Shown piece by piece: positions 1 through 56,204 of a stretch of DNA of 56,204 bases. The notes under the pieces were generated by a model that saw only the letters and a list, made by a program, of their open reading frames with translations, had not been told where the DNA came from and did no database searches. The position numbers and the translations under genes were made by a program. The first letter of the stretch is position 1; each line of letters opens with the position of its first letter. Source of the stretch: Pseudogemmobacter bohemicus (GTDB lineage: Bacteria > Pseudomonadota > Alphaproteobacteria > Rhodobacterales > Rhodobacteraceae); contig NZ_QNHG01000001.1 in the NCBI RefSeq assembly GCF_003290025.1, positions 1,605,583 through 1,661,786 on the forward strand. The letters run 5' to 3'.

Positions 1-1
1 T

Positions 2-955
2 CTGATCGACACCGGCGCCGAAGGCGATCTGGTGCTGATCAACGATGCTGTGGGCGACCCGGCTCAGCATGCGCTCCTGCTCGAGTTTGACAGCGTCCAT
101 GGCCGCTGGGCAACACCGGTAGGCCACGACAAGGACGGCCTCACCCTGAAGGGTCGGCACGTCCGCCTCACCTCGGCCAAGCGCATCGAAGATGTGCCCT
201 TGGCTGAGATGGGCGTCGATCTGGTGATCGACTGCACCGGCGTCTTCAAGACCGCCGAAAAGATCGCGCCGTATTTCGCGGCAGGGGTCAAAAAGGTCGT
301 GGTTTCCGCGCCGGTCAAGTCGGAAGAGGCGGTGAATGTGGTCTACGGGGTGAACCACGACCGTTATGACCCTGCCGAGCATGCGATCATCACCGCGGCC
401 AGCTGCACCACGAACTGCCTCGCGCCGGTGGTGAAGGTCATCCATGAGAACATCGGCATCCGCCATGGATCGATCACCACGATCCATGACGTGACCAACA
501 CCCAGACCATCGTCGACAGGCCCGCCAAGGACATGCGCCGCGCCCGCTCGGCGCTGATGAACCTGATCCCGACCACTACGGGCTCGGCCACGGCCATCAC
601 GATGATCTACCCGGAACTGAAGGGGCGGCTGAACGGCCACGCGGTCCGCGTGCCGCTGCTCAATGCCTCGCTGACCGACTGCGTGTTCGAGGTCGAACGA
701 CCGACAACGGCGGAAGAGGTGAACGGGCTGTTCGCCGCCGCGGCGGAGGGCGAGCTGAAGGGGATCCTCGGGTATGAAACCCGTCCCCTTGTCTCGACCG
801 ACTATCTGAACGACCCCCGCTCCTCCATCATCGATGCCCCGTCGACCATGGTGGTGAACGGCACCCAGGTGAAGGTCTATGCCTGGTATGACAACGAATG
901 GGGCTATGCCTGTCGCCTGGCGGACGTTACCCGTCTGGTTGCACGGTCGCTGTGA
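2..955 (+). CDS. ArsJ-associated glyceraldehyde-3-phosphate dehydrogenase (5' end outside window)
   Basis: The first visible codon is at base 2, so the start and part of the Rossmann fold lie upstream. The GAPDH hallmarks are clear: [11 protein letters not shown], the catalytic-cysteine motif [20 protein letters not shown] and the C-terminal [16 protein letters not shown] paralogues next to arsJ are known to use arsenate in place of phosphate, making 1-arseno-3-phosphoglycerate, which ArsJ exports. The stop overlaps the arsJ start by one base (TGATG), so the two are translationally coupled, which argues for the arsenic role over central glycolysis. The family call is certain; the arsenic role is inferred from context. 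Confidence 0.93.
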
Positions 956-2238
956 TGGCCGAGAGCGCGATCTCCAACCCGCTTCGGGCCTATGCGGCGG
1001 TCACCGCCGCCTATTGGGCCTTCATGCTCTCCGATGGCGCGCTTCGGATGCTGGTGCTGTTGCATTTCAACAGCCTCGGGTTCTCGCCCATCCAGCTTGC
1101 CTATCTGTTCCTGCTCTACGAGATGGCCGGGATCATCACCAATCTTTGCGTCGGCTGGATCGCCGCCCGGTTCGGCCTGGCCGCAACGCTCTATGGCGGG
1201 CTCGCCCTCCAGATTGCTGCCCTGGCCGCGCTGACCCAGCTCGATCCATCCTGGAGCGTTGCCGCATCGGTGGCCTTCGTCATGGCTGTCCAGGGCGCGA
1301 GTGGCGTCGCGAAGGACCTGGCCAAGATGTCCTCGAAGTCGGCGGTCAAGCTGCTCGCGCCATCCGGTGAAGGCGGGCTCTTCCGCTGGGTCGCCATTCT
1401 CACCGGCTCGAAGAATGCGGTGAAGGGCGCCGGGTTCTTCCTCGGCGCGGCGCTCCTTGGCCTTGCCGGCTTCGCGGTGGCCATCTGGTCCATGGCGGCC
1501 GTCCTGGCGGTGATCCTGATCGCCACGGCCATTTTCCTGCCGAAGGGCCTGCCAGTCGGTAAGAAAGGCACGAAATTCAGCAGCGTGTGGTCGCGCGATC
1601 CGCTGATCAACCGCCTCAGCCTGGCGCGGATGTTCCTGTTCGGGGCCCGCGATGTCTGGTTCGTGGTCGGCATCCCGATCTACTTCCAGGCCGTGCTGTC
1701 CGATGGCACCGCGGAGGGGCGGCGCGAGGCCTTCTTCCTGATCGGGGGCTTCATGGCACTGTGGATCATCGCCTATGGCGCGGTCCAGGGCTTCGCCCCG
1801 AAGATCGTCAGGTCCGCGACCGACCCGAAACGCGCCGCGATCCGGTGGGCCGGGCTGCTGGTGCCGATCCCCTTTGCCCTGGCGGCGCTCGCCTTCCTCT
1901 CGCCGGCTCCGGCGATCTGGCTGACGGCCTCGATCGTCACCGGACTGCTGATCTTCGGCTTCGTTTTCGCCGTCAACAGCGCGGTCCATTCCTACCTGAT
2001 CCTCGCTTTCTCGAAGAATGAGCGGGTCACCATGGATGTGGGCTTCTACTACATGGCCAATGCGGCGGGCCGTCTTCTCGGAACGCTGCTTTCTGGCCTG
2101 AGCTACCAGTTCGGCGGCCTGCCGCTCTGCCTCGCGACCTCGGGCGTGATGGCACTGGCCAGCTGGCTCGCCATCCAACGACTGAAGCCGGACGCGACAC
2201 CCGGCCTCGAAACCACCTCTTCCGCCAAATCTGCCTAG
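955..2238 (+). CDS. arsJ: ArsJ organoarsenical efflux MFS transporter
   Basis: A 427-residue, very hydrophobic MFS protein with about 12 membrane segments. It carries the ArsJ-type N-terminus (YWAFMLSDGALRMLVLLHF) and the conserved GASGVAKDLAKMSSKSAVK loop between the halves. ArsJ exports the unstable 1-arseno-3-phosphoglycerate made by its partner GAPDH, giving arsenate resistance. The ATG at 955 is chosen because it overlaps the GAPDH stop; an in-frame upstream start at 898 would lie inside the GAPDH gene. The 216 bases downstream, up to the arsR stop, hold no convincing gene. Confidence 0.92.
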   Translation: MAESAISNPLRAYAAVTAAYWAFMLSDGALRMLVLLHFNSLGFSPIQLAYLFLLYEMAGIITNLCVGWIAARFGLAATLYGGLALQIAALAALTQLDPSWSVAASVAFVMAVQGASGVAKDLAKMSSKSAVKLLAPSGEGGLFRWVAILTGSKNAVKGAGFFLGAALLGLAGFAVAIWSMAAVLAVILIATAIFLPKGLPVGKKGTKFSSVWSRDPLINRLSLARMFLFGARDVWFVVGIPIYFQAVLSDGTAEGRREAFFLIGGFMALWIIAYGAVQGFAPKIVRSATDPKRAAIRWAGLLVPIPFALAALAFLSPAPAIWLTASIVTGLLIFGFVFAVNSAVHSYLILAFSKNERVTMDVGFYYMANAAGRLLGTLLSGLSYQFGGLPLCLATSGVMALASWLAIQRLKPDATPGLETTSSAKSA

Positions 2239-2454
2239 GAGAAAGCGCCGCATCGCTCTGAGGCGTCGGACCCGACTTTCCTGGTAGCTCCGGCGGCTTG
2301 GGTGAAGATGGCCGCGAACGATCCATCTGCTCACTCGAATAATACGTTCAAGACACCCAACGGCTGTGAAGATATCGTGGCCTATCTTCGCGGAATTGTG
2401 AGATAGGTTCGGGCGAGCTTGGGAGGGTATACCCGCCTGGGTGTCAGACGAGTT

Positions 2455-2784
2455 TTAGCGCTCCTCGCTACCCGGAGAGGACGCATCCGGCAGGCAGACC
2501 CTTCCCGCACAGCAGTCTTCCATTAGAAATCGCAGCAGGCCGTTCAGGGCATCGAACTCGGCGGTGTAGAGGATCGACCGGCTTTCTCGGCGCGAGGACA
2601 CCAGGCCCGCACGCTCCAGCTCTTTCATATGGAAGCTGACATTCGATGCGGTGACCCCGGCTTGTTCGGCGATCAGGCCCGCAGCCAAACCTTCCGGCCC
2701 CGCGACGACCAGCATCCGCAGGATGCGCAGGCGGGTTTCCTGAGACAGGGCCCCGAAGGACAAGAGCGCTTGACGTTCATCCAT
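2455..2784 (-). CDS. arsR: ArsR-family arsenic-responsive repressor
   Basis: A 109-residue winged-helix protein with the ArsR/SmtB fold: LSQETRLRILRML, a recognition helix around residues 44-57 (GVTASNVSFHMKELERAG) and a beta wing (RESRSILYTA). It lacks the classical ELCVCDL metal site. Instead it has three C-terminal cysteines (C91, C92, C97), the arrangement known from Acidithiobacillus-type ArsR proteins that bind As(III). It is divergent from the DUF6428-arsC-acr3 operon and only 42 bases separate the two starts, so it very likely represses both directions from one operator. Confidence 0.92.
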   Translation of the reverse strand: MDERQALLSFGALSQETRLRILRMLVVAGPEGLAAGLIAEQAGVTASNVSFHMKELERAGLVSSRRESRSILYTAEFDALNGLLRFLMEDCCAGRVCLPDASSPGSEER

Positions 2785-2785
2785 T

Positions 2786-2811
2786 ATTTGACGATCCTAG
2801 AAGTGTCGAAT
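2786..2811. promoter_or_regulatory. Candidate ArsR operator between arsR and the ars operon
   Basis: An imperfect dyad, ATTTGAC (2786-2792) and GTCGAAT (2805-2811), six of seven bases symmetrical with a 12-base spacer, lies in the short divergent intergenic region. This is where an ArsR dimer should sit to control both transcripts. Binding is inferred from position and symmetry only. Confidence 0.5.
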
Positions 2812-2826
2812 CAATAGGTATCGCAA

Positions 2827-3357
2827 ATGACGGTCCAAAGCAACATCGGCGCGCCGACCGGCGCGGCCGACCCGCAAGATATCACCATCGGCGAGCTTCT
2901 CGAGGCCCTCCGCAACGTCGAGGATCGGCCCTTGGTCTTCACCTATGACGGCCAGGAGGTGCGACCCGGTTACCACGTCACCGAGGTGAAGGCCGGGCAG
3001 TTTCGCGCGCTGGATTGCGGCGGAAACCCGGAGGCCTGGACGGAGATCTTCGTCCAGCTCTGGGACGTCAATGAGGATCGGGCGCATATGCCCGCAGGAC
3101 TTTTCACCAGGATCATCGGCAAGGTTATCGATCATGTGTCTCTCGACCCACAGGCGAAACTGACCTTCGAGGTCAGTGACGCGGTGAGGCCGATGCAACT
3201 GCATCGCGCGGCTTACCCCAGCCTCGCGGACGACCGCGTGATCGTTGCGCTGTCACCGCGCCCGGCAAGCTGCAAACCACGCGACCGCTGGCTTGATGAC
3301 CAGAAGGCCGCTTCGGCCTGCTGCGCACCCGTGGCGAAACAGAGCTGCTGCGGGTGA
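2827..3357 (+). CDS. DUF6428 family protein with cysteine-rich C-terminus
   Basis: A 176-residue soluble protein, first gene of the ars operon. It resembles the DUF6428 proteins found in alphaproteobacterial arsenic operons; no biochemical function is known to me. The body (ITIGELLEALRN, VFTYDGQEVRPGYHVTEVKAG, DCGGNPEAWTEIFVQLWD) looks like a compact alpha/beta domain. The last 15 residues carry two CC pairs (ACCAP and SCCG), a likely thiolate site for As(III) or another soft metal. It ends seven bases before arsC, so the two are co-transcribed. The function as an arsenite sensor, carrier or detoxification factor is inference. Confidence 0.8.
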   Translation: MTVQSNIGAPTGAADPQDITIGELLEALRNVEDRPLVFTYDGQEVRPGYHVTEVKAGQFRALDCGGNPEAWTEIFVQLWDVNEDRAHMPAGLFTRIIGKVIDHVSLDPQAKLTFEVSDAVRPMQLHRAAYPSLADDRVIVALSPRPASCKPRDRWLDDQKAASACCAPVAKQSCCG

Positions 3358-3364
3358 TGTGGGA

Positions 3365-3796
3365 ATGGACGTCATCATCTACCACAATCCGGAATGTGGC
3401 ACCTCCCGGAACACGCTCGGGCTGATCCGCAATGCCGGTATCGAGCCGCATGTGATCGAATATCTGAAGACCCCGCCGTCGCGGATCATGCTGGAGAGCC
3501 TGGTGGCGCGGATGGGCATCCCGCTTCGCGCGCTGCTGCGTGAGAAAGGCACGCCATATGCAGAGCTGGGTCTTGGCGACCCGGCGATGACGGAGGCGCA
3601 GATCCTCGATGCGATGCTCGAACATCCGATCCTGATTAACCGTCCCATCGTGGTGAGCCCCAAGGGGGTGCGTCTCTGCCGCCCCTCCGAGGCGGTGCTG
3701 GATCTCTTGCCGCCCCAGCTGGGCGCATTCTCGAAAGAAGACGGCGAGCCGGTGGTCGATGCGAATGGAAATCGCGTCCTGCCGGAAGCGCCCTGA
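3365..3796 (+). CDS. arsC: Glutaredoxin-dependent arsenate reductase ArsC
   Basis: A 143-residue ArsC of the thioredoxin-fold, glutathione/glutaredoxin-coupled class. The catalytic motif [10 protein letters not shown] places the nucleophile at Cys11. The downstream arginine region [18 protein letters not shown] is typical of residues that stabilise arsenate. It reduces As(V) to As(III), the substrate of the Acr3 pump encoded next. The ATG at 3365 is preferred to a frame-compatible start at 3245, which would overlap DUF6428 heavily and give a non-ArsC N-terminus. Confidence 0.95.
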
Positions 3797-3812
3797 ACGG
3801 AGTTCATCCCTT

Positions 3813-4889
3813 ATGACGTCCCCTCAACCGACCAGACGGCTGTCCTTTCTGGACCGCTGGCTGACGCTCTGGATCTTTGCGGCCATGGCGATTGGCATCG
3901 CCCTGGGCACTGTATGGCCGGGGCTGCCGGTCGCACTCAACGACCTTTCGATCGGCACGACCAATATCCCGATCGCCATCGGCCTGATCCTGATGATGTA
4001 TCCGCCCCTGGCAAAGGTCAGGTATGAGGAGTTGCCGCGGGTGTTCCAGGATCGCCGGGTGCTGATCCTGTCGCTGATCCAGAATTGGATCATCGGTCCG
4101 GTCCTGATGTTCGTTCTCGCCGTCATCTTCCTGCACGATCAGCCGGAATACATGACCGGACTGATCCTGATCGGGCTGGCACGCTGCATCGCCATGGTGC
4201 TGGTCTGGAACCAGCTCGCCCGGGGCGACGGCCAGTATGTGGCGGCGCTGGTCGCCTTCAACTCGGTGTTCCAGATCCTGTTCTTCTCGGCCTACGCCTG
4301 GTTTTTCCTGTCGGTCCTGCCGCCGCTGTTCGGGCTGGAGGGAAGCGTGATCGACGTGAGCTTCTGGACGATCACGGAGGCGGTGCTGATCTATCTTGGA
4401 ATCCCGTTCCTCGCCGGTTTCCTGACCCGCCGGATCCTCGTCGCGCACAAAGGCGAGGCCTGGTATGAAACCGCCTTCCTGCCGCGCATCGGCCCGATCA
4501 CCCTGGCGGCGCTTCTGTTTACCATCGTGGCGATGTTCAGCCTGAAAGGCGGCGATGTCGTCGCGCTGCCGACGGATGCTCTTCGCATCGCCGTGCCGCT
4601 GGCGCTCTACTTCATCATCCAGTTCCTGGTCAGCTTCGCCATGGGCCGGATGATCCAGGCGGATTATCCGCGCACCACCGCCATCGCCTTCACGGCGGCC
4701 GGGAACAACTTCGAGCTGGCCATCGCGGTGGCCATCGCCGCCTTCGGCCTCGCCTCGCCCGTAGCCTTTGCCGCGGTGATCGGCCCCTTGGTCGAAGTGC
4801 CCGCGCTGATCCTGCTGGTCCATGTCGCCCTGCGGCTCGGGCGGCGCTGGTTCCCGGACGCGCCTCCGGCTGAGGAGGTCCGCGCATGA
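3813..4889 (+). CDS. acr3: Acr3 arsenite efflux permease
   Basis: A 358-residue integral membrane protein of the Acr3 (BART superfamily) type with about ten membrane helices. It contains the conserved cysteine segment [12 protein letters not shown] (Cys125) and the conserved glutamate segment [13 protein letters not shown] (Glu301), both needed for As(III) transport in studied Acr3 proteins. It pumps arsenite out of the cell using the proton gradient. The ATG at 3813 follows arsC by 16 bases. The stop overlaps the arsH start (ATGA at 4886), showing a tightly packed operon. Confidence 0.95.
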
Positions 4890-5593
4890 CCGATCTGCCG
4901 AACCTGACTGATGCCGTTCAGCTGCCGTCACTAGCGGACCTGACCGGCCCCGCATCCGGCCACCCGCCCCGCATTCTGCTCCTCTATGGCTCGCTGCGGG
5001 AACGGTCCTACAGCCGCTTTCTCACCCAGGAAGCGGAACGGCTGCTCCGGCACTTTGGCTGCGAGACACGGGTGTTCGACCCTAAAGGGCTGCCCTTGCC
5101 GGATGAGACCGATGCCGATCACCCGAAGGTGCAGGAGCTGCGCGAGCTTTGCCTCTGGTCCGAGGGCCAGGTCTGGACAAGCCCGGAACGCCACGGCGCG
5201 ATGACCGGCGTCATGAAAAGCCAGATCGACTGGATTCCGCTGTCCATGGGTGCGGTCCGCCCGACCCAAGGCCGGACACTGGCGGTCATGCAGGTCTCGG
5301 GCGGCAGCCAGAGCTTCAATGCGGTCAATCAGATGCGCATCTTGGGGCGCTGGATGCGGATGCTGACCATCCCGAACCAGTCCTCCGTCGCCAAGGCCTA
5401 TGAGGAGTTCGACGCGGCAGGAAGGATGCGGCAATCGCCCTATTACGACCGGGTGGTCGACGTGATGGAAGAGCTGGTGAAGTTCACCCTTCTGACCCGG
5501 GACATCTCCGGGCACCTCACCGACCGCTACAGCGAACGCAAAGAGGCGGCGGCCAAATTGCACCATCGCCTCAACCTCGGGGCCGCGACGTGA
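4886..5593 (+). CDS. arsH: ArsH NADPH-dependent FMN reductase (organoarsenical oxidase)
   Basis: A 235-residue flavodoxin-fold protein with the ArsH FMN-binding loop [10 protein letters not shown] near residues 35-44, the [20 protein letters not shown] segment and [21 protein letters not shown]. ArsH oxidises trivalent methyl and aromatic arsenicals to less toxic pentavalent forms with NADPH/FMN. The ATGA overlap with acr3 and a GTGA overlap with the following MFS gene place it in the middle of one transcript. Confidence 0.94.
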
Positions 5594-6795
5594 GGCAAGC
5601 CCCAATCGTGGCCGCCCTGGGCGTCACGCAGATCATCGGCTACGGGTCGATCTATTACGCCTATCCTATCCTCGCGCCCGCGATTGCGGCCGAGTTCGGC
5701 GTGCAGGAGCCGGTCCTATTCGGCATCCTCTCCGCGGGCCTTCTCCTCGGCGGGCTGGCCTCTCCGGTGCTCGGGCGTCAGATCGACCGGTTCGGCGGGG
5801 CGCAGGTCATGTGCGCGGGCAGCCTGGCGATGGCGCTGCTGAGCCTGCTCATCGCCGGATCCCCGAACATCTATGTGTTCGGGGGCCTGACACTTCTGAT
5901 CGAGCTCCTTAGCTTTGCGGTCCTCTATGACGCGGCGTTTTCCGTCCTGGCGCAGAAGAGGCCCAATGACACGCGGCGCGCGATCACCAATCTGACCCTG
6001 ATCGCAGGCTTCGCCTCGACGATCTTCTGGCCGGTATCGGGCTGGCTTGTCACAGAGATCGGCTGGCAGGGAGCTTACCTCGTCTTTGCGGCACTTCACC
6101 TGTTCCTGGCCGTGCCCTTGCACGGCTGGATCTCCGCGGCGCCACGTTCGGCCGAGAAGGCTGCGGTTGAAGAGCAGAGGCCGAAACCAGACGAGAGATA
6201 CATCCCTCTTAAGGGCCGAACCGCGCGGCGCGCCTTCATCCTTCTTGGGATCGCCTTTGGGCTGACAGGCATGGCGATCTCGGCCCTGGGTGTCCACCTT
6301 GTCCTCGCCCTGCAATCTCTCGGCCTCGGAAGCTCATCCTACCTGATTGCCATGCTGATGGGGCCGGCACAGGTCGCCATTCGGGTGGTGGATGCCACCC
6401 TGTGGCGCAACCAGCATCCGCTCCTCGTCGCCATCGTGTCCAGTGCGGCCATCCCGGCGGCGCTCGCCCTCCTGCTGCTACCGGGGCCGGCAATGATACT
6501 GGCCGTTTGCTTCGCGATCAGCTTCGGTGCGGGTCAGGGCCTGTCGAGCATCGTGCGCGGCGCGGTGCCGGTGGCGTTGTTCGGGTCAGAGGGAACAGGG
6601 CAGAGGCTGGGCCGCCTAGCCGCTATCCGCAGCGTGTTGGGTGCCTCTGCCCCGTTTCTATTTTCCTGGATTGCCTCAGCATCCTCGATGCCGTTTGCTA
6701 TCGGCATCGTAATGACGGTGGGCCTGTGCGGCCTTGGAGCGCTGGTATGGCTTTATCGTGAGCTTCGGCTGGCAGAGAAGTATGGTGCAAGGTGA
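5590..6795 (+). CDS. MFS transporter at the end of the ars operon (ArsK-like candidate)
   Basis: A 401-residue MFS permease starting at GTG 5590, whose TGA overlap with arsH shows translational coupling. Twelve hydrophobic segments are visible, with the loop-2/3 MFS signature [18 protein letters not shown] proteins in this position include ArsK, which exports As(III), Sb(III) and trivalent organoarsenicals. The assignment to ArsK is by context; the protein is not close to ArsJ. It is the last intact gene before an IS remnant, so anything further downstream in the original operon has been lost or replaced. Confidence 0.8.
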
Positions 6796-6828
6796 AATAA
6801 CGAAGAGTGGCAGAGCATCCACTTGGTC

Positions 6829-7240
6829 GGCTTTGTTGCAAAAATCGGTCGTTGTTGAGATGTGCTCCTTTTCCGCTTTGTAATTAGGCTACGCGTTTGA
6901 TCTCGGCGGTGCCGAGTGCATTGAAGCGGTTCATGAGTGCTACGCGGGTCTGGACTTCAGCTGTCTGGCGATCCGGATCACGTGATGCGATACGTTCCCC
7001 GAATGCCTTGAGACACTTCATCTTTGCCTCTATCCGACTTCGGGCATGATCTCCGGACCAGCGTTTCCAGGCTGCCCGCCCTATGCGTTGTACAGCCTTG
7101 AGGGTCTCGTGGGCGGGACAGCTCTCCCTCCATAGTCGGCCGCTCTTGCGGATGGGTATGACCGCTGTGCCGCCGCGCTCCAGGATCGCGGTGTCGCATC
7201 CCCTTGTGTCAAAGGCACCGTCGTAGATCCAACCGTGCGC
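6829..7240 (-). mobile_element. 3' remnant of an IS5-family (IS903-type) insertion sequence
   Basis: The left end begins with GGCTTTGTTGCAAAAATC at 6829, the typical terminal repeat of IS903-group elements. About 410 bases remain. The element stops abruptly near 7240, inside the transposase gene, and no matching right end is visible before the toxin gene at 7349. It is therefore a one-ended fossil marking a past rearrangement between the arsenic island and the toxin-antitoxin pair. Confidence 0.8.
6884..7240 (-). pseudogene. IS903-type transposase, C-terminal fragment
   Basis: Reading leftward from about 7240 gives WIYDGAFDTRGCDTAILERG, then PIRKSGRLWRESCPAHETL, RSRIEAKMKCLKAFGERI and the terminal MNRFNALGTAEIKRVA before a TAA at 6884. 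The second catalytic Asp (GAFDT) and the Glu of the R..E.K motif remain, but the first Asp and the whole N-terminal half are missing, so it cannot act. The gene lacks a start codon. Confidence 0.82.
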
Positions 7241-7348
7241 GAGTCATATCGCTATGCCCGCAGTTCATGACTTCTCGATCCGCCGCAGGTCAGCGACGAG
7301 TTAGACATCATTTCTGTATGATGGGAACAGCTACAGCCCGAAACGCCC

Positions 7349-8215
7349 TCAGTTTCGCAGGCCAAGCGCTTTCAGCCAAGCATCGACCTGACCGAAGGCA
7401 TCTCGCTGCCATTGATCCGCATCTCGGCCACCCAGTATCTGGCTGTCCTCCACAAAGCGACGAACGCTGGTGGGACCAAAGCCTTCAATGGCGTCAAACT
7501 TTCCGTCGATGTAGCGGTATCCTGTAACTGCGCTGATGTGCTCCACCAACGGCCTGCACGCGGCGGCTAAGGCGTCTACACCCTCGGGATAGTTACGGAT
7601 GCAGTAGTATATGTCGTAGGCGTCCTTCTGCTTAAGGCGGTTCTGCAGCGCATGCCCTTTCATCGCGAGCAAAGCAGGCACCGAACAAACCGCCAGCTCA
7701 ACGGTGTTGCGACCGCCGTTAGGCATGGTGCCATCAATCGAGACCAGTTCGTGAAAACGAATGGCCAAATCTGCTCCGTCGGCTCGCTGCACAGCAAAGT
7801 CTGCGATGATCGGCGGATTATTCTTCACGACCTCTGCGTCGCGCGGCATCAGAAAATCAACTACGACATCAATTCCAGGACCGTCGTCACGAGCCGAAAC
7901 GGTCCGGACGAGCTGAAACCTTCTGAAGCCAGCTCGCTGACTGTAACCTTGCGCCATTAGCGCTTCGACCAGCGTGGCGTATTCACCGTCCCCCAATGCT
8001 TCTGCGTCGAGGCTCAGATCGACGTCAAGCGTGCCGACATGAGGCATTTCCTCGTTTTCGAGCAAGAGCCAGGGAACCGCACCCCCGATAACCGCAAACT
8101 TTCCACGGAAACTTCCGAGCACCTGGCCTATTTCTATCAAAACGCTTTTGACTGCCTCGGTGGTGCGGTCATCATAGTCGTTGGCAGATTGCGGGTCTTG
8201 CGGCATTACTACCAA
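7349..8215 (-). CDS. Nucleotidyltransferase toxin, AbiEii-like (type IV TA)
   Basis: A 288-residue protein with the nucleotidyltransferase fold: FAVIGGAVPWLLL followed by GTLDVDLSLD, where the paired aspartates bind metal, and a later DVVVDFL aspartate strand. AbiEii/MenT-type toxins transfer nucleotides to RNA targets and halt translation. It overlaps the upstream antitoxin by seven bases (8209-8215), the standard antitoxin-first arrangement. The start at GTG/ATG 8215 gives a short polar lead; a later start at MPQDPQS (8206) is equally possible. Function as a phage-exclusion or plasmid-stability toxin is from the family. Confidence 0.78.
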   Translation of the reverse strand: MVVMPQDPQSANDYDDRTTEAVKSVLIEIGQVLGSFRGKFAVIGGAVPWLLLENEEMPHVGTLDVDLSLDAEALGDGEYATLVEALMAQGYSQRAGFRRFQLVRTVSARDDGPGIDVVVDFLMPRDAEVVKNNPPIIADFAVQRADGADLAIRFHELVSIDGTMPNGGRNTVELAVCSVPALLAMKGHALQNRLKQKDAYDIYYCIRNYPEGVDALAAACRPLVEHISAVTGYRYIDGKFDAIEGFGPTSVRRFVEDSQILGGRDADQWQRDAFGQVDAWLKALGLRN

Positions 8216-9288
8216 CTCAATTTCTCCTGCCGCAAATGTTCAGCAGCCTCTTTACCTCTTTCACCGCTAGCAGACAAATCGAGATAGGTCTGGACCGCAC
8301 CCGTACAACGGATGCCTTCCGCAGGCATAATCGTATCTCGGAACAGGCCATCGTCCTTCAAGACCGTGATCGCCACATTTTCTCCCTTGGCTGTGCGCTC
8401 GAGCCCCAGTTCCGCGACGAGACGCTCGAGCCCATCATTGTCACAATAGAAAAACTGCGTGGAATGCCGCCCGAACGGAGCGATCCACTGTGCCGCTGAA
8501 AACGACGCAAGAACGACTGTGCCGCCTTTCGCTCGCGCGCCAACTACTTTCCCGATGGCTTGTTGCAATGCGCTCCCATGGAGTGGCGTATAGAATCGCA
8601 GGCGCTTGCCCATCGGAGGCTCGTAATCTTCAGCCCAAGCATCCAACAATTGATCAGGTTCCGAAATAGCGAGGCCACCGTCCACAACACTGGCCCACTC
8701 TCTCGCCAGCAGCGCATTCCGGACATTGCTCACATGCCCGATGCTGACCCCTGCCGCCTCTGAGATATCCGTGACCCGCCATGGGCGCGCAGGATCCTGC
8801 AGCATGACACGAAGAACCTGCGACGCCTTTGGCTTGAATAACGACTTCATTTCACGTGCCTCTGCCGCCGGAGAACCAGCAGCTTCGCGCTCGATGAAGG
8901 TATTCCCAAAGATCAGTCGAGCATTGCCATGCAAGTCGACATAGCTGACGTCATCATCGACACAGAGCTTTCGGGCTTGTGGCGACAGGTAGGGCGCTAT
9001 CAGAACTGAGACCCATTGGGAGTTGTTGTGCTGACGGTACTCGTCCATTTCGTGCAGAGCTGCCCGCACATGGCGGGGCTGTCCGTTGGAAGTTATCTCG
9101 CAGACGAGCGTCCAGTCTTGACCTCCAGCTGTAATGTCGACCACCAGATCCAGCCTGTGATCCCTGTCGACATGCATCTCGAGTGTGTGGCTATGAATGT
9201 TGAGCCTGGGCACACGATCCAACAGGCTCAGCAGGGCCGCCTGAGCTTGCTCTCCAAGTCCTATCACTGGTCGACCACCTTTCAGCAT
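8209..9288 (-). CDS. AbiEi-family antitoxin / transcriptional regulator (type IV TA)
   Basis: A 359-residue protein encoded immediately upstream of the nucleotidyltransferase toxin. The N-terminal ~130 residues look like a restriction-endonuclease-type fold (LDLVVDITAGGQDWTLVCEI). A winged helix follows at about residues 155-205 (KASQVLRVMLQD, VTDISEAAGVSIGHVSNVR), then a C-terminal AbiEi-like domain (TVVLASFSAAQWIAPF). AbiEi proteins antagonise the toxin without contacting it and repress their own operon. Inverted repeats covering the start codon support autoregulation here. Confidence 0.75.
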   Translation of the reverse strand: MLKGGRPVIGLGEQAQAALLSLLDRVPRLNIHSHTLEMHVDRDHRLDLVVDITAGGQDWTLVCEITSNGQPRHVRAALHEMDEYRQHNNSQWVSVLIAPYLSPQARKLCVDDDVSYVDLHGNARLIFGNTFIEREAAGSPAAEAREMKSLFKPKASQVLRVMLQDPARPWRVTDISEAAGVSIGHVSNVRNALLAREWASVVDGGLAISEPDQLLDAWAEDYEPPMGKRLRFYTPLHGSALQQAIGKVVGARAKGGTVVLASFSAAQWIAPFGRHSTQFFYCDNDGLERLVAELGLERTAKGENVAITVLKDDGLFRDTIMPAEGIRCTGAVQTYLDLSASGERGKEAAEHLRQEKLSW

Positions 9289-9381
9289 TCGCTGAAACTA
9301 TGCCAACCAGTGAAAGTTGGCAAGATATTTCATCGAAATCCTTCATTTCAGCACACGTTGAAAACCTCAACATCGCTGAAA
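9280..9381 (-). promoter_or_regulatory. AbiEi autoregulatory operator cluster
   Basis: A perfect 7-base dyad TTTCAGC-ATTC-GCTGAAA (9280-9297) spans the antitoxin start codon. A second copy, TTTCAGC-ACAC-GTTGAAA (9346-9363), has the same 4-base spacer 66 bases upstream. A single half site GCTGAAA lies at 9375-9381. Between them are TGCCAAC/GTTGGCA (9301-9322) and the palindrome ATTTC-ATC-GAAAT. Paired inverted repeats of this kind are how studied AbiEi antitoxins bind cooperatively to shut off the operon. Confidence 0.65.
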
Positions 9382-9482
9382 TTTCCCGATGCCTTGCCAG
9401 ATCGACATGTTCGGCCAAACGCCTAGCCGCCCTGAAACTCTTGGCAATCCAATGCCGGCAGGAACGGACAGACCCTCGTAGC

Positions 9483-10142
9483 CTACTCTGCGTCTTCCCC
9501 CGTAGCCTCGCGCTCCTCTCCGAAGACCGGCATGTCAGAAATGCCACCGCCGTCCTTTTGCAGCAGGCCCGCATCCTCGAGCGCCTCCATGTCCGGCAGA
9601 TCGCGCAAGGTGTCCAACCCGAAATGCTCTAGGAAACCCGCCGTCGTCACATATGTATAGGGGGCACCCGGCTCGGGACTGCGGGGACCACGGGCAATGA
9701 ACCCGTTGCGATGCAGGCGGCCGATCACGTCCCGGCTGACCTCTCGCCCCACCATCCGGGAAATCTCGCCACGGGTCACCGGCTGCAGATAGGCGATCGC
9801 TGTCAGCACGAGACCCTCGGTCGGAGAGAGTGGCCGCGTCTCATCAAGGCTACCACGCACGGCCCGGATTGCATCTGAGAACCTGGCGCGCGTGCGGAAC
9901 TGCCAGCCGCCGGCGACCCGGGCTATCTCGTAGGGCCGGTCGTTCAACTCGCTGGAGATGTCCTCGATCAGGAGATCGATGCTGCACTCGCGCCCGACAA
10001 TCCCGGCCAATGCTTCGCGCCCGACGGGATCGGCTGAGGCGAAGAGGACGGCTTCAATCCGACCCATCCAAGTTCGCCAGCGCAGTGCTTGCGGCAAATC
10101 CGCGAGCTCCGTGTCGAGAGCAATCCCTTCCGCGCGCGCCAT
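9483..10142 (-). CDS. Plasmid-type ScpB-like segregation protein
   Basis: A 219-residue winged-helix protein of the ScpB (SMC-kleisin accessory) family: WMGRIEAVLFASADPVGREALAGIVG at the start, then PYEIARVAGGWQFRTRARF, LSPTEGLVLTAIAYLQPVTRGEISRMVG and VIGRLHRNGFIARG. Chromosomal ScpB works with SMC and ScpA; neither is near, so this is a plasmid paralogue of uncertain role. The ATG at 10142 sits two bases after the DUF1403 stop, so the two genes form an operon. DUF1403-ScpB pairs are familiar from rhizobial and rhodobacterial plasmids. Confidence 0.85.
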   Translation of the reverse strand: MARAEGIALDTELADLPQALRWRTWMGRIEAVLFASADPVGREALAGIVGRECSIDLLIEDISSELNDRPYEIARVAGGWQFRTRARFSDAIRAVRGSLDETRPLSPTEGLVLTAIAYLQPVTRGEISRMVGREVSRDVIGRLHRNGFIARGPRSPEPGAPYTYVTTAGFLEHFGLDTLRDLPDMEALEDAGLLQKDGGGISDMPVFGEEREATGEDAE

Positions 10143-10144
10143 GG

Positions 10145-11098
10145 TCAGAGCCCGAACAACCGGAAGCCGGGACGGCCGCTCAGTTCGCGCACCGCACCCT
10201 CCGACATCAACCGTTCGAACAATCGCCTGCTCGCCCAACGGGACATCTTCGCCGAACTCCAGGAGCCAGATACCGCATCATCGCCACGTAGCAGAGCCAG
10301 TACCTCGCCAGCGCCTTTGGCCCGAAGTTTCGGCTCGATCTGATCCAGGCGCTGCGCGATCACGGCCATCCCGGCAGCCAGCCGACAAGCCTCGGCCGCA
10401 CCACTCGCCGCCGCAAGAAGGATCGCACGCTCGAAACCATCACCGCCCGGCCGGGACCGCCCCCTCCCGGGACCAAAACGCATGAAAGAAGCATGAATCT
10501 GGTTCGCGAGAACCGGGACCGGCAACGACCATCGCATCCGCATCGAAAGTGCGAGATCGGCGGCCCACCATGCCAAAGCCTCCGCATCCGCCTGCCGCGC
10601 CACGATGGCAGTCGCTACCCTGGCAGCCGTGACCGGGGCTGGCGCCTGGAAGCCCAGAAGTTCCGTGAGCACCTCGGGAAGATCTCCGAGCGCTTCCGTC
10701 CATCTGACGCCGAGCAACCCGGCGGCGCTCCGCAACCGCTCTTCGTCGAAGGACGCCGAACGTCGGCACACCCGCCGCCAGGCTAGCAGTACATTTCCTG
10801 CCGGTCCGGGCTCGCTTCCGGACGGTTGCAGGCACCAGCCATCCCGTAACGCATTTTCGTCTTCCCGACGCCCCAGCAACCGAACCGTTGCAGCCGCCGC
10901 TTTGAGCGCCAGACGATGCCGCCATGCCCCACTCCAGGAGGTCTCGCTGCGCACAAGATTATCCAGTGCGGACAAGGCGCTACCTGCCATAAAGGAGGCT
11001 TCGACATCCGACGAGACCGCGGCCCTCGGTACCGCCCAGGCAGGAACTTGGTAAGCGGCGCAATGGTGTCCCGATGCCGGTTCAATCTTCTTGTTCAT
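10145..11098 (-). CDS. DUF1403 family protein
   Basis: A 317-residue, helix-rich, alanine-rich protein matching the DUF1403 family known from alphaproteobacterial plasmids. Recognisable segments are VPAWAVPRAAV near the N-terminus, AAATVRLLGRREDENALRDGW and GRPGFRLFGL at the C-terminus. No catalytic motif is visible. Its constant pairing with an ScpB-like protein suggests a shared role in plasmid DNA organisation or segregation, but this has not been shown to my knowledge. Confidence 0.8.
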   Translation of the reverse strand: MNKKIEPASGHHCAAYQVPAWAVPRAAVSSDVEASFMAGSALSALDNLVRSETSWSGAWRHRLALKAAAATVRLLGRREDENALRDGWCLQPSGSEPGPAGNVLLAWRRVCRRSASFDEERLRSAAGLLGVRWTEALGDLPEVLTELLGFQAPAPVTAARVATAIVARQADAEALAWWAADLALSMRMRWSLPVPVLANQIHASFMRFGPGRGRSRPGGDGFERAILLAAASGAAEACRLAAGMAVIAQRLDQIEPKLRAKGAGEVLALLRGDDAVSGSWSSAKMSRWASRRLFERLMSEGAVRELSGRPGFRLFGL

Positions 11099-11167
11099 AG
11101 CCCCGGAAGCTAGCGCGCATGTGCGCTTTATGCCAGTATTATTGCGAATTACCGCACCACATGTCTG

Positions 11168-11195
11168 GGTGTGTATATGTCCAATAATGTTGAAT
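11168..11195 (+). other. dif-like XerC/XerD recombination site upstream of phage capsid gene
   Basis: The 28 bases read as an 11-base arm GGTGTGTATAT, a 6-base centre GTCCAA and an 11-base arm TAATGTTGAAT. Against the E. coli dif arms GGTGCGCATAA and TTATGTTAAAT (from memory) they match at 8/11 and 9/11 positions. Integrated microviruses described elsewhere insert at dif using host XerC/XerD, so a site of this kind directly before a microviral capsid gene is meaningful. A clear second site on the far side was not found. Confidence 0.5.
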
Positions 11196-11230
11196 TATCG
11201 GATGTTTCTCCGCCTTAACAGGAGAAACAC

Positions 11231-11356
11231 ATGCAAAAACAACTACTTAGCAAAGCACTTGTGGCAATCGTGCCCATGGTGCTTGGCTTTCTCGGTGGAA
11301 CCCTTTCCGCCTTCTATCCGGCGCACTTCAACGCCCTCTGCGCGGGAGCCTTCTGA
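11231..11356 (+). CDS. 41-residue hydrophobic small protein before the phage capsid gene
   Basis: An ATG preceded by the strong ribosome-binding sequence AACAGGAGAAACAC opens a 41-codon ORF. Its product has a positively charged N-terminus and one hydrophobic segment (ALVAIVPMVLGFLGGTL). The stop overlaps the capsid ATG (TGATG), so the two are coupled. It is probably a small phage gene of membrane or lysis type, but I do not recognise a family. Confidence 0.6.
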   Translation: MQKQLLSKALVAIVPMVLGFLGGTLSAFYPAHFNALCAGAF

Positions 11357-12846
11357 TGGGTGTGCCTGCTCATTTCCAGCTTATCTCGCTGGAACCCCGC
11401 GCCTCCCGCCTCTCGGTTCTTGCGGAGGCGCAAGAGCCTGTGTCGTCCTATAAGGATGCACTCTGGCGGCTGTTCGAAATCCGCCCCTCTGAGGGCGGCA
11501 TGCTCTCTCAGAACATCACGTTTGAGCTGGACCCCATCGCGGGCCGCATGGTCACGCCGATATATGCCGAGCTCACGGTGGTTTACGTCCCCGTCGAGGC
11601 CCTGGAAGCGCTCAAAAACCCCGATGGCGACTATCCCGGCATCACTGAGGTTGTCAGGCAGAAGTTCCTTTCTGGCAATCCGCTCTTCGGCATTGAGGCT
11701 GAAAACGAGATTTCCAAACGCTGCCGCATCAATCCGCGCTCCATCGCCGGGCAAAAGCGCGTCTCTGAGATGATCAGTCTCGGGCATAACGCGGCTGTCA
11801 ACTTCCTGCGGACCCGGAAATATGTCAAAGCGACAAAGCTGCTCGCGGCCTCGACCGCGATCACTCCGGCGCTGATCAGCCGCACCTCGCTTGAATTGCT
11901 GAACGGCGTTCTTGATCCCGACGACCGGATCAACGGCGAGGTGCAACTGAGCCTTCCGACTGTGCAATTACCCGTGCGGAATCTCGTTGCCGGTCAATCT
12001 GCGTCCAGTCCCGTCCATAACGTTGTTGCTAACGGTATTCTTCCCGCTGCGGTGAGTATCCCAAACCGGCCGCTTGCGGCGCGATCTGTTGGCGCTGGTG
12101 CCATTGAGCCTATCTTTGTCCAGCTTGATGCGATCGCTGCTGGCGGCATCTCGCTTGTCGATCTCTACAATGCTGAGAAAAAAGACAGTCTCGTTCGCGT
12201 CCTGCGCGGGATTGTCGATAACAACCCTGAATATGGCGAGGAAATTGCCGTGCGCTATGCGCATGGTATGTCCGTTGATAGCGGATACTTGCCTTTCATC
12301 CTCTCGGAACAGCGCGTCCAGTTCGGTCGTAACCTCGTCGGCGCCACTGACTCGAACGGTGTTCAGGAAAACGTCCGGCGCTCCGATATGGCCGCGACCA
12401 TCAACGTGATGGTGCCGGTTCCGAAAACCGAATTGGGCGGCGTGATCATCACCTTCGCCTCGCTCAAGCCGGATGAAACCATCGCCTCGCAGCCGCATCC
12501 CTTCCTGTCTGACAATTGGGGGCCGGACAACTTCCTCGCCGATGAATTGGCGCTTGATCCTGTTCCGGTCAGCCCCGGCACCACCGGTCAGGAGATCATT
12601 GCCAACGCCTCAACTCAGAACTTCATTAGCGGCGCCGCCGAGAAGCGTGTCACTACCGCTCCCGCCAAAGAAGGCGGTCTTCCCATTGAGGCCGGAGAGC
12701 GGTTGCCCCCCGAGGGTCCGATGATCGTATTGCCAAGCGCGTTTCCAGTCCCGGCAATGTCGGACGTGCCGGTGTGGGTCAGGTTCTCGACACTATCGCC
12801 CAGCGTCCATGCGTCCGAGCTCCGCACCAGGGGGCGGTGGCTGTGA
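11356..12846 (+). pseudogene. Microviridae-type major capsid protein, C-terminally altered phage remnant
   Basis: Residues 1 to about 401 read as the major capsid protein of the small ssDNA phages that infect marine alphaproteobacteria (Ruegeria/Citromicrobium microvirus type). Marker segments are FELDPIAGRMVTPIYAEL, GHNAAVNFLRTRKYVKAT, LNGVLDPDDRINGEV, EYGEEIAVRYAHGMSVDSGY, VPVPKTELGGVIITFAS, DETIASQPHPFLSDNWG and ELALDPVPV. The remaining ~95 residues do not resemble a capsid tail. An overlapping frame (12700-12922) reads GNVGRAGVGQVLDTIAQRP, as if a deletion fused it to part of another phage gene. No phage replication gene is present. The capsid is most likely non-functional in its present form. 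Confidence 0.72.
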
Positions 12847-13053
12847 CGCTTCCTTTCGTTGTCAGTCTTTTCTTCTTGACACCATGTTGTGTACCGCGCC
12901 AGCTCTTGTGTCATTTCTTTTAAATACTGATAATATTGTATTATTTTATTTTCATGCGCCGTGCCGGACACGCCACCCGCGAAGCAGACTGTTCGTCGCG
13001 GGAAGGGCGGCGATGCAGAACGGTCCGGACCTCTTGCGGCAAAGGCTGAATAC

Positions 13054-13097
13054 CCCCCCTCTTCGTGCGGCTTTGGTTGGCTGCGCGAAGAGGGGGG
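13054..13097 (-). terminator. GC-rich hairpin terminator after the P-type ATPase gene
   Basis: A perfect 12-base stem, CCCCCCTCTTCG (13054-13065) with CGAAGAGGGGGG (13086-13097), sits just beyond the ATPase stop on its 3' side. It has no long T tract but its strength and position suit transcription termination. Confidence 0.6.
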
Positions 13098-13101
13098 CGG
13101 T

Positions 13102-15231
13102 TCAGGCCTGTGCCGCCACAGGGCTCTCAGCATAGCGGTTGCGCAGCGCAAGCAGGCGAAGCGCGTTGAACACCACGATCAGCGTCGAGCCTTCGTGAAC
13201 CGCCACGGCCGCGCCGATGCTCATACCCATGATCGTTGCGGGCACGAGCACCGCCACAATGCCCAAAGACAGGATCGTGTTCTGCAAGATGATCGAGCGG
13301 GTCTTGCGGCTGAGATCGACCGCAAAGGGCAGATGCGCCAGATTGTCGGCCATCAGGGCCACATCCGCCGTCTCCAGTGCCACATCCGAGCCCGCCGCCC
13401 CCATGGCGATGCCCACGGTCGCGCTGGCCATGGCGGGGGCGTCATTCACGCCATCGCCGACCATCGCCACCTTTTCATTGGCGCGCAATTTCTTGATCGC
13501 CTCGACCTTGTCTTCGGGCATCAGATCGCCCCAGGCCTCGGTCAGGCCGACATCTTTGGCGATGGCATCGGCCACCTTCTGGTTGTCGCCCGAAATCATG
13601 ATCATCCGGGTGATGCCGATGTCCTTCAGCTTCAGCAGCGCCTGTTTCGCGGCCTCGCGCGGGGTATCCATCAGGCCGATCACGCCCATGTCACGCCCGC
13701 CCTGGCGCACGACCATCGTGGTGCGCCCGGCCTCACGCAATTGCGCGACGGCGGTCGTCATCTCCTGGCCAAGTGCCGGAATGCCATCGGTGCCGAACAT
13801 CTCGGCTTTGCCAATCCAGACCGTCTCGCCGCCGATCGTGGCATAGACGCCGCGCCCGGTCAGGCTCTTCAAATCGCCCGCCGCCGGAATCCCGGCGCCG
13901 TTCAGCCGTGCGGTGCCATCGGTGACGATGGCCTGGGCCAGCGGGTGATCGCTCAGCGCTTCAACCGCGACGGTGACGCGCAGCAGCTCATCTTCGCTGA
14001 CGCCCGAGGCGGTCACAACATCGGTGATGCGCGGCTTGCCCTCGGTCAGGGTGCCGGTTTTGTCAAAAGCGATGGCCGTCAGCGAGCCGAGGTTTTCCAA
14101 AGGCGCACCGCCCTTGACCAGAACACCGCCACGCGCTGCGCGGGCCACACCCGACAGCACCGCGCTCGGGGTGGCAATGGCGAGGGCGCAGGGGCTTGCG
14201 GCCACCAGAACCGCCATCGAGCGGTAGAAGCTGTCGCGGAACGGCTCGTCGATGACCACAAAGGCGAACAACAGCACGAAGGCCAGGATCAGCACCGCCG
14301 GCACGAAAATCCGCTCGAATTTTTCGGTAAAGCGCTGCGTGGGCGACTTCTGCGTTTCCGCCTCGCTGACCATCTTGACGACTTTGGCCAGGGCCGATTC
14401 CGTCGAACGGCGTGTAACCTCGATCTCGATGGCGCCAGAGCCGTTGATCGTGCCGGCAAAAACGCGCGACTCAGCAAGGACGGAATTCGGGCGCGCCCGC
14501 GCGAGCGCAGGGTCAGCCACCGGGGCCTTGTCGACGGGAATGCTTTCGCCCGTCACCGGTGCCTGGTTGATGGCGCTGTTGCCAAGGATGACGAAACCGT
14601 CGGCGGACAGCCTTTCGTTCGGCCGCACGATCACGGTATCGCCGATCTCCAGCTCTTCGACCGGGATTTCGCTGGTCACGCCATCACGGCGCACCCTTGC
14701 TGTTGGTGGCGCAAGCTCGGCCAGGGCCTCGATGGCCTTTTTGGCACGGCCCATCGCATAATGCTCAAGCGCATGGCCAAGGCTGAAGAGAAACAGCAGC
14801 AGCGCGCCTTCGGCGAATGCGCCAAGCGCCGCCGCACCAGCCGCCGCCACCAGCATCAGCGTGTCGATCTCGAACTTCTTCTGGCGCAGATTGTCGATGG
14901 CTTCGCGCAGGGTGAAGAAGCCACCGAAGAAATAGGCCAGCAGGAACAGTGCGGTCGGCAGCCAGCCGGGGGCCGCTCCGACAAAATTATCGATCAACAC
15001 GCCGATGATGAGCGCCGCGCCGCTTGCAAGGGCAAAGATCATCTCGGTGTTCGGGCCAAGGAAATTGGCATGTGAATGGTCATGGCCGTCGCCCGGCCCA
15101 TGCTTTTCACCCGAAGGCCCGTGATTATGGCCGGCGTGATCCCCCCTGGAATGATCATGGCCCGCGTGGTTGTGTTTGGAATGGTCGGCGCCAGGGCGGT
15201 GGCCCGGTGATGCTGGATCTTTGGATGTCAT
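13102..15231 (-). CDS. P1B-4 type heavy-metal translocating ATPase (Co/Zn/Fe-type efflux)
   Basis: A 709-residue P-type ATPase. The first ~55 residues are a His-rich metal-binding tail with repeated HNHAGHDHSRGDHAGHNH-type motifs in place of a CXXC domain. Core motifs are TGES (actuator), SPCALAIATP (the SPC metal site of the P1B-4 class), DKTGTLTEG (phosphorylated Asp), HPLAQAI, GDGVNDAPA and HEGST in the last membrane helices. SPC plus HEGST points to the Co2+/Zn2+/Fe2+ group rather than Cu or Cd pumps. The ATG at 15231 is chosen because the His tail follows it directly. It is probably the last gene of a short minus-strand operon. Confidence 0.92.
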   Translation of the reverse strand: MTSKDPASPGHRPGADHSKHNHAGHDHSRGDHAGHNHGPSGEKHGPGDGHDHSHANFLGPNTEMIFALASGAALIIGVLIDNFVGAAPGWLPTALFLLAYFFGGFFTLREAIDNLRQKKFEIDTLMLVAAAGAAALGAFAEGALLLFLFSLGHALEHYAMGRAKKAIEALAELAPPTARVRRDGVTSEIPVEELEIGDTVIVRPNERLSADGFVILGNSAINQAPVTGESIPVDKAPVADPALARARPNSVLAESRVFAGTINGSGAIEIEVTRRSTESALAKVVKMVSEAETQKSPTQRFTEKFERIFVPAVLILAFVLLFAFVVIDEPFRDSFYRSMAVLVAASPCALAIATPSAVLSGVARAARGGVLVKGGAPLENLGSLTAIAFDKTGTLTEGKPRITDVVTASGVSEDELLRVTVAVEALSDHPLAQAIVTDGTARLNGAGIPAAGDLKSLTGRGVYATIGGETVWIGKAEMFGTDGIPALGQEMTTAVAQLREAGRTTMVVRQGGRDMGVIGLMDTPREAAKQALLKLKDIGITRMIMISGDNQKVADAIAKDVGLTEAWGDLMPEDKVEAIKKLRANEKVAMVGDGVNDAPAMASATVGIAMGAAGSDVALETADVALMADNLAHLPFAVDLSRKTRSIILQNTILSLGIVAVLVPATIMGMSIGAAVAVHEGSTLIVVFNALRLLALRNRYAESPVAAQA

Positions 15232-15242
15232 TCGTGTTCGCC

Positions 15243-15491
15243 TTATATGTGCAGCGCCTCGGCAAACCACAGCGCGCAGGGTGCGTTGTGGTCAAATTCA
15301 TTCGTCAGCAAGCCTGTCGCATTCGCCCTGACGCAGATCACGCCGGACATCGCCTGCACATCTTTGGCAATGGTGCGGACGCGCCGCTCCTGCTTGAGGC
15401 AGCCCCTGCGCCCGCACCGTGCTGGCGCTGCCCGCGCCACGGCGGCGATCTGCGAAAACAGGACGGTTATATCCAGGCGCAATTCTGTCAT
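15243..15491 (-). CDS. Small protein of unknown function upstream of the metal ATPase
   Basis: An 82-residue ORF starting at MTELRLDITVLFSQIAAVAR, with GGA eight bases before the ATG, ends 12 bases before the ATPase start. Three cysteines (RCGRRGC, VICVR) and a C-terminal HNAPCALWFAEALHI could bind metal. I do not recognise a family. The spacing suggests co-transcription with the ATPase. Confidence 0.45.
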   Translation of the reverse strand: MTELRLDITVLFSQIAAVARAAPARCGRRGCLKQERRVRTIAKDVQAMSGVICVRANATGLLTNEFDHNAPCALWFAEALHI

Positions 15492-15549
15492 AACAGTTCC
15501 ATCGCTGGTGTGCGGCCCAATGCGGAGTCGTAACGTGCTGACGATACCA

Positions 15550-15768
15550 TCATGGCGGACCCAATATGGCGTTGGTAGAGCAATCTTTGTCCTCTTCACA
15601 AATTGAAGAGATCTCACCCTCTGGCCGTGCCACCACATAAAACGCAGCTATGGGCTGATCGCGAAGAGCCGGTCGATATTCTGCTGCAAGCTTTGGCCAG
15701 CCGTCAAAGAACGTCAGTCGCCGCCCCGTTCTCAAGATCGCGCCATTTTGCGCCATCGGGTCAAGCAT
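15550..15768 (-). CDS. Possible small protein of unknown function
   Basis: A 72-residue ORF (MLDPMAQNGAILRTG..., containing FFDGWPKLAAEYRPAL and CEEDKDC) lies between two other short minus-strand ORFs upstream of the metal ATPase. The composition looks protein-like but I recognise no family. It could be a decayed gene piece; its frame differs from the ORF upstream. Confidence 0.3.
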   Translation of the reverse strand: MLDPMAQNGAILRTGRRLTFFDGWPKLAAEYRPALRDQPIAAFYVVARPEGEISSICEEDKDCSTNAILGPP

Positions 15769-15780
15769 AACAGCGACGCC

Positions 15781-15949
15781 TCAGGTCCGGTCGCCGGCCC
15801 TGAACCTTGTCTCGATCGCCGTGACAGGCGTGGCGTCATGGATCACGCGGCGGCGGGTCGGGCGGTGGAGCCAGGCGTGGAAGCCGGCCCAGGAAACGCC
15901 GGCTCGCAGCAGAGCCAACTGGCCTCCGGCCTCTGCCAGAATTCCCATG
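15781..15949 (-). CDS. Possible small protein of unknown function next to a MerR-type dyad
   Basis: Starting at ATG 15949 after the purine run GAAGAGGGGCC, this ORF encodes about 55 residues (MGILAEAGGQLALLRAG..., ending AIETRFRAGDRT). A longer start at 16023 would run through the MerR-type operator and is unlikely. I recognise no family; it may be a remnant. Confidence 0.3.
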
Positions 15950-15990
15950 GCCCCTCTTCTCAAATTTCTGTGATGAAACGCAGTGGCCCT

Positions 15991-16013
15991 AAACCTATAG
16001 CTGCTATAGGTTT
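15991..16013 (+). promoter_or_regulatory. MerR-family type operator/promoter
   Basis: A perfect 10-base dyad, AAACCTATAG-CTG-CTATAGGTTT, resembles the CCTATAG/CTATAGG dyads bound by metal-sensing MerR proteins such as CadR/ZntR types. A -10-like TATATT follows at 16014-16019 on the plus strand, toward the zinc-ribbon gene at 16084. The -35 (CTAAAC) is poor, as expected of an activator-dependent promoter. No merR gene is in the window. Confidence 0.6.
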
Positions 16014-16083
16014 TATATTTCATTCAGAGTGTCCGGGCATCCCTGCCCTCGCCATACAACGCCACCACAACAGAGGTCTCGCC

Positions 16084-16464
16084 ATGAACGAACGCACCGT
16101 CGTATTGCAACAGCCCGGCCAGGGGCTTCTTTGCCCTTCCTGCCGGGTAAACCTGGTGATGAGCGAACGCCTGGGCATCGAGATCGACTATTGCCCCAAC
16201 TGTCGCGGGGTATGGCTGGACCGGGGCGAGCTGGACAAGATCATCGAGCGCAGCCTTGGCGAGCTGGCGGTGCAACCGCAGGCCAGGCCCGAGCCGCTTC
16301 GCGATCCCGGCCCCGCACGGCGTGACAGCTATTACGAAGACCAGGAGTATCGGTCCGGTTACTCCGGCAACCGCCACGGCGGGCACCACGGCAGCAGCCA
16401 CGGTGGGCATCACGGCGGGCATCGCGGCGGCCACGGTTCATTCCTGCGCCGGTTGTTCGACTGA
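16084..16464 (+). CDS. TFIIB-type zinc-ribbon protein with His/Gly-rich tail
   Basis: A 126-residue protein. Residues ~15-55 form a zf-TFIIB zinc ribbon (LLCPSCRVNLVM ... YCPNCRGVWLDRGELDKII). The C-terminal 40 residues are rich in HGGHHG-type repeats that should bind Ni, Co or Zn, and it ends in FLRRLFD. The family is widespread but of unknown function. It lies 70 bases downstream of the MerR-type dyad and 23 bases before a membrane-protein gene, which suggests a metal-induced pair facing away from the ATPase operon. Confidence 0.85.
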   Translation: MNERTVVLQQPGQGLLCPSCRVNLVMSERLGIEIDYCPNCRGVWLDRGELDKIIERSLGELAVQPQARPEPLRDPGPARRDSYYEDQEYRSGYSGNRHGGHHGSSHGGHHGGHRGGHGSFLRRLFD

Positions 16465-16487
16465 CCTGGCAAACAAGAGAGGCAACG

Positions 16488-16991
16488 ATGTCACATAAAG
16501 GTTATCGCAAGGGTGGCTCACACGGCGGGCGCCGTGATTACCCCAGCCCGCGCCCCTATGACGATGGATATAACAATATGGGCAACGGCCGGGATCCCTA
16601 TCGGTCCGATCCCTATGACACCGCGCCCGCCGCAGGGCGCCGCGCCTCAAGCGGTATCATACTTGTTGTGATGATGGTCGGTATTGTGGTGTGGTCGCTG
16701 CTGGCCTGGGTGGGCTATTCCCTCGCCGATCCGCTGCTGGCCTGGCTGGGCGCGGCGGTCCTTGGGGTTGCCGAAGGCGGTCGAGGCCTGGCTGTGGCCG
16801 TCGGCGGGCAGCCGGCCGGGGCGGCGATGGATATGGTCAATGCCGGTGGCCTTGCGGCGCAGGCAATGGCCTTGCTGCAGCTTCTGGTCAAACCGGCCAT
16901 CGTGTTGATCTGGCTGTTGGGGATTGTGGCCCTGTTGGCCCTGCCCTTCCTGCTGCCACTGGCCCGGCGCCTGGCCTCACGATTCCGCTAA
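16488..16991 (+). CDS. Membrane protein of unknown function paired with the zinc-ribbon gene
   Basis: A 167-residue protein with a basic, Tyr/Asp/Gly-rich cytosolic N-terminus (GYRKGGSHGGRRDY, PYDDGYNN), then one strongly hydrophobic helix (GIILVVMMVGIVVWSLLAWVGY) and further hydrophobic stretches ending in LLWLLGIVALLALPFLLPLARRL-like sequence. I recognise no named family. The RBS AGAGAGGCAACG and close spacing place it in the same transcript as the preceding gene. Confidence 0.75.
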   Translation: MSHKGYRKGGSHGGRRDYPSPRPYDDGYNNMGNGRDPYRSDPYDTAPAAGRRASSGIILVVMMVGIVVWSLLAWVGYSLADPLLAWLGAAVLGVAEGGRGLAVAVGGQPAGAAMDMVNAGGLAAQAMALLQLLVKPAIVLIWLLGIVALLALPFLLPLARRLASRFR

Positions 16992-17082
16992 CGGACCAGG
17001 CCAAAGGTCTGATGCCCTGGTTTGACAGGCCCATCCCTTCTTGGGTCCTGTTGACAAAAGGGCTGCCCTTGTCGCCGCCCCA

Positions 17083-17127
17083 TGCGTGGCAAGCTCGTCT
17101 CTGCCTGCGAAACGAGCTTGCCACGCA
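17083..17127. repeat. 16-bp perfect inverted repeat in a hairpin-rich intergenic stretch
   Basis: TGCGTGGCAAGCTCGT (17083-17098) pairs perfectly with ACGAGCTTGCCACGCA (17112-17127) around a 13-base loop. Two weaker hairpins lie just upstream, at 17022-17050 and 17053-17073 (GACAAAAGGGC/GCCCTTGTC). There is no convincing gene from 16992 to about 17390; a minus-strand open stretch there (LFDVHHLKLFRRKPSL...) has no start and no recognised family. Confidence 0.7.
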
Positions 17128-17394
17128 ACCTGATATCCGACGAGGACTGGCCCCTTCCTCAAGGGCCACATTCCTGCGCCGTCCGGCATCCGAACGGGCG
17201 CGCCATGGCTTGCGCTCCCCGATGCGTGCAGCACGGCGCCATTGGTCTGCCGTCAGGTCCGCAGTTGGACGCTCGCGGGCATAGAGGAAGGCATTCCTGA
17301 TGCCCTGAACCAGGCTGGGCTTGCGACGGAAAAGCTTCAGATGGTGGACGTCGAACAGGTCGAGCGCCGTCGGTTCAGGCGAGGCCCGTGAGGG

Positions 17395-17740
17395 TGATAC
17401 ATGCCATCATCATGCGTCGCGCGCAAAAGGGGGGCTCCGAATACGGCTTCCGACCGTGATCCGCCTCCGCGTCAACAGTGCTGGCCTCCCGATGAAAACC
17501 AGGATCACGCCAGGACAGGTTCCAACGACACCGCCACGCCCTGTCGATGACATCCATGCGAAAAGCACCGTAAGCTGCGCAAGACTGTCGACAGAAACAT
17601 CCATACCCTGTGCACCATAATCAAGCGCGGCTTCAACAGGCTCAGGAACCGTCATCCCATGGCAGCCGATACGACAAGACCGCCGACAGCATCAGATGAT
17701 AGTTTCGCCATGTGTCAACATAAGCCAAGAATGAAAGCAG
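17395..17740 (+). pseudogene. Decayed IS5-family transposase remnant
   Basis: Fragments typical of IS5-family (IS427-like) transposases can be read in shifting frames on the plus strand: RGGL-like then RLRVNSAGLPMKTRITPGQ near 17460-17520, IKRGFNRLRN near 17615-17645, and SRYDKTADSI near 17660-17695. The second catalytic-Asp region is deleted and no intact terminal repeats are visible. It is a dead element bordering the hipBA locus. Confidence 0.65.
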
Positions 17741-17793
17741 GGCATTATCGGACGCCGATTTGCCTCGCTGGTCAAGGAACAGTGATCTAGCTG

Positions 17794-19029
17794 TTAGGCC
17801 CAACCCCGTGCCGTCTGGATTTCCCGCCCGATCTGAACGCGCAGGCGATCTGGCACACCGCAACCGCGCGCGACTTCGTCCCATTGATCCAAGGCCCCAT
17901 CCACCGCCTCAATGATCGCGTTGCGGCGGGTGAGTTTGATCCCGGCAATCCGCGCGACCTCGGAGATCGCTTTGATTCCCGGTCTGCGCCCCTCGCCCGC
18001 GACCGCCAGCGAATGCTCGCCCCCCGGCCCATCCGAGAACGAGACATCATAGGCGGGGGCAAGCGACCAGCAACCCGCAGCATCCATCAAATAGGCATGG
18101 TTGCGCACATGGTCGTCGCGGTTGAACGCGCGGATATTGAAGACCATGCGGCGGAAGACCTCTTCTACCTCGGTCATGCCGCCACCAATGGCGCGGGCGA
18201 TCTTGATCAGGTCCACATAATCAACCGCGCCATGCACCATGCCGATATCAAGCATCCCGGCCACTGTTGCCATATGCAGCCGCCCCTGCCCCGGCCTGTC
18301 AAACCGCACGGTCGCGAAAAAAGCCTCGGTCGCACCCGTAAGTGCGAACATCGGGCTGGTCGCGATCCCGGCGCCTTGCATAAGCTGGCCGTAAGCAACC
18401 TCGGCCTCGACAACGCCATGCGGATCTGAAGACGCCCGCCCCTTGATCAACACATGCCGCCAGCCCGCGCTACGCTCTGCACGGTGATCGCGGAGGCTAT
18501 GCATGTCCTGATATAATTGCGCCACAAATTTGGGGCGTGCGCCCTGACTGCCGCCAGAGATGACCCGCAGACGCGACAGATCTTCCGCTGACGCCCCTGC
18601 CCCCACCTGCGGAATGATTTCCTCGAACCAGGCCAAATCAATCGCGCCGATCGGCTCGCGACCCGTATCAGGCTGATAAGTCAAGGCACCTGCCCCGTGA
18701 CGGCCCACATATGCCAGACGTTCCAGATCGCCGATCTCGGCCCGGCTGATGCCGCGCGCCTCCATCTCGCGGTCGAGCAGCAGCCGTCCCCAGCCATCGG
18801 GGAGACTATCTTCAAATAGCCCCGGCAGCGTGGCACCGCGGGCCTTGTTGGCGGGCAGCAGACGGTCATAGCTCAGACCGCGCAAGGGGCTTAAGTTCAG
18901 CGGACGGGCCGCGAAATCCTTATTCCATTCGAAAACAGCCGTGCGGCTGGCCCCATCTCGGCCAAGCTGACCAAGCGGCACCGGATCGGCGCCCGCCCCA
19001 AAATCTAGCTGCACGTTCAGTCGCATCAT
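17794..19029 (-). CDS. hipA: HipA-type serine/threonine kinase toxin
   Basis: A 411-residue HipA-fold kinase. Visible features are the N-terminal HipA domain (RGLSYDRLLPANKARGATLPGLFEDSLPDGWGRLLLDRE), the phosphate-loop segment SGGSQGARPKFV, the ATP-binding lysine strand HVLIKGRAS, the catalytic loop FNRDDHVRNHAYL and the metal-binding Asp in SLAPAYDVSFS. HipA toxins phosphorylate a translation target (glutamyl-tRNA synthetase in E. coli) and cause dormancy. The start overlaps the hipB stop. Two adjacent ATGs (19029 and 19026) are possible. Confidence 0.88.
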   Translation of the reverse strand: MMRLNVQLDFGAGADPVPLGQLGRDGASRTAVFEWNKDFAARPLNLSPLRGLSYDRLLPANKARGATLPGLFEDSLPDGWGRLLLDREMEARGISRAEIGDLERLAYVGRHGAGALTYQPDTGREPIGAIDLAWFEEIIPQVGAGASAEDLSRLRVISGGSQGARPKFVAQLYQDMHSLRDHRAERSAGWRHVLIKGRASSDPHGVVEAEVAYGQLMQGAGIATSPMFALTGATEAFFATVRFDRPGQGRLHMATVAGMLDIGMVHGAVDYVDLIKIARAIGGGMTEVEEVFRRMVFNIRAFNRDDHVRNHAYLMDAAGCWSLAPAYDVSFSDGPGGEHSLAVAGEGRRPGIKAISEVARIAGIKLTRRNAIIEAVDGALDQWDEVARGCGVPDRLRVQIGREIQTARGWA

Positions 19030-19337
19030 TCAGCTTTCACCCTGGAAACGCGCTTGCGGACCTGCCGAACGGCAAGCTCATCAAGTGAGTTTGCCGTTGG
19101 CAGCGGAAACAGGTCCGAGAACGCAACCAAGGCACCCAGCGATTCCGCCACGGCCAAAACTGTCGCGAGTGTGGCAGGCCCGCCAGCCTCGAACCGGCGC
19201 AGGGTAGCAATGGCCACACCCGACCTCGCGCTGAGATCTTCCTGGGTTATGTTCAGCGCAATCCGGCGCACTCGCGCAGCGGCTGCCACATCGGCCTGCA
19301 TCTCAGCAGCGGTTTTAAGATGTGTCAGATAGCTCAT
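19026..19337 (-). CDS. hipB: HipB-like XRE-family antitoxin
   Basis: A 103-residue protein with a Cro/CI helix-turn-helix (NITQEDLSARSGVAIATLRRFEAGG, residues ~30-55). Its basic C-terminal tail (VRQVRKRVSRVKAE) likely contacts HipA or DNA. It overlaps hipA by a few bases, and a long dyad lies upstream. HipB neutralises HipA and represses the operon. Confidence 0.87.
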   Translation of the reverse strand: MSYLTHLKTAAEMQADVAAAARVRRIALNITQEDLSARSGVAIATLRRFEAGGPATLATVLAVAESLGALVAFSDLFPLPTANSLDELAVRQVRKRVSRVKAE

Positions 19338-19409
19338 CCTTGCCTCCTCTCGCTGAACGCGACTGCGAAGCGCCCATTTGACAGGATTATAGAGATGGCG
19401 TATTTATAA

Positions 19410-19462
19410 ATCAAATATGATCTTCCAGGCGCAAATTTTGCGCTTAAAATATCATATTTGAT
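19410..19462 (-). promoter_or_regulatory. Inverted-repeat operator upstream of hipBA
   Basis: ATCAAATATGAT (19410-19421) and its exact reverse complement ATCATATTTGAT (19451-19462) flank an inner palindrome, GCGCAAATTTTGCGC. The AT-rich nested dyad 73 bases upstream of hipB is a natural HipB operator overlapping the promoter. Confidence 0.6.
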
Positions 19463-19491
19463 CAGTTTTACTTGCAAACATTCAATCGCCT

Positions 19492-19531
19492 GGAAGGAAC
19501 CTGCGCCGCGCTCGCAGTTCAGGTTCCTTCC
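19492..19531. terminator. 12-bp stem hairpin between hipBA promoter and repA region
   Basis: GGAAGGAACCTG (19492-19503) pairs perfectly with CAGGTTCCTTCC (19520-19531) around a 16-base loop. It may insulate repABC from hipBA. No T tract follows. The 210 bases between it and repA contain a short minus-strand open frame (MEAMLHSMLDALRWKTRLARLIYDV-like) of doubtful reality. Confidence 0.45.
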
Positions 19532-19748
19532 GTGGCTGCCAGCCGAATAACATCATAGATCAAACGGGCTAAACGGGTTTTCCAGCGCAGGGCGTCAAGC
19601 ATACTATGCAACATCGCCTCCATGGTGTTTTTGCCCCGAACTTCCCCAAGATCTAGAAACTGCTTGATCGAATCTGTTTGTCGGGGCAATAGTCTCGAAA
19701 AATAACGCGCGATGCATAAAAAATCGTGACCACGATTGGGCAGTGATA

Positions 19749-20942
19749 ATGAGCGAGACGGAAAAAGACCTCGACGTCGCCATCGGCCACTACGCGGAAC
19801 TTCTCGCGTCAAACCTTCATGCGCAACGCGCAGCACATTTCCCGCCAGACGCGAAGAAGACCATGCGCCACCTGAGCAGTGGCGAGGCCGCCGAGCTTCT
19901 CGGGGTCGATCATACCTACCTGCGCAAGCTGCATCGCGACGGCAAAATCCCGGATGTTGAACTGACGGCCGGCAGCCATAGGCGCTACTCGCTCGAGGAT
20001 ATCTGGGAAGTCCGCAAGAGTCTCGATGCCGGAGCCAGAAAACCTGGAACATACCTGCCCGGCCGCCGCGACGGCGACGAGCTTCAGGTGATCTCCGTGG
20101 TGAATTTCAAAGGCGGATCCGGCAAAACCACCACTTCGGCCCATCTCGCGCAGCGCCTCGCGCTTAAAGGCTACCGGGTGCTTGCGATCGACCTCGATCC
20201 CCAGGCCTCATTCTCGGCCCTGCACGGCATTCAGCCAGAAATCGACCTGATTGACGGCGGCACGCTTTACGATGCGGTGCGCTATGATGACCCGGTTCCG
20301 ATCACCGATGTGATCCGTAAGACCTATATCAAGGGCCTCGATCTGATCCCCGGCAATCTCGAACTGATGGAGTTCGAGCATGAAACCCCCGCTGCGATCC
20401 AGCGTGGCGGCGCAAGGGCCTTCTTTGCCCGCGTTCGCGATGCCCTCGACGCGGTTGAGGCCGACTATGATGTCGTGGTCATCGACTGCCCGCCGCAGCT
20501 CGGCTTTCTGACCATGTCCGCCCTCTCGGCTTCCTCCGGGGTGCTGGTAACCGTTCACCCGCAGATGCTTGATCTGATGTCGATGTCGCAGTTTCTGCGG
20601 ATGACGGCGGATCTGCTTGGCGTGATCCGGGATGCCGGCGCGAACCTGCGGTTCGATTGGCTGCGCTTCCTGCCGACGCGCTACAAGGTTGGCGATGCGC
20701 CCCAGACCGAGGTGATCGCTTTCATCCGCGGGCTTTTCGGCAGATCAGTGCTGACCAATCATATGGTTGAATCGACAGCAATTTCAGACGCAGGCCTGAC
20801 GAAGCAAACTCTCTATGAGGCCGACCGCAAGGAATTCACCCGGCAAACATTCGACCGGGCCATCGAGTCGATGAATGCCGTGAACGATGAAATCGCCGTC
20901 ATCGTGCAGGAAACCTGGGGGCGTCATGTCAAGAAAGCCTAA
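19749..20942 (+). CDS. repA: RepA plasmid partition ATPase (repABC)
   Basis: A 397-residue ParA-type ATPase. The N-terminal ~110 residues carry a helix-turn-helix (LSSGEAAELLGVDHTYLRKLHRDGKIP). The deviant Walker A is VNFKGGSGKTTTSAHLA near residues 120-136, and the Walker A' and B motifs are AIDLDPQASFS and DYDVVVIDCPPQLG. RepA partitions the plasmid and represses the repABC operon. ATG 19749 is preferred; GTG 19743 in the same frame would add two residues. The stop overlaps repB by 17 bases. Confidence 0.95.
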   Translation: MSETEKDLDVAIGHYAELLASNLHAQRAAHFPPDAKKTMRHLSSGEAAELLGVDHTYLRKLHRDGKIPDVELTAGSHRRYSLEDIWEVRKSLDAGARKPGTYLPGRRDGDELQVISVVNFKGGSGKTTTSAHLAQRLALKGYRVLAIDLDPQASFSALHGIQPEIDLIDGGTLYDAVRYDDPVPITDVIRKTYIKGLDLIPGNLELMEFEHETPAAIQRGGARAFFARVRDALDAVEADYDVVVIDCPPQLGFLTMSALSASSGVLVTVHPQMLDLMSMSQFLRMTADLLGVIRDAGANLRFDWLRFLPTRYKVGDAPQTEVIAFIRGLFGRSVLTNHMVESTAISDAGLTKQTLYEADRKEFTRQTFDRAIESMNAVNDEIAVIVQETWGRHVKKA

Positions 20943-21858
20943 GCTCGGCCTGCCGCTGCAGACACTGCGCAATGCGCCCGATGCCCTGGAAGGGCGCCGC
21001 CTGCGTGGCGGTGTGCAAGACATCGAGACTGACCTCATTGATACCGCCGGGCGACTGCCAGACCGGCTGGCGCTGGAGGCAAGCGGTCTGGCCGAGTCAA
21101 TCCGAGCCAGTGGGCAACGCGTTCCGATCCTGGTCCGGCCGATCAGTGACGGGCGCTACGGGCTGATCTACGGTCGACGCCGGCTCGAGGCCTGCCGCAT
21201 CCTCGGCATCAGGGTTCGGGCCATCGTGACCGAGACGGATGACCGCCATGCCCTGCAAGACCAGCTGATCGAGAACCAGGATCGCCGTGACCTGAGTTTC
21301 ATCGAGCGGGCACTTGTCGCCACCGCCCTGCTCGACGGCGACCATTTTTCCGACGGCGAGCGGACCAACCGGGCGGTGGCCGAAATTCTCGGGCTGACCG
21401 AGGCCGGCGTCTCGCAGCTGTTAAGCGTCGCGCGAACTGTCGGCGAGGGTCTGATCCTCGCAATCGGGCCTGCTCCGGGCATTGGTCGCCCGAGATGGGA
21501 AGAGCTGAAGAAGTCCCTTGCGGACTCTCAGGCTGACCCTGCGGCTTTGATCGAGGTGGCAGAGCGGGCGAGATCGCTGGATGCAACCGCGCCGGACGAC
21601 CGCTCTGATGCCGCGTTTTCTGCCACGCTCGCTGCGGCGAAGAGATTGAACGCGGCGCCTTTTGGCATGAATCCGTACGTTCCAGACGGCTTGTTGACCA
21701 TCGCGGGCGTCGGCACAGCGCGGATCACAACCGGCCAACGTGGCCGGCGGCTCCGGCTCGACTTCGACGCAGAGGACAAGACATTCGTCGCCTGGCTGGA
21801 GGCCCGCGCCCCCGAGCTGATCGCAGAACTTCACGAGCGTTGGCGCTCGGAAGACTGA
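20926..21858 (+). CDS. repB: RepB ParB-like centromere-binding protein (repABC)
   Basis: A 310-residue ParB/RepB protein. It has the ParB nucleotide-binding domain (LAESIRASGQRVPILVRP ... GLIYGRRRLEACRILG, residues ~60-100), the ENQDRRDLSFIERA segment and a helix-turn-helix (RAVAEILGLTEAGVSQLLSVAR). RepB binds the parS sites and works with RepA. ATG 20926 overlaps the repA end, as is usual in repABC operons. Confidence 0.95.
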   Translation: MSRKPKLGLPLQTLRNAPDALEGRRLRGGVQDIETDLIDTAGRLPDRLALEASGLAESIRASGQRVPILVRPISDGRYGLIYGRRRLEACRILGIRVRAIVTETDDRHALQDQLIENQDRRDLSFIERALVATALLDGDHFSDGERTNRAVAEILGLTEAGVSQLLSVARTVGEGLILAIGPAPGIGRPRWEELKKSLADSQADPAALIEVAERARSLDATAPDDRSDAAFSATLAAAKRLNAAPFGMNPYVPDGLLTIAGVGTARITTGQRGRRLRLDFDAEDKTFVAWLEARAPELIAELHERWRSED

Positions 21859-21930
21859 CCCCGCAAACGGGATCGGAAGACTGAGGCAGAGCAACTTAAC
21901 AAGAAAAGGAGGCACGAGACAGGCATATAG

Positions 21931-22020
21931 AAAAAAGGCCCCGCGAAGCCGGCAAGCTTCTCGAGACCTTTTCCACGTTTCGCATTGGGGGCCAGCCCCG
22001 CTACAAAACCAGTTTTCACA
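21931..22020 (-). ncRNA. Antisense ctRNA (incA-type) between repB and repC
   Basis: On the minus strand a promoter TTGCGG (22050-22055), a 17-base spacer and TACAGT (22027-22032) is followed about 60-85 bases later by a hairpin CGAGAAGC...GCTTCGCG (21942-21963). A run of six T (forward A 21931-21936) ends it. That gives a transcript of about 90 nt opposite the repC leader, the position of the incompatibility RNA in every repABC plasmid. The exact 5' end is estimated. Confidence 0.65.
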
Positions 22021-22048
22021 CCTCTGACTGTAGCGATCAGGCCCCTCA

Positions 22049-22087
22049 CCCGCAAGCGCAAAGCGATTCGCGGGACGGGGATTTTTT
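22049..22087 (+). promoter_or_regulatory. S-element attenuator hairpin in the repC leader
   Basis: CCCGC...GCGGG (22049-22053 with 22070-22074) with an inner CGC-AAA-GCG stem, followed by ACGGGG and ATTTTTT, looks like an intrinsic terminator just 20 bases before the repC start. In repABC plasmids, ctRNA pairing to the leader lets this element form and blocks repC expression. Confidence 0.6.
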
Positions 22088-22106
22088 GCCTTCGTGATCG
22101 TCGCAC

Positions 22107-23279
22107 ATGTCCTATATTCCTCTTTCGCCGTTTATGCGGCAGATTTCGCATAGCCATCTGAAACTGATTTCGGACCAGGGCACCCCCCTGCCCGATCCGG
22201 TTAACAAATGGAAAGTGCTGCGTGATCTGTCCAAAGGCCAGGCAGCTTTTGGGGTCAACGAACGGGATCTGACCGTTCTGCAGGCCCTGCTGAGCTTTCA
22301 CCCCGAGGATGACATCAGTGGCGCTCCGACAATCGTCTTCCCTTCGAACAAAACCATCTGTGACCGGCTGCATGGCATGCCCTGCTCGACGATGCGGCGA
22401 CACCTTAGGCGGCTGGTTGATGCCGGACTGATCAGGCGCAAGGACAGCCCCACCGGAAAGCGTTACATGCGCAAAGGCCGTGAGGGTGAGACCGCTTTCG
22501 GCTTTGATCTCTCGCCATTAAACCGGCAGGCAGACATCATTGCCCGCGCCGCTGATGAAGCGCGGGAAGCCGAATGCCAGCTCAGGCAGAAGCGTGAAAC
22601 CATCAGCCTCATGCGCCGTGACATGATCGCGCTTGAAACCCTTGGCCGAAGCGAAGCCCCCGACCATGGCCTTTGGGACAAGCTCGGCGATGCTCTCGCG
22701 CTTACAGGCAGAAGCTTGCGCCGCAAGCTTCTCGCAAACGCATTGGATGATATTATCACAAACTTCACAGCGATAATTGCCGAAGCGCAAGCGGTGCTGT
22801 GCCCTGCTCAAACGCCCATTCCGGGCACCGACGACGCTCAAAATGAGCAGCGCCTTCTTAATTCAAATAAAGACTCTCAAGAATCTGAATCGGACATATT
22901 GATAAGCCCACCGGACCAACCACAAACAAACAAACAAGATGCTGAGAAGCGGTTCTCCCTGCCGTTGAGCCTTGTCACAAGCGTTTGCCGAAGCTTCCAG
23001 GACTTTTATCCTGAGAGAGTGCAAAGCTGGAATGAACTGTTCAATGCAGCCTCAGACTTGCGACCCGCAATGGGCGTTAGCATGCCAGCGTGGCAGGAAG
23101 CCATAGCGCGAATGGGGAAAGACATCGCCGCGGTTACTCTGATGGCAATGTTGGAGCGGTTCTCAAAGATCCGAAACCCTAGTGGATACCTTCGCGCTTT
23201 GAGTGTCAAAGCCACCAAGAACACCTTCACCCCTGCCCCGATGATCATGGCTCTATGCCGTGAACGGAAGGGTGCTTAA
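22107..23279 (+). CDS. repC: RepC replication initiator (repABC)
   Basis: A 390-residue RepC. The N-terminal half contains the winged-helix region (LTVLQALLSFHPED, SNKTICDRLHGMPCSTMRRHLRRLVDAGLIRRKDSPTGKRY), which binds the origin. The C-terminal half carries PAWQEAIARMGKDIAAVTLMAML and NPSGYLRALSVKA. The only replication initiator in the window, it should determine the copy number of this replicon. The stop codon lies inside a parS palindrome. Confidence 0.95.
   Translation: MSYIPLSPFMRQISHSHLKLISDQGTPLPDPVNKWKVLRDLSKGQAAFGVNERDLTVLQALLSFHPEDDISGAPTIVFPSNKTICDRLHGMPCSTMRRHLRRLVDAGLIRRKDSPTGKRYMRKGREGETAFGFDLSPLNRQADIIARAADEAREAECQLRQKRETISLMRRDMIALETLGRSEAPDHGLWDKLGDALALTGRSLRRKLLANALDDIITNFTAIIAEAQAVLCPAQTPIPGTDDAQNEQRLLNSNKDSQESESDILISPPDQPQTNKQDAEKRFSLPLSLVTSVCRSFQDFYPERVQSWNELFNAASDLRPAMGVSMPAWQEAIARMGKDIAAVTLMAMLERFSKIRNPSGYLRALSVKATKNTFTPAPMIMALCRERKGA
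22840..22935 (+). other. Probable oriV: AT-rich stretch inside repC
   Basis: This segment of repC (TTCTTAATTCAAATAAAGAC and onward) is markedly richer in A+T than the surrounding gene and encodes a low-complexity linker. In studied repABC plasmids the origin lies in such an AT-rich region within repC. The placement is inferred from composition. Confidence 0.45.
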
Positions 23280-23290
23280 CAGCTGTTAAA
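23275..23290. other. parS: parS centromere site 1, overlapping the repC stop
   Basis: The 16 bases CTTAACAGCTGTTAAA form a near-perfect palindrome (one end mismatch) resembling the repABC parS pattern NTTNNCNGCNGNNAAN. The repC TAA stop (23277-23279) lies within it. Confidence 0.75.
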
Positions 23291-23325
23291 GTCGCCCAAA
23301 TGCAACCACAATCAGCCTCACTCAC

Positions 23326-23347
23326 GACCTTAACAGCTGTTAAGGTC
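23326..23347. other. parS: parS centromere site 2
   Basis: A perfect 22-base palindrome, 23326-23347, has the same core, CTTAACAGCTGTTAAG, as site 1, 51 bases upstream. Two matching copies right after repC make a parS assignment for RepB convincing. Confidence 0.8.
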
Positions 23348-23425
23348 ATATTTCGCAAATCACGCAAACTGTCGAGCGGTGCCATCACGCCGGAAACGGA
23401 ACAAGTCCGTCTCGGAGTGACTGTC

Positions 23426-23840
23426 ATGAACACTGTGGAAATTCTGGAACCCGTGCGCCCGATGCGCAGCGGTTACAAGGTGGATGTCAGTCGGGGAGAG
23501 CGCAACGGGCGGGTGTCTTCGGAATGGTGCAACCGCCCTGACGACGAGCGCAATCTCTCGCTCGATGAACTCTGGGCTTCGTGAACGGCATCAGGGCGGC
23601 GCGGCAGCAGATCCTGGCCCGGGACGATGAGGACCGCGAGACCTTCCCGCGCAAGCGCGGCTTCTCGAAGACGGATACCGCCAGGATCATCGACACGGTG
23701 CTGGTCGAAGAGGGCCCCCGCATGAAAGCATCTTCGACTTCGTGCAGGGGATCACACGTCTGGCACGGACGAAGACCCAGCAGGACACGCGCCTCGACCT
23801 CGAAGGCAGGGCGAAGAGACTGCTCGACCGCGTGGGCTGA
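23426..23840 (+). pseudogene. DUF932-type plasmid protein with large internal deletion
   Basis: The first ~52 codons (MNTVEILEPVRPMRSGYKVD, then GERNGRVSSEWCNRP and ERNLSLDELWAS) match the N-terminus of the DUF932 proteins that often follow plasmid replication genes. A TGA at 23582-23584 ends that frame. The sequence then jumps to the C-terminal part (RGFSKTDTARIIDTVLVEEG) and, after a +1 shift near 23725, reads SIFDFVQGITRLARTKTQQD and RAKRLLDRVG before TGA at 23838. Intact family members are around 300 residues or more, so this one lost most of its core and is dead. Confidence 0.75.
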
Positions 23841-23958
23841 GACCGCTCGTCGCATCACCGATGCTTTTCCTCCCCATGCGGCAATCTGCGGCTTTTCGAA
23901 CGGGTTTCAGTCCTGTCCCTGCAGTGAGGTGGTTGATCATAGACGTGCTACCCTCCGA

Positions 23959-24732
23959 TCAGGGCTGCAAACTGCGCAGCACTGGCTCGGCTTTCATCCG
24001 TTCGAACAGGGCGCCAAAATCCTGCCCGTCTGGCGCGAACGGGCGCACCCCGGCGGCCTTAAGGTTCGCCGCACAAGTGTGGCGATGGATCCCGAATTCT
24101 GCCTGCATCTGCGTAAGTGTCAGAAAGCGCCGGTTAAAGTCAGCGATATCTGCCTCAGAAACATAGAGAAGCCGGACATTCGTTCTGGGGTGCTGAACCC
24201 ATGTTGCGCTGGCGTGGCCTGCCTCAAACAGCGTCTGGAACCAGCCTTTTGACCTCATTCCGATGCCTCGGGCGAAGGCCGAGGCAGGTCGTTCCTTCAG
24301 TGGGATACCACCCTCTATACTTGGCGGTAACTCTCTCGTCAGCCTTGGTAGCCCGTCAACTTCTGCCATCAAAACCAGGAAGGATCGGTAGCCATAAACT
24401 CCGGGAGCGCGGCCCAAACTGAGGTCGCCTCTTCGAGCAGCTTCTATGATGTCACCCACGCGCAGGCGTCGGCGTTTGCTCGCAGCCTGAATGTCTTCCC
24501 AATGCTCGTCATCCGGAGGCATCGTTATTGCCAGCAGTCCGAGTTCTCTCAGAAACGCATGACCATCCGCGACTCTCCACGGTGAATTGATCTTTGGTTG
24601 TGAGATCCGTGGCACCAGAACCGCATCCTCGCGCAGGGATCTCAGCTGGGCCTTTGTCGCGCCGATGGCGTCCTGCATTTCGATAGGCCCGACAAGGTCC
24701 GGAATTTCGGCCAACATTCCCGCATACTGCAC
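23959..24732 (-). pseudogene. C-terminal fragment of a TniQ-like or DNA-binding protein
   Basis: The open frame runs 257 codons from GTG 24732, but a stop 38 bases upstream and the lack of a normal N-terminus suggest truncation. It contains several short helix-turn-helix-like units (EMQDAIGATKAQLRSLRED, SKGWFQTLFEAGHASATWV, TQMQAEFGIHRHTCAANLKAAGV), the pattern of the C-terminal part of some TniQ transposition proteins. The assignment is tentative. Confidence 0.4.
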
Positions 24733-24762
24733 GGCATCGAATATGGTTGCGCGCCATTGAAC

Positions 24763-25011
24763 CTATTCGGACAGGAAGATGCGGCTATCTATATCCGACC
24801 ACACAGCTTCCTCTATTTTGGGCCGTTCTGGCGGCGTGACGTAGATGCCCAGCCTAAGAGTTCTTTCTCGAACATGACAGGTGGCTGTGACGGCTTGCAG
24901 GAATGCAGCGGTCGTTGGAGACCTAATGTATCGACGTGAGGTCACGGCCTCTCGCCGGAAATGGTAATAATCTCGGTGTGATTTGAAAGTCGGGCTTGAA
25001 ATGTCTTTCAT
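24763..25011 (-). pseudogene. Possible N-terminal fragment of a RES-domain protein
   Basis: ATG 25011 follows GCGGGAGCC and opens an 82-residue frame with HRDYYHFRREAVTSRRYIRS and AAFLQAVTATCHVRERTLR. This resembles the lead-in of RES-domain NAD-degrading toxins, which normally continue into a WRAQ motif. Here the match ends and unrelated sequence follows, so if the call is right the toxin domain is gone. Weak evidence. Confidence 0.3.
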
Positions 25012-25063
25012 CACGATTTGGCTCCCGCAGGACACGTCGAAGATGATCAGTGTCGTAATTGCT

Positions 25064-27196
25064 TCACCGCTGTGCCACGATGTCGGCTAACCTCCTGAAA
25101 CGTGCATCTGTCGCCAACGATGGGTCAGCTTCCACGATGGTATCCAGCACCTGTGAAAGATCGTAGGGGGCATCTCTGGGTTCATCAGCAATTATGCCGT
25201 TCAGCATATCCAAGGTCTCCGATGGGAAGCGCAGGGACAGGGGCTCGTCTCCACCCATTTCCCTAGTAAAGCCGAGCAGCCAATGGTGAGCACCCCGTAT
25301 CGGCACCAAGAACTGTCGAACTGCTCTGAGCGCCTTAGGGAAGGCCGAACTCGCATCGTCCAATATGGATACCCAGGCCCTTGATGCAGACTCGATCTGA
25401 AACTTCACTTCCTGTGGCCAGAAATTCTGGATGAACGGAAGGGCAAACCGGTTCCAGCCATCATCGTTTTCCTTTCCAACGCGTCCGATGAAGTGAATGA
25501 CATGTTCACGGCTAGCATCATCCATGTTTCGCAGAGCATCCCTCGCCTGGGCAAACGTGATCCCATCGGTCTCATCGGATGTAAAGGCAGCCCTTCTCGA
25601 ACTTGCCCGTAGTCAAGACAGACCAAAGCCCCTCGGTGGCCTGGCCAATCGGCCCATTGATTGCGTGATCCAACGTCCTCCTCGAACGTTCAACCGGGAT
25701 CCCTCCGACCGTCACGGTTCCCATCCCGCTCTCGGTGTCATGGCCGCCACTGGAAACAAGTCCGCCCACAAATCGATCAAATACCATATCGGCCAAATCC
25801 GGTTCGTGACCATGACGTCCGGGGTATTTGTCACGGAGCCAGTTTCCAAGTGTATGGTGCATCTCCACCATAATGTTCGATGGAAGCTGAGAAATCCGAT
25901 GGCAGAAAAGCCTGGTCAATCGTAGCCTCGCTCCATCTGGCCATTGACTGATCAGTGCAGACCAAAGACTGGTCGGAAACTGATCTCGCTTTGCTGCATA
26001 TGCCAAGGCGGCCAATGCACGGCCAGGGTGGCTTTTCACCAAGCCCCGGAATGGACGGCGTTCCGTGAAACTTTCCCATTCTCGTGTTGAATGTGTGATC
26101 GCCGCTGGAACGATCTCACCAATGGGCAATCCAGTAAGTGAAGTTGGGTCCTCATCGGTCCCAACCCATCGAACCTTGGATGTTCGGAGTGCTACAACAG
26201 TGGTAGCCCATCCATCCAGTTGCATATCGACAGCTTCAAAGCTTCAAGCTTTTCCTGGTAGTGGGGTAGAAGCTCACAACCTTGGCTGCTCAGCCAACTA
26301 AGGTAACGCGCTGCAATCTCTGGCCGGTTGGATTTGTAATCCTCATCCGATTCATTTTCAGTTTTATCCGGCCCACTCAACAAACGTTTGACGATTTTTT
26401 TACGTTCATCGGGACTAAAGCCGTTCCAGCGGTCATGCAGCAAAAACAACATTTCACGCCTGAGATCAAAGTTCCAGAAGGAGCCCGAATGCATCTCGAG
26501 GAGATGCTTTGCGACCTCTGATGCGGTGAATACCTGAGGGTTATTCCAGATGAACAGCCGGAGTTTGTCGAAGAAGAACCGGTCGGGTGTGGGCCATGTC
26601 TCGCTGTATGACTTGATGAGGCAGGGGTTCAGTGACGCCAATCGGCCAAGTAGGTCCAGCATGGACGAAAAGAACATAGCGGATTCGTTTAGGTGAAGAT
26701 CATCATCGCCATAACATCCCGGGTCGGATAGGAGGTCGGAGTTTCGAACCACCTGGTGTTCCGCTCGGTCAGCATGCGGGAAGCTAGGATCGCATTCTGT
26801 TGGGCACTGAGCCAAATTTCTGGAACAATGGTATCAGGTATGGTCAGTGGATCGCCATGATGACTGGGGAATACCACCTCGACCCCTGCCACATCCTTAG
26901 ACGACGTATCGGGCCAAGCACCAAACGGAGGCTTTGCTCGACCCAGTGCAAGTGGAACATCAACTTTGAACCTCGGTCTAGTGACCTGCTCGTAGTCTCT
27001 CAGGACGTTGAGGGTCGAACCCTCCCGCTTGACCCGCTCACGTAGGTCATACCACCCCATATCGTGAGCGCCGGTATTCTTCCCTTGAAGAACTTCGAGA
27101 ATGATATTCCAGAGCCGTCGAGCATCATCTATCAGATTGTCGGATTTGCGTATCTCATGTGTAAGATTCCGGAGTAGCTGCGGGTGGACGAACGAC
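25064..27196 (-). pseudogene. Large frameshifted protein, defence-type (possibly SIR2/DUF4020-like) remnant
   Basis: Four consecutive minus-strand frames join into one protein of about 700 residues when three single-base shifts are corrected, near 26740, 26210 and 25590. The seams read smoothly: EKLEALKLS into MQLDGWATTVVALRT, and TGKFEK into AAFTSDETDGITFAQARD. The upstream end at ~27196 has a stop and no start, so the N-terminus is missing. The helical C-terminal part recalls the DUF4020-type region of SIR2-family defence proteins, but I am not sure. It is certainly inactive. Confidence 0.5.
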
Positions 27197-27616
27197 GGTG
27201 CGGTTCAGTAGAGCGGCTTCGAGATCAACTACCGCCCGCACCACCGGGCTGGCTACCTGCGATGCGGCCGCGCCGGACCAGCCGGAGTACCAGCTGACTG
27301 AGGCGACAAAGCATCTGGAAACGGCAATCGAGGTATGGGTGGCCGCTGATACTGCCGTGGCTGGCGCCATCTTCCGGGTTCGTCCACAGTCATCCGGGCA
27401 GCACAGCCTTCTGCGGCAGTGCTGCCCGGCACAGAAGAATATGCTGCGCCAGCCCGTAATTCGACGATTTTGAGTGGTACTTTCCCCGCAAACTAAAGCG
27501 AATTCGGCACAATTCGGATCACTCTGAAAGGGATCCGGTCAGACATACTGGCTGGTCCCGTTTCCGAAACGTGTCGGATGCAGGGTTGAACGCTGATACA
27601 GCAACGGGAAGGTGAG
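27197..27616. other. Intergenic stretch with an 11-bp hairpin
   Basis: No convincing gene is seen in these 420 bases. A perfect stem CCGGGCAGCAC (27394-27404) with GTGCTGCCCGG (27419-27429) could be a terminator or an element end. The sequence between the dead defence gene and the HAD gene is probably the junction of two unrelated segments. Confidence 0.5.
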
Positions 27617-28324
27617 ATGGCTCTCAAACCGCTGAACGATTTTCGCTACATGTCCTTTGATGTCGTGGGCACATTGATTGATTTCGAAGGGGGGCTGGTG
27701 GGCAGCCTGACGGATATCGGTCGTGACCATGGTGTTGAGGTCAATGCGGCCCGCGCTCTCGACCTTTATCGCAGCGCCCGTTACATGCCCGATGTCGGCC
27801 ATTTCCCGGATGACCTTATACGGGTCTACAAGGTGATCGCGCCTGATCTCGACCTGCCGGCGACCGAAGAGCTGGGTCAGCGGCTGCGCGATTCCGTGCC
27901 GGGCTGGAAGGCCTTCCCGGATGCGGCGGCGGCCATGGCAAAGCTGAAAACGAAATACCGCCTGATCGCGATGACCAATGCGCAACGCTGGGCGTTCGAG
28001 CATTTCAGCGCGGCGCTTGGCCATCCCTTCCACGCGGCGTTCACGGTGGATGATGCCGGCACCGAAAAACCCGATCCGGCTTTCTTCCACAAGGTGTTCG
28101 AGTTCGTTGCCACTGAGGGCGCCACGAAGGACGACATCCTGCATGTGGCACAGAGCCAGTATCACGATATCGGCGTCTCGCGCGATCTGGGCATGACCAA
28201 TTGCTGGATCCAGCGCCGCCACGCCCAGAAGGGCTATGGCGGCACCATCGAGCCGAAGGAATTCACGAAACCCGACTACCACTTCACCTCGATGGCGGAG
28301 CTGGCGGCGGCAGCCGTGGGCTGA
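27617..28324 (+). CDS. HAD-superfamily hydrolase (haloacid dehalogenase type II-like)
   Basis: A 235-residue HAD enzyme. Motif I is FDVVGTLID with nucleophile Asp15; valine replaces the usual +2 Asp, as tyrosine does in haloacid dehalogenases. Motif II is the Ser/Thr in IAMTNAQRW, motif III the Lys in GTEKPDPAFF, and motif IV lies near HVAQSQYHDIGVSRDLG. The substrate is unknown. It begins 68 bases before the transporter binding-protein gene and probably belongs to that operon, processing an imported compound. Confidence 0.82.
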   Translation: MALKPLNDFRYMSFDVVGTLIDFEGGLVGSLTDIGRDHGVEVNAARALDLYRSARYMPDVGHFPDDLIRVYKVIAPDLDLPATEELGQRLRDSVPGWKAFPDAAAAMAKLKTKYRLIAMTNAQRWAFEHFSAALGHPFHAAFTVDDAGTEKPDPAFFHKVFEFVATEGATKDDILHVAQSQYHDIGVSRDLGMTNCWIQRRHAQKGYGGTIEPKEFTKPDYHFTSMAELAAAAVG

Positions 28325-28392
28325 GCCCCCGCGCGGGAACAACAATCCGGCCCGGAAAACGGGCCGGTCACATTTACAACAGGGAGACTGCG

Positions 28393-30003
28393 ATGACGGA
28401 AAAGACATCCAACTGGACCGGCCGCGATGACGCGATGGTCGAATCCATGATCCGCCGCGGCGCTACCCGCCGCGATCTTCTGCGTATGTTCATGGCGGGC
28501 GGCATGTCGCTGGCCGCCGGCTCGCTGGTGCTGGGCCGCGCGACGGCGGCGCTGGCCGATACTCCGGTCACGGGGGGGCATTTCAAGGCGGCGGGCTGGT
28601 CGGCCTCGACTGCTGATACGCTGGACCCGGCGAAAGCCTCGCTCTCGACCGATTACACCCGCTGCTGCGCCTATTATAACCGCCTCAGCTTCATGGTCGA
28701 AGACGGTTCCATAGAGATGGAGCTGGCCGAGAGTATCGAATCCTCGGATGCGAAGACCTGGACGGTGAAGCTGAAATCCGGCGTCACCTTCCATAACGGC
28801 AAGACGTTTGATGCCGAGGATGTGGTCTATTCGCTGAACCGCCACAAGGATCCCGAGGTCGGCTCGAAAGCCGCCGCGATGGCCGGACAGATCGCCGAGG
28901 TCAAAGCCATCGACCCGACGACTGTGCAGATCACCCTGGCCGAACCGAATGCCGACCTGCCGATCCTGTTGTCGATGCATCACTTTATGATGGTCGCCAA
29001 CGGCACCACCGATTTCACCACCGCCAACGGCACCGGCGCGTTTGTGTCGGAAGTGTTCGAGCCGGGCGTGCGCTCGATCGGGCGGCGCAATGAGAACTAT
29101 TTCAAAGCGCAGAAGGCCCATCTCGACAGCTTTGAATATTTCGGCATCGCGGATGAGACGGCGCGGGTGAATGCGCTTCTGTCCGGTGATGTGCAACTGG
29201 CGGGTGCAGTAAAACCGCAATCGGTGCGGCTGATTGAAAGCCAGCCGGGCTTTGTCGCGCAGCGCAATGATGCGGGCAATTACACCAATCTCAACATCCG
29301 CCTTGATATGGACCCGGGCGAGAAGGCCGGTTTCATCGAGGGCGTCAAATACCTGATGAACCGTGACCTGATGGCGAAATCGGCGATGCGCGGCATGGCG
29401 ACCATCGCGAATGACCAGCCGGTCTCACCCGCCAGCCCCTTCCACAACGCCGAGCTGAAAGCGCGCGAATACGACCCCGAGCGTGCAAAATCGCTGTTTG
29501 AAAAGGCAGGCCTTCTGGGCAAGCCGGTGCCGCTGGTCACCTCTGAAGCCGCGCCTTCGGCGGTGGAGCTGTGCATGCTCTTCCAGCAGGCCGGCACCGA
29601 GATCGGCATGAATTTCGAGCTGCAACGCGTGCCCGCCGATGGCTACTGGTCGAATTACTGGCTGAAAGCGCCGTTCCATGTCGGCCATATCAACCCGCGC
29701 CCGACGCCGGACACGCTGTTCTCGCTGCTTTACGCATCGGATGCGCCGTGGAATGAAAGCCAGTTCCGCAGCGAGAAGTTCGATGCGATGCTGGTCGATG
29801 CCCGTGGCGAGCTGGACTTTGCCCGCCGCAAAGAGATCTATGACGAGATGCAGGTCATGGTCTCGAATGAGGCGGGAACCGCGATCCCGCTCTGGATGTC
29901 GATCATTGACGGGGTGTCGCCGCGCCTGAAAGGGCTGCGTCCGAACCCGCTGGGCAACCAGATGGGCTTTGCCATGGCAGAGTATGTCTGGCTGGCCGAC
30001 TGA
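28393..30003 (+). CDS. ABC oligopeptide-type substrate-binding protein
   Basis: A 536-residue solute-binding protein of family 5 (SBP_bac_5). A twin-arginine-like signal (ATRRDLLRMFMAGGMSLAAG) lies unusually far from the start, around residues 28-50, with a probable cleavage at ALADT. The mature part holds the family signature WTVKLKSGVTFHNGKTFDAEDVVYS. ATG 28393 follows the ribosome site AGGGAGACTGCG. It delivers a peptide, amine or similar solute to the permeases encoded next. Confidence 0.9.
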   Translation: MTEKTSNWTGRDDAMVESMIRRGATRRDLLRMFMAGGMSLAAGSLVLGRATAALADTPVTGGHFKAAGWSASTADTLDPAKASLSTDYTRCCAYYNRLSFMVEDGSIEMELAESIESSDAKTWTVKLKSGVTFHNGKTFDAEDVVYSLNRHKDPEVGSKAAAMAGQIAEVKAIDPTTVQITLAEPNADLPILLSMHHFMMVANGTTDFTTANGTGAFVSEVFEPGVRSIGRRNENYFKAQKAHLDSFEYFGIADETARVNALLSGDVQLAGAVKPQSVRLIESQPGFVAQRNDAGNYTNLNIRLDMDPGEKAGFIEGVKYLMNRDLMAKSAMRGMATIANDQPVSPASPFHNAELKAREYDPERAKSLFEKAGLLGKPVPLVTSEAAPSAVELCMLFQQAGTEIGMNFELQRVPADGYWSNYWLKAPFHVGHINPRPTPDTLFSLLYASDAPWNESQFRSEKFDAMLVDARGELDFARRKEIYDEMQVMVSNEAGTAIPLWMSIIDGVSPRLKGLRPNPLGNQMGFAMAEYVWLAD

Positions 30004-30073
30004 TCGCTTGTAACCTGGCGTCTCCCGGGGGCTTTGCCTGCGGGAGACGTTTTCCATTCGCGAAAGGTCACCC

Positions 30074-31027
30074 ATGAATTCTCAGATCAGGTCGCTGATC
30101 CTTGCGCGTCTCGGGATCGCCGTCATCACGCTGATCATCGTCAGCTTCATCGTATTCGCCGCGACCGAGATGTTGCCCGGCGACATCGCGCAGATCCTGC
30201 TGGGCCAGGCGGCAACACCCGAGGCCGTGGCGGGGTTGCGCGAGGCGATGGGGCTGAACGATCCCGCTTTCCTGCGTTTCCTGCGCTGGATGGGGGGGCT
30301 TTTGCAGGGTGATCTTGGCAAGTCCTACGCCAATAACATGCAGGTGGCGGATCTGATCGGCGGGCGGCTGGCGAATACGCTGCAACTGGCAGCGGTGACC
30401 GCGCTGTTTTCCGTGCCGGTGGCGCTTTTTCTGGGCATCACCACGGCGATGTATCAGGGGTCCATCTATGACCGGGCGGTGAATTTCATGGTGATCGGGG
30501 TGATCTCGGTCCCGGAATTTATGATCGCAACACTGGCCGTGCTGGTCTTTGCGGTCTGGTTGCAATGGCTGCCCGCTTTGTCCTTCGCCAATGATGTCAA
30601 AAGCTTCTGGGAGCTTTTGCGCGCCTATGCCATGCCGGTGATCACGCTGAGCTTCGTGATCTCGGCCCAGATGATCCGCATGACGCGGGCGGCGGTGATC
30701 AGCACGCTGGGCGCGCCCTATGTTGAGATGGCGCTGCTGAAAGGCGCGTCGCGCCCCAGGATGGTCTTGCGCCATGCGCTGCCGAATGCGGTCGGCCCCA
30801 TCGTCAATGCGGTGGCGCTGTCGCTGTCTTACCTGCTGGGCGGCGTGATCATTGTCGAGACGGTGTTCAACTATCCCGGCATCGCGAAGCTGATGGTCGA
30901 TGCGGTCGCCACCCGCGACCTGCCGCTGATCCAGACCTGCGCCATGATCTTCTGCCTCGGCTATCTGATACTGATCACGCTGGCCGATATCATCGCCATT
31001 CTCTCCAACCCGAGGCTGCGCAAATAA
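30074..31027 (+). CDS. ABC transporter permease, DppB type
   Basis: A 317-residue inner-membrane protein with six predicted helices. The early VSFIVFAATEMLPGDIAQILLG segment and the EAA-like loop MALLKGASRPRMVLRHALPNAVGPI, which contacts the ATPase, are both visible. It ends exactly where the next permease begins. Confidence 0.92.
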   Translation: MNSQIRSLILARLGIAVITLIIVSFIVFAATEMLPGDIAQILLGQAATPEAVAGLREAMGLNDPAFLRFLRWMGGLLQGDLGKSYANNMQVADLIGGRLANTLQLAAVTALFSVPVALFLGITTAMYQGSIYDRAVNFMVIGVISVPEFMIATLAVLVFAVWLQWLPALSFANDVKSFWELLRAYAMPVITLSFVISAQMIRMTRAAVISTLGAPYVEMALLKGASRPRMVLRHALPNAVGPIVNAVALSLSYLLGGVIIVETVFNYPGIAKLMVDAVATRDLPLIQTCAMIFCLGYLILITLADIIAILSNPRLRK

Positions 31028-31869
31028 TGGCCATTTCCTTCCCCACCCCGCGCCGCCTCGGCTATCGTTTCAACCTCGTGGGCATCGTCTCGGCGTTCGT
31101 CGTGCTGGCCTGGGCGCTGATCGCGATCTTTGCGGCCTGGCTTACGCCTTACGGACCCGGCGAAGTGGTCGATTTCGATTATTTCGGACCGATTTCCTCG
31201 CAATTCTGGCTGGGGAGCGATTATCTTGGTCGCGATATTCTGTCGCGGATCATCATCGGCACCCGTTACACGGTCGGCATTTCGCTGGCGGCGGTGCTGA
31301 TCGCCTGTTTCACCGGCGTGGTGCTGGGGATGACGGCGGCGGTGATCGGCGGCTGGTTCGACACCATCCTCAGCCGCTTCCTCGATGCGCTGACCTCGAT
31401 CCCGTCGAAACTGTTCGGGCTGGTGGTGGTGGCGGGGATCGGCTCGTCGATCCCGGTGCTGATCGGGGTGCTGGCGGTGATCTATACGCCCGGCGCCTAC
31501 CGTTTCGCCCGTGCGCTTTCGGTCAATATCAATACGATGGAATATGTCACCGTGGCGCGGGCGCGGGGCGAGCGCACGCTCTACCTGATCCGCCATGAGA
31601 TCCTGCCCAACATCACCGGGCCGGTGCTGGCCGATATGGGGCTGCGTTTTGTCTTCATTGTGCTGCTGCTCTCGGGCCTTTCCTTCCTTGGCCTCGGCGT
31701 GCAGCCGCCGAATTCCGACTGGGGCTCGCTGGTGCGCGAAAATATCGGGGCGCTTTCGTTCGGAGCGCCGGCGGTGATCATGCCCTCCATCGCGATTGCC
31801 ACCCTGACGATCAGCGTCAACCTGTTGATCGACAACCTGCCCGTCAAGATCCGCGACAGGAGTGAATGA
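31027..31869 (+). CDS. ABC transporter permease, DppC type
   Basis: A 280-residue permease with the DppC-type sequence [21 protein letters not shown]. The ATPase-coupling loop is [25 protein letters not shown], and [19 protein letters not shown] marks the family. It pairs with the upstream DppB-type permease. Its stop overlaps the following ATPase start (ATGA). Confidence 0.93.
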
Positions 31870-33548
31870 TGTCAAACCTCGTTGAAATCAGGGATCTTCG
31901 GATCGGTGCGCGCACCGATTCCGGGCGTGAGGTGGAGATCATCAAGGGCGTCAGCCTTGATGTGGCCCAGGGTGAGATCGTGGCGCTGATCGGGGAATCC
32001 GGTTCCGGCAAGACGACGATTGCGCTGTCGCTGATGGGCCATGCGCGGCCCGGCTGCTATTTCGCGGGCGGCTCGGTCACGGTGGCGGGGCGCAATATGA
32101 CAGCCTTGCGCGAAAGCGAACGCGCGAAGCTGCGCGGCACCGATGTGGCCTATATTCCACAAAGCGCGGCCGCCGCCTTCAACCCGGCGATCAGGCTGAT
32201 CGACCAGGTGATCGAGGTGGCCAAGATCCACAATCTGATGCCTTTGGCAGAAGCGCGGGTCAAAGCGGTGGAGCTGTTTCGCGCCCTTGCCCTTCCCGAT
32301 CCCGACACGATTGGCGAGCGGTATCCGCACCAGGTCTCCGGCGGGCAGTTGCAGCGCCTTTCCGCTGCGATGGCGCTGATTGGCGGGCCGAAGCTGGTGA
32401 TCTTTGACGAGCCGACCACCGCGCTGGATGTGACCACCCAGATCGAGGTGCTGCGCGCCTTTAAATCGGTGATGAAGGCGGGCGGCATGGGCGGGGTTTA
32501 TGTCTCGCATGACCTGGCCGTGGTGGCGCAGATTGCCGACCGGATCGTCGTTCTGCGCGGCGGCGAGGTGCAGGAGGAAGGTACGACCGCCGCTATTCTC
32601 GACAATGCCCAGCACCCCTATACCCGCGATCTGCTGGCAGCCTTCCATCCGGTCACCCATGCGGCTGTGGCCCTGGCGGAGAGCGCGACGCCGATCCCGC
32701 CTGCTCTGGAAGTGCGTGGGATATTCGCAGGTTACGGCCCGATTGATGCGGATGGGCTGCCGCTGAAGCAGGTCTTGAAGGATGTCAGCTGCAAGCTGGA
32801 AAAGGGCCGCAACCTTGGCGTGATCGGCGAATCCGGCTGCGGGAAATCCACGCTGGCGCGGGTGATCGCGGGCCTTGTGCCGCCTGCCAAAGGGCAGATC
32901 CTGCTGAATGGCAAAGAGATGGCGGGCGATCTGAAAAAGCGCAGCAAAGAGGAGCTGCGCCGCTTGCAGATCGTGTTCCAGCTCGCGGATACCGCGCTGA
33001 ACCCCTCGACCCCGATTGGCGAGATCCTCGGCCGCCCGCTGACCTTTTATCACGGGATGAAAGGGGCTACGCGTGATGCCCGGGTGGCGGAGTTGCTCGA
33101 CATGGTGCATCTGCCGAAAACCATGCGTCACCGGCTGCCATCCGAGCTGTCGGGCGGCCAGAAACAACGGGTCAACCTGGCACGCGGCCTGGCCGCCAAC
33201 CCCGAGGTGATCCTCTGCGATGAGATCACCTCGGCGCTGGATGCGGTGGTGGTGGCGGCGGTGATTGAGCTGCTCAAAGAGCTCCAGCGCGAATTGCAGC
33301 TGTCTTACGTGTTCATCAGCCATGATCTGGCGACGGTGCAGGCGATCTGTGACGATGTGATCGTGATGAATGGCGGCGTCAATGTCGAGACGCTGCCCGC
33401 CGCCGACATCATGGCGCGGGCCGAGCATCCCTATACGCGGCTTCTGCTGGCCTCGGTCCCGAAACTGGACCCGGCCTGGCTGGACAGTCTGGCGGATGAT
33501 CCGGCGTTCGAGAGGGCAGGGCGCAGCTCCCTTCTGGCACAGGTCTGA
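31866..33548 (+). CDS. Fused DppD-DppF type ABC ATPase
   Basis: A 560-residue protein with two complete ATPase domains. Domain 1 has Walker [13 protein letters not shown], signature [10 protein letters not shown] and Walker [13 protein letters not shown]. Domain 2 has Walker [13 protein letters not shown], signature [14 protein letters not shown] and Walker [13 protein letters not shown]. In most Dpp/Opp systems these are separate proteins. A strong hairpin terminator follows immediately. Confidence 0.93.
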
Positions 33549-33553
33549 AATGG

Positions 33554-33584
33554 AAAAAGCCCCACAGTGATGTGGGGCTTTTTT
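33554..33584. terminator. Bidirectional intrinsic terminator
   Basis: AGCCCCACA (33558-33566) and TGTGGGGCT (33571-33579) form a 9-bp stem with a GTGA loop, flanked by an A tract and a T tract. It can end both the ABC operon (plus) and the convergent dehydrogenase operon (minus). Confidence 0.92.
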
Positions 33585-33587
33585 GGT

Positions 33588-34502
33588 TCAGTAGCCGCGA
33601 AGCCTGTCCACCAGCCCCTCGGGCGGTTTGCCCTCCAGATCGGCCAGCACGCCGGCGACCAGATGCGCCGCCGCATCGCCTGCGCGGGTCTGGCAGGCGA
33701 TATGCGGCGTCACAATCACGCGCGGATCGCGCCAGAGCCAGTGATCAGCGGGCAAAGGCTCCGGCTCGGTCACATCCAGAAAGGCCGACGCGATGCGCCC
33801 CTGGTCCAGCGCGCGCCGCAGCGCGTCAGTGTCAAGCTGCCGCCCGCGTCCAAGCTGCAAGAGGCGCGCGCCCATCGGCAATTGCGCGAAAAGTGCGTCA
33901 TTCAGGAAGCTTTCGGTTTCGGGCGTCAGGGGCAGCAGGCAGATCAGAATGTCGGTCTGCGCCAGAAAGGCGGGCAGATCGGTGAAGCAGGTGACACCCG
34001 CAATCTCACGCGGGCTGCGCGCCCAGCCCGACAGCGGAAAGCCGAAAGGGCGCAGGCTTTCCAGCACGGCCTGGCCCAGATTGCCAAGCCCCAGCACGCC
34101 CACGCGCCGGTCCTGGGCTGCGACATTGCGGCCCTCAACCCAGGCCCCGCTGCGCGCCTGTGCCAGATAGGCGGGCATATCGCGATGCAGAGACAGCACC
34201 GCCATCGTGGCGAATTCCTGCATCTGCGCGGCAATCCCGCCCGACAGCATCCGGACGACACCGATATGATCCGGCAGGGCGGCGAGGTCAAACTGATCGA
34301 CCCCGGCCCCGGTGGAAAAGATCAGCCGCAGCGCAGGGTAGCGCTCCGCCAGCCGGTCGGGGGCCTGCCAGGTGATCAGCCAGCGCACGGCCGCCGGATC
34401 GGGCGCCGCGCCGATATGAAAGGGCATATCGGGAAGCGCCCGGGCAAAGGCCGCGCGAAAGACCTCACTGCGCGCCGGGTCTGACAGCGAAAGGACCGCC
34501 AT
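33588..34502 (-). CDS. D-2-hydroxyacid dehydrogenase (GhrA-like glyoxylate/hydroxypyruvate reductase)
   Basis: A 304-residue NAD(P)-dependent 2-hydroxyacid dehydrogenase. It has the nucleotide-binding GVLGLGNLGQAVLESLRPFG and the GRGRQLD segment carrying catalytic arginine. The Glu region DVTEPEPLPADHWLWRDPRV and catalytic His in TPHIACQTR follow. It reduces a 2-oxoacid such as glyoxylate or hydroxypyruvate, perhaps a product of the transaminase encoded upstream. The start overlaps the aminotransferase stop. Confidence 0.87.
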   Translation of the reverse strand: MAVLSLSDPARSEVFRAAFARALPDMPFHIGAAPDPAAVRWLITWQAPDRLAERYPALRLIFSTGAGVDQFDLAALPDHIGVVRMLSGGIAAQMQEFATMAVLSLHRDMPAYLAQARSGAWVEGRNVAAQDRRVGVLGLGNLGQAVLESLRPFGFPLSGWARSPREIAGVTCFTDLPAFLAQTDILICLLPLTPETESFLNDALFAQLPMGARLLQLGRGRQLDTDALRRALDQGRIASAFLDVTEPEPLPADHWLWRDPRVIVTPHIACQTRAGDAAAHLVAGVLADLEGKPPEGLVDRLRGY

Positions 34503-35878
34503 CAGCGCAGCGCGGCCCGGACGTCCGGGTCATCCAGCGTCAGGTCCAGCACTTTGCGGGTGCGTGCGACGATCAGGTCGATCTCCTCCTCATTGCAGCA
34601 CAGAGGGGGCGCGTAGCCCAGCACCCCCCAGGCAAAGGCGCGCACAATGAGCCCCTCATTCCAGGCGCGCTCAAAGACCTTCACTGCCGGTTTGGCCGCA
34701 GCGGGCAGGGGGGTCTTCTTGTCTTTGTCGGTGACCAGTTCGACGGCGGCGAGCATGCCGCGCCCGCGCACATTGCCGACCAGCGGGTGATCGGACAACC
34801 CGCGCAGGCCCGCCTGGAGGCGCTCGCCCATCCTGCGCCCATTCTCGAACAGCCCACCCTCATAAAGATCCAGCGCTGCCAGCCCCACTGCGGCGGAGAC
34901 CGGATGCGCCGAATAGGTCAGCCCGTGGCCCACGGCAGCCATGCCCGCGCCATCCGCGATGGTCTGATAGATCCGGTCCGACATGAAGACCGCGCCCATC
35001 GGCACATAGCCCGAGGTCAGACCCTTGGCGGTCGTGACCATATCGGGGACGATGTCTTCCTCGGCGCAAAGCAGCATCGGGCCGGTGCGGCCAAAGCCGG
35101 TGATGACCTCATCCAGGATGAAGAGGATATCGAGTTCCGTGCAAAGATCGCGGATCGCCTTCAGCCAGCCTTTCGGCGGCATCAGCACGCCGCCCGAGCC
35201 CTGGATCGGCTCGCAATAGAAAGCGGCGACATGCTCTGGCCCGCCAAGCTCGGCCACCTTCGCCAGGAGCTGCGCTTTTGAGGCGGCGATGATCGCCTCG
35301 GGATCGGTCCCCGCCGGATTGCGATAGGTGTCGTAAGAGCCGATTTTGTGCTGCCAGTCGAAAGGCACGCCAAAGCCCGCATGGAAGACCGGCAGCGCGG
35401 TCAGCCCGGCCCCCACGGTCGAGGCTCCGTGATAGCCCTGGTCCAGCGAGATGAAATGCTCTTTCAAAACCTTGCCGCGCGCGTGCCAGTAGAAGCGGGT
35501 GAAACGCACCGTGCTGTCGACGGCATCCGAGCCGCCCAGCGTGAAGAAAACGTGATCCAGATCGCCCGGAGCTGCCTGCGCCAGCCGCGAGGCCAGCCGG
35601 ATTGGCGCTTCCGAGCTGATGCCGAAATAGCCGGTGGCATAGGGCAGCTCGGTCAGCTGTTTCGTGGCGGCGTCAACGATGCTTTGCTGGCCGTAGCCCG
35701 CATTGACGCACCACAGCCCGGCGAACCCATCCAGCAGGTCGCGCCCCTCGGCATCCTTCAGCCAGGCACCTTTGCCCGAGGTCAGGATACGCGCGCCCGC
35801 AGCCTCATGGCCGCGCCAGCTGGCGACGGGGTGGATGAGATGGGCGCGGTCGAGTTCGACCAGGTTATTGGCGAGCAT
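34502..35878 (-). CDS. Class III pyridoxal-phosphate aminotransferase
   Basis: A 458-residue omega-type aminotransferase with the PLP lysine at residue ~285 (TTAKGLTSGYVPMGA). FILDEVITGFGRTG holds the conserved Asp, and TLGGSDAVDSTVRF binds the cofactor phosphate. Relatives transfer amino groups from putrescine, taurine or beta-alanine to pyruvate. With the FAD oxidase and cupin genes next to it, a diamine or amino-acid catabolic role is likely, but the substrate cannot be named from sequence. Confidence 0.9.
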   Translation of the reverse strand: MLANNLVELDRAHLIHPVASWRGHEAAGARILTSGKGAWLKDAEGRDLLDGFAGLWCVNAGYGQQSIVDAATKQLTELPYATGYFGISSEAPIRLASRLAQAAPGDLDHVFFTLGGSDAVDSTVRFTRFYWHARGKVLKEHFISLDQGYHGASTVGAGLTALPVFHAGFGVPFDWQHKIGSYDTYRNPAGTDPEAIIAASKAQLLAKVAELGGPEHVAAFYCEPIQGSGGVLMPPKGWLKAIRDLCTELDILFILDEVITGFGRTGPMLLCAEEDIVPDMVTTAKGLTSGYVPMGAVFMSDRIYQTIADGAGMAAVGHGLTYSAHPVSAAVGLAALDLYEGGLFENGRRMGERLQAGLRGLSDHPLVGNVRGRGMLAAVELVTDKDKKTPLPAAAKPAVKVFERAWNEGLIVRAFAWGVLGYAPPLCCNEEEIDLIVARTRKVLDLTLDDPDVRAALR

Positions 35879-35896
35879 GTCTTGTCTCCTTGACGA

Positions 35897-36787
35897 TCAG
35901 CCGAGCGCCTGGGCGGCGAGGGCGAAACGGTAAAAATTCGCAGGCGTTGGGGGTGTCGCCTGGCTGCGGGCAGGGCGGATCATCTCGGTTCCGCGATTGA
36001 CCAGCGGCAGGCCTGCTGCGGCCAGAGCTCCGGCCAGCGGGCAATCCGCGCCCTGGGGGGTAATGGTGTCGAGCCGCAGGAAGCGGCCGGCCACTGCTAC
36101 GGCCACGCCACGCAAAAGACCGGTTGCGGCCTGCGCATCGCGCGCAATCAGCGGTGCAAGGGAGAGGCCCTGGCCAAAGGGACGCAGCAGGCCAAAAGCG
36201 GTAATGCTGTCCGGGTGCTGCCCGCCTGTCACCGGCAGGACGGCGAGCCGGGCCTCTTTGGGCAAAGCCGCGTAGAACGATCTGCGGTCGGCCCCCGTCG
36301 CCTCCAGGTCCAGCGCGATGAGGGTCTGGTGGTCAGCGGCGTCGCTCCAGCGGAGTTCTGCATCGCCGGGCAGCGGGGCAGAGTTGCCCGAGAGCTGCCC
36401 CTGATATTGCCGCACGATCCCGGTGGGGGTGAAGCCGAGGCTCTGGTAAAGCGGCAGCCCCTCGGGCGTGGCCACCAGCCGCCACTCATCATCGGGTGCC
36501 AGAGCCAGCACCGCCTCCAGCAAACGTCTCCCGATACCGCGCCCGCGCAGGCTTTGACTGACGATGATCATATTCGCCATCGAGACCACGCCAAAATGGC
36601 TGCGCATCGCGGTGCCCAGCACCTCGCCGCCTGGGCCGGTGGCCACAAAACCCTCGCCCGTCTGCAAGACCAATGCCCAGTCTTCCGCACGATGTGGCCA
36701 GCCCGCCTCACGCGAGAGCCGCAGCGCCGCAGGAAGATCGGCAGCCATCATCGGGCGAAGGCCGGGGCCGAAGGGGCGGGATGTCAT
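35897..36787 (-). CDS. GNAT-family N-acetyltransferase (two-domain)
   Basis: A 296-residue protein. The N-terminal ~130 residues are a GNAT domain (LRPMMAADLPAALRLSREAGWP, then VSQSLRGRGIGRRLLEAVL with the acetyl-CoA loop). The second half (DLEATGADRRSFYAALP) is of the acetyltransferase-18-like type found in metabolic operons. ATG 36787 is used, since an upstream start at 36865 would lie in the intergenic hairpin. The substrate is unknown. Confidence 0.8.
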   Translation of the reverse strand: MTSRPFGPGLRPMMAADLPAALRLSREAGWPHRAEDWALVLQTGEGFVATGPGGEVLGTAMRSHFGVVSMANMIIVSQSLRGRGIGRRLLEAVLALAPDDEWRLVATPEGLPLYQSLGFTPTGIVRQYQGQLSGNSAPLPGDAELRWSDAADHQTLIALDLEATGADRRSFYAALPKEARLAVLPVTGGQHPDSITAFGLLRPFGQGLSLAPLIARDAQAATGLLRGVAVAVAGRFLRLDTITPQGADCPLAGALAAAGLPLVNRGTEMIRPARSQATPPTPANFYRFALAAQALG

Positions 36788-36821
36788 GCCAGTATCCGCG
36801 AAGATTTGCCTGTAAAGGGAA

Positions 36822-36859
36822 CCCCGGGGCGCGACAGTATGGCGCCGCCTGCCCCGGGG
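36822..36859 (-). terminator. GC hairpin between cupin and GNAT genes
   Basis: CCCCGGGGC (36822-36830) pairs with GCCCCGGGG (36851-36859). It sits between two minus-strand genes and may attenuate transcription from the cupin gene into the downstream set. Confidence 0.45.
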
Positions 36860-36880
36860 GAACACTACATCTCGGCGCTG

Positions 36881-37246
36881 TCAGCCGACGATCACATAGA
36901 TCTTGCGGACGGTTTCAATCGTGCGCCAGATGCCTTTGAAGCCGGGCTTCATGATGAAACTGTCGCCGGCGCGGTAGGTGACAGGGGCCTCGCCGTCTTC
37001 CTCGATCTCGATATGACCCTCAAGGATGTGGCAGAACTCGAATGTTGTGCCCTTGATCGAGATGCTCTCGCCGGCGGTCGCCTGCCAGATGCCGGTGCGG
37101 ACCTTACCCTCGGTCGCCTCTTCGCGTGAGGCATCCAGCGCCCAGGTCAGGAAGGAGGGATCGCCCGAGATCAGCCGGTCTGCGGCGGCTTTTGAGGCAA
37201 CCGGGGTCGTGTCGGGGCGGGTATTGACGGTGATAAGAAGTGACAT
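36881..37246 (-). CDS. Cupin-domain protein
   Basis: A 121-residue single cupin with motif 1 around TTFEFCHILEGHIEIEEDG and motif 2 YRAGDSFIMKPGFKGIW. Small cupins of this kind next to FAD oxidases and aminotransferases are common in polyamine and amine degradation operons, as sensors or small enzymes. ATG 37246 begins eleven bases after the oxidase stop. Its function here is unproven. Confidence 0.82.
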   Translation of the reverse strand: MSLLITVNTRPDTTPVASKAAADRLISGDPSFLTWALDASREEATEGKVRTGIWQATAGESISIKGTTFEFCHILEGHIEIEEDGEAPVTYRAGDSFIMKPGFKGIWRTIETVRKIYVIVG

Positions 37247-37257
37247 TCGGGACCCTT

Positions 37258-37930
37258 TCAGCGGATCAGATCGAGGAATTTGTAATACTGGCCCACCAGC
37301 GGCAGGAACCACGGCTTGCCGGTATGGAAGGGCACCGCAGTCCAGGGCAGACCGTCCCAGGGGTTGCGGTTGATGCGGCCGGTGATCAGATCCGCCATGA
37401 TCTCGCCCATATGGGTGGCAAGCTGGGCACCATGGCCGGAATAGCCCATCGAGAAGTAAAGCCCGTCCGCCTCTCCCGCGCGCGGGTAACGGTCGGCGGT
37501 CATATCCACCAGACCGCCCCAGCAATAGTCGATCTGAATATCGGCCAGATGCGGGAAGACCTCTGCCATCGCGGCGCGCAGGATCTTGCCGCTTTTGGCG
37601 TCGGATTGCTGGTCAGAGCGGCCCGAGAACCGCGCCCGCCCACCAAAAATCAGCCGGTTATCGGGCGACAGGCGGAAGTAATTGCCGATATTGCGGCTGT
37701 TGACGTAAGTCCGGTTGCCCGGCACCGTCCGCGCGATCTCTTCCACCGTCAGCGGGCGGGTGGCGATGATGAAACTGCCTACCGGCACGATGCGGCGGCG
37801 GAACCATGGGAAAGCGCCATCGGTATAGGCGCCGGTCGCCAGCAACACCTTGTCAGCCGTCACATGACCCTTCGGCGTGTTCAGCTTCCAGCCCTTGCCA
37901 TGCGCCTCACGCGAGGTGACGGGGGTGTTC
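37258..37930 (-). pseudogene. FAD-dependent amine/amino-acid oxidase, 5' end removed by IS6
   Basis: The C-terminal ~220 residues of a DAO-family oxidoreductase similar to gamma-glutamylputrescine oxidase (PuuB). Recognisable parts are TADKVLLATGAYTDGAFPW, YFRLSPDNRLIFGGRARFSG, YCWGGLVDMTADRYPRAG and GYSGHGAQLATHMGEIMADL. The reading frame is open up to base 37930, where the IS6 terminal repeat begins. The FAD-binding GXGXXG N-terminus (about 200 residues) and the promoter are gone, so the enzyme is dead and downstream genes may depend on the IS for transcription. Confidence 0.85.
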
Positions 37931-38747
37931 GGTAGTGTCGCAAAGTTTCCGGTTCCATCTCGGCTTATGATATTGCAGCGTTGTCAGGCAGTTGGCGAGG
38001 GTCTTGGGACGTGATCGATTTCAAAGGTGTACACTATCCGAAGTCGGTGATCCTGCATGCTGTTTTCTTCTACCTGCGCTATCCCGTCTCCTACCGTGAC
38101 CTGGAAGAGATCATGACCGAGCGTGGTGTGAAGGTCGACCACGCAACGCTGAACCGCTGGGTCGTGAAATTCGCTCCTTTGATCGCGGCTCAAGCGCAGG
38201 CCAGGAAGCGATCGACGGCTACCTCCTGGCGGGTGGACGAGACCTACATCAAGGTTAAGGGTAAATGGACATACCTTTACCGGGCCGTGGATCGCGACGG
38301 CCAAACCCTTGATTTCATGCTGTCCCACCGCAGGAACCTTGCTGCAGCCCGACGGTTTTTCAAGCAGGCGATTGCCGCTCATGGCGTGCCAGACCGGATC
38401 GTGATCGACAAAAGCGGTGCCAACCTCGCGGGTTTGCAGGCCGTGAACGTGATCCTGAAATTCACCGGCGACGGGCGCGTCATTCAGGTGCGGCAGGTCA
38501 AATACCTGAACAACATCCTCGAGCAGGACCACCGCTTCATCAAACGGATCACCAACCCGATGATGGGCTTCAAGGCGTTCCACTCGGCCGCAGCGACCAT
38601 CGCCGGCATCGAGACCGCGCATATGATCCGCAAAGGCCAGATCCCGGCAAACGAAACTACACCATTCCAGACCTTTGCGAGCCTGGCGGCATAATTCTGT
38701 ACAGACGGTGGTGTCTGATATCCTCCAGAAAAATACGCGACAGAACC
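37931..38747 (+). mobile_element. IS6-family insertion sequence, about 817 bp
   Basis: Left end GGTAGTGTCGC (37931-37941) and the reverse complement of the right end GGTTCTGTCGC (38737-38747) match at 9 of 11 positions. They enclose a complete transposase gene, and the size is typical of IS6/IS26 relatives. The 8 bases flanking each side (GGGTGTTC and CTTCCCAC) differ. There is thus no target duplication, as expected when the element has joined two formerly separate sequences. Confidence 0.85.
38011..38694 (+). CDS. IS6-family DDE transposase
   Basis: A 227-residue transposase with an N-terminal segment FKGVHYPKSVILHAVFFYLRY, a helix-turn-helix region (YRDLEEIMTERGVKVDHATLNRW), and the catalytic triad in WRVDETYIKVKG, VIDKSGAN and LEQDHRFIKR. 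GTG 38011 gives the usual IS6 N-terminus (an upstream TTG at 37981 is possible). It appears intact and could still be active. Confidence 0.9.
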   Translation: MIDFKGVHYPKSVILHAVFFYLRYPVSYRDLEEIMTERGVKVDHATLNRWVVKFAPLIAAQAQARKRSTATSWRVDETYIKVKGKWTYLYRAVDRDGQTLDFMLSHRRNLAAARRFFKQAIAAHGVPDRIVIDKSGANLAGLQAVNVILKFTGDGRVIQVRQVKYLNNILEQDHRFIKRITNPMMGFKAFHSAAATIAGIETAHMIRKGQIPANETTPFQTFASLAA

Positions 38748-39657
38748 CTTCCCACTCCTGCAGCAACGCCGGGATGCGCTCGCTGAGATAGGATAGGAAT
38801 GGCTGGTCCTGCACGTTGACGGCGGACAGTGTAATTTTTTTCGCGGAAGTGGTCGCCAGTATCCGACCTGGCACCAGATTCGAGCTCTCTCGCCCGTTAT
38901 TGGCTTTTGCCACAGTCGCTGCAATTGCCAGCTCCAAGCGTTCCGGGCTTGAGGACGCCTGCGCCGAACCGACTGCGTCCTCCACACGTCGAAGATCTCC
39001 AAGTTTGGCAGAACGACAGAAGGATGCCAGGGCCTCCCATTGGCGGCGGCCAGCTCCGTGTGCCGGTCCGATAGCCCGGATAAGGCTTTCAGGAATGGCT
39101 GAGACAATGGCCTTCATCTTGTAGATAAGGGTGTCGTTTACGCCTGTGGCGCGATGGACAACAACGCCTTTAAAACCTGCATCAAGAATTCGGGTGATGA
39201 AGAGGGCTTTCTCGATAAATGAGGTGTCAAGGCGCTGGTTGTTCTCAACGCCCTGCGCGATTAATGCCTCCTCCTCAGTCATCTCCATGACCGAAGCACG
39301 CACATCTAAGCCGAGTGCCTTGCAGGCCAGCACGCGGCGACGCCCATAGACGACCTCTAGGTCGCCGTTATCGAGCCGACGCAACAGGATGGGCACTTGC
39401 TGACCGTGCTGCCGGATGGACTCGATCAGATCACTGATATCCTCCGAGGCGTCAATCCGATCGCTGAAGCGCGATGCATGGATGAGCGTGGGACTGACCA
39501 GCCGCGTTGCGCGCCGATCTTCCTCTTTCAGCGATGCTTCCGCCCGCGCCATGTTTGGGCTGCTACGGCGGGGCAGGGGGCTATCGTCTTCCGGTTCGTC
39601 GAATTTTCCTTCGAGCGCGTTCTTCAGCGAGTTACCGAAAATTCCTTTGCGGGCCAT
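38748..39657 (-). pseudogene. Second RepB (ParB-like), C-terminus cut by IS6
   Basis: About 303 residues of a RepB protein different from the one at 20926: MARKGIFGNSLKNALEGKFD, then LIESIRQHGQQVPILLRR, VVYGRRRVLACKALGLDVRA, ENNQRLDTSFIEKALFITRI and a helix-turn-helix near VVHRATGVNDTLIYKMKAIV. The frame reaches LLQEWEGFCR and runs into the IS at 38747, losing only the last ~15-30 residues. The frame stays open through the IS in antisense to 37984, so a 557-residue fusion could be made. No repC follows. Confidence 0.88.
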
Positions 39658-40810
39658 CAGCTGCGCCCCCAGGATTTCATGAACTCGGCTTCAAGCTCGT
39701 CTGTAATCCGACCAATGGCTTCAATCACCCGGTCATATGTCTTTTTGTTGACGTCCCGGGGCTCGATCTCAAACACAGGTTGCTTGGTGTTTGCCGCATC
39801 GCCGATCGCCGTCGATTTGACGAACTCCGTGCTCATTACGGCAGTGCCGAGTACGGTCCTCAGGAATCCGGCCATCTGGACCTGTGGTTGGTCCGTCGCC
39901 TCATAGCGCGTGATAAGGAACTTGATGAAGTCGAAGCTGTGGTCTGGCGCATGCTGCTCGACAACGCCCATGAGCTCGCTTGCCAATCCAAGGAAGCTCG
40001 CCAGAGACATGGCATCGAGCATGGACGCGTTCAGCGGAATCAGAACGCCTGTTGATGCGAACAAGGCTGCAATGACAGCGAAGCTCATCTGCGGTGGAGT
40101 GTCGAAGATGACGACGTCGTAATCCTGCTGAACCTGATCAATGGCATCTGCCAGTCGGCCATGGAACGGCTTGGAGCTGTCCGGAGTCCGGAACGACAGC
40201 GCAGTTTCGTATTCGAATTCGATCACGTCCATCGAGCCGGGCAGGAGGTCGATGTTCGGAAAGTAAGTCTTACGGATCGCATCCCGGCAGGGGAGGGGGT
40301 CAGTGTAGCGGATGACGTCGTAGGCAGATAGCATGTCGGGCGCGAGTTCGGGTGTGATCCCGAACATGTTCGTCATCGACGACTGCGCATCGAGATCTAT
40401 GGCCAAAACCCGATACCCCCGCAGTGCAAGGATCTCGGCAAGGTGGGTGGCCGTCGATGTCTTCGACACGCCGCCTTTCAGATTGAAACAGGTGACGACC
40501 TGACATTTTTCGCCCGCGCGGCGGCGCGGGTAGTGTTCTGGGCGGATCTTGCCTTCTTCGAAAAGAACCCGTTGGATTTCGTGGAATTCGCTGGCGCTGA
40601 AGTAGCGACGGTTGCTCTTGTCTAGTTCGCCAACCGGAATGCGGTCTGCCATTGTCGTGATGTAGTGGCGGAATGTATTCTGGTTTACCCGAATGAACTC
40701 TGCCGACTCGCGCATCGAGAAGCGCCGGAGCGTCTTCTGAGCGTCAGGCGGAAATGCTTCGCGCGAATGGTCTTGCAGCGCCCTGGAGAGGCGCCCAGAA
40801 TATGCTTTGA
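39657..40810 (-). pseudogene. Second RepA (ParA-type ATPase), 5' end missing
   Basis: A RepA with Walker A FNLKGGVSKTSTATHLAE (note GGVSKT rather than GGSGKT), AIDLDAQSSMTNMFG and DYDVVIFDTPPQMSFAV. The first in-frame ATG is at 40715, but family-like sequence continues upstream to about 40810 (GRLSRALQDHSREAFPPDAQ, KTLRRFSMRESAEFIRVNQN). There it collides with the truncated thiamin ABC gene, so the start and promoter are lost. It overlaps the repB copy by one base. If expressed from 40715 it would lack part of its DNA-binding domain. Confidence 0.85.
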
Positions 40811-41235
40811 AGCGCCCGGTCCTCCATCAGGGTGCGCGCCAGGGCCACCCGCTGGCGTTGGCCACCCGACAGGGCGGCGGGGCGTTTGTGTGCATGCTCT
40901 GCCAGCCCGGTCTGTTGCAGAATATCTGACAGCCGCGCCGGATCGGGCGCCTCGCCGCGCAGCCGCGCGCCAAGGGCGGCGTTCTGGCGCAGGTCCAGCC
41001 AAGGCAAAAGCCCCGGATCCTGCGCCATCAGGGCGACGGGCGGCGCGCCAGTGACGGAACCCTCGAACGCGCCGCCGACCGGCAGACCGGCAATCAGCCG
41101 CAGCAGGGTGGATTTCCCCACGCCCGATGGACCCAGCAATGCGGTCCACTGCCCCGGCGGTATCTCCAGCCGGATCGGCGGGAAGAGCGCCTGCCTGCCG
41201 ATCCGCACCTGTCCTGTCAGGGTGACGAAGCTCAT
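40744..41235 (-). pseudogene. Thiamin-precursor ABC ATPase (ThiZ-like), C-terminus lost
   Basis: The N-terminal ~140 residues of an ABC ATPase: MSFVTLTGQVRIG, Walker A LGPSGVGKSTLLRLIAG, Q-loop MAQDPGLLPWLDL and signature LSGGQRQRVALART. The match ends at LMEDR near 40815, just before Walker B should occur, and the frame runs into foreign RepA sequence and stops at 40744. It cannot hydrolyse ATP. The start overlaps the tenA stop. The ThiX permease that normally follows is absent. Confidence 0.85.
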
Positions 41236-41909
41236 GCCCGGCCGAGGCCCCAGAAGGCCGCTTCCAGCCGTGTGGCGGTGGTGAAATGGCGGCACAGCTG
41301 CTGCCAGCGCGGCAGGCTCTGCGCATCAGGCCCCAGCCGGTGCGCCACGGCCCGGTCGATCAGCGCGCCGGTGTCGCGGCAGAGCGTCTGGAATTCCGCG
41401 CCGCCATAGGTCTCGATCCAGTCGCGATAGGGGGTATCGCCGGCCTCGGCCAGCAGTCTTGCGCCGATCTCGCCATAGCCCAAAACGCAAGGCGACAGCG
41501 CCGCCATCAGGTCGAGGAAATCACCCGAATGGCCCGCCTCCAGCACATAGCGGGTATAGGCGAGGTTTTCGGGGGCTTCCTCGGTCGCCTCCAGTTCGGC
41601 GCGGGCAATGCCCGCCGCTTCGCAGGTGCGGATATGCAGATCCATCTCGAAATGCAAAAGCGCATGAACGGTGGCGCTGGCGGCCTTCATCTCATCGAGA
41701 GTGCCCGCCTTGACCACGGCCAGCGACCAGGCGCGGGAGAAATGGATCAGGAAGACGTAATCCTGCCGCAGGTAATTCAGGAACGCCGCGCGTGGCAGCG
41801 TCCCGTCCTTCATGCCCTCAAGGAAGGCATGGTGGCTGTAGGCGCGCCAATGATCTCCACTGGCCGTCCGCCATGCCGCAAAGCTTGTACCGTAATCGGG
41901 GGCGCTCAT
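41232..41909 (-). CDS. tenA: TenA aminopyrimidine aminohydrolase
   Basis: A 225-residue TenA/THI-4 family helical protein. It has HHAFLEGMKDGTLPRAAFLNYLRQDYVFLIHFSRAW near the N-terminus, the catalytic-cysteine region LSPCVLGYGEIG and a C-terminal LEAAFWGLG helix. TenA converts the amino-HMP breakdown product of thiamin back to HMP, which ThiD phosphorylates. The flanking ABC binding protein supplies the precursor. Overlaps on both sides mark tight operon structure. Confidence 0.93.
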   Translation of the reverse strand: MSAPDYGTSFAAWRTASGDHWRAYSHHAFLEGMKDGTLPRAAFLNYLRQDYVFLIHFSRAWSLAVVKAGTLDEMKAASATVHALLHFEMDLHIRTCEAAGIARAELEATEEAPENLAYTRYVLEAGHSGDFLDLMAALSPCVLGYGEIGARLLAEAGDTPYRDWIETYGGAEFQTLCRDTGALIDRAVAHRLGPDAQSLPRWQQLCRHFTTATRLEAAFWGLGRA

Positions 41910-42856
41910 TGTTCGGCCCCCGGATCGAGTGCCAGCGCCGACACCGGCAGGATGCTGCCCACCAGCCCGGCCTCATGCAGGAAGGCCTCGAAGCGGGCAT
42001 ATCGGCCATGGTCCAGCGCCGCCGGGCTTTGGGCAAAGCGCGGCAGGGTGTCGGCCCAGGCGCGGGTGTTCAGCTCGTCCGAAAGGTCGGGCGAGGTGGC
42101 GGCGAACACCGCGAAGGCTTCATCGGGGTGGTTCAGCATGTATTCGGTGCCGCGTTCGATGGCGGCGAGGAAGCGGGTGATGCGGTCGCGGTCGAAGGTC
42201 TCGGAATTGGCGACGAAAATCAGTTCGTCATAGCTGGGCAGACCGGCTTCCTCTGGGAAGAAGCACCGCCCGTTCGCGCCCGCCAGCCGCATCTGCGTCA
42301 GCTCGAAATTGCGAAAGGCCCCGATGACCGCATCGACCTGGCCCGTCATCACGGCGGGGGTCAGCGACCAGTTGACGTTGATCATCTCGACATCGGCCAG
42401 CGTCAGATCCACCGAGGCCAGCATGGCGGCCATCACCGCCTCTTCGACGCCCGAGACCGAATAGCCGATCTTGCGCCCGCGAAGGTCGGCCAAGCTTTGC
42501 ACCGGACCATCGGCCTCGACCATCAGGCAGTTGAGCGGCGTTGCGACCAATGTACCGACGCGGACCAGCGGAAGGCCCTCATGCACCTGCAGATGCAGTT
42601 GCGGCTGATAGCTGACCGCGAGATCGGCGCGGCCCGCCGCGACCAGTTTCGGGGGTTCGGTCGGGTCGGCGGGGGCGATGACTTCGACCTCAAGCCCCTG
42701 ATCTTTGAAGAAACCCTTCTCCTGCGCGAGGATGATCGGGGCATGATCGGGGTTCACATACCAGTCGAGGATCAGCGTTAGCTTGTCTTGCGCCATGGCG
42801 GGGGTGGTCAGCAGCAGGCTGGCGGCAAGGGTGGCGCACAGGCGGGTCGGGGTCAT
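41906..42856 (-). CDS. ABC substrate-binding protein for thiamin precursor (ThiY-like)
   Basis: A 316-residue NMT1/THI5-like periplasmic protein with a clear signal peptide (LCATLAASLLLTTPAMA, cleaved before QDKLTLIL). LTLILDWYVNPDHAPIILAQEKGFF is the family hallmark; YSVSGVEEAVMAAML and NVNWSLTPAVMTGQVDAVIGA line the ligand site. ThiY relatives bind formylaminopyrimidine. ATG 42856 overlaps the thiF stop. The partner permease and a functional ATPase are missing nearby. Confidence 0.88.
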   Translation of the reverse strand: MTPTRLCATLAASLLLTTPAMAQDKLTLILDWYVNPDHAPIILAQEKGFFKDQGLEVEVIAPADPTEPPKLVAAGRADLAVSYQPQLHLQVHEGLPLVRVGTLVATPLNCLMVEADGPVQSLADLRGRKIGYSVSGVEEAVMAAMLASVDLTLADVEMINVNWSLTPAVMTGQVDAVIGAFRNFELTQMRLAGANGRCFFPEEAGLPSYDELIFVANSETFDRDRITRFLAAIERGTEYMLNHPDEAFAVFAATSPDLSDELNTRAWADTLPRFAQSPAALDHGRYARFEAFLHEAGLVGSILPVSALALDPGAEQ

Positions 42857-43839
42857 GGGGTTCCTCCTCCGGTAGTGGATGTGTCGGCCAAAAGGGCGAT
42901 TTCGCCGGGCCAATGCGGGCGAAGCCGGTCGGCGGCACGCCATGCGCGCAGGCCGGAGCGGCAGGTGAAGACGGCACGCTGGTGTGGTGCGGGCATCGGG
43001 CCATTTGCGCCAAAACCCTCGGGCGGCAGACGCAGGGCATCGGGAGCGACAGGCGTCGGGGCCTCGGCCTCGGGGCGCAGTTCGATGATGAAATCACCCG
43101 CGCGCAGGTCGGATTTCGCGACGAACAGATGGGCAGCTTCCGGCTCCGGCGCAGCGTCGAATCGGAAGGAGGAGCTCCTGAACCCCGCCATGTCATAGCG
43201 CCAGAGCAGCCCGAGCGGCGAGGGGTCTGCCTTCAGGATCACCGCCAGCGCCATTTGCGCCTGCATGAGGCCGAACATGCCGACAACCGGCCCGAGGACG
43301 CCCGCCGTGGAGCAGCTCGCCAGATTGTCGGGCAGGTCGGGGAAGACAGCCCGCAGCGATGGCGCACCACCGCAAAATCCGCCGACATAGCCCGATGTCC
43401 CGAGAACCGAGGCCGAAATCAAGGGCTTGCCCTGCGTGTGGCACAGATCCGACAGCGTATAGCTGGCCGCGAAACTATCGGCGCAATCGAGCACCAGATC
43501 TGCGTCCGCGATCAATCCGGGCGCATTGGCTGGGGTCAACCAGTCGATCACCGGGGTGATCGTCACCTCGGGGTTCAGCTGCCGTGCGAAGTCCTTGGCC
43601 CCCTGCGCTTTGGGCTGGCCGATATGGGCGGCGTAGATCGGCTGGCGGTGGAGGTTGCTTTCCTCGACCCGGTCGGGATCGACCAGCGTGATCCGCCCCA
43701 CGCCCGCCCCCGCCAGATATTGCACCACCGGCACGCCAAGCCCACCGGCGCCGACCACCAGCAGATGCGCGGCGCGGATGCGGGCCTGACCGGCTGGCCC
43801 GATTTCGGGCAGGATCTCTTGCCTTGCATAGCGGCTCAT
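42853..43839 (-). CDS. thiF: ThiF-type ThiS adenylyltransferase with rhodanese-like tail
   Basis: A 328-residue E1-like enzyme. Motifs are VVGAGGLGVPVVQYLAGAGVG, DPDRVEESNLHRQPIY (adenylation site) and ADLVLDCADSFAASY. It adenylates the C-terminal glycine of ThiS. The last ~60 residues contain VFTCRSGLRAWRAADRL, a rhodanese active-site loop, so sulfur transfer may be built in. The zinc-binding CXXC pairs found in many homologues are not evident. Confidence 0.92.
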   Translation of the reverse strand: MSRYARQEILPEIGPAGQARIRAAHLLVVGAGGLGVPVVQYLAGAGVGRITLVDPDRVEESNLHRQPIYAAHIGQPKAQGAKDFARQLNPEVTITPVIDWLTPANAPGLIADADLVLDCADSFAASYTLSDLCHTQGKPLISASVLGTSGYVGGFCGGAPSLRAVFPDLPDNLASCSTAGVLGPVVGMFGLMQAQMALAVILKADPSPLGLLWRYDMAGFRSSSFRFDAAPEPEAAHLFVAKSDLRAGDFIIELRPEAEAPTPVAPDALRLPPEGFGANGPMPAPHQRAVFTCRSGLRAWRAADRLRPHWPGEIALLADTSTTGGGTP

Positions 43840-44432
43840 CGCGTGGCGTCCAGCCAGTCGCGCAGGCGTGCTTCGGGGTCCGGGTTCAGCGTGATATCGG
43901 TGACGGCCGAGACCACATCTGCGCCTGCCGCAAAGGCCTCGGGTGCGCGGGCGATGGTCAGCCCGCCGATGGCGATCAGGGGGATGTCGCCGATCTTCGC
44001 CTTCCATTCGGTCAGCTTTTCGCTGCCCTGCCGGTGCCATTTCATTTGTTTCAGGATCGTCGGCCAGATCGGCCCGAGCGCGATGTAATCGGGCTTCGCC
44101 GCCAATGCGCGGGTCAGCTCCTCCTCATCATGGGTTGAGATCCCGAGCTTCAGCCCCGCCGCGCGGATCGCGCCCAGATCGGCGGTGTCGAGGTCTTCCT
44201 GCCCCAGATGCAGCCAGTCGCAGCTTTCCTCGATGGCGAGTTGCCAGTAGTCGTTTATGACGAGGATCGCCCCCGCCGCCCGGCACAGATCGCGGGCACG
44301 GCGGATCTCGGCGCGGGTCTCGGCTACCGGGCGGTCCTTGATGCGCAGCTGCACCAGTTTCATGCCCAGCGGCAGCATACGGGCGATCCAGTCGGCGCTG
44401 TCGAAGATCGGGTAAAAACGCGGCAGGGTCAT
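43836..44432 (-). CDS. thiE: Thiamin-phosphate synthase ThiE
   Basis: A 198-residue TIM-barrel protein with [16 protein letters not shown] (HMP-PP binding), [45 protein letters not shown] and [11 protein letters not shown]. It couples HMP-pyrophosphate with thiazole phosphate to give thiamin phosphate. Length and motif order are normal. Confidence 0.93.
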
Positions 44433-45193
44433 GCGAGGAACGCCTTTCCGATCACGGGGGTCGAGGGGGCGGCCATGTCGCGCGGCTCCATCGGATCGGC
44501 GCGGTGGGCTTCGCGCCCGGCCTCAATCGCCAATGCCATGGCGCGGGCCATGGCCGCCGGGTCGCCCGCCTTGGCGACGGCGGTGTTCAGCAAAACGGCG
44601 TCATAGCCCAGCTCCATCGCCTGCGCGGCATGGCTCGGCAGGCCGATCCCGGCATCGACGACAAGGGTGGTGTCGGGGAACTCTGCACGCAGCGCCCGCA
44701 GCCCATAGGCGTTGTTGATTCCAAGGCCCGAGCCGATCGGCGCCCCCCAAGGCATCAGCACCGCACAGCCCGCATGCAGCAGGCGGTCACAGACGATCAG
44801 ATCCTCGGTGCAATAGGGAAAGACCTTGAACCCATCCTCGGACAGGATCCGCGCCGCCTCGACCAGCGCGAAGACATCGGGTTGCAGGCTGTCGGTGTGG
44901 CCGATCACCTCCAGCTTGATCCAGTCGGTATCAAAGAATTCCCGCGCCATATGGGCGGTGGTCACCGCCTCTTTGACGGTATGGCAACCGGCGGTATTGG
45001 GCAGGATGCGGGTGCCAAGCCCCCGGATCAGCTCCCAGAACGCCTGACCGCCGCCATGTTCGCGGCGCAAGCTGACCGTGGCGATCCCGGCCTTTGACGC
45101 GCGGAACGCCTCGGCCAGAACGGCGGGCGAGGAATATTGCGCGGTCCCGAGCATCAGCGCGCTCTCGACCTCGGTTCCGTAGAAGACCGGCAT
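44429..45193 (-). CDS. thiG: Thiazole synthase ThiG
   Basis: A 254-residue (beta/alpha)8 enzyme. The catalytic lysine lies in [34 protein letters not shown] and [19 protein letters not shown] follow, and [29 protein letters not shown] binds phosphate. It forms the thiazole from deoxyxylulose phosphate, ThiS thiocarboxylate and the glycine imine made by ThiO. Confidence 0.95.
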
Positions 45194-45196
45194 GGC

Positions 45197-45391
45197 TCAG
45201 CCCCCCTGCATGGCGGAAAGCGCCTCGATCCGGTCGCCCTGGCCGATCTCGGTCGTGGCGCGCAGGCTGGCGGGCACGAAGGTTCCGTTGACGGCCGTTG
45301 CGACCTTGGCGGTCAGGCCCTGTTCGATCAGCAAATCGGCAAGGGTAGCGGCAGATGTCCGCCGCGCCTCGCCATTGAGGGTGATATCCAT
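45197..45391 (-). CDS. thiS: Sulfur carrier ThiS
   Basis: A 64-residue ubiquitin-like protein beginning [12 protein letters not shown] and ending in the required GG (ALSAMQGG), the site of adenylation and thiocarboxylate formation by ThiF. It lies between thiG and thiO, three bases before thiG. Confidence 0.95.
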   Translation of the reverse strand: MDITLNGEARRTSAATLADLLIEQGLTAKVATAVNGTFVPASLRATTEIGQGDRIEALSAMQGG

Positions 45392-46368
45392 CAGGAGGTC
45401 TCGTCCATGAATTCGGGGGTGATGCCGGTATCGATATGCTCCGCCGCCATGCGGGCGACAGCGGGCGACAGCAGGAAGCCGTGACGGTAGAGCCCGTTGG
45501 CATAAAGCGTGCTGCCGCGTCTGCGTAGGCGTGGCAGGTTGTCAGGGAAGGCCGGGCGGGCATCGGCGCCCATTTCCAGCACCTCGGCCTCGCCGAAGCC
45601 CGGATGCAGCGCCCAGGCGGCGGAGAGCAGTTCCAGCAGCGAGCGGGCGGTGACCACGCCGCGCCGGTCGCTCTCGATCATCGTGGCGCCCAGCATGAAG
45701 ATGCCATCGCCGCGCGGCACGATGTAGAGGGGGATGCGCGGATGCAGCAGCCGCACCGGGCGCGAGAGGCTGACCTCGGGGCAGCGCAGCACCAGCATCT
45801 CGCCCCGCACGCCCCGCAGGTCCGGCAGCGCGTCCCGGGCGGCCAGGCCACGGGCGTCGATGGTCAGTTCGGAAGAGGTGGAGGGAGGGCTGGTGTGGAA
45901 GGCCACCCCGGCGGAGTAGAGGCGGGCTTTCAGCGCATGCAAGGCCTTGCGGGGGGCAAGATGCGCCTCGGTCTCGAAGAACAGGCCCGCGTTGAACCGC
46001 CCCGCCAGATCGGGCTCCAGCTCCGCGATACCCTCGGCATCTAGGCTGTGGTGGTTGCGGCTGCGGCGGGCGAAGCGGGCCAGCTCGCCTTTGTCGCGTT
46101 CGGGAGCCAGCACCAGCGTGCCCTTTCGCTCCACCGCACCGGTGTGGCGTTCCCACCAGTCCAAGGCGTCGAGCCCAAGGCGCTCCACCGGCTCTTCGGC
46201 GTCCACCACTTCGCAATGCGGTGCGAGCATCCCGCCTGCCCACCATGAGCAGCCATGCGGCCCGGGCGGGCCTGCGGGATCAATGATTTCGATCCGGTGG
46301 CCGCGTGTGGTCAGTTCTGTGGCGATGGCAAGGCCCATGACGCCCGCGCCGAGTATGCGGATGCTCAT
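45391..46368 (-). CDS. thiO: Glycine oxidase ThiO
   Basis: A 325-residue FAD-dependent DAO-family enzyme with the dinucleotide motif [34 protein letters not shown] and the C-terminal [20 protein letters not shown] also match the family. It oxidises glycine to the imine used by ThiG, as in aerobic bacteria lacking ThiH. ATG 46368 overlaps the thiD stop (ATGA). Confidence 0.93.
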
Positions 46369-47162
46369 GCCGTCCACCAGGCATGGAAGTGATGTACCGG
46401 TCCGTGCCCCGAGCCGACCGAAAGCCTGTCCGCAGACGCGATGGCTGCTTGCAGATAGCCATGCGCGCGGGTCACGGCTTCGGGCACGGTTGCGCCTTGC
46501 GCCAGCCCTGCGGCAATCGCGGCCGAGAGCGTGCAGCCGGTGCCATGGGTGTTGCGTGTAGCCAGGCGCGGCGCGCTGATCTCCAGCGGATCGGGGCCGA
46601 TCAGCAGATCCGTGCAGGTCGGGCCTTCGGCATGGCCGCCCTTCATCAAGACCCAGTCCGGGCCCATGGCGCGCAAGGCGTCACCCTGTGCCAGCCGATT
46701 GGCATGGTCGGCGGCGAGGGCCTGCCCCAGCAGATCGGCGGCCTCGGGCAGGTTCGGGGTCAGGACGGTCGCGAGCGGCAGCAGATGCGCGCGCAGGGCC
46801 GCGATCGCCTCGGCCGCGAGCAGCCGATCGCCTGATTTCGCCACCATCACCGGGTCGAGCACTACGGGGACCGCGCAGCCCTTCAGCGCCGCTCCCACGG
46901 TCGCGATCACCTCGGGGTCGCCCAGCATGCCGATCTTGACCGCGCCTACGGCGAGATCGTCGAAGACCGCCTCGATCTGGGCGCGCACGATGGCGGGGGG
47001 CAGGCTTTGAATGGCGGTGACGGCGCGGGTGTTTTGCGCGGTGATCGCGGTCAGCACGCTTGCGCCGTAAACCCCGAGCGCGGAGAAGGTCTTCAGATCA
47101 GCCTGAATCCCCGCCCCGCCGCCGCTGTCGGAGCCTGCAATGGTCAATGCGATGGTCGTCAC
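46365..47162 (-). CDS. thiD: HMP/HMP-phosphate kinase ThiD
   Basis: A 265-residue ribokinase-fold kinase: [19 protein letters not shown] at the N-terminus, [36 protein letters not shown] and the catalytic-base region [20 protein letters not shown] 47162 is chosen; it follows a GGGGG Shine-Dalgarno run, and an earlier frame start at 47210 would leave an unusual extension. It is the first gene after the TPP riboswitch and phosphorylates HMP recovered by TenA. Confidence 0.94.
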
Positions 47163-47243
47163 GTCACCCCCAAAAGTGACCGACGGACTGGTTCTGGGGG
47201 CTTGGCGCACGGACGGAATCCCGCCGTCAGATGCTAGAGCTAC

Positions 47244-47331
47244 CCGTTCCCTCCGCCGGTATGAACCGGATCAGGTTCGATGGGTTGGCTTTCGCCTCTC
47301 AGCCCCGGTTGCCCGGGACACCCCAACGAGT
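47244..47331 (-). promoter_or_regulatory. TPP riboswitch (THI element)
   Basis: On the minus strand the conserved parts appear in order: GGGGTGTCC, GGCTGAGAGG, AACCTGATCCGGTTCATACC and GGCGGAGGGA. This is the standard thiamin-pyrophosphate aptamer, 82 bases before thiD. When TPP is bound it should shut down the whole thi operon, probably at translation or by a downstream terminator. Confidence 0.96.
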
Positions 47332-47409
47332 AAGTGGAGAAAAGGTTAGAGCGATTTCGTCTCCGGGGCAAGACCGGAACCGCAAATCGGACCCGGATAG
47401 AACAGCGGG

Positions 47410-48170
47410 TCACATCAGCAGCTTTATCCCGGATGAGAACAGCAGGATCGAGAGAATGCCACGCAGCCAGCGATCCGACAGATAGCGGCTCCCGATCCAG
47501 GCGCCGGCCGACCCGCCAAGTGCGACTGCACAGAGCCAGCCTGGCAGGGCGGACGGCATCTGGTCCCAGGCAGCGTAGGCACCGATCAGCGCCGCGGCCG
47601 AGTTCAGAAGGCTGTACACGGCCGTGGTCGCCGCAGTCTGGCGTGCAGTGACCCAGTTCATGCCAAGAATGACGGGGCCAGGAACACGCCGCCGCCCGTT
47701 CCCGTTGTTCCTGACACAAAACCAATGACGGCATCGGTCATGAGTGCTGCCATGAATGGCGGCTTGATCGGGGTATCCGGGCGGGAGGTGCTGGCGAGAA
47801 ATGCTGATCGTGCCATTTGAAGCGCGGACAGGATAAGAACGGCCCCGACCAATGGGAAATAGAGCGCTCCTGGCAGATGGATGGCACCACCCAGCATCGA
47901 GAAGGGGAAGGCGAGGTTGGCAAAGGGCGAGACATTGTGCCACGACAAGCGGCCATTACGAAGAAAAAGTGCCGTGCCGATTGACGCGACGAGGAGGTTC
48001 AGCGAAAGCGCCGTCGTCTTCATGGCGAGCGGTTCAAAGCCGGCAACGCCTATGATCGCGATATAGCCAGACGCGCCCGCTTGCCCGACCGCCGCATAGA
48101 CCAGAGCGACCGCCAGAAATGCGACCGCAAGCAGTGGCCCCGGTCGAAAGGCCGGGGCTTCTGGTCTTGC
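47410..48170 (-). pseudogene. TauE/SafE-family sulfite exporter-like membrane protein, frameshifted
   Basis: An eight-helix TauE/SafE permease is readable in two frames. The upstream part includes AVGQAGASGYIAIIGVAGFEPLAMKTTA and SGTTGTGGGVFLAP; the downstream part runs from ILGMNWVTARQTAATTAVYSLL to the C-terminus. They join by one shift near 47663. The start is unclear, lying just after the AbiEii stop at about 48170-48200. The glycine-rich repeat motifs are retained, so the break is recent, unless it is a sequencing error. Confidence 0.8.
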
Positions 48171-48202
48171 GGATGCCCGACGGCTTTCGGGCGGACCACG
48201 GA

Positions 48203-49240
48203 TCAGGTGTTCACGTCATCCTCAAAACGCTGGATGCGGGCGAGGATGTCATCGAAACTCGGCGGCTTCGTATCGAACATCATGGGTGCCATGTCCTTGT
48301 AGTCCGCACGCAGATCCTTGATTCGATCCTCGCCGGGCAGAAGTCGCAACGTGCCGGGCCTGGCCAGGTCATAGCTTGCCCATGCCGAACGGAAGAAGAT
48401 GGCTTTATGCTTCGCCACCTGCGCCAGAAGCTCGAAGTTCCGCGATGCAGCGTCTCCCTCCGCGGTCTCGAGGAGCATCGCCAGATCGTAGAAATGCCGG
48501 GAGAAATACTGAGGTGTCGGCGAACCGGTAGGGCGATGCGCTTCGGCATGGAGTGCGGTCGCCTTTTCCCAGAAGGTGCGCCGGGCAGACAGGACGGTGA
48601 CCTTCGTGTCACGCTCGTTGAAGAAGTCAGGGTAGTCCTCGGCCGCATAGGGCCGGATCACCTTTTCCTCAGTTGGCCAGGGGTCTCCGCGCGCCCCCAG
48701 TTCGAGCTTCACGCGGGGGGTGATGTAGGACATGCCCGCATAATCCGTGCCGCCAAAGGCCGGGGGATACTGGAAATTCACCGTCTGCGCGTCATTCGGG
48801 TCTATCTCGAGCGACCAGCCACCATCGGCGGGATCACCCAGATGGCGCGCGAATTCTGCTTGCAGCGCTGGAAGCAGCCGTTCGGCAACATGCGTTTCGA
48901 CATCGGTCACCAGATCCGCAATCAGCCTCGCCGCCTTGTTCTTTCCAAGCCCTTCCTGCTCAGGGTCCCGTTCGCCGCCATATCCCAGTTCTGTCCGGTC
49001 AAAGGACAGGTCGATATCCTCGGAGAACCGACGGATCGCGTCATAAGCCTTGGACAGCGAGGTGCCGCCTTTGAACACCAGCGACGCGGTTTCCCCGGGC
49101 GGCAGCGAGAAGACCCGCCGCAGGGTCCAGCAAACCCAGAAGTCCTTCTCGATGATCGTGTTCGCGACGCCGCGACCAGCGGCGGTTTCGCCAAAGAGTG
49201 CGGCACGGTCCGCGGCCGACAGGCGGGCAACCTTATCCAA
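48203..49240 (-). CDS. Nucleotidyltransferase toxin, AbiEii/AbiGii family
   Basis: A ~345-residue protein with the AbiEii signature FKGGTSLSKAYDAIRRFSEDIDLSFD (split here as GGTSLSK and SEDIDLSFD), including the metal-binding aspartates. IIEKDFWVCWTLRRVF precedes it, and a helical C-terminus with SRHFYDLAMLL follows. TTG 49240 overlaps the antitoxin stop and has GGGAG eight bases upstream; an open frame to 49351 also exists. It forms a second type IV-like toxin-antitoxin pair with the gene upstream. Confidence 0.82.
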   Translation of the reverse strand: MDKVARLSAADRAALFGETAAGRGVANTIIEKDFWVCWTLRRVFSLPPGETASLVFKGGTSLSKAYDAIRRFSEDIDLSFDRTELGYGGERDPEQEGLGKNKAARLIADLVTDVETHVAERLLPALQAEFARHLGDPADGGWSLEIDPNDAQTVNFQYPPAFGGTDYAGMSYITPRVKLELGARGDPWPTEEKVIRPYAAEDYPDFFNERDTKVTVLSARRTFWEKATALHAEAHRPTGSPTPQYFSRHFYDLAMLLETAEGDAASRNFELLAQVAKHKAIFFRSAWASYDLARPGTLRLLPGEDRIKDLRADYKDMAPMMFDTKPPSFDDILARIQRFEDDVNT

Positions 49241-49877
49241 GAGCGGCTCCCGCGCCGGACCCTGAAGGTTTTGGGTCGGCAATCGAGAGCAGGGTTGCCC
49301 GCATCCACGCGGGCGCCTGCGTTGCGCTCCTGGCGAGAAGCTTCTTGTCACTGACCGAGAGGTGACGGCTGGCCGCGTGCATCACGTCAGAGGCCCGTGC
49401 AGCACCTACATGGCGCAGGGCCTGAACGACCGTTCCGGCCGGGCTGCCGGGGGCAATCAGATGCTTGGGCGAGGTATGGCGAAGATCGATCACCCGCTTC
49501 CCCAGCACAACGCGGCGCGAAGGCCCATCCGTCAGCCAGTGGCTCTGCGCCGCGACCTGCGTCGAGAGGCCGAGCGCATTGGCAGCTTGCGGACCATCAA
49601 TCTGCAGGTTTGATCCGGTTTCCCGAGCGAGGGCTTTGGCCACATTGTCGGGCAAGGGGGCCAGGGCACCGAGCTTCGGATGGATCTTGGGGAAGTCATA
49701 AAGGCCGCGGGCGAGACGCCGGAGGTGTCCGGCCTTCGCCAGTCGCGACAGGGCCTGATCCACCGCGCCACGGACTGCCACGTCCAGAAAGTCGCTGGGC
49801 GTAAAGACGCTGCCGCGTCCGCTTGCGCGGACACGCTTCATGATCCGATCGGGAACAGAGGCAGATACAGTCTTCAT
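49233..49877 (-). CDS. AbiEi-type antitoxin (DUF6088-like)
   Basis: A 214-residue protein with an N-terminal winged helix (GSVFTPSDFLDVAVRGAVDQALSRLAKAGHLRRLARGLYDFP). A core domain follows, typical of the DUF6088/AbiEi antitoxins (QIDGPQAANALGLSTQVAAQ, RRVVLGKRVIDLRHT). It overlaps the toxin gene and should repress the operon and counter the toxin. Confidence 0.8.
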   Translation of the reverse strand: MKTVSASVPDRIMKRVRASGRGSVFTPSDFLDVAVRGAVDQALSRLAKAGHLRRLARGLYDFPKIHPKLGALAPLPDNVAKALARETGSNLQIDGPQAANALGLSTQVAAQSHWLTDGPSRRVVLGKRVIDLRHTSPKHLIAPGSPAGTVVQALRHVGAARASDVMHAASRHLSVSDKKLLARSATQAPAWMRATLLSIADPKPSGSGAGAALG

Positions 49878-50290
49878 GTGTCAGAAAATAGGCTATGTTT
49901 TTCTTCCAATCAAGTGTGCGAGGTAACGCGCCCTGACTCTTGTTCAGACTGAGATTGTCGCGGTCGCGGACAGGGGGGACGAGCGGTGTGCTCGGCGGTG
50001 TGCGAAGGGGCCGAGCTCGGCGCTTGCGCCCTGTGCCAAGGGTCTATCAGGCATTCGCTGGAAGCCACCGTATTCATCGTCGGCGCGGTGCAGTTCTGTG
50101 ATCTGGTCTGAAACACGTCGACACCTTTGATCAGCGAAGCGCCAAGGCTGGCGGCAGCGGAGGCATCCCGCCATGGGACATGGCTCCTGTCAGAGCCAAA
50201 GCCCCATCCCCGCTTCCATTCGCAAACCTTGGTCCGATCCGTCTCTTTGAAATCAACCCGTAAAGGGTCGGCTTGACGCTTCGCGTGCCG
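49878..50290. other. Intergenic region without a convincing gene
   Basis: About 410 bases follow the antitoxin start. The AT-rich part 49880-49915 probably holds the toxin-antitoxin promoter. The rest shows short open frames on both strands with no recognisable product. Confidence 0.5.
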
Positions 50291-50329
50291 CCCTCGGGGA
50301 TTCGGGCAAGAGGCCCGAACGCCCGAGGG
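50291..50329. repeat. Long two-tier hairpin
   Basis: CCCTCGGG (50291-50298) pairs with CCCGAGGG (50322-50329) and, inside it, TTCGGGC (50301-50307) with GCCCGAA (50313-50319). A 5-base loop and a 2-base internal mismatch remain. The 15-bp stem is among the strongest in the window. It lies 82 bases before the first small gene of the accessory cluster and may be a leader, terminator or nicking/transfer hairpin. Confidence 0.75.
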
Positions 50330-50410
50330 TGATTGCAGATCCGGTCAGACACTTCGGGCGCCTGTCGAGCGGGGGATGGTCCCTCGTCTCCCAAGACAGG
50401 AGCCAGTCCC

Positions 50411-50575
50411 ATGTCCAGGAAGGATGCCACCGCATACGCTGCCAGCCTCGCCGTTACGCTGATGGTCTCGATCGTCGTGTTTCAGGCCGGTGATGGCAGC
50501 CATGCCGCCATGCCCGCCGATGAATATGATGGCGATGAGGCCCTCATCGCCCTCGAGATCGACCCCTGGCAGTGA
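50411..50575 (+). CDS. 54-residue small protein with one hydrophobic segment
   Basis: ATG 50411 follows GACAGGAGCCAGTCCC. The product starts basic (MSRKDATAYA), has a hydrophobic stretch (SLAVTLMVSIVVFQAG) and an acidic tail (ADEYDGDEALIALEIDPWQ). I know of similar short ORFs at the head of plasmid accessory clusters but no function. A hairpin follows at once. Confidence 0.55.
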   Translation: MSRKDATAYAASLAVTLMVSIVVFQAGDGSHAAMPADEYDGDEALIALEIDPWQ

Positions 50576-50591
50576 GGCGCGCAAGCGCCTC
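50574..50591 (+). terminator. Hairpin overlapping the end of the 54-residue gene
   Basis: GAGGCGC (50574-50580), a GCAA loop and GCGCCTC (50585-50591) form a stable 7-bp tetraloop stem starting at the stop codon. There is no T tract. The next 200 bases up to 50797 contain no convincing gene. Confidence 0.5.
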
Positions 50592-50797
50592 ACCCCTTCC
50601 GGGCGGCCCTCGCGCGGCGAGCCGCGGGGCCGGCCGGGGTTGCGCGATCACCCGCCTGTGGCGCGCGCCGCGCAGCTGTGCCGGGATGAACCCCGGCGCG
50701 GGAGAGGCAGAGGTGGGGTCCGGGAAGGGCGAGCCTTCCGGTCCCAGAGAGAGCGCCGGTCGGCTTCACCTGTCCCTTCGCTCTCAGGAGAAGTCCC

Positions 50798-51283
50798 ATG
50801 ACTCACGATATCGCAGCATCCCCGGAAGCCAGCCTGGCGGCCGTCATGGCACAGTTTGATGCCTCGCAATTGGCGCATCAGACGCTCAACACCACCGCAA
50901 TGGCACAGAATAAGGAGGCCCTGTTCGCGGCCATGCGCGCTGCCGGGATCACCGAGATCATCGTCACCTTCGATGGTGCCGGCGACAGCGGGCAGGTCGA
51001 AGACATCGACGCCCGCTGCGGCGATACCGCGGTGCCGATGCCGGACACGGAAATCACGCTCGCACAGGTCAGCTGGGGCGTCACCGAGATTGCGACCAAC
51101 ACCATGTCGCTCTCCGAGGCCGTCGAGTCCTTGGCCTATGACCTCCTGTCGGACAGCCATGGTGGCTGGGAGAACTGCGACGGCGCGTTCGGCGAGTTCC
51201 ATTTCGACGCCGAGGCCGCGACGATCCTGCTCGATTACAATGAGCGGTTCACCTCGTCCGAGCAATTCAACCACAGCTTCTGA
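50798..51283 (+). CDS. DUF6878 family protein
   Basis: A 161-residue acidic soluble protein (AGITEIIVTFDGAGDSGQVED, LSEAVESLAYDLLSDSHGGWENCDGAFGEFHFD). It matches the DUF6878 family found on alphaproteobacterial plasmids. Function unknown. The acidic surface would suit a DNA-mimic or protein-inhibitor role, but that is speculation. It starts a run of closely spaced genes. Confidence 0.75.
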   Translation: MTHDIAASPEASLAAVMAQFDASQLAHQTLNTTAMAQNKEALFAAMRAAGITEIIVTFDGAGDSGQVEDIDARCGDTAVPMPDTEITLAQVSWGVTEIATNTMSLSEAVESLAYDLLSDSHGGWENCDGAFGEFHFDAEAATILLDYNERFTSSEQFNHSF

Positions 51284-51294
51284 GGGCGGAGAAC

Positions 51295-51864
51295 ATGGCA
51301 CATCCATATCATCACGCCCTGTCCTCGGTTAAGAAATGGGGCGTGGTGGTCGAGGATTACATCAACCTGCATTCCTGGTTCGATGCCTCGAAACTCATCC
51401 TTGCTGACTTCCGGCATCGCGCTTTGCGCCACCATGCCGAAGGCATCTTCCTCATGGAGACCGTGTTCGGCAAGACGCTGACTCTTTCCTCGGGCCGGGT
51501 GATCCCGACCCGTTGGGTGGGCGAGCAGCATGTCCGTGAGGATCTCGGGCACATCCCGAGCTTTGCCGACTGGGCGCGAGCGATCCGTCCAGAGCCGTGG
51601 ATGGGGCGCACGCCGAAGATCGAGGCCGAAGTGGAGCCTTTGCCTGTGGCACCAACACCGGCCCCTGATCCGTTCTACTCCCTTCTCGGCCTTCCACCCG
51701 ATGCTACCGCGTTCACAGTTCTGCGCGCCGCTGCCCGCGCCTTCCATCCCACTATCCGCAAGGATCCCGGTCTCAGGCTCGCCCGGCGGCGGTTCTACCG
51801 CCAGATGCTGGGCGCCCATGCGGCGGCAGCGCCGCAGGGTTCTCTGACATCCTCGGGCACCTGA
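51295..51864 (+). CDS. DUF6915 family protein with a degenerate J-like C-terminus
   Basis: A 189-residue protein. Residues 1-105 match the DUF6915 family (MAHPYHHALSSVKKWGVVVE, LHSWFDASKLILADFRHRAL, HHAEGIFLMETVFG, WVGEQHVREDLGHIPSFADW). Residues ~125-175 (DPFYSLLGLPPDATAFTVLR, AARAFHPTI) look like a DnaJ-type domain whose HPD motif has become HPT. Such a domain would not be expected to stimulate Hsp70. It begins eleven bases after the DUF6878 stop. Confidence 0.7.
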   Translation: MAHPYHHALSSVKKWGVVVEDYINLHSWFDASKLILADFRHRALRHHAEGIFLMETVFGKTLTLSSGRVIPTRWVGEQHVREDLGHIPSFADWARAIRPEPWMGRTPKIEAEVEPLPVAPTPAPDPFYSLLGLPPDATAFTVLRAAARAFHPTIRKDPGLRLARRRFYRQMLGAHAAAAPQGSLTSSGT

Positions 51865-51936
51865 CCGCTTCCTCCTTCGAATCCCAACCAGTCCCGGCCT
51901 CGTGCCGGGTTTTCCATTTCTGAAAAGGAGCCTGTC

Positions 51937-52374
51937 ATGGCTGACTATTATACGCACTTTTCCTGCCTGCTCGATGCGGGTTCGTCTGAAAATGCCGCCA
52001 AGGCGATGGCGCTTTTCCACCGCTTGCGCGCCGAAGAGGCGGATGCCGACGAGCCTGCTTTCGACGGCTTCGAACTTGTCCAGCAGGACGGGCCGAGCGG
52101 CTCGCAGCTTTGGATCCATGATGATGATCAGGGTGATGTCGAGGGCGTCATCAACTTCGTGCTGCGCCTTGCCGAAGAGCTGAACCTCACCGGCCTCTGG
52201 GGGTTCGACTATGCCAATACCTGCTCTCGCCCCAGGGTCGAGGCTTTCGGTGGCGGGGCGCATGTCATCGATCTCGGGGCCCGCAAGAGCATCGGCTGGA
52301 TCAGCACGCATGAATGGCTGAACGCCGTTCTGAATGGCACGGACATCGACGCCGTGGAGGCGGTCGCAGGATGA
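51937..52374 (+). CDS. Conserved hypothetical protein of the plasmid accessory cluster
   Basis: A 145-residue soluble protein (MADYYTHFSCLLDAGSSENA, LWIHDDDQGDVEGVINFVLR, LWGFDYANTCSRPRVEAFGGGAHVIDLG). I recognise the type from similar plasmid clusters but no named function. AAAAGGAGCCTGTC precedes ATG 51937. The stop overlaps the next gene (ATGA). Confidence 0.65.
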   Translation: MADYYTHFSCLLDAGSSENAAKAMALFHRLRAEEADADEPAFDGFELVQQDGPSGSQLWIHDDDQGDVEGVINFVLRLAEELNLTGLWGFDYANTCSRPRVEAFGGGAHVIDLGARKSIGWISTHEWLNAVLNGTDIDAVEAVAG

Positions 52375-53234
52375 ACACCACGGTCCCGATCACCCCCGCT
52401 TCTCCCTCCTGGCATCTGCCCGTCATCGAATTTGGGCGCAGCGCCGACGGCCTGCTGGTCGCCCGTGTCGGCGACACCGCCTTCGCCATGGTGCCGACAC
52501 GGCAGGGGCGGCATTTCCTGGCGACGGGCTGGCGACTTACTCGCCCGCTGGACACATGGAAGCGTGGGGACTTCTACGGCCATTCCGGCGATGTGGCGGA
52601 TGAGGCCGCGTTTCGGGCGCTGGTCGCGGAGAGTGCCAAACACCAACGTGAGCGCGTGGCACTCGGGCGCCGTGAGATCGCCTCTCGGGCCAATACGCCC
52701 TGGGGTCCATCGCAGGGTGCGACGATCTATGGAGAAGGCGTCCTCTGCCATTCCACCGCCGGGCATGGCGGGTTCCAACTCGCACCAGAGCAAAATGTCC
52801 GTGTGCATCCGCTGCTGCGATCCTCCTCCGGGTTCTACGAGGAGGACGCTGAATGGGCAGCGGTTGCACAGGCTTTGCCGGATCTCTTCACGGGTTATGA
52901 ACGCCGCCTGGCTGATGAGACGCTGCGCAATCACTGGCCTGAAGCCTGGGAGGCCATACATGGTCGCGCCCTCCAGGCCGGCGAATCCCGGGAACGGGAT
53001 CGCCAGACCTTCGAGCGCCAGCATGCACGGGACTGGATCGTGATCGCGGCGGTCAGTTCGGATCGCTTTCCCGGCTTTGTGGAAACGGTCGCGACACCGG
53101 GCGGGAAGCGCGGACCGGGCATCGAGCGCTACGGCTTCCTCGTTCCGTCAGTCGAGTATGAGCCCGGTCTGTTCGGGTTCGTGATCGATCCCGCGCGGCA
53201 TTGCGCGACCGATGAAAAAGACCCGGGAGATTGA
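52371..53234 (+). CDS. DUF7007-like protein
   Basis: A 287-residue protein. The central region TPWGPSQGATIYGEGVLCHS, TAGHGGFQLAPEQN and FYEEDAEWAAVAQALPDLFTGYERRLADETL resembles the DUF7007 domain seen in plasmid and phage accessory proteins. Function unknown. ATG 52371 is fixed by the ATGA overlap with the upstream gene. Confidence 0.65.
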   Translation: MNTTVPITPASPSWHLPVIEFGRSADGLLVARVGDTAFAMVPTRQGRHFLATGWRLTRPLDTWKRGDFYGHSGDVADEAAFRALVAESAKHQRERVALGRREIASRANTPWGPSQGATIYGEGVLCHSTAGHGGFQLAPEQNVRVHPLLRSSSGFYEEDAEWAAVAQALPDLFTGYERRLADETLRNHWPEAWEAIHGRALQAGESRERDRQTFERQHARDWIVIAAVSSDRFPGFVETVATPGGKRGPGIERYGFLVPSVEYEPGLFGFVIDPARHCATDEKDPGD

Positions 53235-53281
53235 CTTTGCTCCGTAGGTTTCGAGTCTCCGAGGCAGGTGCGAAAGGCTTG

Positions 53282-53310
53282 CAGAATATGCAAAATATCT
53301 GTATATTCTG
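53282..53310 (+). promoter_or_regulatory. Operator-like dyad before the Phd/YefM gene
   Basis: CAGAATAT (53282-53289) and its exact reverse complement ATATTCTG (53303-53310) flank 13 AT-rich bases, 19 bases before the antitoxin start. It is likely bound by the antitoxin itself. Confidence 0.55.
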
Positions 53311-53328
53311 TATGAAGGAGATTTCGCA

Positions 53329-53580
53329 ATGCCCCATCTGCCCGAGTTCAAGGCCGCCGACCTCACGCGGCATACCAGCGAGTTGTTCGATGCTGCGATC
53401 CGCTCTCCGATCGCGATCACCAAACATCGCAAGCCGAAGTTCGTCCTGATGAGCATGGACCAGTACCAGAAGCTCGCAGGCGAAGCGAGCCAGCAGGCGC
53501 ATTTACTCGATGAGATGCCGCTCGACCTGAAGGCGCTGATGATTGCCGGGTTGGAGCGCGATCTGGGGGGCCGGTGTTGA
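53329..53580 (+). CDS. Phd/YefM-family antitoxin without adjacent toxin
   Basis: An 83-residue protein with the Phd/YefM fold: FKAADLTRHTSELFDAAIRS, then SPIAITKHRKPKFVLMSMDQYQKL, and a C-terminal region (DEMPLDLKALMIAGLERDL) that would normally wrap a toxin. AAGGAGATTTCGCA precedes the ATG. No Doc, YoeB or RelE gene follows; the next gene is the large helicase. It may act as a stand-alone regulator of this cluster. Confidence 0.78.
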   Translation: MPHLPEFKAADLTRHTSELFDAAIRSPIAITKHRKPKFVLMSMDQYQKLAGEASQQAHLLDEMPLDLKALMIAGLERDLGGRC

Positions 53581-53634
53581 GAGAGAGCGCTGTCCGGGGC
53601 CGTCCCGCGTACTGCTCTCCCGAGGATCTCCCCG

Positions 53635-56204
53635 ATGAACGACCTGTCCCCCGCGACCACGGCGCAAGCGCCGGTCGCGCCCTCTCCTGTTCTGACCGCC
53701 CCCTTCATTCTGACGGCAGCGGAGGCACTTCTCCCGCATCTTGAACACGGTCGGCGCGTCGACAGCACGATGCTGCGCGGCGCCATGGAAACCGCATTCG
53801 GCGCATCTGACGCTTCTGGCCTCTGGGATTGGAAAGACGCCTATGAGGCCTGTGAGGTCGCCACAGTCCTCTTCCTGCGCAAATTCGGCCGCGCGCTATT
53901 CCGCAAGGCGGCAGCGCCCGAGGCGCGCCTCGCGGCGCTGACGAAGATCGCGGGCCTGCTGCCGAGCCATACAAGGCGCTCTGAGGAGAGCCAGGCAATG
54001 CAGCAGTTCAGCACGCCCCTTTCGCTCGGGCTCGCAGCTGTCACCGCCGCAGCGATCTCGCCTGCGGATGTGGTGCTCGAACCTTCGGCCGGCACTGGCC
54101 TGATGGCAATTCTCGCCGACATTGCTGGCGGCAGCCTCGCGCTCAACGAACTGGCCGAGACCCGCGCGGATCTCCTCTCTACCCTCTTTCCGGCCCTGCC
54201 TGTCACCCGGTTCGATGCCGCGCAGATCCATGACCATCTCGATGCCGGGGTGGTGCCCTCGGTGGTCCTGATGAACCCGCCGTTCTCGGCGCTGGCCAAT
54301 GTCACCACTCGCGTGGCCGATGCCGCTTTCCGCCATATCGCTTCGGCTCTGGTGCGGCTCGCCCCTGGCGGGCGGCTGGTCACGATCACCGGTGCGGGTT
54401 TCGGCCCTGAGGCACCGGCCTGGCGCGATGCCTTCATCCGGCTGCAAGAGCATGGCCGTGTGGTCTTCACGGCGGCCGTGGACGGCGCGGTCTATGCAAA
54501 GCACGGCACAACATTCGCCACGAGATTGACGGTGATCGACAAGATCACGACCGAGGATCCTTCCTCCTTCCCGGCCTCCTCGGGCATTGCGCCCGATGCC
54601 GCGACCCTGCTCGGTTGGGTCACCGCTCAGGTGCCGCCGCGCAGTGCGGTCGATCTGCCCAGGCCACCGGCACCGACAGCACCGGCCGCCGCCCGCACGG
54701 TGCGCTCCTGCCTAGCCCGCGCCACTACGACGCAGCCCGTGCGGGTTGTGCCAACCGCTCCCAATGCGGTTGAGCTCGCCTATGACACGCTGGACTGGAC
54801 ACCGCCCGAAGCAGCGCGACTCTCGGACGCGATCTATGAAGAATACGCGCTGCAGGTGATCCGCATTCCCGGCGCGGCCCCGCACCCGACCAAACTCGTG
54901 CAATCCGCCGCCATGGCCTCGGTCGCGCCGCCGTGTCCTTCCTACCGGCCCCTTCTGCCCGCTGACATCTGTGCCCGTCTCTCGGACGCGCAGCTCGAGA
55001 CGGTGATCTATGCTGGCGAGGCGCATAGCGACCATCTCGCGGGCGCCTGGACGTTGGACGAGACGCTGGACAGGGTCAGCGCTGCGGCCACCGATGCGTA
55101 CGGCGCTGTCCGCTTCCGGCGTGGCTTCATGCTTGGGGATGGCACCGGCGCGGGCAAGGGGCGGCAATCGGCCGGGATCATCCTCGACAACTGGCTGCGC
55201 GGACGCCGCAAGGCGGTCTGGATCTCCAAATCCGACAAGCTGATTGAGGACGCGCAGCGCGACTGGTCGGCGCTCGGCCAGGAGAAGCTGCTGATCACGC
55301 CGCTTTCCCGCTTCGCGCAGGGCAAGGCGATCACCCTGTCGGAAGGCATCCTCTTCACCACCTATGCGACGCTGCGCTCGGATGATCGGGGGGAGAAGGT
55401 CTCGCGTGTGCGCCAGATCGTGGACTGGCTCGGGGCGGATTTCGACGGGGTGATCATCTTTGATGAGAGCCACGCCATGCAGAACGCTGCCGGCGGCAAG
55501 GGCGAGCGTGGCGATGTTGCAGCCTCGCAGCAGGGCAGGGCGGGACTGCGCCTGCAGCACGCATTGCCTGACGCACGCGTGGTCTATGTCTCAGCCACCG
55601 GGGCAACGACGGTGCACAACCTCGCTTACGCGCAGCGCCTTGGCCTTTGGGGCGGAGAAGATTTCCCGTTTGCGACCCGGGCCGAGTTCGTCGAGGCGAT
55701 CGAGGCCGGCGGCGTCGCTGCGATGGAGGTGCTGGCGCGCGATCTGCGTTCCCTCGGGCTTTATACCGCGCGGTCGCTCTCCTATGACGGGGTCGAATAC
55801 GAGCTGATCGAGCACCAGCTGACCGAAGAACAGCGTAGGTTCTACGACTCCTATGCCGGGGCCTTCGCGGTCATCCACAACAATCTCGACGCGGCGATGG
55901 AGGCGGCTAACATCACCGGCTCGGATGGAACATTGAACCGGCAGGCCAAATCCGCAGCACGCTCCGCCTTCGAGAGCACCAAGCAGCGCTTCTTCGGCCA
56001 TCTGCTGACTTCGATGAAGACCCCGACCCTGCTGCGCTCGATCACCGAGGATCTGGAGGCGGGCCACGCGGCCGTCATTCAGATCGTCTCGACCGGCGAG
56101 GCGCTGATGGAACGGCGGCTGGCGGAGATCCCCACCGAGGAATGGAACGATCTGAACACGGACTTGTCGCCCCGCGAATACGTCTTATCCGGAACTCCGG
56201 ATAA
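53635..56204 (+). CDS. Methyltransferase-strawberry-notch helicase fusion (3' end outside window)
   Basis: At least 856 residues, running off the window. Residues ~120-300 are a class I SAM-dependent methyltransferase domain (QQFSTPLSLG, motif I VVLEPSAGTGLMAILA, motif IV VVLMNPPFSAL), the type that methylates adenine in DNA. After a proline/alanine linker, residues ~490 onward form a strawberry-notch-like SF2 helicase/ATPase: Walker A GFMLGDGTGAGKGRQSAG, DESH box VIIFDESHAMQN, and VVYVSATGATTVHNLAYAQRLGLWG. Similar methylase-helicase giants are common on plasmids and phages; P1 DarB is an antirestriction example. ATG 53635 follows GAGGATCTCCCC. Confidence 0.88.
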   Translation, partial: MNDLSPATTAQAPVAPSPVLTAPFILTAAEALLPHLEHGRRVDSTMLRGAMETAFGASDASGLWDWKDAYEACEVATVLFLRKFGRALFRKAAAPEARLAALTKIAGLLPSHTRRSEESQAMQQFSTPLSLGLAAVTAAAISPADVVLEPSAGTGLMAILADIAGGSLALNELAETRADLLSTLFPALPVTRFDAAQIHDHLDAGVVPSVVLMNPPFSALANVTTRVADAAFRHIASALVRLAPGGRLVTITGAGFGPEAPAWRDAFIRLQEHGRVVFTAAVDGAVYAKHGTTFATRLTVIDKITTEDPSSFPASSGIAPDAATLLGWVTAQVPPRSAVDLPRPPAPTAPAAARTVRSCLARATTTQPVRVVPTAPNAVELAYDTLDWTPPEAARLSDAIYEEYALQVIRIPGAAPHPTKLVQSAAMASVAPPCPSYRPLLPADICARLSDAQLETVIYAGEAHSDHLAGAWTLDETLDRVSAAATDAYGAVRFRRGFMLGDGTGAGKGRQSAGIILDNWLRGRRKAVWISKSDKLIEDAQRDWSALGQEKLLITPLSRFAQGKAITLSEGILFTTYATLRSDDRGEKVSRVRQIVDWLGADFDGVIIFDESHAMQNAAGGKGERGDVAASQQGRAGLRLQHALPDARVVYVSATGATTVHNLAYAQRLGLWGGEDFPFATRAEFVEAIEAGGVAAMEVLARDLRSLGLYTARSLSYDGVEYELIEHQLTEEQRRFYDSYAGAFAVIHNNLDAAMEAANITGSDGTLNRQAKSAARSAFESTKQRFFGHLLTSMKTPTLLRSITEDLEAGHAAVIQIVSTGEALMERRLAEIPTEEWNDLNTDLSPREYVLSGTPD

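Follow-up and report, generated by a model that had tools for sequence, protein, structure and literature searches.

The window analysed here is a stretch of 56,204 nucleotides from Pseudogemmobacter bohemicus, and the phage-derived locus within it is an internally deleted prophage remnant of about 1.75 kb, not a lone capsid gene. The remnant is probably a defective prophage, derived from an Ebor-like microvirus of about 6 kb that inserted into a recombination site of a plasmid. On the left it ends within a family of plasmid recombination sites, as do the prophage of Paracoccus sp. IB05, its closest intact kin, and seven more copies in the genus. Comparison of sites and their neighbouring genes leans toward the plasmid recombinase, rather than XerCD, as the enzyme that would have carried out the integration. 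The fossil itself is ordinary, and the novelty would be its choice of a plasmid-type attachment site.

Results and discussion

The window encodes the core of a microvirus capsid protein

A 496-aa open reading frame (ORF) occupies positions 11356-12846 of the plus strand in the ORF list. A first-pass annotation, made from the sequence without database searches, had proposed that its product is related to microvirus major capsid proteins, and the searches bear this out. In tblastn the ORF matched VP1 of Rhodobacter phage Ebor (E 7e-125, 53% identical, 79% of the query covered) and Ascunsovirus oldenburgi (53% identical, E 9e-112), and in a phmmer search of the PDB residues 41-433 aligned with the solved Ebor capsid (9ffg, 9ffh; E 2.6e-130), the alignment being poor past residue ~406, where it overlaps a stretch of RTX-type sequence. 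Matches at E<=0.01 were found in 8 of 50,697 phage records and in 4 of 72,556 plasmid records, the latter being two from Rhodovulum (53%, one of them at E 7e-127), one from Tritonibacter (42%) and one from Aminobacter (23%). Capsid homology covers residues ~41-406 (DNA 11480-12571). The annotation's placement of the capsid in the first ~401 residues was thus right as to homology and in need of correction as to extent, since residues 1-41 belong to gp2 and residues ~407-496 lie opposite an antisense RTX fragment. Relative to the 511-aa Ebor VP1, the capsid is without its first ~31 and last ~120 residues.

Profile searches did not detect this homology. Pfam-A and PHROGs returned zero matches to the 496-aa ORF at E<=10, so the profile comparison suggested in the annotation came back empty though the sequence homology is strong; PHROGs likewise gave no match at E<=0.1 for the capsid of an intact relative, the IB05 prophage. 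The profile test therefore misses the Ebor-like clade. NCBIfam gave no match for the three window proteins searched, and a structure predicted with the ORF and five relatives had a mean pLDDT of 35.7, too poor to be read for a jelly roll.

Substitutions in the capsid core point to recent breakage of a gene on which selection had acted mainly as on a phage gene. Compared with IB05, dN was 0.165 and dS 1.43. When P. humi served as the outgroup, the 125 changes on the window branch fell on codon positions 1, 2 and 3 as 35, 16 and 74, and 46 of the 60 changed codons with a clear ancestor were synonymous; on the IB05 branch the corresponding figures were 14, 19 and 66, with 44 of 51 changed codons synonymous. 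Non-synonymous changes numbered 14 on the window branch vs 7 on the IB05 branch. This surplus of first-position and non-synonymous changes would be in keeping with some decay.

Both phage ends are kept and most of the interior is missing

The features of the locus and its flanks are as follows.

9483..11098, minus strand: ScpB and DUF1403 plasmid backbone genes, left flank (Pfam PF04079, PF07183)
11151..11165, plus strand: accessory block ACCGCACCACATGTC, left of the site (alignment of sites)
11180..11201, plus strand: attL core TCCAATAATGTTGAATTATCGG; left arm common to pOT1-8, spacer different, phage DNA rightward
11231..11353, plus strand: gp1 homologue, 41-aa peptide (80% identical to its counterpart in the Paracoccus sp. 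IB05 prophage)
11356..11479, plus strand: beginning of gp2, joined in frame with the capsid (DNA identity to relatives' gp2)
11480..12571, plus strand: core of VP1, the major capsid protein (identity 53% with Ebor and 75% with the IB05 prophage; PDB 9ffg)
12572..12830, minus strand: piece of an RTX calcium-binding repeat gene (matches RTX-type genes at the DNA level; borders approximate)
12831..12924, plus strand: non-coding right-end region of the phage (alignment to IB05 and P. humi right ends)
12925..12947, plus strand: attR half-site TACTGATAATATTGTATTATTTT (by-eye alignment with IB05 attR TCTTGATAATGTTGCATTATCGG)
13102..15270, minus strand: P-type (E1-E2) ATPase, right flank (Pfam PF00122, PF00702)
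19743..23279, plus strand: repABC (Pfam AAA_31, ParB_N/RepB, RP-C)

The annotation had noted the capsid; to this we add the gp1 homologue, the fusion with gp2, the RTX insert in antisense, the two ends of the phage and an attachment site of plasmid type. The gp1 homologue matched Ebor gp1 weakly (38% over 28 residues, E 0.025); its sole match in PHROGs, also weak, was a holin (E 0.07), and Pfam-A had none. DNA identity to gp2 of four relatives (L014, L010, L016, L017) stops at 11477-11478 and VP1 identity starts at 11480-11482 in the nearest kin, and for this reason ORF residues 1-41 are assigned to the start of gp2. The in-frame fusion is, as read from these alignments, a deletion that took out the remainder of gp2, VP2 and the beginning of VP1. 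No match across the fusion was found in the other genomes of the 120 searched.

Beyond the capsid core, the RTX fragment occupies the place of the VP1 end, gp5-gp7, VP4 and gp10. It is antisense to the ORF, with ORF residues ~407-496 opposite, and its repeats (GSGSDTLLGG / GVGNDLLTGGAGAD) are interrupted by frameshifts; its Pfam match, HemolysinCabind at E 0.007, is below the family cut-off. The right-end region that follows aligns over 48 bp at 87.5% with the IB05 prophage and over 50 bp at 84% with P. humi. In the attR half-site the phage left arm is retained and the host right arm is degenerate or replaced; that this right arm is not site-like counts against our main reading.

Judged by coordinates, about three quarters of the ~6-kb phage are missing. 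The genes that persist (gp1, the gp2 start and VP1) stand in their order, and the deleted remainder is present in kin such as the P. faecipullorum prophage L020. As the annotation had observed, the element lacks a phage replication gene: VP4 is absent, the only VP4 match of the genome being a distant one elsewhere on contig C1, and because of this absence we call the element a remnant and not a phage. It occurs once in its genome, a draft assembly of 16 contigs.

The annotation's reading of a microvirus fossil integrated as double-stranded DNA agrees with the presence of the remnant on a contig with repABC. Its placement inside a repABC replicon holds in part: the repABC genes are on the same contig, but contig C1 is 1.66 Mb long and the window is its right end. 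A search of the genome for 16S rRNA gave no match, and ribosomal protein S11 is encoded on contig C3. A second repA-repB pair lies at 38755-40802 (minus strand), with no adjoining repC match to two RepC queries. Elsewhere, contig C5 of G000 has three equal-scoring repC genes ~95 and ~121 kb apart, either tandem plasmid copies or an assembly artefact.

The remnant begins in a plasmid-type recombination site

Positions 7300-11201 are 99.9% identical to plasmid pOT1-8 of Haematobacter massiliensis, barring an insertion in pOT1-8. The alignment stops at the 22-bp core (11201), with the spacer already different. In pOT1-8 the order is ScpB and DUF1403, the site, a 352-aa tyrosine recombinase and then repABC across the start of the circular record; in the window the P-type ATPase, annotated as heavy metal translocating in its plasmid matches, stands at the position of the pOT1-8 recombinase.

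The site has near-palindromic arms around a 7-bp spacer and is of plasmid type. Scanning 13 genomes of the genus with the pattern TCCRATAANNTTGNATTATCGG, up to one mismatch allowed, gave 32 copies in 12 of the 13, and a reversed-pattern control gave 0. The accessory block, in the genus mostly about TATCCGCCGCGCCTGTCA, was found at 27 of the 32 sites with a regular expression composed after the alignment, and DUF1403 lies 93-268 bp left of the site at 18 of 32. In G007, an assembly of 7 contigs, each of four smaller contigs has one site, and the 3.4-Mb contig C1 has one as well (1 mismatch).

Prophages of P. humi, Rubellimicrobium and Tritonibacter are at dif-type sites with a 6-bp spacer. The remnant is not flanked by a dif with a 6-bp spacer; the near-palindromic site with the 7-bp spacer stands there instead. 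The sites of Rhodovulum plasmid prophages are intermediate, because they have a 6-bp spacer yet a TTATCGGA arm. The ATAA/TTAT inner arms of the plasmid-type site are common to dif, and on that account XerCD might act there.

Phage left ends (leader and gp1 start) are present at 9 of the 32 sites in five genomes (the window, G001 with four, G004 with two, G007 and G008), as counted on the right side of the sites with a regular expression composed after the site alignment. Three more gp1/gp2 pieces in G001 are without the site, two of them with a lost left boundary and one cut by a contig end. One of these siteless pieces runs into a recombinase gene that is without about its first 80 codons and has an in-frame stop, and repABC follows.

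Transposons also end near the site. At 6 of the 32 sites a TniABQ transposon end lies 46-63 bp to the right of the core. A transposon end adjoins the plasmid site at L049, L050, L052, L053, L090, L102 and L103, and at phage-bearing sites it falls inside gp1; TniA, TniB and TniQ are encoded by L090 (4908-10964). Tn5053-like transposons prefer plasmid res sites.

A tyrosine recombinase often accompanies the site

The 352-aa recombinase of pOT1-8 matches PF00589 (E 4.9e-15), and its catalytic residues were read by eye from sequence motifs. A recombinase lies 43-820 bp right of the site at 12 of the 32 sites and beyond an IS (1,251 bp) or a TniABQ-bearing insert (6,045 bp) at two further ones, 14 of 32 in total. 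For eight sites the contig ends less than or at most 700 bp away; among the other 24, which have more than 5 kb of DNA on the right, 10 are without a recombinase rightward, and three of these ten carry phage.

Counted from the recombinase side, the genus has 28 matches, 23 of them at E<=1e-120, and the pairing was assessed for these 23, the other five being fragments or distant genes. The site is beside 14 of the 23. For five recombinase genes whose upstream DNA extends 1.5 kb or more, no site turned up at under 6 mismatches, a level also reached by 13 of 300 shuffles; of the remaining siteless recombinases, three lie where a contig begins or ends, and the fourth is the phage-recombinase remnant. 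The pairing of site and recombinase is therefore common, not universal. G002 alone in the genus lacks the site, and it alone lacks a match to the recombinase at E<=1e-30. The genome of the window has three recombinase matches, none of them on contig C1.

The association extends beyond the genus. Homologues of the recombinase at E<=1e-20 occur in 843 of 72,556 plasmid records, well beyond this order, and the site was present with 0-4 mismatches on five of seven recombinase plasmids chosen from other genera and orders. These five are Agrobacterium pAt1, P. aminophilus pAMI8, a P. yeei plasmid, a K. vulgare plasmid and S. meliloti pAK76, with DUF1403/ScpB or the recombinase adjoining; the Ancylobacter and Shinella plasmids showed no site at up to 5 mismatches. 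Among NCBIfam models, XerC/XerD come nearest to the recombinase, with scores far short of the cut-offs, and sequence alone thus does not decide between this enzyme and XerCD. A search of solved structures gave weak matches only (XerD, E 0.1). RinQ was considered as the plasmid recombinase and rejected: PMC10194956 assigns it to the invertase/resolvase family, which makes it a different protein.

Similarity between picked plasmid pairs changes at the site

From a larger comparison of plasmid pairs, we picked five with far closer similarity on one side than on the other. In all five the switch of similarity is at the site, and the best halves are 93.8-99.9% identical. The window and pOT1-8 are 99.9% identical on the left and have no match on the right, and pOT1-8 and G008:C21 are 98.5% identical on the right, with just a 57-bp match on the left. 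G008:C21 and G006:C3 are 98.8% identical on the left and 86.7% on the right. IB05 and G012:C7 are 98.3% identical on the right and have no match on the left (a separate alignment of the right flank of the IB05 prophage, beginning inside the site, gave 97.4% over 3,517 bp), and the IB05 DNA left of the phage likewise has no left match to G012:C7. G012:C3 and G007:C6 are 93.8% identical on the right, with no match on the left. Some pairs are alike on both sides, for example L093 and L099 (left 90%, right 86%). None of the compared pairs supplied an empty site with both flanks in one relative.

These natural switches of plasmid halves may be signs of recombination at the site; homologous recombination could also produce them. 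The loci of these picked pairs, where halves of repABC plasmids seem swapped at the 22-bp site, are L023, L091, L098, L018/L060 and L105/L108.

Origin of the remnant and alternative explanations

We suggest that the phage would have entered by site-specific recombination between its attP and the plasmid site, whose normal task would be to let the tyrosine recombinase that is frequently encoded next to it resolve plasmid dimers. Deletions may afterwards have taken the stretch from gp2 through VP2 to the start of VP1 and then the stretch from the end of VP1 through gp5-7 and VP4 to gp10, and the RTX fragment may have come in. The host right arm and the recombinase would also have been lost, and the remnant would be stranded as a result. 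Among the papers listed in the literature covered (judged by titles and the beginnings of abstracts, with most subscription journals outside the scope), we found nothing on microviruses at a plasmid-encoded recombinase site.

Chromosomal XerCD could instead have joined the same prophage to the same plasmid site, which would then be a pdif-like variant of dif. Sites of the XerCD/dif kind are reported for Ebor and other microviruses (PMC11980548, PMC3091885), the inner ATAA...TTAT of dif is kept in the site, some sites have no recombinase nearby, and the recombinase itself is nearest to the XerC/XerD models, if below cut-off. We nevertheless regard integration by XerCD as rather unlikely: the near-palindromic arms and 7-bp spacer differ from the 6 bp of the P. 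humi, Rubellimicrobium and Tritonibacter dif-type sites, a recombinase stands rightward at 14 of 32 sites, and the site recurs with 0-4 mismatches on five of seven recombinase plasmids from other genera and orders.

The other alternatives concern the nature of the element itself. Retention of both phage ends, together with other deletion derivatives in the genus (VP2 start to VP4 in G007, and C16 of G001), might suggest a mobile miniature or satellite of the microvirus moved by a helper phage, but the element is single-copy in its genome, the right arm of its attR is degenerate, and the other derivatives carry different deletions, with no right end found in G007; a satellite is improbable. We consider it still more improbable that the capsid gene was domesticated and selected for a host function. 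Such a gene might keep its ORF open across the fusion, as this one does, and would show strong past purifying selection (dN 0.165, dS 1.43; 74 of 125 changes at third positions), but the same selection is expected of a recently living phage gene, the truncated capsid ends in antisense RTX sequence, and no other genome of the 120 has a match spanning the fusion. An assembly chimera could be suspected from the mosaic of phage, RTX and plasmid DNA in a draft of 16 contigs; recurrence of the left junction at eight other sites in four other genomes, and alignment of the right end with an intact prophage, make this hardly credible.

We are evenly divided on a broader proposal, namely that a temperate microvirus clade moved from chromosomal dif/XerCD to the plasmid-encoded, Cre/lox-like dimer-resolution system of repABC plasmids. 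The site would then be a hot spot for ssDNA phage integration, TniABQ landing and the reshuffling of plasmid halves, and the phage, borrowing the recombinase of plasmids, would be maintained and spread together with them. Use of the chromosomal dimer-resolution system is known among integrase-less ssDNA phages. If this clade uses that of a plasmid, lysogeny would depend on which plasmids a cell carries, the inheritance of phage and plasmid would be tied, and the plasmid recombinase, with its 843 of 72,556 records at E<=1e-20, would be a testable platform for phage attachment. A concrete site and recombinase are now available for testing.

Relatives and comparison systems

In a VP1 tree of 11 sequences, the window and IB05 group together (100/99) with P. 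humi as sister (100/99); the former two are at plasmid-type sites and P. humi is at dif. One switch of attachment system would be consistent with this tree, though the sequences are few. The IB05 prophage (L018/L062, taken as G001:C64) is on a contig of 190,393 bp whose ends overlap by 55 bp, as those of a circle would, and has all Ebor-type genes bar the methylase, with VP2 split between the contig ends. It resembles the remnant in VP1 (75%), gp1 (80%), site family and clade (100/99) and differs in that gp1-gp2-VP2-VP1-gp5-gp6-gp7-VP4-gp10 are all present and both att sites are legible.

Ebor (PP754850; 'Tainavirinae', Microviridae) resembles the remnant in VP1 (53% identical), in gp1 and gp2 upstream of VP2-VP1 and in being found integrated, and has no integrase annotated. 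Unlike the remnant it is complete (6,611 bases), and its attP is described in the record as a XerCD dif motif, in which we read a 6-bp spacer. According to PMC11980548, Ebor is a microvirus integrated in Rhodobacter capsulatus strains, its prophage being placed in the cbbII operon. Microvirus prophages are also described in Rhodobacteraceae (PMC8224337, PMC9239249), and putative ones in relatives of Rhizobium (PMC9512667). The extension of lysogenic range claimed in the first-pass annotation does not survive, because alphaproteobacterial microvirus lysogeny is already published (PMC8224337, PMC9239249, PMC11980548, PMC9512667).

The microvirus-related proviruses of Bacteroidetes are comparable in being integrase-less and in seeming to use a host dimer-resolution site, but PMC3091885 proposes chromosomal dif and XerCD for them, not a plasmid site. 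In Sinorhizobium, a Cre-like recombinase is near repABC on pSmeLPU88b, according to PMC10194956; here a tyrosine recombinase stands beside repABC.

The plasmid site and its recombinase have their nearest working analogue in Cre/lox. Like Cre/lox-type plasmid dimer resolution, the putative system here has a near-palindromic site.

Several further loci were noted among the relatives. Far left of the window on contig C1, L061 holds another microvirus prophage, only distantly related, close to a dif-like site whose spacer is 6 bp; a stretch of the locus reads N, and an apparent capsid-replication fusion there was discarded as an artefact of that stretch. Pseudogemmobacter humi has a back-to-back pair of microvirus prophages, each from a different lineage, with a single dif-type site between them (L019, 339-11202). 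The G001 contig C16 keeps pieces of gp1, gp2 and VP2, and in G007:C5 a deletion remnant at the plasmid site has the VP2 start joined to VP4 without its start (L059, 6582-8451). In a plasmid of Rhodovulum sp. MB263 (L003, 9083-9135), the prophage capsid gene is broken by a frameshift near the point at which the window capsid ends, which is likely a coincidence.
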